DNA from: Candidatus Gastranaerophilales bacterium
GTDB lineage: Bacteria > Cyanobacteriota > Vampirovibrionia > Gastranaerophilales > Gastranaerophilaceae
Direction: 5' to 3'
Assembly: GCA_947589115.1 (NCBI GenBank)
Contig: CANPZP010000015.1
Coordinates: forward strand, 1-33,716
DNA: 33,716 bases
In this document: positions 1-33,716 of the stretch, in pieces
Layout of the letters: every line of letters begins with the position of its first letter
Numbering within the stretch: the stretch's first letter is position 1
Notes under the pieces: model-generated
Databases searched by the model: none
Seen by the model: the letters and a program-made list of their open reading frames with translations, nothing else
Told to the model about the DNA's origin: nothing
Made by a program: the position numbers and the translations under genes

Positions 1-79
1 GCCACAAGCCCATGATTTTTATGGAAGAACTTATGAGCGGTAGCTGCTGCGCTACCTTTCCTCTCCTCGAACGTGACAT
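1..79 (-). CDS. Partial N-terminus of an unidentified leftward gene, cut by the window edge
   Basis: An open frame starts at the ATG complementary to 77-79 and stays open for 26 codons to the left edge, beginning MSRSRRGKVAQQLPLISSS. An AAGGTGA ribosome-binding-like sequence lies about 5 nt upstream, and a strong leftward promoter lies at 187-215, giving a leader of about 100 nt. The region is far richer in G+C than the rest of the window. It forms two hairpins: GGTAGC/GCTACC at 39-56, and GTGAC/GTCAC at 74-88, the second overlapping the start codon. The basic, polar N-terminus would suit the long leader of a prepilin-like protein such as the gene to its right, but no prepilin signature is reached before the edge. 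It could equally be a structured RNA with no protein. Identity is unknown. Confidence 0.3.
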   Translation of the reverse strand, partial: MSRSRRGKVAQQLPLISSSIKIMGLW

Positions 80-186
80 TTAGTCACCTTCTCGTCGGCA
101 GAGTGCCACAAGCCCTTGTTTACCGCAAACCCTGCTTGGCTGGCTGTGTTTAATAAACATAACGCCTTAAGCCGTTTGCATGTTAA

Positions 187-215
187 AGAATATCATTAAC
201 AATTATCATAGTCAA
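187..215 (-). promoter_or_regulatory. Sigma-70-type promoter reading leftward into the GC-rich left edge
   Basis: On the minus strand there is TTGACT (210-215), a 17-nt spacer, then TATTCT (187-192). Five of six bases match consensus in each box and the spacing is optimal. Transcription would start near position 180 and run left through the GC-rich leader. It lies downstream of the prepilin-like gene at 239-913, so it begins a new unit rather than serving that gene. Confidence 0.6.
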
Positions 216-238
216 GTATTCATTATAAAAACTACCTT

Positions 239-913
239 TTACAGCCTTAACGGATAATCATCTTTAAATTCCCACCCGTCATTTTGAACCAATGCCGCAC
301 AATGGAAATGCTGTTCATTATCAGCTCTACATAAATTTTTGTAATGTTCTCTGTCTGGGTCATTGTCGAAGGGATAATACGCTTCAAATTTATTATGCCA
401 ACCCCACCAGAATTGGAATAAATCCCTTCCCATCATATTAGGACCTTTATCGCCGTTCACATCCAATAAATATCTCATATATCTATCTGCATTTAAATCT
501 TGCAAATATACTTTCATTCCGTCATCAAGGTAAACTATAGTATTATAATCAAAACGTTGAAGGTTTACATGTCCTGTCTCTTCAACTCTTGTATACTTTA
601 AATAAGGTGCAATATATGTATCAAAATACTCTTTTGTTGTTATTCTCCCTTGATCGGCAATATAAAAATTCGGGGATAAATCAAAATCAGACTCAGCCTG
701 AGCATATACATCCGTCATTGTTGAAAAGAATTTTTTAATCTTTGAAGCATATTCAGTTTTTTTATGATTTGCAGTCAATAAAGGTACTGTTAAAGCTGCT
801 ACAACACCAATAATCGTGAGGGTAACGAGAACTTCCGCAAGTGTAAAAGACGGCTTATTTTTGGATTTTGAACCTCTTTTTACCCCCCCCCATGTGATTT
901 TCTTAATTTTCAT
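239..913 (-). CDS. Type IV pilin-like (prepilin) protein with a G9 tract in its leader
   Basis: A 224-residue protein with a short basic leader followed by FTLAEVLVTLTIIGVVAALT, the class III prepilin signature: a hydrophobic helix with Glu at +5 that assembles into pili or pseudopili after cleavage by prepilin peptidase. The residue before the predicted cleavage point is Ser (KPS|FTLAE) rather than the usual Gly. The remaining ~175 residues are polar, aromatic-rich and contain two Cys (CRADNEQHFHC), fitting a globular pilin head. A GGAG ribosome-binding site precedes the ATG. The gene starts 30 nt after the ROK kinase stop and probably shares its transcript. Codons 8-11 (W-G-G-V) contain a run of nine G. 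Losing one G gives TGG GGG GGG TAA, and gaining one gives a stop nine codons later, so the gene could be switched off by slippage. The exact pilus system is not shown in the window. Confidence 0.85.
   Translation of the reverse strand: MKIKKITWGGVKRGSKSKNKPSFTLAEVLVTLTIIGVVAALTVPLLTANHKKTEYASKIKKFFSTMTDVYAQAESDFDLSPNFYIADQGRITTKEYFDTYIAPYLKYTRVEETGHVNLQRFDYNTIVYLDDGMKVYLQDLNADRYMRYLLDVNGDKGPNMMGRDLFQFWWGWHNKFEAYYPFDNDPDREHYKNLCRADNEQHFHCAALVQNDGWEFKDDYPLRL
883..891 (-). repeat. G9 homopolymer (minus strand) inside the prepilin leader
   Basis: Nine consecutive C on the plus strand read as G9 in the coding strand, in the context ATGGGGGGGGGTA. This 13-mer is identical to the one at 32068-32080. 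It is a candidate slipped-strand phase-variation tract and is in the ON register here. Confidence 0.7.
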
Positions 914-943
914 ACTTTTCTCCTTCTCTTATTATATATATTA

Positions 944-1909
944 TTAAATATTTTTTCTGTATTCAGCCATAAGTGCGGCACCCGTTACACCGGAAAAGTC
1001 ACCCAGCTTTGCTTTTCTAAACTGTATATTTTGTGCAGGTATTGGCAATGACTTAACTTTAGCCATTTGCACAGTTCTTTCATAAAAATAATCAATTGCA
1101 TCCATCAAACCGCCGCCTAAAACTATTATTTTGGGATTATAAAAGTTTATAACGGTTGCCAATCCGGATGACAAGTAATCAGAGGCTTCATTTAAAATCT
1201 GAAGCACCAATTCATCTTTATTTTCAAGTGCCTTACGAATCATACTTGTTTTTATAGGCTTATCTTCGACAAGATAATTAACAATATCAGACTTCCTGCC
1301 TTTTTTTAGTGCACCAGTTATCCTTTTTTCAATTGCCAATCTTGAAGCATAAGCTTCAAGACATCCGCAGCCGCCGCAGCCGCATGGTCTGCCTCCGGGG
1401 TCAACTACTATATGTCCTATTTCACCTGCCGTTCCTGTTGCGCCATATCTTATTTTCCCGTTTTGTACTATACCGGAGCCTATACCCGTCCCTACAAATA
1501 TACATACAAAATCATTTTCATTTTTTCCCGAGCCGAAAAACAATTCACCGATTGTTGCTATTTCTACATCGTTTCCGACATATACGGGAATCTTAAATTC
1601 ATTTTCCAAAATCTCTTTTATATTTAAATTTTCTATATCCAAATTCGGAGCACTTAATATTATTCCGTTCTTTCTGTCAATTTGTCCGGCGGCTCCTATG
1701 CCGATTTCACTTATATTCTCTTTTCCTATACCGGATTCTCCCATTAATTCATTTACGGAATTAATTATTTTTTGAATAACTTTTTGAATGCCTTTATCTT
1801 TTTTTGTTTTCTTTTTAACAAAAGATAAAACTTCACCTGTTTCTTTATTTACAAGCGCACTCAATACCTTAGTTCCGCCTAAATCTATTCCGATTGAATA
1901 TTTGTTCAT
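944..1909 (-). CDS. ROK-family sugar kinase (glucokinase-like)
   Basis: A 321-residue ROK (repressor, ORF, kinase) protein of usual length for a kinase, with no N-terminal DNA-binding domain. The phosphate-binding motif GIDLGGTK is at residues 7-14. A likely catalytic Asp is D114 in VGNDVE, followed by FVGTGIGSGI. The ROK zinc site is complete: E163/H166 in AGEIGH, then CGCGGCGCLE (residues 176-185), matching CxCGxxGCxE. Such enzymes phosphorylate glucose or related hexoses with ATP in the cytosol, but substrate cannot be fixed from sequence, so glucokinase is the best guess only. An AGGA ribosome-binding site precedes the ATG. It is divergent from hpf, and a TATAAT box at 1935-1940 (minus strand, weak -35) may be its promoter. 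The prepilin-like gene follows after 30 nt. Confidence 0.9.
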   Translation of the reverse strand: MNKYSIGIDLGGTKVLSALVNKETGEVLSFVKKKTKKDKGIQKVIQKIINSVNELMGESGIGKENISEIGIGAAGQIDRKNGIILSAPNLDIENLNIKEILENEFKIPVYVGNDVEIATIGELFFGSGKNENDFVCIFVGTGIGSGIVQNGKIRYGATGTAGEIGHIVVDPGGRPCGCGGCGCLEAYASRLAIEKRITGALKKGRKSDIVNYLVEDKPIKTSMIRKALENKDELVLQILNEASDYLSSGLATVINFYNPKIIVLGGGLMDAIDYFYERTVQMAKVKSLPIPAQNIQFRKAKLGDFSGVTGAALMAEYRKNI

Positions 1910-1990
1910 CTGCTTTTTCCTATAGATATTATTGATTATAACACTTTTTTTGATTTTTTTGTTCCGAAATTAATAAAATTTACAAGCAGG

Positions 1991-2019
1991 TTTAAAAGTT
2001 GGCACAAATAGGGTATAAT
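1991..2019 (+). promoter_or_regulatory. Promoter of hpf
   Basis: TTTAAA (1991-1996), a 17-nt spacer and a perfect TATAAT (2014-2019) lie about 30 nt upstream of the hpf start. The -35 is weak (4 of 6). Its position overlaps a longer possible reading frame starting at 1999, which argues against that upstream start. Confidence 0.5.
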
Positions 2020-2049
2020 AATAAAGTGGTATTTATGGAGGCAGAATTT

Positions 2050-2412
2050 ATGCGTATAACAGTTATCGGACGCAACATTGAAATTACGGATGCTATTCGT
2101 TCTTATGCGGAAGAAAAAATCGGAAAAGTTATGAATCATTATGATCAAATTCAATCTATTGAAGTTGTATTAAATGTTATAAAAAACCCGTCAGTATCAA
2201 ACAGCCACACGGCTGAAGTAATTTGTAAATTTATATCAGGCTCGGTTAATGCGGAAGAAAGCGCCGAATCAATGTATGCAAGTATTGATTTGGTTGCCGA
2301 TAAAATTTCCAGATTGGTTAAAAAATATAAAGAAAAACAAATTACTTCTTCTAAAACGGCTTCTATAAGAACAGATGTTATAAAAGAGCCGGAAGAAACA
2401 GTTGCAGAATAA
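2050..2412 (+). CDS. hpf: Ribosome hibernation-promoting factor, short form (HPF/RaiA family)
   Basis: A 120-residue protein starting MRITVIGRNIEIT and ending in a basic helix followed by an acidic tail. The beta-alpha-beta-beta-beta-alpha pattern (ITDAIRSYAEEKIGKV; SIEVVLNV; HTAEVICKF; YASIDLVADKISRLVKKYKEK) is that of the S30AE domain, which binds the 30S subunit at the mRNA/tRNA channel and silences ribosomes in slow growth. It lacks the long C-terminal dimerisation domain of long HPF, so it is the short type. The start at 2050 is chosen because GGAGG lies 8 nt upstream (2037-2041). The in-frame ATG at 1999 would place the promoter inside the gene. It is monocistronic, followed by a hairpin shared with the convergent leuD. 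Confidence 0.9.
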   Translation: MRITVIGRNIEITDAIRSYAEEKIGKVMNHYDQIQSIEVVLNVIKNPSVSNSHTAEVICKFISGSVNAEESAESMYASIDLVADKISRLVKKYKEKQITSSKTASIRTDVIKEPEETVAE

Positions 2413-2420
2413 ATTTATTT

Positions 2421-2487
2421 AAAAAAGAAGGGTATAATTTGTCCGTGAAAATATAGTATGATTTCGGATTGATTTCCCTTCTTTTTT
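2421..2487. terminator. Bidirectional terminator-like inverted repeat between hpf and leuD
   Basis: A perfect 12-bp inverted repeat (AAAAAAGAAGGG at 2421-2432, CCCTTCTTTTTT at 2476-2487) encloses 43 nt that contain a smaller TCCG/CGGA stem. Runs of T end both strands, and the genes on each side converge on it. Confidence 0.6.
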
Positions 2488-2489
2488 AT

Positions 2490-2984
2490 TTACATATTTT
2501 TTATTCTGTTTTTTGTATAATTAATCAACCCGCCGGAGTTAACAAGTTCTTGTATCTCTTTAGGAAACCCGGCACATTTATATTCTTTTCCCGTTGTAAC
2601 ATTTTTAACTATTCCGGTATTTAAATCATATTCAATAACATCATCTTTTGATGTTTCATCGGGCAGATAGGGATGCTCTAATATTGGCAGCCCTATATTA
2701 ATTGCATTTCTGTAAAATATTCTTGCAAAACTCTTTGCGATAATTAAAGAAACCCCTGAAGCTTTAATAGCTATAGGAGCATGTTCTCTTGATGAACCGC
2801 ATCCGAAATTTTGCCCCGCAACTATAATATCAGAAGGCTTTACCTCCTTTGCAAAATCCGAATCAATATCTTCCATGCAGTGTTTTGCCAATTCTTCATG
2901 TGAAGAAGTGTTTAAATACCTTGCGGGAATTATGACGTCTGTATCTATATTATCATTGTATTTCCATACTTTTCCGTTTAACAT
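2490..2984 (-). CDS. leuD: 3-isopropylmalate dehydratase, small subunit
   Basis: A 164-residue protein matching the short LeuD/HacB type of aconitase-family small subunit. It has [11 protein letters not shown] at residues 14-24, the signature [12 protein letters not shown] at 59-70, and the later segment [20 protein letters not shown]. With LeuC it isomerises 2-isopropylmalate to 3-isopropylmalate in leucine synthesis. The substrate loop reads YLNT where isopropylmalate enzymes often have YLRT, so a related (homo)aconitase-type substrate cannot be ruled out. No leuC or other leu gene lies beside it in the window, so the partner must be encoded elsewhere. It is convergent with hpf and divergent from the winged-helix gene. 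Confidence 0.92.
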
Positions 2985-2991
2985 TTTTTTC

Positions 2992-3020
2992 TTTACATCC
3001 TTTTTTTTATGTATTATACT
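2992..3020 (+). promoter_or_regulatory. Promoter of the small winged-helix gene
   Basis: TTTACA (2992-2997), a 17-nt spacer and TATACT (3015-3020): both boxes match 5 of 6 and spacing is ideal. The -35 lies just upstream of the divergent leuD start. Confidence 0.65.
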
Positions 3021-3079
3021 TTAATTATACATTACATGAAGGAAATGTGTTAGAAACATTTCAAATAAAGGAGAACCAA

Positions 3080-3277
3080 ATGATGGAAATGATTGGAGAA
3101 ACAGCCGGACAAATCTGGAATTATTTAAACGAAAATGGGGAAACTACCATCTCAAAGATGAAAAAAGATTTAGATTTAAAAGCTAACTTTGCAGAATTAG
3201 GTCTTGGCTGGTTAGCAAGAGAAGGCAAAATCGAAATGACCAGAAAAGGTCTTTCAACTAATGTTAAATTAGTTTAA
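3080..3277 (+). CDS. Small winged helix-turn-helix protein (DUF2582 type)
   Basis: A 65-residue protein beginning MMEMIGETAGQIWNYL. It matches the small winged-helix family known as DUF2582: a helix ending in QIWNYLNENG, a recognition-helix region (TTISKMKKDLDLKANFAELGLGWLAREGKI) and a wing-like strand (IEMTRKGLSTNVKLV). The family resembles DNA-binding winged helices, but its role is not established. The start at 3080 is chosen because AAAGGAGAA sits 6 nt upstream. A frame opening with GTG at 3047 has no such signal. It has its own strong promoter and a strong terminator, so it is monocistronic and probably well expressed. Confidence 0.85.
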   Translation: MMEMIGETAGQIWNYLNENGETTISKMKKDLDLKANFAELGLGWLAREGKIEMTRKGLSTNVKLV

Positions 3278-3294
3278 TTAAATTCTTGAAGAAG

Positions 3295-3321
3295 AAAAAA
3301 GACCCATCAGGGTCTTTTTTT
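3295..3321 (+). terminator. Intrinsic terminator after the winged-helix gene
   Basis: AAAAAAGACCC, loop ATCA, then GGGTCTTTTTTT: a compact GC-containing stem followed by a run of seven T. Confidence 0.9.
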
Positions 3322-3382
3322 CATGCAAATTTTTATTTTTTTGTCATAATTATAAAAGATATTGAAATAATAGGGAAACGAA

Positions 3383-4606
3383 ATGGAAGAAATAAAAATT
3401 AAAGAAGAATTTTTAAAACAAGCATCCGAACTTGCAAGAGGAGCTGAAGTTTTACCGGGCGGAATAGAAGAATTAGCACTAAAGCTTCAAAAATCGAAAG
3501 AAGAAAATAAACCCTTAAGAATAAAGCTTGGAATGGATCCTTCAAGACCCGATTTACACTTAGGGCATACCGTTGTTATGAGAAAAATTAAACAATTTCA
3601 AGATTTAGGTCATAAAATAATTTTAATTGTCGGAGGAGGCACCGGTATGATAGGTGATCCTTCAGGCAAATCCGATACAAGACCGAGCCTTACAAAAGAG
3701 CAGGTTGAAGAAAATGCAAAAACTTATTTTGAACAAATATCAAAAGTAGTTGATGTTAATAAAGCGGAAATAAGAAATAATGCAGACTGGCTTTATAATT
3801 TAAACTTTGCGGAAATGTTAAAATTAGCATCTAAAGTAACGGTTGCTCAAATAATGACGAGAGATGATTTCGCTAAAAGATATGCTGAAAAAAGACCTAT
3901 TTCCGTTCATGAATTTTTCTATCCTTTAATGCAAGCTTATGATTCTGTTATTGTTGATTCCGATATAGAGTTAGGCGGAACAGACCAAAGATTTAATAAT
4001 CTTTTAGGAAGAGAAATACAAAGTGCATACGGAAAAAAGAATCCTCAAATGGTTATGCTGCTTCCTTTACTTGAAGGTACGGACGGAGTTGTTAAAATGT
4101 CTAAATCTTACCCTGAACACTGCATAAGTTTAACTGATTCGGCTAACGATATGTACGGCAAATTAATGTCTATATCCGATAATCTGATTATAAAATATTT
4201 TGCGCTTTTAACCGAAATAACAAATGAAGAGTTAAAAGAAATTGAAGAACAGTTAAAAACATCTAATCCTCGTGATTTAAAAATGAAACTGGCTTATACC
4301 ATTACCAAAATGTATAACGGGGAAGAATCCGCAAAAGAAGCTGAAAATAACTTTATCAAAGTTGTACAAAATAAAGAATTACCTGATGATATAAAAGAGA
4401 TAGAAATAAAAGAAGATACAACTTTAATAGATTTTATTTCAAACTTTGATAAATCACTCAGCAGGGGAGAAATAAAAAGATTAGCATCCTCAGGAGCTTT
4501 AAAAATAAATTCGGAAAAACAGACTAATCCTAATTTCTTAATTACAAAATCCATGCTTCCTGTTACAGTACAATACGGAAAACGAAAATTTATAAAAGGG
4601 ATATAA
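3383..4606 (+). CDS. tyrS: Tyrosyl-tRNA synthetase
   Basis: A 407-residue class I aminoacyl-tRNA synthetase that charges tRNA-Tyr. The HIGH-type motif HLGH is at residues 59-62, GGTDQ (amino-acid pocket) at 198-202 and KMSKS at 238-242. The C-terminal ~60 residues (TLIDFISNFDKSLSRGEIKRLASSGALKI...) form an S4 RNA-binding domain. The IGDPSGKSDTR segment and overall length fit the TyrZ-like bacterial subgroup. A GGGA ribosome-binding site lies about 6 nt before the ATG. I saw no T-box leader in the ~60 nt after the preceding terminator. The stop codon TAA directly abuts the cysE ATG, so the two genes are probably co-transcribed and translationally linked. Confidence 0.96.
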   Translation: MEEIKIKEEFLKQASELARGAEVLPGGIEELALKLQKSKEENKPLRIKLGMDPSRPDLHLGHTVVMRKIKQFQDLGHKIILIVGGGTGMIGDPSGKSDTRPSLTKEQVEENAKTYFEQISKVVDVNKAEIRNNADWLYNLNFAEMLKLASKVTVAQIMTRDDFAKRYAEKRPISVHEFFYPLMQAYDSVIVDSDIELGGTDQRFNNLLGREIQSAYGKKNPQMVMLLPLLEGTDGVVKMSKSYPEHCISLTDSANDMYGKLMSISDNLIIKYFALLTEITNEELKEIEEQLKTSNPRDLKMKLAYTITKMYNGEESAKEAENNFIKVVQNKELPDDIKEIEIKEDTTLIDFISNFDKSLSRGEIKRLASSGALKINSEKQTNPNFLITKSMLPVTVQYGKRKFIKGI

Positions 4607-5263
4607 ATGAGATTAATAAAAAAGGTATTTTCACAAATAAAAGAAGATATCTCAACAATATATGAGAAAGATCCTGCAGCAGAAAATCTTCTTGAAGTGT
4701 TATTCTGCTACCCCGGATTACATGCACTTATTTTACACCGCATAGCTCATAAGCTTAACTATTGGAAAATACCGTTAATTCCCAGAATTATATCAAACAT
4801 ATCAAGATTCTTTACCGGAATAGAAATACATCCGAATGCAAGAATCGGGCGAAGATTCTTCATAGACCATGGCATGGGTGTTGTAATAGGCGCTACAACC
4901 ATAATAGGTGATGATGTATTATTATATCAAGGTGTAACTTTAGGCGGAACGGGAAATGAACACGGAAAAAGGCATCCTACATTACACGATAACATTGTTG
5001 TTGGTTCAGGGGCAAAAATTTTAGGGAATATAGAAATAGGTTCAAATTCAAGGATAGGTGCAGGCTCGGTTGTAGTGGATTCTGTCCCTGAAAATTCGAC
5101 TGTCGTCGGAGTCCCCGGAAGAATAGTAAGACAAAAAATGATGGTTCAAGGTCAGCTTATGCATAACAGAATCCCCGACCCGATTTCATGCCAGCTTAAT
5201 CGTTTAAAATATGAAATTCAGGATTTAAAAGAAGATATGGAAGAAATAAAAAAGGACAGATAA
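4607..5263 (+). CDS. cysE: Serine O-acetyltransferase
   Basis: A 218-residue enzyme that makes O-acetylserine from serine and acetyl-CoA, the first step of cysteine synthesis. It has an N-terminal helical part (residues 1-70) and a left-handed beta-helix of hexapeptide repeats (about 72-172: [40 protein letters not shown]). The catalytic region is present: H88 in [10 protein letters not shown] and H123 in GKRHPTL, with the GGTG loop between. The C-terminal 45 residues are helical, ending in an acidic/basic coiled segment ([19 protein letters not shown] within 199-218). The start codon follows the tyrS stop with no gap, and no partner cysK is in the window. The stop lies in the loop of a terminator hairpin. 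Confidence 0.95.
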
Positions 5264-5290
5264 ATAACCTGTCCTTAATATTAGATTTTT
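5247..5290. terminator. Terminator hairpin between convergent cysE and the unknown gene at 5302
   Basis: AAGGACAG (5252-5259) and CTGTCCTT (5269-5276) form an 8-bp stem. On the minus strand it is followed by a continuous T run, so it is a good terminator for the leftward gene. On the plus strand the T-rich tail is interrupted, so it is weaker for cysE, whose stop codon lies in the loop. Confidence 0.7.
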
Positions 5291-5301
5291 GTAAGATAGT
5301 T

Positions 5302-5916
5302 TTACATTTTCTTTCCGCCCCTGAAGAGGAAGTTTCCTAATGCTACAAACGGACTTGCTATGATACATAATCCTTTCATTATAATACTTCCGTTGCTTTT
5401 TTCTTCATCGATATCGCACATTTCGGATAATAAATCTTCTCTGCTTGTTGAATCACAATTGCCCCAAGATAATAACTTTTGTTTTTCAACACCGGCATTA
5501 CTTCTTGCATTATCATTTATATAATCTTTCAAATCACACCCGATTTCAGATTCAATCAATTGCTTCGCTACAGCTCTTAATTGTTTGTCGCTTCCGTCTT
5601 CCGTAACTAATTGAGCATAGCGTTTTTGAGATGACATTTCACTTAATAATTCATTATAAGCTTCTAAAGCTTTATCTTCTCTGCCGTCTTGCAAATATGT
5701 ACTTATATTTTCTATTGATGTTTCAATAGATGCATCACGACCGCCGTATGCTAATTCATATGATTCTTTTGAATCCTGATAATTGTATTTTTCATCAAGA
5801 TAATCTTCATTGTATATATTTGACATATTCACCGTACCGGTTAAAGTCCCCGCACTTGCGGATGCACTCCCGTTCAAAAAACTTCCGTTTTGGAAAGATA
5901 ACGCAGTTGCTGTCAT
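5302..5916 (-). CDS. Unknown protein with C-terminal hydrophobic segment
   Basis: A 204-residue protein I do not recognise. The N-terminus (MTATALSFQNGSFLNGSASAS) is polar and Ser/Gly/Ala-rich with no signal peptide. The middle is acidic and helical (EDYLDEKYNYQDSKESYEL; TYLQDGREDKALEAYNELLSE looks like one TPR-like helix pair; AVAKQLIESEIGCDLKDYI). The C-terminus (SIIMKGLCIIASPFVALGNFLF, then RGGKKM) is a single hydrophobic stretch ending with positive charges, perhaps a tail anchor or amphipathic membrane helix. The start at 5916 is chosen for the GGAGGTT 5-6 nt upstream. A longer frame to 5997 has no such signal. It lies downstream of the chromate-transporter-like pair in the same direction after a 115-nt gap. 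No function can be assigned. Confidence 0.7.
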   Translation of the reverse strand: MTATALSFQNGSFLNGSASASAGTLTGTVNMSNIYNEDYLDEKYNYQDSKESYELAYGGRDASIETSIENISTYLQDGREDKALEAYNELLSEMSSQKRYAQLVTEDGSDKQLRAVAKQLIESEIGCDLKDYINDNARSNAGVEKQKLLSWGNCDSTSREDLLSEMCDIDEEKSNGSIIMKGLCIIASPFVALGNFLFRGGKKM

Positions 5917-6031
5917 AACTAACCTCCAATATAAAATTATTAACCTAACACTACCTACATTTATATAAAAAATTTTGGAGCAGGGAAATTTACTCATTTT
6001 AATAATTTGTTAACATTTGTTAATATTTTAT

Positions 6032-6571
6032 TTAAAACCGATTAATTATTATTCCGCCCAAAGCCCCGAAAACTATTATTAATAAAGGATTTTTTTTGAA
6101 ATATAAAAAAGGAATAAATAATACAATAAACAGAATCAAAGATTTATAATTTGAACTAAACGGAACAACGGATTTATACAATAATTTAAGTCCGATTGAT
6201 GCCAAAAGAGCGCATGCTGCAGGTCTTAGTCCCAAGAATATTCCTGCGATGAAGCTGCAATTTTTATACTTATTAATTAATTTAACCATTAAAATTGAAA
6301 TAAAGAACGGAATAAAGACTATAGCTCCCGTTGCAATAAATGAGCCAATAATTCCCGCAGTGGTATATCCTGTGTATGTTGCCATATTTATCCCGATTGG
6401 CCCGGGGGTAATATTTGATACGGCTATCATATTTGTCAGTTCGTCAATACCGAACCATTGATATTTTTGCTGAATATAAAATAAAAACGGCAACGAAGCA
6501 TAACCCCCGCCTATTGCAAAAAGACCTATTTTCATAAATTCATAAAACAAAAGGAAATATATTTTAATCAT
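6032..6571 (-). CDS. Chromate transporter family protein, second half-size subunit
   Basis: A 179-residue membrane protein of the CHR (ChrA) family in its half-size form, with about five hydrophobic segments. The family motif GGGYASLPFL is near residue 22 and NITPGPIGINMATYTGY near residue 53, matching the conserved FGGP/TPGP features. Full-length ChrA has two such halves fused. Here they are separate genes that overlap by 8 nt (6564-6571), so they probably form a heteromer. The family exports chromate in some bacteria, but the physiological substrate of half-size pairs is often unknown. A GGAG ribosome-binding site lies within the end of the upstream gene. Confidence 0.85.
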   Translation of the reverse strand: MIKIYFLLFYEFMKIGLFAIGGGYASLPFLFYIQQKYQWFGIDELTNMIAVSNITPGPIGINMATYTGYTTAGIIGSFIATGAIVFIPFFISILMVKLINKYKNCSFIAGIFLGLRPAACALLASIGLKLLYKSVVPFSSNYKSLILFIVLFIPFLYFKKNPLLIIVFGALGGIIINRF

Positions 6572-7115
6572 TTTTTACTCCTTTTATTTTATAGAAAATT
6601 AAAGAAATTAAAGCCGAAAATACTATAACAATTGCGGGCGACACGGGTAAAAATAATAATACCGCTAATATTAAAAAAAACATTATGTATGTAAATATTG
6701 AATTAACGCTTTTTTGCCATATATCTTTAATTGTGACCAATACAAGAATAATTACCGAAATTCTTATACCGAAAAAAGCATCTTTTACGGGTTTAAAATT
6801 AACTACGGATGATAAAATATTTGCCAAAACGATAATAGCAATAAATGAAGGCGCAATAATACCCGTTATTGCGGCAACTGCGCCCATAAAACCTCTAAGC
6901 CTGTAACCTGTACATATAGAGATATTACCTGCTATGATTCCGGGGATGCATTGGCTCATTGCATAATAGTCAATAAGTTCTTCTTCGCTCATCCAATTAC
7001 GTTCTTCAACAATATATTTTTTTAAAAGAGGAACAATAACATATCCTCCGCCGAGTAATTGAATACCGATTATAAAAAAGATTTTAAATATCTCAAATAA
7101 ACTGATTTTTTTCAT
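6564..7115 (-). CDS. Chromate transporter family protein, first half-size subunit
   Basis: A 183-residue CHR-family half-transporter, partner of the next gene. It has LLGGGYVIVPLLKKYIV in the first membrane region, CIPGIIAGNISICTGYRLRG (the PGP-like loop, here C-I-P-G-I) and further hydrophobic helices. It differs from its partner, as expected for two specialised halves. The ATG at 7115 is chosen. An in-frame TTG lies at 7133, but neither has a clear ribosome-binding site. It starts 38 nt after the stop of the upstream gene at 7154, so all three may be one transcript, although functions look unrelated. Confidence 0.82.
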   Translation of the reverse strand: MKKISLFEIFKIFFIIGIQLLGGGYVIVPLLKKYIVEERNWMSEEELIDYYAMSQCIPGIIAGNISICTGYRLRGFMGAVAAITGIIAPSFIAIIVLANILSSVVNFKPVKDAFFGIRISVIILVLVTIKDIWQKSVNSIFTYIMFFLILAVLLFLPVSPAIVIVFSALISLIFYKIKGVKND

Positions 7116-7153
7116 AAAATTATTATTACACAAAAATCATAAATACCGAGATA

Positions 7154-7996
7154 TTATTCATTTTCCCCCATAAAGAGTTTTTTTGTAAATTTACCTAAAT
7201 CTTTTAATTCCGTTTTCCACATATTTGTAATATTAGGCATCAAAATCAAATTGGATTGAATATCATAATCAAACGGAGTACCTGTATTTTTAACATTTTT
7301 GCCGTTAAAAAAATAATCTTTTGCTTCATTATATTTTTTTTCAATGGTTTTATCAAAATAACCGTAATAATAGTCGATTGCTTTTTCTTTTGATGATGCA
7401 AAAGTCAGCCACGGATCAACAACATATTTATATTCTTTTTTACTTACATCTTTGTTATCTAGTGATGTCAACATACATTTGTGATCAAGTTTTTTATCTG
7501 TTTCATACTGAACTTCCCCTTTTTTGTTTATAAATCTGACATTGAGATATAAAGAAACAGGGACGGCATTATATATACCGTTAGCTGCAAATACCGCAAT
7601 AGCGCATCTTACGTTTTCATCACAATTTGCGACTTTCATTTCTTTTATTTTAGATAATAGGCTCAATTCACGATTAACACCAAAATAATATGATTCATTA
7701 ACAGCTGTTTTTTCCCTCAATGCTTGGCTTTCTGATTCATATTCATCACTGTCTTTCCAGCTTGGAGGCAATAGATTTCTTACTAATGATATCTTTTCCA
7801 CCAAACGTTTATAAGCATCAGTATAGTCATCTTCCGAAACATCATCATCAAAAGTTCTATATTCTCGTATATGAGTAAGACTTGTTGACGGAAAAAGTTT
7901 CTTTGACAAACGCATCATGTCATCTGCCTTTTTTATTTTTTCCTTGTTTCCTGAAAAATTTATATTATTAAAATTATTACATTGTTGAATTTTCAT
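7154..7996 (-). CDS. Unknown protein with possible Cys-His-Asp (papain/transglutaminase-like) site
   Basis: A 280-residue protein with no signal peptide. It begins MKIQQCNNFNNINFSGN, a style shared with the GH13 gene at 20977 (MKIN...LSFG). Residues 60-120 are helical and charged. A conserved-looking core follows: VANCDENVRCAIAVFAANG (C125), KKLDHKCMLTSL (H172) and YKYVVDPWLTFA (D194, in a VVDPW motif). A Cys at the head of a helix, then a strand with DH, then V-V-D-P-W is the order and spacing seen in papain-fold and transglutaminase-like enzymes, including YopT-type effector proteases. That is inference from pattern only, and the family is not recognised. The start at 7996 is chosen over an in-frame TTG at 8023. 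It is divergent from the DJ-1-like gene. Confidence 0.65.
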   Translation of the reverse strand: MKIQQCNNFNNINFSGNKEKIKKADDMMRLSKKLFPSTSLTHIREYRTFDDDVSEDDYTDAYKRLVEKISLVRNLLPPSWKDSDEYESESQALREKTAVNESYYFGVNRELSLLSKIKEMKVANCDENVRCAIAVFAANGIYNAVPVSLYLNVRFINKKGEVQYETDKKLDHKCMLTSLDNKDVSKKEYKYVVDPWLTFASSKEKAIDYYYGYFDKTIEKKYNEAKDYFFNGKNVKNTGTPFDYDIQSNLILMPNITNMWKTELKDLGKFTKKLFMGENE

Positions 7997-8145
7997 AAAC
8001 TTAATAAAGGCGATAAAAGTCAAAATTGCTTTATTATTTTAAATTATTACAAAATATTAAAAACTATAATCAAAATAGTAATTAATAAATTTAATATGGG
8101 TGGTATATTTCGGAAGTAAAAATAAAAAATATTAAAGGGAAAATT

Positions 8146-8805
8146 ATGCCGAAGAAAATATTAATTGTTACAACAAATTTTTCAGATATAAACGAAGAAA
8201 TTAAAACAGGTGTTTGGCTGGAAGAGTATGCCGTTCCATATTTAACTTTCAGTGCGACAGGCTACGATATAACAACTGCGAGTCCGAAAGGAGGAGAAAG
8301 TCCTATTGATGAGAACAGTTTATCTTGTTCAAATCCCATGGAATGGGACGATGCAGCAAAACTGCTTAGAAATACTTTAAAATTATCTGAAATAAATTAC
8401 AAAGATTATGATGTACTTTTCATCCCAGGAGGACACGGCCCGATGTTTGATTTAGCTTTTAATGAAACATTAAAGGAAATAATCGAATATATGTATGAAA
8501 ATAATAAAATAATAGCAGCATTATGCCACGGGCCTATAGGTCTAATATCTGCAAAAGATAAAGAAGGCAACTGTGTATTAAAAGGGAAAAAAGTTACGGC
8601 ATTTACAAATAAAGAAGAAGAAATAGTTAAAATGAAAGAATTTATGCCGTTTTTGGTTGAAGATAAATTAAGAGAATGCGGAGCTGAATTTATAACAGAA
8701 AAGCCCCTAAGTGAACACGTCGAAATTGACGGTAAAATAATTACGGGGCAGAATCAAAATTCTGCTTTACTCACTGCCGAAAAGGTTATTGAACTTTTAA
8801 GATAG
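8146..8805 (+). CDS. DJ-1/PfpI family protein (glutamine amidotransferase-like)
   Basis: A 219-residue protein of the DJ-1/PfpI superfamily, Hsp31-like branch. The nucleophile elbow AALCHGPIGL has C127 followed by H128. An acidic partner is in WLEEYAVPY (E26/E27), and the GGHGPMFDL loop (residues 95-103) completes the pocket. The internal segment ITTASPKGGESPIDENSLS is typical of the Hsp31/YDR533C-like group. Members act as glyoxalase III, deglycase, chaperone or protease-like proteins, so the exact activity is not determinable. AAGGGA lies 7-8 nt before the ATG, and a terminator follows. It is monocistronic, with a possible extended -10 (TGGTATATT) at 8101-8109. Confidence 0.88.
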   Translation: MPKKILIVTTNFSDINEEIKTGVWLEEYAVPYLTFSATGYDITTASPKGGESPIDENSLSCSNPMEWDDAAKLLRNTLKLSEINYKDYDVLFIPGGHGPMFDLAFNETLKEIIEYMYENNKIIAALCHGPIGLISAKDKEGNCVLKGKKVTAFTNKEEEIVKMKEFMPFLVEDKLRECGAEFITEKPLSEHVEIDGKIITGQNQNSALLTAEKVIELLR

Positions 8806-8812
8806 CTTTTTT

Positions 8813-8845
8813 TAGCGCCTGCATATTATAGGCGCTATATTTTAT
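8813..8845 (+). terminator. Intrinsic terminator after the DJ-1/PfpI gene
   Basis: TAGCGCCT (8813-8820) and AGGCGCTA (8830-8837) form an 8-bp GC-rich stem with a 9-nt loop, followed by TATTTTAT. Confidence 0.8.
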
Positions 8846-8869
8846 AATAAGGTATATTTATTGTATAAT
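8841..8869 (+). promoter_or_regulatory. Possible promoter of the nrnA operon
   Basis: TTTATA (8841-8846), a 17-nt spacer and a perfect TATAAT (8864-8869) lie about 25 nt before the nrnA ATG. The -35 is weak and overlaps the tail of the preceding terminator. Confidence 0.4.
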
Positions 8870-8894
8870 TTTCATAATTAGAAAATTTACAAGT

Positions 8895-9863
8895 ATGAAA
8901 AAAGCCTTTTCAGAATTAAATACATTAATAAAAGAAGCAAAAAATATAGTAATAATTTCTCATGTAAATCCTGACGGAGATACTTTAGGTTCCAATCTTG
9001 CGCTTAAAATAGTTATAAAAGAGTATTTTAATAAAGATTCAGACTCAATATATGTAGGGTGCTTACCTTCAGTATACAAATATTTACCTTTATATTCCGA
9101 ATTTATTGATGCAAAAGAAAAAGAGAATAAAAAATATGATTTGGCAATATGTACTGACGTTGCATCAAAAGACAGAATGGTTTATGCTAATGAAATTTTT
9201 GAAAGAGCTGAAAAGAAAGTAAACATAGACCATCACAAAACAAATATCGGATATGGGGATATTAATATAATAGACGGTGATGCGGCATGCTGCGGTTTAA
9301 TTTTATACAGAATGTTTAAACAATGGGGAATAAAAATATCTCTTGATTGCGCAAGATGTTTATATACGTCATTAATGACAGATACGGGTAATTTCAAATA
9401 TGAGAATACGACTCCCGAAGTATTTAATACTGCTGCGGAATTAATACGTGCCGGAGTAAATGCCTCACATGAATACAGAGCATGTTATGAATCAAAGCCT
9501 CAGAATTTGATTCAATTTCAGTCATATATAATATCGAATACTAAATTTTATGATAACGGTAAGATTGCAATGGCAGCCATAACGAAAAAGGATATGGAAA
9601 AATTCAATGCAACAGATGATTTTACAGAGGGGATAGTTGAAATATTAAGGACATCAAAAGATGTTGAGATTTCTGCGCTTTTAAAAGAAACTAACGAAGG
9701 GAATACAAAAGTCAGTCTAAGGAGTAAGAATACGGATTTAACAAAAATAGTATCCGCTTTTAACGGAGGCGGACATTCATTTGCTGCGGGATGCACAATA
9801 AAACGCCCCGTTAATATTGCATCAAGCAAGCTTTTAGAACGTATTCAAAGTGAATTATTATGA
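8895..9863 (+). CDS. nrnA: DHH-family nanoRNase / PAP phosphatase
   Basis: A 322-residue DHH/DHHA1 phosphoesterase of normal length. It degrades very short RNAs (2-5 nt) and, in many family members, dephosphorylates 3'-phosphoadenosine 5'-phosphate. Metal-binding motifs are complete: SHVNPDGDTLGS (H23, D27, D29), ICTDVAS (D88), IDHHKTN (D112-H114) and a further Asp in SLMTDTGNFKY. The C-terminal DHHA1 domain ends in GGGHSFAAGCTI. No clear ribosome-binding site is seen before the ATG at 8895. The stop TGA overlaps the next gene's ATG (ATGA), so translation of the YihY-like gene is likely coupled. Confidence 0.92.
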   Translation: MKKAFSELNTLIKEAKNIVIISHVNPDGDTLGSNLALKIVIKEYFNKDSDSIYVGCLPSVYKYLPLYSEFIDAKEKENKKYDLAICTDVASKDRMVYANEIFERAEKKVNIDHHKTNIGYGDINIIDGDAACCGLILYRMFKQWGIKISLDCARCLYTSLMTDTGNFKYENTTPEVFNTAAELIRAGVNASHEYRACYESKPQNLIQFQSYIISNTKFYDNGKIAMAAITKKDMEKFNATDDFTEGIVEILRTSKDVEISALLKETNEGNTKVSLRSKNTDLTKIVSAFNGGGHSFAAGCTIKRPVNIASSKLLERIQSELL

Positions 9864-10702
9864 GAAAATACATAGAAGATTTAATAAAGAAAATAATTGC
9901 TCAAGATTTCTGCGGTGTAGCCGCCGAAATGGCTTTTTGGTTCATACTCGGATTATTTCCGTTTTTGTTATTTTTAACATCACTTTTTGCATGGATTGGT
10001 AAAAAAGCATTAATAACTCCGATTTTGCATTTTATAACCAATATAGCACCAAAAGACGTTGCAACCTTAATTTTAAATACATTAAACGAGGCAATGATAT
10101 TCAAACAAGGGAAATTAATTGCAATATTCGGTTTAATTATAACAATAGCCCTTGCGGGTAATGCCATAGCGGTTATTATTAAAGGGTTAAATCGTGCCTA
10201 TGCAATTGAAGAAACAAGAAATTTTATTTATACAAGATTTCTTTCAATAATAATGGTATTTATTAATTCACTTGCCCTTTTTCTTGTCGTCAATTTAATA
10301 GTTTTAGGGAAGGTTATATTAAACTATTTACTTGAATATACCGCTTTTTCTCAATTATCGTTAGATATAATCGGGATAATCAGATGGCCTGTATCATATA
10401 TAGCTCTTGCCTTTTGTGCCATAGGAAATTATTATATACTGCCCGCAATAGAAGGTAATGATAAATTGAAATTAAAAAGCGTACTTCCCGGAACTTTATT
10501 TTTCAGTTTCTTCTGGATGCTTGGCTCTTGGTGTTTCTCGCTTTATTTAAGTAATTTAAACACTTATAATAAGGTATACGGTACAATCGGAGCATTTGCC
10601 ATACTAATGGTATGGCTGTATTATACTTCTTTAATAGTCCTCATCGGCGGCGAAATAAATTCAAGATGTTATTTTAACCTTATGAAAAAAACTAAAAATT
10701 AA
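9860..10702 (+). CDS. YihY/BrkB family inner-membrane protein
   Basis: A 280-residue integral membrane protein of the YihY (virulence factor BrkB, formerly 'RNase BN') family, normal length. Around six membrane helices are visible: residues about 20-48, 80-105, 125-150, 165-190, 205-230 and 240-265. Family-typical features include the N-terminal amphipathic segment before GVAAEMAFWFILGLFPFLLF, GLNRAYAIEETRNF in the middle, and SLYLSNLNTYNKVYGTIGAF with ILMVWLYYTSLIVLIGGEIN near the end. The true function is unsettled (transport or envelope integrity); the old RNase assignment was withdrawn. It overlaps nrnA by 4 nt (ATGA) and is followed closely by the TPR gene's promoter. Confidence 0.92.
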   Translation: MRKYIEDLIKKIIAQDFCGVAAEMAFWFILGLFPFLLFLTSLFAWIGKKALITPILHFITNIAPKDVATLILNTLNEAMIFKQGKLIAIFGLIITIALAGNAIAVIIKGLNRAYAIEETRNFIYTRFLSIIMVFINSLALFLVVNLIVLGKVILNYLLEYTAFSQLSLDIIGIIRWPVSYIALAFCAIGNYYILPAIEGNDKLKLKSVLPGTLFFSFFWMLGSWCFSLYLSNLNTYNKVYGTIGAFAILMVWLYYTSLIVLIGGEINSRCYFNLMKKTKN

Positions 10703-10707
10703 TATAA

Positions 10708-10736
10708 TTGATTTTTTTCTTATTAAATAAGATAAT
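10708..10736 (+). promoter_or_regulatory. Promoter of the TPR gene
   Basis: TTGATT (10708-10713), a 17-nt spacer and GATAAT (10731-10736). The TTG that would serve as the farthest upstream start codon of the TPR frame is the first half of this -35 box, which argues that translation starts downstream. Confidence 0.5.
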
Positions 10737-10785
10737 TAAAGTAAGTTATAAATTGTTGTCCAAAAGAATAAAAGAGGTTAGTATC

Positions 10786-12789
10786 ATTAAAACGAAATTA
10801 ATAATAAGTGCGTTAATAATAAGCAGTTTATTTTTTCAAGCATCATATGCTATGACACCTGAAGCAAATAAGCTGTATCGGAATGCTTGTAAACTTTTTG
10901 ACGAATTAAAATATCAAGAGGCTTTGGAAGATTTAAATAAAGCCGTGCAACTGTCACCTGATGATGCAATATTATATACAAAACAGGCAGGAATATATTC
11001 CGAATTGGGTCAATGGGCTAATGCTACCGAAGCATATAAAAAAGCATTAAAAATAAGACCTGATGATGCATTTATATATATAAGTCTTGGACACATATTT
11101 GAACAGCTTCAAGATTATAAAAATGCATTAAATTCATATAATCAGGCATTAAAGCTGTTTCCGGAATATAAATATAATTATTTAAACCTTGCAAGTGTTA
11201 TGACACACCTAAAACAAGACGAAGAAGCCATAAAGTATTATCAAATGTTTTTGACTCATTACCCTGATGCAATTGATGCAAGAGAAAATATGGCATCTAT
11301 ATATTTAAGAATGAACAAACCAAAGGATGCAGCCGACATATACAGTGATATTTACTCAAAAGACCCCAATTCTTTTAATAATTATTCAAATTACGGACTC
11401 GCATTATACAGAATATCAGATTATGAAAATGCACAAAAAATTCTTTTAAAGGCAGTGGAAAAAGACCCGAATGATTACGTAGCAAGGGCAAATTTAGCAT
11501 ATGTTTATCTGGCTCAGGATAAAATACAACCTGCCGAATCGGAATTTTCAAAGGCTCTTTCTATTGAACCCGATATGAACTCTATCAGATTTGATTATGC
11601 TAATTTATTAGCGGATAAAAAACAATACGATGAAGCTCTGCATCAATATCACGAGTATTTAAAAACCTGTAAAGACAATGAAATTGCATACCTTAATGCG
11701 GGAATTTTATATACAAAAAAGAATGATTATGTAAGTGCAATAAATATGTTTGAACGAGGAAGAGAAGTTGCGCCGAAAAATACTTCTATCCTTAAAGAAC
11801 TTGCAAAATCATATCACCTTAACAAACAGTATGACTCCGCTATTAATATTTATAACGAATTATTACTTATAAATCCTGAAAATATAGATATTATATTGAA
11901 TAAAGGTATTGCATATCATGCGTTAAAAAAATATCAGGAGGCTATTGACTTATATAAAGAAGTCCTTGTTAAATCACCCGACAGTAAATCAGCTAAGGAC
12001 TATTTAATAAAAGCGTACATTTCATACGCAGACAGCTTATATAATCAAGAGCAGTATAAAAAAGCACTGGCAAATTATAATGAAGCAGCAAATTTAGATG
12101 AAGAAAATCCGCTAATATACATAAAATTAGCAGACACTTATGAAAAATTAGGCTCAAAAACAAAGGTTATTGAATGCTATGAAAAAGCACTTGATATATC
12201 TCCGGATAATAAAGAGGTGCTTTCTAATTATGCCAAAACGCTTACAAAATACAATAAAAATGAGGAAGCGGAAGTTCTTTATCAAAAAGTAATGGACTCA
12301 ACCGAAACCTCTAATATTGATAAATTTAATTATCATATTGATTTAGCGGATAGTTATTATCAATCAAAAAAATATGAAAATGCTTTAACGGAATACACCA
12401 ATGCATTAAAAATTAATTCTACGGATGAAGTATTAAATATTAAAATCGGTAATACTTATAAAGCATTGTCAAATTTGGAAAAAGCTTCTCAGTATTATAA
12501 TGAAGCAATAAAAATAAACCCCGAAAATCCTGACTCTTATTTTAATTTAGGACTGTGTCAGGCGGAAGAAAATGACCTAAACTCTGCTAAAGAAAACTTT
12601 AAAAAGGTTATTGAGCTTAAGAATGATTATGCATACGCATATTACGCTTTAGCGCTTAGCTTTGAAAAAGAGAAAAATCTTGAACAGGCAATTTATAACT
12701 ACCAAAAATTTACCGATTACACAAATGATAAAAATTTAAAAAATAATGTTCAAAATAAAATAAATAACCTTAAAAAACAATTAAATTAA
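10786..12789 (+). CDS. Secreted tetratricopeptide-repeat protein, probable ATT start
   Basis: A protein of about 667 residues: a signal peptide followed by an uninterrupted solenoid of about 17 tetratricopeptide repeats (for example ALEDLNKAVQLSPDDAILYT, KASQYYNEAIKINPENPDSY). Such proteins are scaffolds for protein complexes; after export this one would act in the periplasm or on the membrane surface. The start is notable. No ATG, GTG or TTG with a ribosome-binding site precedes the signal peptide, but GAGG lies 8 nt before ATT at 10786. Starting there gives an ideal signal peptide, (M)KTKLIISALIISSLFFQ followed by ASYA and a cleavage point before MTPEANK. Alternatives are TTG at 10708 (inside the promoter) or 10753/10756. 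The small membrane protein that follows starts 2 nt after the stop. Confidence 0.88.
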   Translation: MKTKLIISALIISSLFFQASYAMTPEANKLYRNACKLFDELKYQEALEDLNKAVQLSPDDAILYTKQAGIYSELGQWANATEAYKKALKIRPDDAFIYISLGHIFEQLQDYKNALNSYNQALKLFPEYKYNYLNLASVMTHLKQDEEAIKYYQMFLTHYPDAIDARENMASIYLRMNKPKDAADIYSDIYSKDPNSFNNYSNYGLALYRISDYENAQKILLKAVEKDPNDYVARANLAYVYLAQDKIQPAESEFSKALSIEPDMNSIRFDYANLLADKKQYDEALHQYHEYLKTCKDNEIAYLNAGILYTKKNDYVSAINMFERGREVAPKNTSILKELAKSYHLNKQYDSAINIYNELLLINPENIDIILNKGIAYHALKKYQEAIDLYKEVLVKSPDSKSAKDYLIKAYISYADSLYNQEQYKKALANYNEAANLDEENPLIYIKLADTYEKLGSKTKVIECYEKALDISPDNKEVLSNYAKTLTKYNKNEEAEVLYQKVMDSTETSNIDKFNYHIDLADSYYQSKKYENALTEYTNALKINSTDEVLNIKIGNTYKALSNLEKASQYYNEAIKINPENPDSYFNLGLCQAEENDLNSAKENFKKVIELKNDYAYAYYALALSFEKEKNLEQAIYNYQKFTDYTNDKNLKNNVQNKINNLKKQLN

Positions 12790-12790
12790 C

Positions 12791-13213
12791 ATGAATAAAA
12801 ATTTGAAAAATATATTAGTTATAATCATAACAAGTATTATGTTAATACCGTTTTTAGGCTTAAAAAAATACGTAAAACCATATATATCACTACATACTGG
12901 GACTATAACAGAAGAAAATATAAACAGAACGGAAAAAATTTTTACCTCCGGTCAAAGAATTAATATAGGGCTTATAGCTCCTGATGGGTTTAAAGACTAC
13001 GGAATAAGGCTTCAACTTTCAAAACAGGATGAAAAAACCTCAAACTGGGGATTTTCTCTCATAAGTTCAAAAGATATTTATATAGATAAAACCCAAAATC
13101 TATACAAAGACTATATTTATATATACAGACCCGGAAGATATATTCTTCAATTTTTTTACATAAACAAAAAAACATATCCGTTTGCGCATTACGAATTTAG
13201 CGTACAAGGCTGA
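12791..13213 (+). CDS. Unknown membrane-anchored/exported small protein
   Basis: A 140-residue protein with an N-terminal hydrophobic segment (NILVIIITSIMLIPFLGL) that is a signal anchor or uncleaved signal peptide. About 110 residues of beta-rich sequence follow (IFTSGQRINIGLIAPDGFKD, GIRLQLSKQD, YIYIYRPGRYILQFFYINKK, FAHYEFSVQG), which look like a small beta-sandwich. The strand pattern 'Y-RPGRYILQFF' resembles immunoglobulin-like or carbohydrate-binding folds in general, but I recognise no family. It starts 2 nt after the TPR gene's stop with no ribosome-binding site of its own, so it is probably coupled to it. Working with the TPR protein at the outer face of the membrane is the natural inference. 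Confidence 0.7.
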   Translation: MNKNLKNILVIIITSIMLIPFLGLKKYVKPYISLHTGTITEENINRTEKIFTSGQRINIGLIAPDGFKDYGIRLQLSKQDEKTSNWGFSLISSKDIYIDKTQNLYKDYIYIYRPGRYILQFFYINKKTYPFAHYEFSVQG

Positions 13214-13214
13214 C

Positions 13215-13248
13215 ATAAGAAAAGCAGCCACGCATTTTCAATGGCTGC
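13215..13248 (-). terminator. Terminator of the prepilin/adhesin gene
   Basis: GCAGCCA (13224-13230) and TGGCTGC (13242-13248) form a 7-bp stem with an 11-nt loop. Read leftward, it ends in TTTTCTTAT, so it serves the gene at 13299-15791. Read rightward, no T run follows. Confidence 0.65.
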
Positions 13249-13298
13249 AAATAGGAAGTAAATTTATTACGATTATTGTGATTGTTGTATATTTAATT

Positions 13299-15791
13299 TT
13301 ATTTTTTAGTTTCTTTAGCCTCTAATTTTTCTAAACGTTTTTCAAGAGCGGCATTTTGTTTCTCAAGCTGTTCTATTCTCTTATCCAAGCCCGATATTTT
13401 TGCCATCATATCTTGGAATTTAGAGTACAATTCCTTAATGGAATTAATCATTGCATAGAACATCTCATCTTTTGATACTGTTAAATATCCGTCTTTTTCT
13501 TTTACTACTGATTTAGGAAATATCTTCTGTAATTCTTGTGCTATTACACCTACATGAGGCTGTTTCTTTTTATCTTTTTTAAATGTAAAATTTTTGGGTT
13601 CTATTTGTATTATTTCTTTTAATCCGCCGTTATATTTACCTGATATGTTTTTAAGCCTTAAATCAGAAGTGACTCTGCTGCCTGCAACAACTAATTCAGC
13701 AACACTTATGTAAGGAGCTGAAAGGTATTCTTTAACAATTACATCTTCGTCTATCGACATACTTGTTGAATGAATATTGTATGCATTAAAATCACCGTTT
13801 AATGTTAATATACCTGTTTCATTAGAGCCGGCTTTAGGCATTGTCCCATATAAATATTTTGAGTTACTGGTTTTTACTCCTGATGAATAAGGATGACTAG
13901 ATTCATAACCAGAATTATTACTAATTTCAAAATAATTACTTTGTCCTGTTGTTTCTTTGCAAGAATATGCCCCAATACAAATATTGTAACTTCCTCCGGC
14001 AATAGTTTCTCCTGCTCCAAGTCCAATACCTATATTATAATTACCGCTGGACAAACCATTTAATGATCTTGCGCCTAAGCTTGTATTGTAAGAACCGGTA
14101 TGATTCGAAAACCCACCTGAAGAATCATCTGAACCGTATAAAGCATCATAACCCAGTGCCGTATTGTAGTGTCCTTGAGATAACCTTTGAGCACGTGCTC
14201 CAATTGCCGTATTTGCATGCTTATAGTCTCCTGTACTTGCACTGAGAGCATATGCGCCAACAGCCGTATTATAATCTCCTTTTTCAACCGATTGAAGAGC
14301 TCCTTGTCCTATTGCAACAGATTCATCGGAACCATAAGAAGAAGATAGTGCATTCACCCCTATAGCAATTGAGTTAGCAAGATGTTCAAATTTTTTATTC
14401 TTAGAATTAGCTAATGCTCCTTGACCTATTGCAATAAGTCCCTCACCTTCTGTTTGATATTGACCTGCTCCATTACCAAAGAAAATATTATTAGAACCTT
14501 TTGTTAAATTGATTAAAGAATTAGTTCCTAATGCAATATTATTACCGGAAGTAGAAGAAGTTTTTGCATCAGGAGAGTATGATTTAAGAGCATGTGAACC
14601 TATTGCTATGTTATTTATCCCGGTCTCACTATATTCCATAGCTCTGGAACCTAAAGCTATATTCTCTTTTCCTGATGATCTTGCCAAAGTTTCTACACCT
14701 ATACCAATACTTTCTATAGCTTTAGCAGGAGTGGTATTATCATCTTCTTCATTATTACCCTCCATTGCGCCACTTCCTAACGCAATATTATTTCTGCCTT
14801 CATTCGCTCTCAATGCCCTTGTTCCGATTGCTATATTATCATCTCCGCTACTTTTATTTGAATCGGCAAATGCTCTGTATCCTATCGCAATATTGTAATC
14901 AGAAGTGGCATTTTGCATAGCTTGATAACCAATTGCTATATTTCGTAATAAACTAAAATCGTTGTTATTACTCAATGATTGGAAACCGAGTGCAATATTC
15001 TCATCACCCGTAGTGTCTAACATTGCCTCACGGCCTATTGCAATATTTTCATCACCGCTTTCGGTATTTCTCAATGATGAAATTCCTATACTTATATTAT
15101 TGTCGCCATCCAACAGTCCGAATAATGAAGTTGCACCGAGGGAAATGTTATTATTTCCGTTTTGATTATCTCCCTGTGCTGCTTCTCCTATGGCTATGTT
15201 GTTACTTCCGTCTTCTAATTCATCCAATGATTCTCTTCCGATGGCTATATTGCTTGAACCTGTTTCGTTCCCGGCAAGTGCATCATTTCCGATTGCTATA
15301 TTTGCTTCTCCCTCTGTATTATTAGATAATGTCCAACCGCCTATTGCTATATTGTCATCACCTGTAGTCAAATCATGCAGAGAAAAAACACCATATGCTA
15401 AATTTCTGTTTGCATCATCTAATTCAGCCGTAAAAACTTCTCTTCCTATTCCTATATTATCAGCATTTGCAACAGAAATACCGCCCATATAATTTAAATT
15501 TGTGGCAGTTTTTTCAAAAAATGAAATAACATTGTTATTTTCGGGGGCTACAATATTTAATTTACCCGCATTTGCGTTCTGATTCCCCCCCCCCGGTGCT
15601 CCAATCCACAATTGCTGTGCATCTCCGGGCAAACCTTTAAGATTTGCTCCGTTAAAATAACTAAAGGGGTTTTCGTTAATTGAACTTGCTCTTCTTGTTA
15701 TTGTCGGTACGGTTGCAGATAAAATCATGCTGGTAACCAAAAGTGATATCAGCAATTCTGCAAGCGAAAACGCTCTTTCTTCTCTAATCAT
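13299..15791 (-). CDS. Prepilin-type / YadA-head repeat / peptidase S74 (tail-fibre chaperone) fusion
   Basis: An 830-residue surface protein with four parts. (1) An N-terminal prepilin signature, EERA|FSLAELLISLLVT (cleavage after Ala rather than Gly), residues 1-28. (2) A short linker holding a G10 tract (P66-G69). (3) About 500 residues (roughly 100-630) of YadA/Hep_Hag-type head repeats of the form NNIAIG..AL....G, which fold as a left-handed beta-roll in trimeric adhesins. (4) A C-terminal intramolecular chaperone domain of the peptidase S74 type (from about 705: SDLRLKNISGKY, then HVGVIAQELQKIFP and DEMFYAMINSIKEL), ending in a coiled coil (RIEQLEKQNAALEKRLEKLE). The Ser-Lys pair S709/K714 has the spacing known for self-cleavage in phage endosialidases. 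Likely a trimeric, pilin-anchored surface fibre or adhesin. A GGAAG motif precedes the ATG. Confidence 0.88.
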   Translation of the reverse strand: MIREERAFSLAELLISLLVTSMILSATVPTITRRASSINENPFSYFNGANLKGLPGDAQQLWIGAPGGGNQNANAGKLNIVAPENNNVISFFEKTATNLNYMGGISVANADNIGIGREVFTAELDDANRNLAYGVFSLHDLTTGDDNIAIGGWTLSNNTEGEANIAIGNDALAGNETGSSNIAIGRESLDELEDGSNNIAIGEAAQGDNQNGNNNISLGATSLFGLLDGDNNISIGISSLRNTESGDENIAIGREAMLDTTGDENIALGFQSLSNNNDFSLLRNIAIGYQAMQNATSDYNIAIGYRAFADSNKSSGDDNIAIGTRALRANEGRNNIALGSGAMEGNNEEDDNTTPAKAIESIGIGVETLARSSGKENIALGSRAMEYSETGINNIAIGSHALKSYSPDAKTSSTSGNNIALGTNSLINLTKGSNNIFFGNGAGQYQTEGEGLIAIGQGALANSKNKKFEHLANSIAIGVNALSSSYGSDESVAIGQGALQSVEKGDYNTAVGAYALSASTGDYKHANTAIGARAQRLSQGHYNTALGYDALYGSDDSSGGFSNHTGSYNTSLGARSLNGLSSGNYNIGIGLGAGETIAGGSYNICIGAYSCKETTGQSNYFEISNNSGYESSHPYSSGVKTSNSKYLYGTMPKAGSNETGILTLNGDFNAYNIHSTSMSIDEDVIVKEYLSAPYISVAELVVAGSRVTSDLRLKNISGKYNGGLKEIIQIEPKNFTFKKDKKKQPHVGVIAQELQKIFPKSVVKEKDGYLTVSKDEMFYAMINSIKELYSKFQDMMAKISGLDKRIEQLEKQNAALEKRLEKLEAKETKK
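15585..15594 (-). repeat. G10 homopolymer (minus strand) just after the prepilin stalk of the adhesin
   Basis: Ten consecutive C on the plus strand encode P-G-G-G (residues 66-69). A change of one base in either direction reaches a stop within about ten codons. It is a candidate slipped-strand switch, in the ON register here. Confidence 0.7.
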
Positions 15792-15814
15792 ATAATTACT
15801 TCCGTTTCTATTTT

Positions 15815-15844
15815 ATTTTACAACGCTATTTTTTTAATACCCAA
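15815..15844 (-). promoter_or_regulatory. Possible promoter of the prepilin/adhesin gene
   Basis: On the minus strand, TTGGGT (15839-15844), an 18-nt spacer and TAAAAT (15815-15820) lie 24 nt before the ATG at 15791. The surroundings are very AT-rich, so chance matches are easy. Confidence 0.35.
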
Positions 15845-15903
15845 ATTTTTATTTTTTTATCATAAAAATTCATGTTTTATTTTACATTATTTAAATTTAA
15901 AAA

Positions 15904-16431
15904 TCAAAATTTTAAATGATGGTTTACTATGAGCTTATATAAAACATTTGTTTTTTTCATTCTGTTTTCGTAGTTAGTATTGTATGCATCCAGTTCTATA
16001 CCTGCTGTTTTATATAATTCTTTAAGCACATCTTCCGAACGTTCCTTATCGGTTGCATATTGACTTCTGAATTTATCAAGTTCGGAATAATCAAGAAATT
16101 TACCACCGCAGCCGTAACATTCATCAATCTGAACATCATGTGAAGAACTTGAATAGTTTTTAACCATTTTCCAGCCGCATATAGGACATATTCTGTCATA
16201 TGAATCATCAACTTTGTTAAACGACTTATTTTCAAAAACTTTTTCCAACGGAGAAATATCTTCATGCTGTTCATTAAATTTGTCAAATTCTCTGTTATCA
16301 AAGAAAATACCACCGCAGCCGTTAATACAAACATCAAGGTTAACACCCTGATCAGGCATATAAACTTTAATCATCGGCTTTCCGCATGCCGGACATTGTA
16401 TAATTTCATCTTTATTATCTTCGGAAGACAT
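15904..16431 (-). CDS. Double zinc-ribbon (zf-TFIIB type) protein
   Basis: A 175-residue protein with two zinc-ribbon units of the zf-TFIIB kind. The first is CPACGKPMIKVY followed by LDVCINGCGGIFFDNREFDKF. The second is CPICGWKMVKNY followed by IDECYGCGGKFLDYSELDKF. Each has a CxxC knuckle, a second Cys cluster (CxxCGG) and a trailing [FL]-D-x-x-E-x-D/E-K-F motif that is the hallmark of the family. A helical tail of about 50 residues follows. In bacteria these proteins are widespread and poorly understood; DNA, RNA or protein binding are all possible. The start at 16431 (ATG) is preferred over TTG at 16437, and the ribosome-binding site is weak. It is in line with the adhesin gene downstream (113-nt gap). 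Confidence 0.82.
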   Translation of the reverse strand: MSSEDNKDEIIQCPACGKPMIKVYMPDQGVNLDVCINGCGGIFFDNREFDKFNEQHEDISPLEKVFENKSFNKVDDSYDRICPICGWKMVKNYSSSSHDVQIDECYGCGGKFLDYSELDKFRSQYATDKERSEDVLKELYKTAGIELDAYNTNYENRMKKTNVLYKLIVNHHLKF

Positions 16432-16493
16432 ACTCAACTCTTTCTATAAACTACACTGAAAACATATTATCATATTTTTCGTATAAAGGAAAG

Positions 16494-16525
16494 AAAAAAA
16501 GCCCCCGAAAAATCGAAGGCTTTTT
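16494..16525 (-). terminator. Terminator of the SLH surface-protein gene
   Basis: Read leftward: GCCTTCGA, loop TTTT, TCGGGGGC (8 pairs including two G-U) within flanking A and T runs, ending in TTTTTTT. On the plus strand the G-U pairs become C-A mismatches, so it works mainly leftward. Confidence 0.8.
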
Positions 16526-16550
16526 CCTCTGATATAAGAGTAAACGTAAA

Positions 16551-18629
16551 TTATTGTTCGTGGCATCCGAAAGCAATTGTAACTTTTTCTTTCGGGTTAA
16601 CAGAAGATACTCTCATGCCGTTAGGATCGATAAGGTAAGATATTTCATCCCCTGTATATTGGAATAATCCCATAGTACCAGATAATGCGGTACGTGTAAC
16701 ATCAACAGGAGCTTTAACAATAGCTTTACCTACATCAACGTAACTTCTTCCGGCAGCTTTAAACTGACCTTGGAAAATTTCGCCGGTACCGACACCAACG
16801 CCTGAAACAACTTGTTCAACAGCGTTACTTGCACTGACAATTGCACCGCCGACTGTTCTTCCTACGTCACCTAACAGTCCGCCTACCCATGTAAACGGGA
16901 ATTCAACTATACGAGCAACGGCATTCGGCTTTTTAACTTTGTTTACCTGCGCAGTTAATATCTGGTTAGGTAATTCAGTTTTGCATTTACCAAACTTAAT
17001 AGTATTGAAAGATAATTTTAAAGCACCTTGGCAATGTTTTGTAGGTCTTACAACTTCAAGTACTTTACCGTCTACCCTTGAACCTGCGGGATATTCAACA
17101 CCGTTTATGGTAACTGAATCTAAAGTGGTAGCTGCAAATCTGTCACCGATATTAGCTGATTTAGCACTAATTTCATCATTAAATGCCAATTGCAGTGTAG
17201 GAATTGTTACGATTTCTTCATTTTGATATAATGCCTTTCTGGTTTGGCATCCGCAATCTGATGAAGTAACTTTATCATTACTGCTGTAACCTAAAGCGAC
17301 TCTGACATTTTCTAACATAGATGCAATTTCTGCACGGCTTGCATCTTTATTCGGTGCAATCTGATTAGAGTTAGGAAATTCAGATATACCTCCGTTTTCG
17401 ATAACTTTAGCCGTTGATACTTTTGCCCAATTAGGTACAGTGTCACCGTCACAATATTGATTTAATATTTCGTCAGCTTTGCATTCATCCATAGGGCAGT
17501 TTATACCTTTTGCCATTATTGAAAATGCTTCCGCTCTTGAAATAGGCTGATTGGGTTTAAATGTATTATTCGGGTATCCCGACATTAAGCCGTTATCAAC
17601 TGCTTTTGCTATTGTTTTATTAGCCCAATGTGATTGCGGAACATCTTTAAACATATTTGTTGCACATGTAACATCATCGTTTAAATTGAAGCCTTTAACC
17701 ACCATTGTTGCCATTTCAGCTCTTGAAACAGGTAAGTTGGGTTTAAATGTTCTGTCAGGGTATCCTGCTATAACGTTATTGTCAGTTAAGACATTAATAT
17801 CACAACTAGCCCAATAGCCGTCAGGAACATCTTCAAAAGCACTGACAATAGGAGCTGCACCGCCTGTAGGGGCTGAGTAATCAAACGGTTCATAGCTTTT
17901 TTTCATAACTTCCATACTTGTGTTCGTATGAATTTGTACAGGGCATCCTGCTCCGTCAATATGTGCGGGATTTCTGTCTACGGAAATTCCTCTGCCTAAA
18001 GGAGCGTTATCAAGACAAGGTATAGGAGCAGCCGCACCGGTCATACTGCCGTTTTGGCATCCGCATCCGTTATCAATATAAGGAGCAGCTGCGCCGGTCA
18101 TATTACCGTTTTGGCATCCGCATCCGTTCGGTGCTTCCGCAACAGGTACACCTGAAAATCCCGGCATTGAATCATCTCCTATATACAATGCATTATTTCT
18201 TTCTCCGACAACTTGGTTATTTCCGTATATTGCATTCGGATATGCATATACCTGCTGTTTAAACTTATCAGCATTATTTGTTCCCGGACATACCGCACAA
18301 GTCGGGCTTGAAGGTGTCGGGCATTGTGCTATGGGCGGACATGGATTACATGAGTCTGATATAGGCTGGCATGAATCACAATCTTTTTTCTTTGCTTCAC
18401 ATGGACTGCATGTTGTTTTAGGCTGGCAAGAACAACTATCTATATCATTAAGACATTTCGGACATTTTGCTGTTGTTGGCGTCACAGGAGAAGGGCATCC
18501 AGACAATGGGCAAGCTGCCAAAAGCTCATTTGACGTTTCGGTTGCTGTTTCTTGTGTAAAACCTGCATTAGTTCCCGCTAATACGCCGATTGTTACTACG
18601 GCAGCGAGTGTCATTTTGTTTAATTTCAT
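16551..18629 (-). CDS. Cys-rich S-layer-homology (SLH) surface protein
   Basis: A 692-residue exported protein. A signal peptide (residues 1-22, ending GTNA) is followed by a strikingly Cys-rich stretch (15 Cys between residues 40 and 114, mostly CxxC pairs such as CPKC and CSPC). Next come two near-identical copies of NGCGCQNG(N/S)MTGAAAP (residues 168-201). Three SLH domains follow at about 265-315, 327-376 and a degenerate one at 398-447, with FEDVPDGYWA, GYPDRTFKPN and SRAEMATM motifs; these anchor proteins to cell-wall polymers. The C-terminal ~215 residues hold a beta-rich domain (SANIGDRFAATTLDSVTING, YPAGSRVDGKVLEV) and a Gly/Ala-rich amphipathic region. An AAGGAGG site lies 3-4 nt before the ATG, and the leader carries a strong hairpin, suggesting high expression. 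Role: wall-anchored envelope protein. The Cys pairs may bind metal or form cross-links. Confidence 0.88.
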   Translation of the reverse strand: MKLNKMTLAAVVTIGVLAGTNAGFTQETATETSNELLAACPLSGCPSPVTPTTAKCPKCLNDIDSCSCQPKTTCSPCEAKKKDCDSCQPISDSCNPCPPIAQCPTPSSPTCAVCPGTNNADKFKQQVYAYPNAIYGNNQVVGERNNALYIGDDSMPGFSGVPVAEAPNGCGCQNGNMTGAAAPYIDNGCGCQNGSMTGAAAPIPCLDNAPLGRGISVDRNPAHIDGAGCPVQIHTNTSMEVMKKSYEPFDYSAPTGGAAPIVSAFEDVPDGYWASCDINVLTDNNVIAGYPDRTFKPNLPVSRAEMATMVVKGFNLNDDVTCATNMFKDVPQSHWANKTIAKAVDNGLMSGYPNNTFKPNQPISRAEAFSIMAKGINCPMDECKADEILNQYCDGDTVPNWAKVSTAKVIENGGISEFPNSNQIAPNKDASRAEIASMLENVRVALGYSSNDKVTSSDCGCQTRKALYQNEEIVTIPTLQLAFNDEISAKSANIGDRFAATTLDSVTINGVEYPAGSRVDGKVLEVVRPTKHCQGALKLSFNTIKFGKCKTELPNQILTAQVNKVKKPNAVARIVEFPFTWVGGLLGDVGRTVGGAIVSASNAVEQVVSGVGVGTGEIFQGQFKAAGRSYVDVGKAIVKAPVDVTRTALSGTMGLFQYTGDEISYLIDPNGMRVSSVNPKEKVTIAFGCHEQ

Positions 18630-18647
18630 TTTTCCTCCTTGTTCATA

Positions 18648-18676
18648 AAAGAAATGTTACAGGCAAACATTTCTTT
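18648..18676 (-). promoter_or_regulatory. 5' leader hairpin of the SLH gene
   Basis: A perfect 11-bp inverted repeat (AAAGAAATGTT at 18648-18658, AACATTTCTTT at 18666-18676) has a 7-nt loop and sits 19 nt upstream of the SLH start codon, just before the AAGGAGG site. No rightward gene ends here, so a rightward terminator role is unlikely. It probably stabilises or regulates the mRNA of an abundant surface protein. The rest of the gap, 18677-18931, is AT-rich; I see no clear promoter boxes or other feature in it. Confidence 0.5.
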
Positions 18677-18931
18677 TTTTATATCTCTTTGTTTCGTGTT
18701 TATATTTTCTTTTCTATCTTTGAATTATGATATGTTATACCTGTTATGTTCATTGCCTTATTTCAGTATTATTTCGGGCTATTATTACAATCAGATAAAT
18801 TTGAATGCATTCTTTAATTTTTAAAATACTTTTATTAGTCCATATTTTTTTATCAGTTTCATACTTGAAGTTGATTTTTTATCTAAAAATATTGTTAAAA
18901 TTGTAATGTTATTTGTTATTAGGTTTTTAAA

Positions 18932-19057
18932 ATGAATTTAAATGAAGTTTGCATCCTTAAATTTTTAATAAATCCCGATGAAATCCAAGATTTATCTTCC
19001 GTCTTTTTAAAGAATATTGAAGAAATTGATAAAAGTTATAAAATGGATAATAATTAA
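18932..19057 (+). CDS. Possible small acidic protein, 41 residues
   Basis: An open frame MNLNEVCILKFLINPDEIQD continues to SYKMDNN and a TAA stop, 33 nt before the diguanylate cyclase gene in the same direction. The composition (acidic, amphipathic helix LSSVFLKNIEEIDKSYK) looks protein-like, and codon choice matches the neighbours. The ribosome-binding site is weak (AGG 9 nt upstream). It could be a small regulator or partner of the downstream sensor, or a chance frame. Nothing recognisable. Confidence 0.35.
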   Translation: MNLNEVCILKFLINPDEIQDLSSVFLKNIEEIDKSYKMDNN

Positions 19058-19090
19058 TCAAGAAGCAATTTACATTTAACAGGAACTTTT

Positions 19091-20908
19091 ATGAAAAATT
19101 TTCTTCATTTTATTTTCAGGCACAGGTATGATATTTTTTACTCCTGCATTTTAATATTAATCTTTGCTTTTGTTTTTTATATGTTCCCAAAAGATGAAAC
19201 AAAAACAATCATTAAGCATTTGGAGAATAAAACTTTTGATATCAGGCAAAGTATTATTTCTAAAAATAAAAAAGTTAATAAAGATATTATTATTGTCACT
19301 GTTGATAATCCTTCATATGAATATTTAACGGAAAAATACGGGGATTGGCCTATTCCGAGAAATGTTTATGCCGATATTATTAACTATATTGAAGCTCAAA
19401 ATCCCAAATATATCGTATTTGATTTATTATTTATAAAAACCTTAAACCGTATACCAAAAAGTGATGTTAAACTCATTAACGCATTCAAAAACTATAACAA
19501 TATTTATACGGCTGTTAGCTTTGATGATTACCCTAAGGAAATGAGAGTACCTCCGATTATTGATAAAAAACTCAGCTCGAATATATTAAATATTCCCTCC
19601 AATATAGAGCCTGAAAAATTTATCAATGCAAGACTCATTCTCCCCGAAATTATTCAAGCCACTTCAAATATAGGACATATTAATACAATAAAAGATGATG
19701 ACGGATTTATCAGAAAAATCCCCGCTTTTATTGAATATTCAGATAACTGCTATCTGTATTTAACTTTTAAATTGGGGATAGATTACTTAAATAAATATGA
19801 AAATCAAAATATATCAAAACTTCAAGTTGACAAAAATAATAATTTAATCCTCGGGAAAAGGAAAATTCCGTTAAATAATAATGCTCAAGTAATCCTTAAC
19901 TGGTACGGAAAATCAGGGATAACAAATGACAATTCCTTCAAATATATCTCGTTCTGGGAAATATTAAAAGAGATGGAAAATCAAGAAACTAACGACATAT
20001 TTAAAGACAAAATTGTTTATATAGGAACAAGTGTTTCATCTCTGTCAGATATAAAAACCGTCCCGACGGAAAAATATATGCCCGGAGTTGAAGTTCATGC
20101 AACACTTTTAAACAATATCATTGATAATTCGCTGATTAAGCAAGCACCTTTATCAACAAATATAATAATCACGATTATATTATCTTTAATTTTCATAACA
20201 ACCGTTTTCTTTATTCGTTCCGTTGCGGCAAATGTTATAATCTATCTTTTAACAAACATCATATATTTATACTTATCGGCATATATTATGAGTAAACATA
20301 ATCTGTGGATATGGATTATAATCCCGATATTTATAAGCGGTTTAGTTTTTGTATCTTCGTTTATTATAAAATATTTAATAAAATCAAGAGATTTTGAATA
20401 TACATATAAACTTGCAACTACTGACGGATTAACCGAATTATATAATCACAGATATTTTCAAGAGCAGTTAAGATTTAAAATAAAGCAAGCGGAAAAATTA
20501 AAGAATTCATTCTCTGTAATAATTATTGATATAGATTTCTTTAAAAAGTTCAATGACACATACGGACACCAAGCCGGAGATGCGGTATTAAAGAATGTGG
20601 CGAAAACTCTTAAATCTTGCGTCAGAAGTGAAGATTATGTATGCAGGTACGGCGGTGAAGAAATGACAATTATTCTTAATAATACAAGTCATGAAAGTGC
20701 CGTAAATATAGCACAAAAAGTATGTAATACCATTGCATCAAAAAAATTCGAACTTACTCCCGAATTGGAAGTTAATGTAACAATCAGCCTCGGAGTTGCC
20801 ACATATCCCGATAACGGAAACACTCCTTCCGAAATTATAGAATACGCAGATAAATGTTTATATAATGCAAAAGAAACAGGAAGAAACAAAGTAGGCAGTT
20901 TAAATTAA
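19091..20908 (+). CDS. CHASE2-sensor diguanylate cyclase (GGDEF)
   Basis: A 605-residue membrane sensor that makes c-di-GMP. TM1 is at residues 15-32. A large extracytoplasmic CHASE2 domain follows at about 38-350, with DIIIVTVDNPSYEYL, the WPIPRNVYADIINYI and FDLLF segments, and GVEVHATLLNNIIDN near its end. Three further membrane helices lie at about 355-430, then a GGDEF domain at 440-605. The active site reads GGEEM (521-525), with metal-binding IIIDIDFFKKFND (D480/D482). An RxxD inhibitory site, RSED (512-515), lies five residues before the GG, so product feedback is expected. Met replaces the usual Phe/Leu after GGEE; the catalytic acids are kept. AGGAA precedes the ATG by 6 nt. The position between surface-protein and glucan genes suggests envelope or adhesion signalling, but the ligand is unknown. 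Confidence 0.94.
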   Translation: MKNFLHFIFRHRYDIFYSCILILIFAFVFYMFPKDETKTIIKHLENKTFDIRQSIISKNKKVNKDIIIVTVDNPSYEYLTEKYGDWPIPRNVYADIINYIEAQNPKYIVFDLLFIKTLNRIPKSDVKLINAFKNYNNIYTAVSFDDYPKEMRVPPIIDKKLSSNILNIPSNIEPEKFINARLILPEIIQATSNIGHINTIKDDDGFIRKIPAFIEYSDNCYLYLTFKLGIDYLNKYENQNISKLQVDKNNNLILGKRKIPLNNNAQVILNWYGKSGITNDNSFKYISFWEILKEMENQETNDIFKDKIVYIGTSVSSLSDIKTVPTEKYMPGVEVHATLLNNIIDNSLIKQAPLSTNIIITIILSLIFITTVFFIRSVAANVIIYLLTNIIYLYLSAYIMSKHNLWIWIIIPIFISGLVFVSSFIIKYLIKSRDFEYTYKLATTDGLTELYNHRYFQEQLRFKIKQAEKLKNSFSVIIIDIDFFKKFNDTYGHQAGDAVLKNVAKTLKSCVRSEDYVCRYGGEEMTIILNNTSHESAVNIAQKVCNTIASKKFELTPELEVNVTISLGVATYPDNGNTPSEIIEYADKCLYNAKETGRNKVGSLN

Positions 20909-20976
20909 ATCAGTTTAAACTAAGGCAATAATTTTTCTTTACATGTTTTATAATAATGTATGTAAGGGATAGTGAA

Positions 20977-23382
20977 ATGAAAATTAACGCTGTTAGTCCG
21001 ATTCCCGGCAGTTATAAATTATCCGGGAATCAAAACAAAGAAAAAATCATTCCCAAAGTAAATTATTCAATAAATAATTTACCCAATAATTATTATATGC
21101 CCTTATCATTCGGAAGAAGTTTAAACGAGCATAAAAGCTGGGGTGCCGTTATTAATCCCGAAACAAAAGAAGTAACATTTAAAATATTTACATATCCCGA
21201 TACTAAAGGAGTTACGGTAACAGTCATAAAGAAAAATCAGCAGAATCAAAAGAAAGTATACGAACTTCAAAATAAAGGAAACGGAATATTTGAAACAAGA
21301 AATAATATACCAAAAGGCGAAATAGAAGCAGGAGATAAATATTTTTACACAATCTACAAAGGCAACGGAGATATAGACAGAGTAAAAGACCCGTATTCAT
21401 TCAGACAGAAAAAACTTTTGGGTGAATCCGTAATATATGACCATTCAAAATATAACTGGAATGATAAAAAATGGTATACGGAAAATAAAGACAGAATATC
21501 CCGCAGAGCAAATTCGGAAAACGGACTAAAATCAGTTAATGAAGCTTCCATATATGAATTAAATATCCCTTCATTCACAAAAGAAGGAACTTTTAAAGCC
21601 GCAAAAAAAAGATTAAAAGCAATAAAAGATTTAGGTTTTAATGCAATAGAAATAATGCCCGCAGAGAATACATATTCTTTTAATTGGGGGTATGACGGAG
21701 TTGACAAACTGGCGCCCTCCGAGTATTTAGGAGGCCCTGATGCATTAAAATCGCTTATAGATTACTCACATAGTATCGGGCTGAATGTCATAATGGATAT
21801 GGTTCCTAACCATTTAGGCCCTGACGGCGCATCATTAGTTCAAACAGGGCCTTATATAAAAGGAAATAACTGTTTTGGCGGTGCATTTAATTTTGAAGGC
21901 GAAAACTCTCAATATGTAAGAGATTTTATTGTAAATGCAGCGCTTAACTGGATTAACAACTACCATTGCGACGGATTACGTCTTGACATGACTAAATTTA
22001 TGGAATCAGACTACACAATGAAACAGATAGCCGCAGAAGTTAACTATCATAATCCGGATGCATTCTTAATTGCGGAAGATGCCAGAAGCTCGGTAAGTGT
22101 TGATGAAAGCGGGAATTTCTATGATAATTGGGACGAACCTCATGACAAAAGGGTTACTAATCCCTTAAAACAATATGAATCGGCTCAAGGAGATAATGAA
22201 TATTCTCATTGCAACGCAATTAAACAAATTTCTGATTCTAATACTTCATTAGGCAGACTGGGTTATGACAGCGAATGGGATTTCTTTTTCTTCCACACAT
22301 TAAAAGACGGATTATACGGTATTTTAGATTTAGACAAATTGGAAAAAGCTTGTTATTGTTCACAAGACAGAGTTAAATATGTAATGAGCCACGATGAAAT
22401 AGGAAATCTGGAAGGAACTCGGCTTATTGCAAAACTTATGGTTCCTATGCTTCACCTTATTGATAATGTCATATTAAATGATAATGATAAATTAAGAGCA
22501 GAAAAATTAAGTCAAAACAAAAATATGCCCATAGAATCCGCACTTGAAACAGTAAGGAATCAAAAAGCACAATTTACGGCAGAAAAACTTGCTATAATGC
22601 TTCAAACAGGAAAGCTGGAAAAATATAATACCATAGGTTTAGATTCACTCAGAGCAATTAATTTAGCCGACAGAAACTTCAGAAATCAAGTTTTAACCAA
22701 ACTGGATATTAACCCGTTATCAGGAATAAATTATGAATTATTAAAGACTATGTTTACCAAAAGCCTTAATAAAAACAAGCAGGCATTAGCATTAATATAC
22801 TCTATTCCCGGGCCTAAAATGGTATTTCAGGGAGATGAACGAGCTGATTTAACTCCCTTTAGATTTTTCAGGAAATTTCAATCACAAAAAAGTGAACCGT
22901 ATTTGTATACGGAAAAAGGATATGACACAGGGAAAGCAGCTCTTTCAGAATCAAAACTCGGCTCAATTAGTTATTATTCCCAAGGCAGAAGCGTTATGAA
23001 TAAAGCAAACAGACTTACAAAAGACTTAAATACCTTAGCTAATGAGAATAAAGCTTTAACAACAGGAACAATTATTCCCGAAAATACAGTAAAACATCCC
23101 GCATCTCAGGTTTTTGCATTCCACACAAAAGAAAATCAAACAAATAATGAAATCTTTACGGTTACAAACTTTAATGATTCCGATTATCCCAGAAATGATG
23201 CCGCAAATTACTATATTAAATTCCCGCAGGGGAAATGGACTGAAATATTAAATACAGACGATAAAAAATATAACGGCAGCGGTAATTTTAATAACAGGTT
23301 TACAATACAAAGCGACGGGATTCACAACAGTCCCATAAAAATGTCAGGACTTTCAACCTGTATTTTTAAAAGAATAGGTTAA
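20977..23382 (+). CDS. GH13 alpha-glucan enzyme (branching-enzyme / trehalohydrolase-like)
   Basis: An 801-residue cytosolic protein. The tag-like N-terminus (MKINAVSPIPGSYKLSGN...MPLSFGRS) is followed by a CBM48-like beta-sandwich (about 52-145: WGAVINPETKEVTFKIF). The GH13 barrel has all catalytic motifs: DMVPNHLGPDG (D274-H279), DGLRLDMTKFM (nucleophile D337), LIAEDARSS (acid/base E367) and MSHDEIGN (H472, D473). About 150 extra helical residues lie between the last catalytic motif and the barrel's end (LALIYSIPGPKMVFQGDE), longer than usual. The motifs resemble GlgB and TreZ more than secreted amylases, so glycogen branching or debranching-type chemistry is likely; exact specificity is open. 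The start at 20977 is chosen for AAGGGA 8 nt upstream, over the in-frame ATG at 20956. It is followed by a strong terminator. Confidence 0.9.
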   Translation: MKINAVSPIPGSYKLSGNQNKEKIIPKVNYSINNLPNNYYMPLSFGRSLNEHKSWGAVINPETKEVTFKIFTYPDTKGVTVTVIKKNQQNQKKVYELQNKGNGIFETRNNIPKGEIEAGDKYFYTIYKGNGDIDRVKDPYSFRQKKLLGESVIYDHSKYNWNDKKWYTENKDRISRRANSENGLKSVNEASIYELNIPSFTKEGTFKAAKKRLKAIKDLGFNAIEIMPAENTYSFNWGYDGVDKLAPSEYLGGPDALKSLIDYSHSIGLNVIMDMVPNHLGPDGASLVQTGPYIKGNNCFGGAFNFEGENSQYVRDFIVNAALNWINNYHCDGLRLDMTKFMESDYTMKQIAAEVNYHNPDAFLIAEDARSSVSVDESGNFYDNWDEPHDKRVTNPLKQYESAQGDNEYSHCNAIKQISDSNTSLGRLGYDSEWDFFFFHTLKDGLYGILDLDKLEKACYCSQDRVKYVMSHDEIGNLEGTRLIAKLMVPMLHLIDNVILNDNDKLRAEKLSQNKNMPIESALETVRNQKAQFTAEKLAIMLQTGKLEKYNTIGLDSLRAINLADRNFRNQVLTKLDINPLSGINYELLKTMFTKSLNKNKQALALIYSIPGPKMVFQGDERADLTPFRFFRKFQSQKSEPYLYTEKGYDTGKAALSESKLGSISYYSQGRSVMNKANRLTKDLNTLANENKALTTGTIIPENTVKHPASQVFAFHTKENQTNNEIFTVTNFNDSDYPRNDAANYYIKFPQGKWTEILNTDDKKYNGSGNFNNRFTIQSDGIHNSPIKMSGLSTCIFKRIG

Positions 23383-23385
23383 CAC

Positions 23386-23427
23386 AATACCGGATTTGAT
23401 TATAAAATCAATCCGGTATTTTTATAT
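23386..23427 (+). terminator. Intrinsic terminator after the GH13 gene
   Basis: AATACCGGATTTGATT and AATCAATCCGGTATT pair over about 15 bp with one bulged T, followed by TTTTATATT. Confidence 0.85.
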
Positions 23428-23446
23428 TATATGAAAAGAAAAATTA

Positions 23447-23758
23447 TTAATCTTCTTCTTTTTCTAACCCCATAACTTCAAGTGCTTCTTCTTCGCCTTC
23501 TTCATAAAACTCCGACTCATCAGGGGCTAAAATCTTAAGCAGCCGCATAAAATTACCCACATGTTCCTTTTCATCTCCTGCTATTTCAGTTAATAATTTC
23601 TTTGCATGTTCATCATCTATTGAGTCCCTAAGCTGTTCATAAAGCTGTATGGCTTCAAATTCAGATGCGATACTGAATCTTATAGCTCTTATTAATTCGT
23701 GTTTATCTAATTTGCGTTCAAATTTATTCCCGTTAAACGGATGTGAAAATTCAGGCAT
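23447..23758 (-). CDS. EncFtn-like half-ferritin
   Basis: A 103-residue protein beginning MPEFSHPFNGNKFERKL with two long helices, about 18-47 and 49-77. It closely resembles the two-helix ferritin-like proteins that are encapsulin cargo, or are fused to encapsulin in Pyrococcus. The putative ferroxidase ligands E33 (in SEFEAIQLYEQ) and E63 with H66 (in DEKEHVGNF) have the E-x29-E-x2-H spacing known for encapsulated ferritin (EncFtn), where two subunits together form each iron site. The C-terminal tail is very acidic (EEGEEEALEVMGLEKEED). No encapsulin gene is in the window, and the tail is not an obvious cargo-loading peptide. A GGAGGA ribosome-binding site precedes the ATG. Expected role: iron oxidation and storage or peroxide protection. 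A rubrerythrin-like function is the alternative. Confidence 0.83.
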   Translation of the reverse strand: MPEFSHPFNGNKFERKLDKHELIRAIRFSIASEFEAIQLYEQLRDSIDDEHAKKLLTEIAGDEKEHVGNFMRLLKILAPDESEFYEEGEEEALEVMGLEKEED

Positions 23759-23820
23759 TACAATTCCTCCTTTTTTATATGTTTTAACATATTTACGGGA
23801 ATTTTTTATCGGACTTTTGT

Positions 23821-24204
23821 CTAATATTTTTTATCCTGAATATCTTCTATTAAATAATCCGCCGTATCACCTTTTATATAAAATGTTATGGGATACTGAA
23901 TAACCCTGCCGCACGCAGACACTGACCACATTTCTTTCCAATACCCGCTTTTATACTTCCCGTTTTTCTTTTTTACCACATCATAAGGATAATGAATTAA
24001 TTGAGTATTTGATACATAATAATCATAACAATCAGGCAGTTTTTTGGACAGTTTTGAGTATATATCTTTAACTATAATAAACTGCAAAGAATCACTCGCT
24101 ATCGAATCTCCGTTTAAAGGAACGGACATATCATAACCTTTTGCCCAAGCGCAAAGATTTAAAAACAACATTATTAATATGATTGATATTACTCTTTTAT
24201 ACAT
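23821..24204 (-). CDS. Unknown secreted small protein
   Basis: A 127-residue protein with a clear signal peptide (MYKRVISIILIMLFLNLCAW, cleavage likely near AWA|KG). The mature part is about 105 residues with two Cys (C in LPDCYDYYV and C in SACGRVIQYP) that could form a disulfide. The second half alternates strands and turns (SGYWKEMWSVSACGRVIQYP, ITFYIKGDTADYLIEDIQ), suggesting a small beta-rich domain. I do not recognise the family. It starts 2 nt after the stop of the serpin-like gene, so the two are co-transcribed and perhaps act together outside the membrane. There is no strong ribosome-binding site. Confidence 0.72.
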   Translation of the reverse strand: MYKRVISIILIMLFLNLCAWAKGYDMSVPLNGDSIASDSLQFIIVKDIYSKLSKKLPDCYDYYVSNTQLIHYPYDVVKKKNGKYKSGYWKEMWSVSACGRVIQYPITFYIKGDTADYLIEDIQDKKY

Positions 24205-24206
24205 AA

Positions 24207-25250
24207 TTATTCTTTAACCAGAAAGGAATCATCTTCAACAATCATAGAGTAGTACGGTTTATCCTTTCCTGATTCCTTTAAGAAAAGTACAAATTTTTTA
24301 TCAAAGTCAAAATGTCTTGGAATTACGGGTTCAGGTGCTAATGAAGTCATTCTGATTCCAATGCCGGCTTCACTTTTTAAACTTCCGCCCTTATTATCCA
24401 TTTTAAATTTTATTGTCTGTACTGCCTGTGAGATATAATAATTTGTTCCTTTGATTACTTTATTGCATAATTCATTATATGTTACTGTTTTATCAACATT
24501 TATAAACGGAACTTTTAAAGTATCCTTTTTGTTAAATTTATCAAACTTTATATTTTCATTAACGTATGCGTATAGATTTTCAAATGAATCCATTTTATCA
24601 GTCCTGAACAATATAACATTTTCATTCTCTTTTGTATTTAAACTTATCGCATACTCATTTTCGTTATTGTAAAATAAAACTCTTACATTCTTTGATAATT
24701 CTTTTCTTTTGGAAGAATCATTTATTCCGAAATATTTTACTTTCCCTATTGAATTGAAAGCATCAGCTTCTAAAATATCAAATTGAGTCAAAAAATTAAA
24801 ATCTTTTTTTAACATTGAATAAAAGAAATAACCGTCTTTATTTGACCAATCGAAAATATCAAGAATATCGCTTTTTTCTTTAAATTTATTATAAATATCT
24901 TTTTCAATTTTATTTTTTAAGCTCTTTGACACTTTACCGTATGCCAAATAATAAGAATCAGGTGAGATATCATCTTTTGTATACAATTTTTTATTTAATT
25001 CATTAGCAAGTTCAGGTGTTCCGCCTTCAAACTCTATTTTATCCAGTTTAAAGAAATCAATACATTCGTTCCATACTAATTGAAATGTAATACACCATAT
25101 ATTATTAATATTTTCAGTCTGCTTTTGCATCGGTTTTACCGTTGATATAACAGGTTGTTTATTCTTGAACGGTCTAAATCCGGTATACATAACACAAGAA
25201 AATATCAAGCATAATACCATTAAAAAAATTGCAGTCTTATTTTTATTCAT
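24207..25250 (-). CDS. Secreted serpin-like protein
   Basis: A 347-residue exported protein. The signal sequence has Cys in LIFSCVMYTG, a possible but atypical lipobox. The body looks like a divergent bacterial serpin-like family. N-terminal helices (WCITFQLVWNECIDFF) and long alpha/beta segments (YFFYSMLKKDFNFLTQFD; KVKYFGINDSS) are followed by a C-terminal part, KGGSLKSEAGIGIRMTS, then a variable loop (LAPEPVIPRHF) and DKKFVLFLKES...PYYSMIVED. This follows the serpin hinge, reactive-loop and F-[IVL]-F-x-x order. The hinge lacks the small-residue run of inhibitory serpins, so protease inhibition is uncertain. AGGGAGA precedes the ATG. The gene is divergent from the glycan operon across the inverted-repeat segment, whose inversion would supply it with a promoter. 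Confidence 0.6.
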   Translation of the reverse strand: MNKNKTAIFLMVLCLIFSCVMYTGFRPFKNKQPVISTVKPMQKQTENINNIWCITFQLVWNECIDFFKLDKIEFEGGTPELANELNKKLYTKDDISPDSYYLAYGKVSKSLKNKIEKDIYNKFKEKSDILDIFDWSNKDGYFFYSMLKKDFNFLTQFDILEADAFNSIGKVKYFGINDSSKRKELSKNVRVLFYNNENEYAISLNTKENENVILFRTDKMDSFENLYAYVNENIKFDKFNKKDTLKVPFINVDKTVTYNELCNKVIKGTNYYISQAVQTIKFKMDNKGGSLKSEAGIGIRMTSLAPEPVIPRHFDFDKKFVLFLKESGKDKPYYSMIVEDDSFLVKE

Positions 25251-25312
25251 ATTTATCTCCCTGTTTATTTACCAGTATAACAGAAATAAATATTAAGTAT
25301 TAATTTTTATTT

Positions 25313-25491
25313 ACATATGCATCATAAATTTACTTTTGATGTATTATTTATAGAAATCAAGAGAATCAATTATTTCGATTATTACTAAATTATAAAAATT
25401 ACTAAATTAACAAATTTTGAATGTTCAATTTTTTTTGATATTATTAGAATGTAGTCTTTATACATCAAAAGTAAATTTATGGTGCATATGT
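25313..25491. repeat. 31-bp inverted repeat flanking a 117-bp promoter segment (candidate inverton)
   Basis: Left arm 25313-25343 and right arm 25461-25491 are reverse complements at 30 of 31 positions (mismatch at 25322/25482), enclosing 117 bp. Each arm contains a smaller CATCA...TGATG half-site pair around a 12-nt core (the right arm has CACCA), as in site-specific recombinase sites. The enclosed DNA carries a promoter pointing right. The right arm includes the start codon(s) of the glycan operon's first gene, which inversion would leave intact. Arms this long with a promoter between them are the layout of invertible promoters in surface-polysaccharide loci of gut bacteria. Confidence 0.75.
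25417..25444 (+). promoter_or_regulatory. Promoter inside the putative invertible segment
   Basis: TTGAAT (25417-25422), a 16-nt spacer and TATTAT (25439-25444) would start transcription near 25451, inside the segment and about 27 nt before the glycan operon's first start codon. The minus strand of the segment has only weaker -10-like sequences. In this assembly, therefore, the operon appears ON and the serpin-like gene without this promoter. Confidence 0.55.
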
Positions 25492-27572
25492 TTAAAAAGA
25501 ATAACAGTTACGGGGAAAATATTTATAATAGAAATTTTATCGTAACATTTATAATAATTCTAATAATAAAAATCATTATTATGGGATTATTTTCTTCGGA
25601 TTATCAAAATAAATTATTTATTCCGTTTGAAAATTTGTTTATAAATAATATACATAATCCTTGGCAGTATGTATATGAAAATAATATTCCGTCTGAATTT
25701 CCATATCACCCTGTAATGTTATATATTTTCAGCATTGGCGCTTTTTTAATTAAAGTATTTTCAATCCATAATGTGTTTTTATTAAATATACTTTTCAAAT
25801 TTCCGACACTATTAGCGGATTTGGGAATTTTTTATTTACTGCTAAAAATATTTAAAAATAAATCAATGTCAGTACTTTGGATTTATTTTTGTTCTCCTGT
25901 TATATTTTATGCTGCTTATATTCATTCTCAACTGGATTTAGTACCTGCGGCATTTCTATTTTTAGCATTTTACTACCTTAAAAAAGCAAAAATTTATCAG
26001 GCTTCCGTGATATATGCTCTGGCTTTAAGCATTAAAATGAATGTTATCTTATTATTACCCGTATTTTTAACGTACATTTATAAATGCTTCAAAAAAATAA
26101 ACATATTTTATTCGTTTATTATTATTGCATTAATATATTTCTCAATCTCTTATTCTTATATCTTTTCCGAAGGATATCAGAAAATGGTATTATTCAATGA
26201 AAAACAAAATTTATTGTTTAATTTAATTTTACCCTTAGGAAATATAAAAATATATATACCCGTTGCTCTGGGAATATTAATTTATTTAAGATTTTTTGCA
26301 TACAAGAAAATTAATACGGAACTTTTGGATTTATATTCCGTTTTAACAATATCACTGTTTTTATTATTTATACCCCCGTCTACTCCGGCATGGTTTATAT
26401 GGTTAATCCCGTTTTTAAGTTTATTTGTAATTAAATATTCAAACAAAAATAAAAATATATTATTAACATATTACCTGTTTAACACTGCTTATCTGATATA
26501 TTTTATATTCTTCCACGTAGGAGATTATAATGATATAACTTATTTAAACACTCCGATAAATACAAAGATTCAAAATGAATTTATAAGAAACTGCATATTT
26601 ACGGCGCTTGACGCAATACTTGCGGGAACAATATATTACATATACAAACTGGGAATTAAAAGCAATTTAATATACAAAAAAGATAAAGCCATTGTAATAG
26701 GTATAGGCGGAAACTCAGGAAGCGGAAAAACCACCTTATTAGAAAGTATTAAAACTCTATTAAAAGACGATTTGGTTATGCTAGAAGGAGATGGCGACCA
26801 TAAATGGGAAAGAGGAAATGAGCATTGGGTAAAATATACTCACCTTGACCCTAAAGCAAATTTTCTTCATCATCAATACAATGATATCTTAAAGCTTAAG
26901 AAGTTAGAATCAATATACAGAAAAGATTATAACCATGATTCCGGCAAATTTGAAGATGCAAAGAAAATAGAGCCGAAATCATTTATTATTATGTCAGGCT
27001 TGCATACTTTCTATCTCCCTAAAATGAGAAGATTAATTGATTTTAAAATATATTTAAATCCGGATGAAGAACTGCGTAAATACTGGAAAATAAAACGGGA
27101 TACCAAACTTAGAGGTTATTCAAAAGAAGAAGTACTGGCCCAAATGAACAAGCGAGAATCCGACAGCGAGAAATATATAAACAGCCAAAAAGAATTTGCA
27201 GACTTGATAATTTCTTATTTCCCCGTAAATAAAGAGGATTTAAATTCGGATAATATAGAGCACTTGGGGCTTAAACTTGAATTGGATTCAAGTATACACA
27301 CGGAAGACATAGTGGAAGATATTTCTAACTTAAATATACCGATTTCATGGGATTATTCAGATGATTTAAAAACACAGTATATAATAACTACTGATGATTT
27401 AACCTCTTGTAATTTTAATGAAATAATATCTCAGAAAATTGAAAATATTGATGAAATTCTTCCTAAAAACACTGTACTTAAAAACGGACAAGAAGGTTTC
27501 ATACAGCTTATTGTATTAAAAATACTAAGTGAAAAGATGAAGGATTCCTATGATAAAAGGTATTTTGATTGA
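25479..27572 (+). CDS. GT-C-type membrane glycosyltransferase fused to a uridine-kinase-like domain
   Basis: A 697-residue, two-part protein. Residues 1-395 hold about 10-11 membrane helices with the look of a GT-C mannosyltransferase-like protein: an early luminal segment with FPYHPVMLY, later YIHSQLDLVPAAFLF and SIKMNVILLLPVF, and IPPSTPAWFIWLIPFL. From residue 403 a P-loop kinase follows: GIGGNSGSGKTT (408-419), GDGDHKWERGNEHW, THLDPKANFLHHQ, SGLHTFYLPKMR and KRDTKLRGYS, matching uridine kinase / phosphoribulokinase enzymes. The fusion probably ties phosphorylation of a small substrate to glycan assembly at the membrane. Start 25479 (MVHM) or 25488 (ATG) both lie in the inverted repeat, and neither has a ribosome-binding site. 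It overlaps the next gene by 23 nt. Confidence 0.82.
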   Translation: MVHMFKKNNSYGENIYNRNFIVTFIIILIIKIIIMGLFSSDYQNKLFIPFENLFINNIHNPWQYVYENNIPSEFPYHPVMLYIFSIGAFLIKVFSIHNVFLLNILFKFPTLLADLGIFYLLLKIFKNKSMSVLWIYFCSPVIFYAAYIHSQLDLVPAAFLFLAFYYLKKAKIYQASVIYALALSIKMNVILLLPVFLTYIYKCFKKINIFYSFIIIALIYFSISYSYIFSEGYQKMVLFNEKQNLLFNLILPLGNIKIYIPVALGILIYLRFFAYKKINTELLDLYSVLTISLFLLFIPPSTPAWFIWLIPFLSLFVIKYSNKNKNILLTYYLFNTAYLIYFIFFHVGDYNDITYLNTPINTKIQNEFIRNCIFTALDAILAGTIYYIYKLGIKSNLIYKKDKAIVIGIGGNSGSGKTTLLESIKTLLKDDLVMLEGDGDHKWERGNEHWVKYTHLDPKANFLHHQYNDILKLKKLESIYRKDYNHDSGKFEDAKKIEPKSFIIMSGLHTFYLPKMRRLIDFKIYLNPDEELRKYWKIKRDTKLRGYSKEEVLAQMNKRESDSEKYINSQKEFADLIISYFPVNKEDLNSDNIEHLGLKLELDSSIHTEDIVEDISNLNIPISWDYSDDLKTQYIITTDDLTSCNFNEIISQKIENIDEILPKNTVLKNGQEGFIQLIVLKILSEKMKDSYDKRYFD

Positions 27573-28215
27573 TTTAGATAATACATTATACAGCTATGAA
27601 ACTGCACATAACAAAGCAATGGAGGCAGTGTATAATTATTTGTCCAAAGATTATTCCAAAGAAGAGATTGAAAAAAATTTTAACATCGCAAGAGAACAAA
27701 TCCATAACGAATTAAAGAATACTGCTTCATCTCATAACAGACTTTTATATTTTCAAAGAATGAATGAGTTATTAGGAAATGAAAATATACTTTGCGCAAA
27801 AGTTCTTTATAAAATTTATTGGAACAATTTTATAGACAATATGACTTTATATGACGGAGTCAGAGAATTTTTAAAGACCAATCAGGATAAAAAAATTTGT
27901 CTGGTAACGGATTTAACTGCATACATACAGTATAGAAAAATAGAAAAATTAAATTTGGACAAGTATATTAAATTTCTTGTTACAAGTGAAGAAGCCGGAG
28001 TAGAAAAGCCCGGGCGAAAAATTTTTGAACTTGCACTTAAAAAATTAAAACTTAATGCACACGAAGTTTGTATGATTGGAGATTCATACGAAAAAGACAT
28101 TAAAGGTGCAATAAACATGGGAATAAAACCAATTTATAAAACTAATAATAAAAATATAAAAGATGTAATAACATTTAATGATTTTAAAGAGCTTAGGGAA
28201 ATAATAAATGAATGA
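27550..28215 (+). CDS. HAD-family phosphatase
   Basis: A 221-residue haloacid-dehalogenase-type hydrolase with all four motifs: DLDNTLY (D8, D10), LVTDLTAY (Thr of motif II), Lys in GVEKPGRKIFELAL, and IGDSYEKDIKGA (motif IV Asp residues). The helical cap between residues 15 and 85 is of the C1 type. Members remove phosphate from small metabolites. In this operon it likely acts on a phosphorylated sugar or polyol made by the kinase and aldolase steps. AAGGA lies 6 nt before the ATG, inside the preceding gene's 3' end (23-nt overlap), and it overlaps the aldolase gene by 8 nt, so the three are translationally coupled. Confidence 0.88.
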   Translation: MIKGILIDLDNTLYSYETAHNKAMEAVYNYLSKDYSKEEIEKNFNIAREQIHNELKNTASSHNRLLYFQRMNELLGNENILCAKVLYKIYWNNFIDNMTLYDGVREFLKTNQDKKICLVTDLTAYIQYRKIEKLNLDKYIKFLVTSEEAGVEKPGRKIFELALKKLKLNAHEVCMIGDSYEKDIKGAINMGIKPIYKTNNKNIKDVITFNDFKELREIINE

Positions 28216-29281
28216 ATTAAATGATTTTATTGAAATATCAAAATATACGGGAGAAAGATACGATTTAATACAGGCAGGAGGCGGGAATACCTCATGTAAA
28301 ACCGATGACGGTAAAATGTACATTAAAGCCTCCGGTGTATATTTATCTGATGTATCGGAAAATCAAGGATATTCCGTTGTGGAATACAAAAAATTGTTAA
28401 ATATATTTGAAGAAAAAAATATTATTAGAGAAGGGAATAAAAAATTAAAAGACAAATTATCCTCTGAATATATAAATAAATATAATCTAACTCCCGCTTT
28501 AAGACCTTCAATAGAAACACTGCTCCATATTTTAATGAAGAAATATACAATTCATTCTCACCCTGTTGTTGTAAATTCAATAACACTACGTAAAGACTGG
28601 AAAGAAATCCTAAAAGAAATATTTAAAAATGACAAAATCGCTTTAGCGGAATATAAAACCCCCGGACTTGAACTAGCTTTAGAATTAAAGAAGATTATAA
28701 ATGATGATGATATTCCACAAATCATTTTCTTACAAAATCACGGATTAATCGTAACATCTGATAAAAAATCGGAAGTGATTGACTTAACGGAATATGCGGT
28801 AAATAAAATTGAAGAATACCTCAATATAGATATGAGTAAGTATAAAAATACAAATAAAATTTCACGCTGGGTTAATAACAATTATGAAAATATTACTTAT
28901 TTATCTCAAGATGAATATATAAATTCATTAAAACAAGATAAATTACTTTTAACAACATATCCTTTTTGTCCCGATAAAATGGTATATTGCGGAATAAAAA
29001 CAATTATATTGAAAGATAATCCCAAGAAGGAAATAGAAGAATATAAAGAAAAATATTTCGATATACCAAAAATTGCGGTATATGAAAACAACATTTATTT
29101 TATTGCAAAAAGTATAAAGAAAGCAAAAGAGATTGAAGATGTATTTAAGTTTCACTTAATGGCTTTAAATCTTGCGAAGGGAAAAGAAGTAAACTTTTTA
29201 ACCGAAGAGGAAATAAAATATATAGGAAACTGGGAAGCTGAAAAATACAGACAAAAATTGGGAGAGAAAATATGCAAATAA
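28208..29281 (+). CDS. Class II aldolase/adducin-type enzyme (rhamnulose-phosphate-aldolase-like half)
   Basis: A 357-residue protein. The N-terminal ~210 residues are a class II aldolase fold: AGGGNTSCKTDDGKMYIKAS (GGGNTS, residues 24-29), zinc ligands H116 and H118 in HSHPV and H178 in LQNHGL, and SIETLLH (E103) before them. The C-terminal ~130 residues (CPDKMVYCG..., FKFHLMALNLAKGKEVNFL, GNWEAEKYRQKL) match the extra part of the aldolase half of bifunctional rhamnulose-1-phosphate aldolase/dehydrogenase proteins. The short-chain dehydrogenase half is missing, and the protein ends where that half would begin. It should cleave or form a phosphorylated sugar, but substrate is unknown. It overlaps neighbours by 8 and 10 nt. 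Confidence 0.85.
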   Translation: MNELNDFIEISKYTGERYDLIQAGGGNTSCKTDDGKMYIKASGVYLSDVSENQGYSVVEYKKLLNIFEEKNIIREGNKKLKDKLSSEYINKYNLTPALRPSIETLLHILMKKYTIHSHPVVVNSITLRKDWKEILKEIFKNDKIALAEYKTPGLELALELKKIINDDDIPQIIFLQNHGLIVTSDKKSEVIDLTEYAVNKIEEYLNIDMSKYKNTNKISRWVNNNYENITYLSQDEYINSLKQDKLLLTTYPFCPDKMVYCGIKTIILKDNPKKEIEEYKEKYFDIPKIAVYENNIYFIAKSIKKAKEIEDVFKFHLMALNLAKGKEVNFLTEEEIKYIGNWEAEKYRQKLGEKICK

Positions 29282-30909
29282 TTATACCGATGACAGGTGT
29301 CGGACAAAGATTTATTGATGCAGGCTATAAAACAATAAAACCCTTAATTGAAGTTGACGGGAAACCCATTATTGAACATGTCGTAAATTTATTCCCCGAT
29401 GAAGATAATTTTATATTTATATGCAATTCAAAACATCTTAAAGAAACAAATTTAAGAGAAGTATTAAAAAGAATAGCGCCGAAAGGAAGAATTGCGGAAA
29501 TCCCCCCTCACAAAAAAGGGCCGGTTTATGCCGTTTATCAAATAAAAGATTTAATAGATGATAAAGATGAAGTCATAGTTAATTATTGTGATTTCGGAAC
29601 ATATTGGGATTATAAAGACTTTTTATCTCATACCCGAAACCGTAAAGCAGAAGGCAGTATACCCGCATATAAAGGTTTTCACCCGCATATGTTAGGGAAA
29701 ATAAATTATGCCTTTATGAGAGATGACAAACAATGGATGCTTGAAATCAGAGAAAAAGAACCATTTACCTCTAACAGAATGAATGAATATGCATCAAACG
29801 GTACATACTATTTTAAGTCAGGAGCATTGGTAAAAAAATATTTTAAAGAATTAATGGATAAAGACATTAATTTAAAAGGTGAGTACTATGTAAGTATGGT
29901 ATATAACCTGTTGGTAAACGCAGGATTAAAGGTTTCAATATACGAAATTCAGCATATGCAGCAGTGGGGAACCCCCGGTGAACTTGAAGAATATAAAGGC
30001 TGGTCTGAATATTTCAAATCCTTATCAAACTTTAAAAAAGAATCCAAAGTATATGATGCCATAAAGCTAATACCCTTAGCAGGAAGAGGACAAAGATTTC
30101 TGGATGAAGGCTATAAAAATCCTAAGCCCTTAATTGAGGTTAGTACAAGACCTATGATTATTCAAGCTTCAAACGCTCTTCCAAATTGCAGTCAAAATAT
30201 TTTTGTATGTTTAAAAGAACATCTTGACAAATATCCTTTGTCGCAAGAATTAAAAAAGGAATACCCTGATGCAAAAATAGTATCTTTAAATGAAGTAACA
30301 CAAGGACAAGCTTGTACATGCGAGATAGGACTTAAAGATACAGATTTAGATAAGCCCCTATTCATAGGCGCTTGCGACAATTCAATGATTATTAATTATA
30401 AAAAATTAGACGAAGAAATTAAAAAATCAGACGTTCTGGCTTTTTCATTCCGTAATAATATTGCAAGTGAAAAGAATCCCAAGGCATACGGCTGGATTAA
30501 AATCGATAATGACAATAATGTAAAGGGAGTAAGCGTTAAAATCCCGATATCCGACAATCCGAGGAATGATCATGCAATTGTAGGAGCATTTTATTTCAGA
30601 ACGGCAAGAATCTTTTTAGACTGTCTTAAATACCTTTACGATAATGACATAAGAGTTAACGGAGAGTTTTATGTTGACAGTTGTGTTGACAGCGCCGTTA
30701 AACTTAACTATAAAACACGAGTATTTGAAGTTGATAAATATATTTGCTGGGGAACACCCAATGACTACAGAACTTTTACGGCATACCAAAGTTTATTCCA
30801 TAAACTGAAGTATCATCCTTATTCTCTTGAAAAAGACCCAAATACGGATAAATCAAAAATTTCAGAACTTGATAATCAATTCAGAAATTTTAAACAGGAA
30901 TATGTATAA
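29272..30909 (+). CDS. Tandem nucleotidyltransferase (two NTP-transferase domains)
   Basis: A 545-residue protein made of two homologous sugar-nucleotidyltransferase domains: 1-245 with MTGVGQRFIDAGYKTIKPLI, and 262-545 with LAGRGQRFLDEGYKNPKPLI. Both keep the G-x-G-x-R-F nucleotide loop, the Lys-Pro-Leu-Ile-Glu-Val strand and a metal-binding Asp (D107 in NYCDFG, D369 in GACDNS). Both end with a C-W/Q-W-G-T-P-x-[ED] element (MQQWGTPGELEEY; ICWGTPNDYRTF). Such enzymes join a sugar phosphate to a nucleotide. Two intact active sites in one chain could activate two substrates, or one could bind without catalysis. Given the kinase, aldolase and phosphatase next door, it likely makes the NDP-activated precursor of the operon's glycan. 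It overlaps the aldolase gene by 10 nt. Confidence 0.87.
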   Translation: MQIIIPMTGVGQRFIDAGYKTIKPLIEVDGKPIIEHVVNLFPDEDNFIFICNSKHLKETNLREVLKRIAPKGRIAEIPPHKKGPVYAVYQIKDLIDDKDEVIVNYCDFGTYWDYKDFLSHTRNRKAEGSIPAYKGFHPHMLGKINYAFMRDDKQWMLEIREKEPFTSNRMNEYASNGTYYFKSGALVKKYFKELMDKDINLKGEYYVSMVYNLLVNAGLKVSIYEIQHMQQWGTPGELEEYKGWSEYFKSLSNFKKESKVYDAIKLIPLAGRGQRFLDEGYKNPKPLIEVSTRPMIIQASNALPNCSQNIFVCLKEHLDKYPLSQELKKEYPDAKIVSLNEVTQGQACTCEIGLKDTDLDKPLFIGACDNSMIINYKKLDEEIKKSDVLAFSFRNNIASEKNPKAYGWIKIDNDNNVKGVSVKIPISDNPRNDHAIVGAFYFRTARIFLDCLKYLYDNDIRVNGEFYVDSCVDSAVKLNYKTRVFEVDKYICWGTPNDYRTFTAYQSLFHKLKYHPYSLEKDPNTDKSKISELDNQFRNFKQEYV

Positions 30910-30927
30910 ATTAAAATTGAAGGTAAT

Positions 30928-31347
30928 ATGAATAATACAAAAAAAGAGATATCAAGATTTATAATTTCAGGAATATGCGCAGTATTAACAGATATGCTGT
31001 TTTATTATATCCTATCTAATTTTATTGAAATATCAGTTGCAAAAGGGATTTCATTCCTATTAGGAACAATCACGGCGTATTTAATGAATAAATATTATAC
31101 TTTTGAAAAGAAAGAAAAGAGTTTAAAAGAGGTTATTAAATTTTTAAGTTTATACCTGTTTTCTCTTTGTGCAAATATTATTGTTAATAAGCTTTCATTA
31201 TATATACTTCCGTTTGTTTTTATTAATGAATATAAAATTATAAAATTTTTGTCATTTCTGTTTGCCACGGGAACAAGCACAATTATTAACTTTACGGGAC
31301 AAAAATTTTGGGTATTTAAGAGAGATAAAGGAAAATTAAATGACTGA
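30928..31347 (+). CDS. GtrA-like membrane protein
   Basis: A 139-residue protein with four predicted membrane helices (about 8-28, 35-55, 70-92 and 105-127). It carries the GtrA signature: an N-terminal RFIISGICAVLTDMLFYYIL, the NKYYTFEKKEKS loop after helix 2, and NFTGQKFWVFKRDK at the C-terminus. GtrA proteins are thought to help move undecaprenyl-linked sugars across the membrane for attachment to cell-surface glycan. AAGGT lies a few nt before the ATG. It starts 18 nt after the nucleotidyltransferase gene and overlaps the next gene by 8 nt. Together with the terminal GT2 enzyme it forms a GtrA/GtrB-like pair. Confidence 0.9.
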   Translation: MNNTKKEISRFIISGICAVLTDMLFYYILSNFIEISVAKGISFLLGTITAYLMNKYYTFEKKEKSLKEVIKFLSLYLFSLCANIIVNKLSLYILPFVFINEYKIIKFLSFLFATGTSTIINFTGQKFWVFKRDKGKLND

Positions 31348-33031
31348 ACAAAAAGGCAAAATTACAACTTACATTATAACTTTTGTAATGATAATAATTA
31401 CACTGTTAACCTTTAATATATATAAAAATAACTCATTGGCAGGAGATTTGAATAATCATATTCTTGCTTCCGATAATTACCCCATGCCGGAGGAAATAGA
31501 AAAAAGAGGAATACAACCTTATTTCACTTTAAAACAATCAACGGGATGGGACGGACAGTTTCATTATTATATAGCAAATGACGTTTTTGCGCTGAAAGAT
31601 ACAAAAGACAAAATGGGCGAAGATAATGCTTCGTATAGATACAGCAGGGTCGGCTTCAGTCTTTTTACAAATATTCTTTCTAAAATTACATTTAGAGATT
31701 GGGTTAGTCCTTTATTTTATCTTTGTACTTACTTGCTTTTATTTTTTGCAGCCGTTTTTACCTTCTCAAATATAGTTATAAAACGAAATAAATCCGTATA
31801 TTTATCCTTAATATGGATATTATTTGCCGGCAATATGCTTACAATGTTTAATGCGCTGACCGATTGTGCATCAGACTGCTTTTTTATACTTTCTCTTCCG
31901 TTTTTATTTTCCTTTTGTGAAAACTCTTCAAAACATAAATATGTAAACGGTATCTTATTTATTCTGTTTGCTTCATTTGCCGCTTTATCACGTGAAGTAT
32001 ATTGTCTTTTTATTTTTGCATTATGGATTAGCGCTGTTTATGAAACAATTAAAAACAAAAAAACCAAATGGGGGGGGGTAGAAACAATTATCATTGCTTC
32101 CGTTCCCGCTATTATTTATATTTTATGGAAAATTTATGTGTACATTCATATAGGAAGTTCGGAATATAACGGTATCGGCGGATATCCGTTTGTTTCAATT
32201 ATAAAATATATGTTTAACGGCTATGACAAGATTAATTCATACCTTATTCCTTTATTCTTACTGGTATTATTATCATCTGTATATATAGGGGTAATCAGAT
32301 TAAAGGAAAATAAAGATATCATAACAAATACATTTGCACTCTCTCTCATTTTTATTCCGATTTTATATGTATGTCTTGGAGATGTTGTAATGTTTAACTG
32401 GACAGGATATATAAAAGTGTTAGGTTCTTTGTACATTCTGATTGCTTTATCAATTAATTTAAAAAATAAGCCTGAAAAAGCAATTTTAATTATAATAATA
32501 ATTTCTTTACTATGTACAACATACATTTACATAAAAAATAAAGTTAGTATCTTTTATATGTCTGACAGGTATTTTCAGATGATGAATTATGATTATAAAG
32601 ATGAAATTGAAAAAGAAAAAACTGAAATTAATTGTTTTAATAATTACGAATACGAAAGTAAAATACTTGATTATGAATTAAAAAAAGTAGGCAGCAAAGA
32701 TATTCTTATTGTGCATGCGCTAATAAAGAATAAAACACCCTACATATGGAAAAGCACAAATGAAAAAGGCGGAGTGATAATATCGGGTTTTTGGTTAATT
32801 GGCAATAATCAAGTAAGAAACGGATTGGAAACATATATTTACCCCGAAATGAAACCAAATGAAGAAAGAGAGTTTTATATTTTTTCAAAATTACCCAATA
32901 AAAAACATCTTAAAAATAATGAGTTAAAATATGTAATTACTCCCGTTCAAAATCAATGCGCACAAATGTATAAAGAGAAAAATACAGAAGTACAAACAAT
33001 AGAATATAAAGATATTATGGAGAACAAATAA
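31340..33031 (+). CDS. Polytopic membrane protein, GT-C/glycopolymer-formation type, with a G9 tract
   Basis: A 563-residue protein with an N-terminal membrane helix, the luminal motif GWDGQFHYYIANDVF (residues 69-83) followed by YRYSRVGFS, and about nine more helices. This arrangement is seen in the membrane proteins associated with cell-surface glycopolymer formation and in GT-C transferases. The C-terminal ~150 residues (from about 410) are soluble and strand-rich (LDYELKKVGSKDILIVHALI, WKSTNEKGGVIISGFWLIGN), perhaps an extracytoplasmic glycan-binding domain. Codons 244-247 (W-G-G-V) contain nine G. Losing one gives an immediate TAG, and gaining one gives a stop about 30 codons on. It overlaps gtrA by 8 nt and the GT2 gene by 1 nt (TAATG). 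Donor and acceptor unknown. Confidence 0.82.
   Translation: MTEQKGKITTYIITFVMIIITLLTFNIYKNNSLAGDLNNHILASDNYPMPEEIEKRGIQPYFTLKQSTGWDGQFHYYIANDVFALKDTKDKMGEDNASYRYSRVGFSLFTNILSKITFRDWVSPLFYLCTYLLLFFAAVFTFSNIVIKRNKSVYLSLIWILFAGNMLTMFNALTDCASDCFFILSLPFLFSFCENSSKHKYVNGILFILFASFAALSREVYCLFIFALWISAVYETIKNKKTKWGGVETIIIASVPAIIYILWKIYVYIHIGSSEYNGIGGYPFVSIIKYMFNGYDKINSYLIPLFLLVLLSSVYIGVIRLKENKDIITNTFALSLIFIPILYVCLGDVVMFNWTGYIKVLGSLYILIALSINLKNKPEKAILIIIIISLLCTTYIYIKNKVSIFYMSDRYFQMMNYDYKDEIEKEKTEINCFNNYEYESKILDYELKKVGSKDILIVHALIKNKTPYIWKSTNEKGGVIISGFWLIGNNQVRNGLETYIYPEMKPNEEREFYIFSKLPNKKHLKNNELKYVITPVQNQCAQMYKEKNTEVQTIEYKDIMENK
32070..32078 (+). repeat. G9 homopolymer inside the glycan-operon membrane protein
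   Basis: Nine G in the context ATGGGGGGGGGTA, the same 13-mer as in the prepilin leader at 881-893 (minus strand). It lies in a loop between membrane helices (residues 244-247). It is a candidate slipped-strand switch, in the ON register here. Confidence 0.7.
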
Positions 33032-33716
33032 TGGACGATATAAAATATTCAATAATCATACCCTGTTTTAACGAAAGTGAAAACATACCTTTAATAATTA
33101 ACAGATTTAAAGAAGTAATAAAAAGAGATGATATAGAAATAATACTTGTAGATAACGGTTCAACCGATAATACACAAGAAGTAATAAAATCCATAATAAA
33201 TGAAAATAAATTTTTAAAAACCGTAAAGGTTGAAACAAATCAAGGATACGGTTTTGGTATATTATCAGGCTTAAAAGAAGCAAAAGGAGAATTTCTGGGC
33301 TGGACTCATGCCGATATGCAAACAGATCCTCAAGATGTTATCAAAGCCATAGATATAGCAGAAAAAGAAACTACGGATAATATATATGTAAAAGGCTCAA
33401 GAAAAAACAGACCGTTTTTTGATGTATTTTTTACTTTCGGAATGGGATGTTTTGAAACATTACTTATGGGACAATTTTTATGGGATATAAATGCGCAGCC
33501 AAACTTATTTCCCAAAAAGCTGTTTGAAAATTGGGAAAATCCGCCGTATGATTTTGCGCTTGATTTATTTGCACTCTATAAAGCAAAAAAACAAGGATAT
33601 AAGGTTATAAGATTTCCCGTAATATTTCCGGATAGAATCCATGGTGAATCTCATTGGAATACGGGAATCGGCGGTAAAATTAAATTTATTAAAAGAACTA
33701 TTGATTTCAGTTTTAA
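33031..33716 (+). CDS. GT2-family glycosyltransferase (GtrB/DPM1-like), 3' end cut by the window
   Basis: The first 228 codons of an open frame beginning MDDIKYSIIIPCFNESENIP. It has the GT-A features of family 2: IIIPCFNESENI, the EIILVDNGSTDNTQE nucleotide-binding strand, NQGYGFGILSGLKEAKGEF, and WTHADMQTDP (the DXD-like metal site, here HAD). HGESHWNTG (about residues 214-222) corresponds to the acceptor-end motif of polyprenyl-phosphate sugar transferases. It likely loads a sugar onto undecaprenyl phosphate for GtrA to flip. The ATG overlaps the preceding stop (TAATG). The window ends before any stop codon, so C-terminal membrane helices typical of GtrB, if present, are not visible. Confidence 0.87.
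   Translation, partial: MDDIKYSIIIPCFNESENIPLIINRFKEVIKRDDIEIILVDNGSTDNTQEVIKSIINENKFLKTVKVETNQGYGFGILSGLKEAKGEFLGWTHADMQTDPQDVIKAIDIAEKETTDNIYVKGSRKNRPFFDVFFTFGMGCFETLLMGQFLWDINAQPNLFPKKLFENWENPPYDFALDLFALYKAKKQGYKVIRFPVIFPDRIHGESHWNTGIGGKIKFIKRTIDFSF

Follow-up and report, generated by a model that had tools for sequence, protein, structure and literature searches.

A 115 bp segment lying between two short inverted repeats in a Gastranaerophilales genome is very probably a recombinase-driven invertible promoter, which would switch the surface-glycan operon to its right ON and OFF and which was assembled in the ON orientation. The Gastranaerophilales/Melainabacteria are gut relatives of cyanobacteria. 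The window, i.e. the whole stretch of DNA analysed, corresponds to the entire contig C15, 33,716 bp long, from a genome of 1.82 Mb with 96% completeness. A previous sequence-only reading had proposed that the segment is an inverton, and this is well supported, as elements of the same dyad architecture lie beside recombinase genes and members of the same subclass have opposite orientations in relatives. With one genome per species, no flipped copy of the window segment was seen; both states were seen only in relatives of the element, and inversion of the window segment itself is inferred.

The two arms are 32 nt each and are complementary at 31 positions (Table 1). Outward of the arms, the two sides stay similar (84%) as far as 51 nt. 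With a score of 29, the repeat exceeds all of 100 dinucleotide-shuffled versions of the window, the best of which reached 19, hence the near-perfect short inverted repeats of an inverton are present beyond chance. The 31-bp arms, matching at 30 of 31 positions around a 117 bp spacer, that were described earlier are the same repeat taken one base shorter. Each arm includes a dyad resembling a recombinase site, in which a 5-nt half-site and its reversed counterpart flank a 12-nt core. The pattern CATCA..TGATG, which had been reported for the arm, holds in the left arm but not in the right, where one half-site is CACCA, giving three copies of CATCA and one of CACCA. The only mismatch between the arms (25322/25482) is in the outer half-site. 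Strands are expected to be exchanged within the 12-nt core, which does not include this position, so the mismatched bases should stay in place, and the change of Val2 to Met that had been predicted to accompany inversion is not expected. When the genome was searched for the arm sequence allowing up to 3 mismatches, two occurrences were found, both at the window locus, and there was no third copy.

The rightward promoter TTGAAT-16-TATTAT that had been placed within the segment is present as a sequence match, from which a promoter function is predicted. Its quality is ordinary for AT-rich DNA, where such matches are common, with 10 sites as good as this one found versus 6.5 expected.

Table 1. 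Features of the window locus and positions of the three CAYCA elements. Positions with no contig prefix refer to the window.
Feature	Position	Strand	Details
Left arm	25313..25344	+	Recombinase-site-like dyad CATCA-TAAATTTACTTT-TGATG at 25320-25341
Right arm	25460..25491	-	Dyad CACCA-TAAATTTACTTT-TGATG (- strand reading) at 25463-25484
Inner, predicted invertible segment	25345..25459	no strand	115 bp; 22-bp dyad sites 121 bp apart
Promoter-like site TTGAAT-16-TATTAT, extended -10 (TGATATTAT, TG at 25436)	25417..25444	+	Consensus match only; directed at right-hand operon
First gene of right-hand operon	25479..27572	+	697 aa from ATG 25479; N-terminal membrane region and PRK/uridine-kinase domain
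Rest of predicted surface-glycan operon	27550..33716	+	HAD phosphatase, class II aldolase-like, double nucleotidyltransferase, GtrA, membrane glycosyltransferase-like, GT2
Divergent gene	24207..25250	-	347 aa; signal-anchor N terminus; no recognised family
Own promoter-like site of divergent gene, TTAATA-18-TATACT with TG extension	25274..25303	-	Outside repeat
Window element	C15:25313-25491		Gap 121 bp; before glycan operon, promoter directed into operon (predicted ON as assembled)
C1 element	C1:58915-59079		Gap 121 bp; before AlgX/AlgI (MBOAT) O-acetylation operon, extended -10 facing away (predicted OFF)
C30 element	C30:17075-17240		Gap 122 bp; before adhesin-like gene, TTGACA-17-TAAAAT promoter-like site facing away (predicted OFF)

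The right-hand operon is composed of seven genes on the + strand, from 25479 onward. For the first gene, ATG 25488 is the likelier start because two relatives begin with Met-Phe ('MF...') at the matching point, and the true start may thus fall just outside the dyad. The product of 25479-27572 has a membrane glycosyltransferase-like region fused to a PRK/uridine-kinase domain (residues 406-585), and its final ~105 residues (593-697) are encoded by a separate reading frame in G035 and G027. No orthologous repeat was found at the relatives of the operon in G035, G027 and G031 (65%, 65% and 55% identity, respectively), where the upstream genes differ, and a DNA search of 41 genomes of the genus with the 321-bp region returned short AT-rich matches only. 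The product of the divergent gene had been called serpin-like, but Pfam and PDB sequence searches lend this no support, and its predicted fold (mean pLDDT 36) is too poor to be used for the question. Besides its own promoter-like site, the divergent gene has an AGGGAG ribosome site upstream of its ATG, also outside the repeat.

The window element belongs to a class, defined by CAYCA-N12-TGRTG sites arranged as inverted pairs about 121-122 bp apart. With a pattern search across the family and a looser one on the whole genome, exactly three CAYCA elements were found here, and none with the reversed control. The three have the dyad sites and the spacing in common but not the inner sequence, and one of them (window) is predicted to be ON and two (C1 and C30) OFF as assembled. 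The gene downstream of the C30 element (G000:C30, L272:8262-11261) encodes a large adhesin-like protein, 1,000 aa or longer and rich in NNG-type repeats. In relatives, the gap between sites is 121 or 122 in L117, L120, L121, L122 and G193, and 109 in G215, while in G067, a genome of another genus in the same family, it is 121 in 12 of the 13 copies read and 120 in the other. A survey of AlgX homologues in 20 genomes found the repeat only at the C1 locus of this genome and in G008.

The earlier reading envisaged a strict either/or switch, with the promoter serving the right-hand operon or, once flipped, the divergent gene. The two genes are indeed divergent with no terminator-like site in 25200-25700, and a flipped promoter could read into 24207-25250. 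However, the divergent gene has an extended -10 promoter-like site and a ribosome site of its own outside the repeat, so that ON/OFF control of the operon is the simpler switch, and the C1 and C30 elements each precede a single surface gene or operon, facing away. An either/or arrangement is therefore considered unlikely, and ON/OFF switching of the glycan operon is preferred.

A search of the genome for tyrosine and serine recombinase genes identified eight matches to PF00589, five of which are short proteins of 180-187 aa, as well as two serine recombinases. None of the five short tyrosine-type or two serine recombinase genes adjoins the element, and the 33.7-kb window contig contains no recombinase gene. 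The catalytic R-K-H-R-H-Y positions are invariant in all five short recombinases. Four of the five adjoin an inverted pair with an NNNCA-N12-TGNNN dyad, the same design as in the window arm, and the half-sites at these are ATACA, CAACA, TTACA and TAACA (each a 5-nt half-site, 12-nt core and reversed half-site). Inverted pairs of this 5-12-5 kind were absent from the stretches read around the two serine recombinases. The fifth short recombinase (C41:10920-11480, 187 aa), here the C41 enzyme, likewise has no such pair beside its gene; its PF00589 match (E 1.7e-30) and R-K-H-R-H-Y residues identify it as a tyrosine recombinase. In one of the four cases with an adjoining pair, on C23, the 180-aa tyrosine recombinase is encoded within a 598-bp perfect inverted pair of its own, surrounded by glycosyltransferase genes (G000:C23, L076:4417-5066), and similar self-inverting designs are present in G029, G027, G011, G001 and G015.

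The association of such sites with recombinases was examined in the surroundings of 57 relatives in the genus, using the rule that NNNCA-N12-TGNNN sites form inverted pairs with no more than 4 mismatches in 22. The 359 kb of recombinase neighbourhoods contained twenty pairs and the 284 kb from control loci none; the window pair satisfies the rule with one mismatch. In 825 kb of its own genome, made up of the window and 40 stretches picked regardless of the recombinases, the window pair alone passes at 4 mismatches, and the second to appear, at 5, is the C1 element. Of 24 inner segments, 16 have an extended -10 where shuffles predict roughly 9, so that the enrichment is weak.

In a maximum-likelihood tree of 63 recombinase sequences, an enzyme's place goes with the type of its half-sites. 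One clade (98/95) unites the three ATACA loci, and L117, L120 and L121, the three at which CACCA sites are found beside a recombinase, all belong to the C41-type clade (one change, 94% of bootstrap trees). The C41 enzyme is the sole member of this clade in the genome. Because it is the only one there from the clade tied to CACCA sites, it is the best candidate and the most likely enzyme for the window element, on which it would act in trans. The 121-bp gap of the window pair also agrees with the subclass tied to this clade. This assignment draws on half-site resemblance, the C41 gene being on another contig. CATCA is also one base from CAACA, the half-site of a C23 recombinase; the third base is A in all class-A sites and is never A in the window half-sites.

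A locus that once inverted could have become fixed, leaving a constitutive operon promoter with no adjacent recombinase. Such a fossil or locked inverton would be consistent with a 33.7-kb contig that lacks a recombinase gene, and decay is seen in relatives, where L117 and L120 each have one decayed arm. However, the arms of the window remain almost perfect and preserve the dyad's core and inner half-sites, the spacing is the class value, and the genome retains a recombinase of the matching type with its catalytic residues. This makes a locked state distinctly improbable, and a promoter that can still invert is the favoured reading.

Relatives contain CAYCA elements in either orientation. Two paralogous loci of G008 each comprise an AlgX/AlgI operon and a C41-type recombinase, and their flanks are collinear, aligning at 70-79%. 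The inner segments of the two align only when one is reversed, scoring 22 compared with 3 in the same orientation (shuffles 7.2 +/- 2.2, maximum 16), and the promoter points toward the operon at one paralogue and away from it at the other. G067 has one C41-type recombinase (64% identity) and ~98 copies of a 164-165-bp CACCA-class element, for example at L261:5999-6162 and L264:13054-13218. At the promoter end, 97 of 98 junctions have the distal-type arm (OFF) and one has the gene-side arm (ON). Where complete, the elements at the 30 loci read have a gene with a prepilin motif (type-IV-pilin-like) on the far side of the promoter (OFF). The single ON-type junction, at C1:9690 of G067, drives into a 248-aa prepilin-like protein and is near a contig end where mis-assembly is possible, and at L304, a contig start, a pilin-like gene lies beyond the distal arm and the orientation is ambiguous. 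Orthologous class-A invertons of sister species (L151/L152 and L160/L161) are in the same orientation, which speaks neither for nor against inversion.

A separate pilin locus in the source genome (G000:C5, L187:10722-11930) has a 243-bp perfect inverted repeat, the copies 723 bp apart, formed by two divergent prepilin-like genes that have identical 5' parts. It is a possible site of homologous inversion or of pilin gene exchange.

The orientation data also bear on whether the repeat could be static, serving without any inversion of the DNA as a regulator's binding site in the form of two inverted operators or a long-range hairpin. The dyad within each arm would equally suit a dimeric repressor, and the arms are restricted to the window locus at up to 3 mismatches. 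However, like dyad pairs cluster beside tyrosine recombinases (20 vs 0), their half-site type goes with the clade of the recombinase, and paralogous loci carry their inner segments in opposite directions, leaving a static role very unlikely. The least credible explanation is a MITE that landed between two genes, as the ~180 bp size, near-perfect terminal repeats and absence at the operon in relatives would fit one, and element spread may have occurred among the ~98 copies in G067, but the window element is a single copy in its genome (up to 3 mismatches) and not multi-copy, the three related elements share dyad and spacing with differing inner sequence, and the arms match recombinase sites whose enzymes retain an intact tyrosine-recombinase domain.

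The preferred invertible promoter would work through a small tyrosine recombinase with a single domain, which would occupy all four CAYCA half-sites and exchange strands within the 12-nt cores of both arms, flipping the 120-bp segment between them. Binding of protomers and strand exchange in the core, as for fimS, are general features of tyrosine recombinases. In the flipped state, the extended -10 promoter would face the divergent gene and point away from the operon, and the divergent gene, with its own promoter-like site, should stay on. The C41 recombinase would act in trans on the window element and on the two other orphan elements, C1 and C30. On balance it is probable that this forms part of an inversion regulon in Gastranaerophilales, in which tyrosine recombinases of 180-190 aa, forming an orphan clade, act in trans on scattered CAYCA-N12-TGRTG promoters with a nearly constant gap of 121-122 bp to switch glycan, O-acetylation, adhesin and pilin-like genes, and which in G067 would have grown to ~98 flippable, pilin-linked promoters, almost all OFF.

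The proposed arrangement would resemble fimS and FimB/FimE of Escherichia coli type 1 fimbriae, in which a single-domain tyrosine recombinase of ~200 aa flips a promoter lying between short inverted repeats and the target is a surface structure. However, the FimB/E genes adjoin fimS whereas the window element has no adjoining recombinase, and the fimS repeats differ from those of the window in sequence and length. The short recombinases match the FimB/E-type models only at scores far below the cut-offs, and the C41 enzyme, with 60.3 bits for PRK09871 (cut-off 222) and 59.5 bits for PRK09870 (cut-off 221), is not placed among the FimB/FimE-type DNA invertases. Mpi of Bacteroides fragilis is reportedly a global invertase that acts at many surface-polysaccharide promoters. 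Mpi is a serine recombinase, whereas the system proposed here is tyrosine-type with CAYCA-N12-TGRTG sites. In the Vpma system of Mycoplasma agalactiae, one promoter is moved among clustered genes. Vpma switching among a family of surface-protein genes is, as proposed here, by a tyrosine recombinase (PMC2268961). It differs from G067, where each dispersed pilin-like gene appears to own a flippable promoter. In Clostridioides difficile, several switches that are not linked to one another are flipped in trans by the tyrosine recombinase RecV (PMC8844915, PMC7241687), whose regulon resembles this system if one enzyme serves the three unlinked elements. However, RecV belongs to another phylum with a different site sequence and different targets, and the gap here is almost fixed at 121-122 bp.

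In the literature searched, which included few subscription papers, no report was found of phase variation or invertible promoters in Gastranaerophilales/Melainabacteria, and prior detection by the survey of Jiang et al. (2019) is possible. If the proposed switch is correct, these gut bacteria switch their surface coat through promoter inversion, and the pilin-linked elements of G067 would represent an exceptionally large array of flippable promoters controlled by a single recombinase. The site rule, together with the match between recombinase clade and half-site, lets such switches be found from sequence alone.
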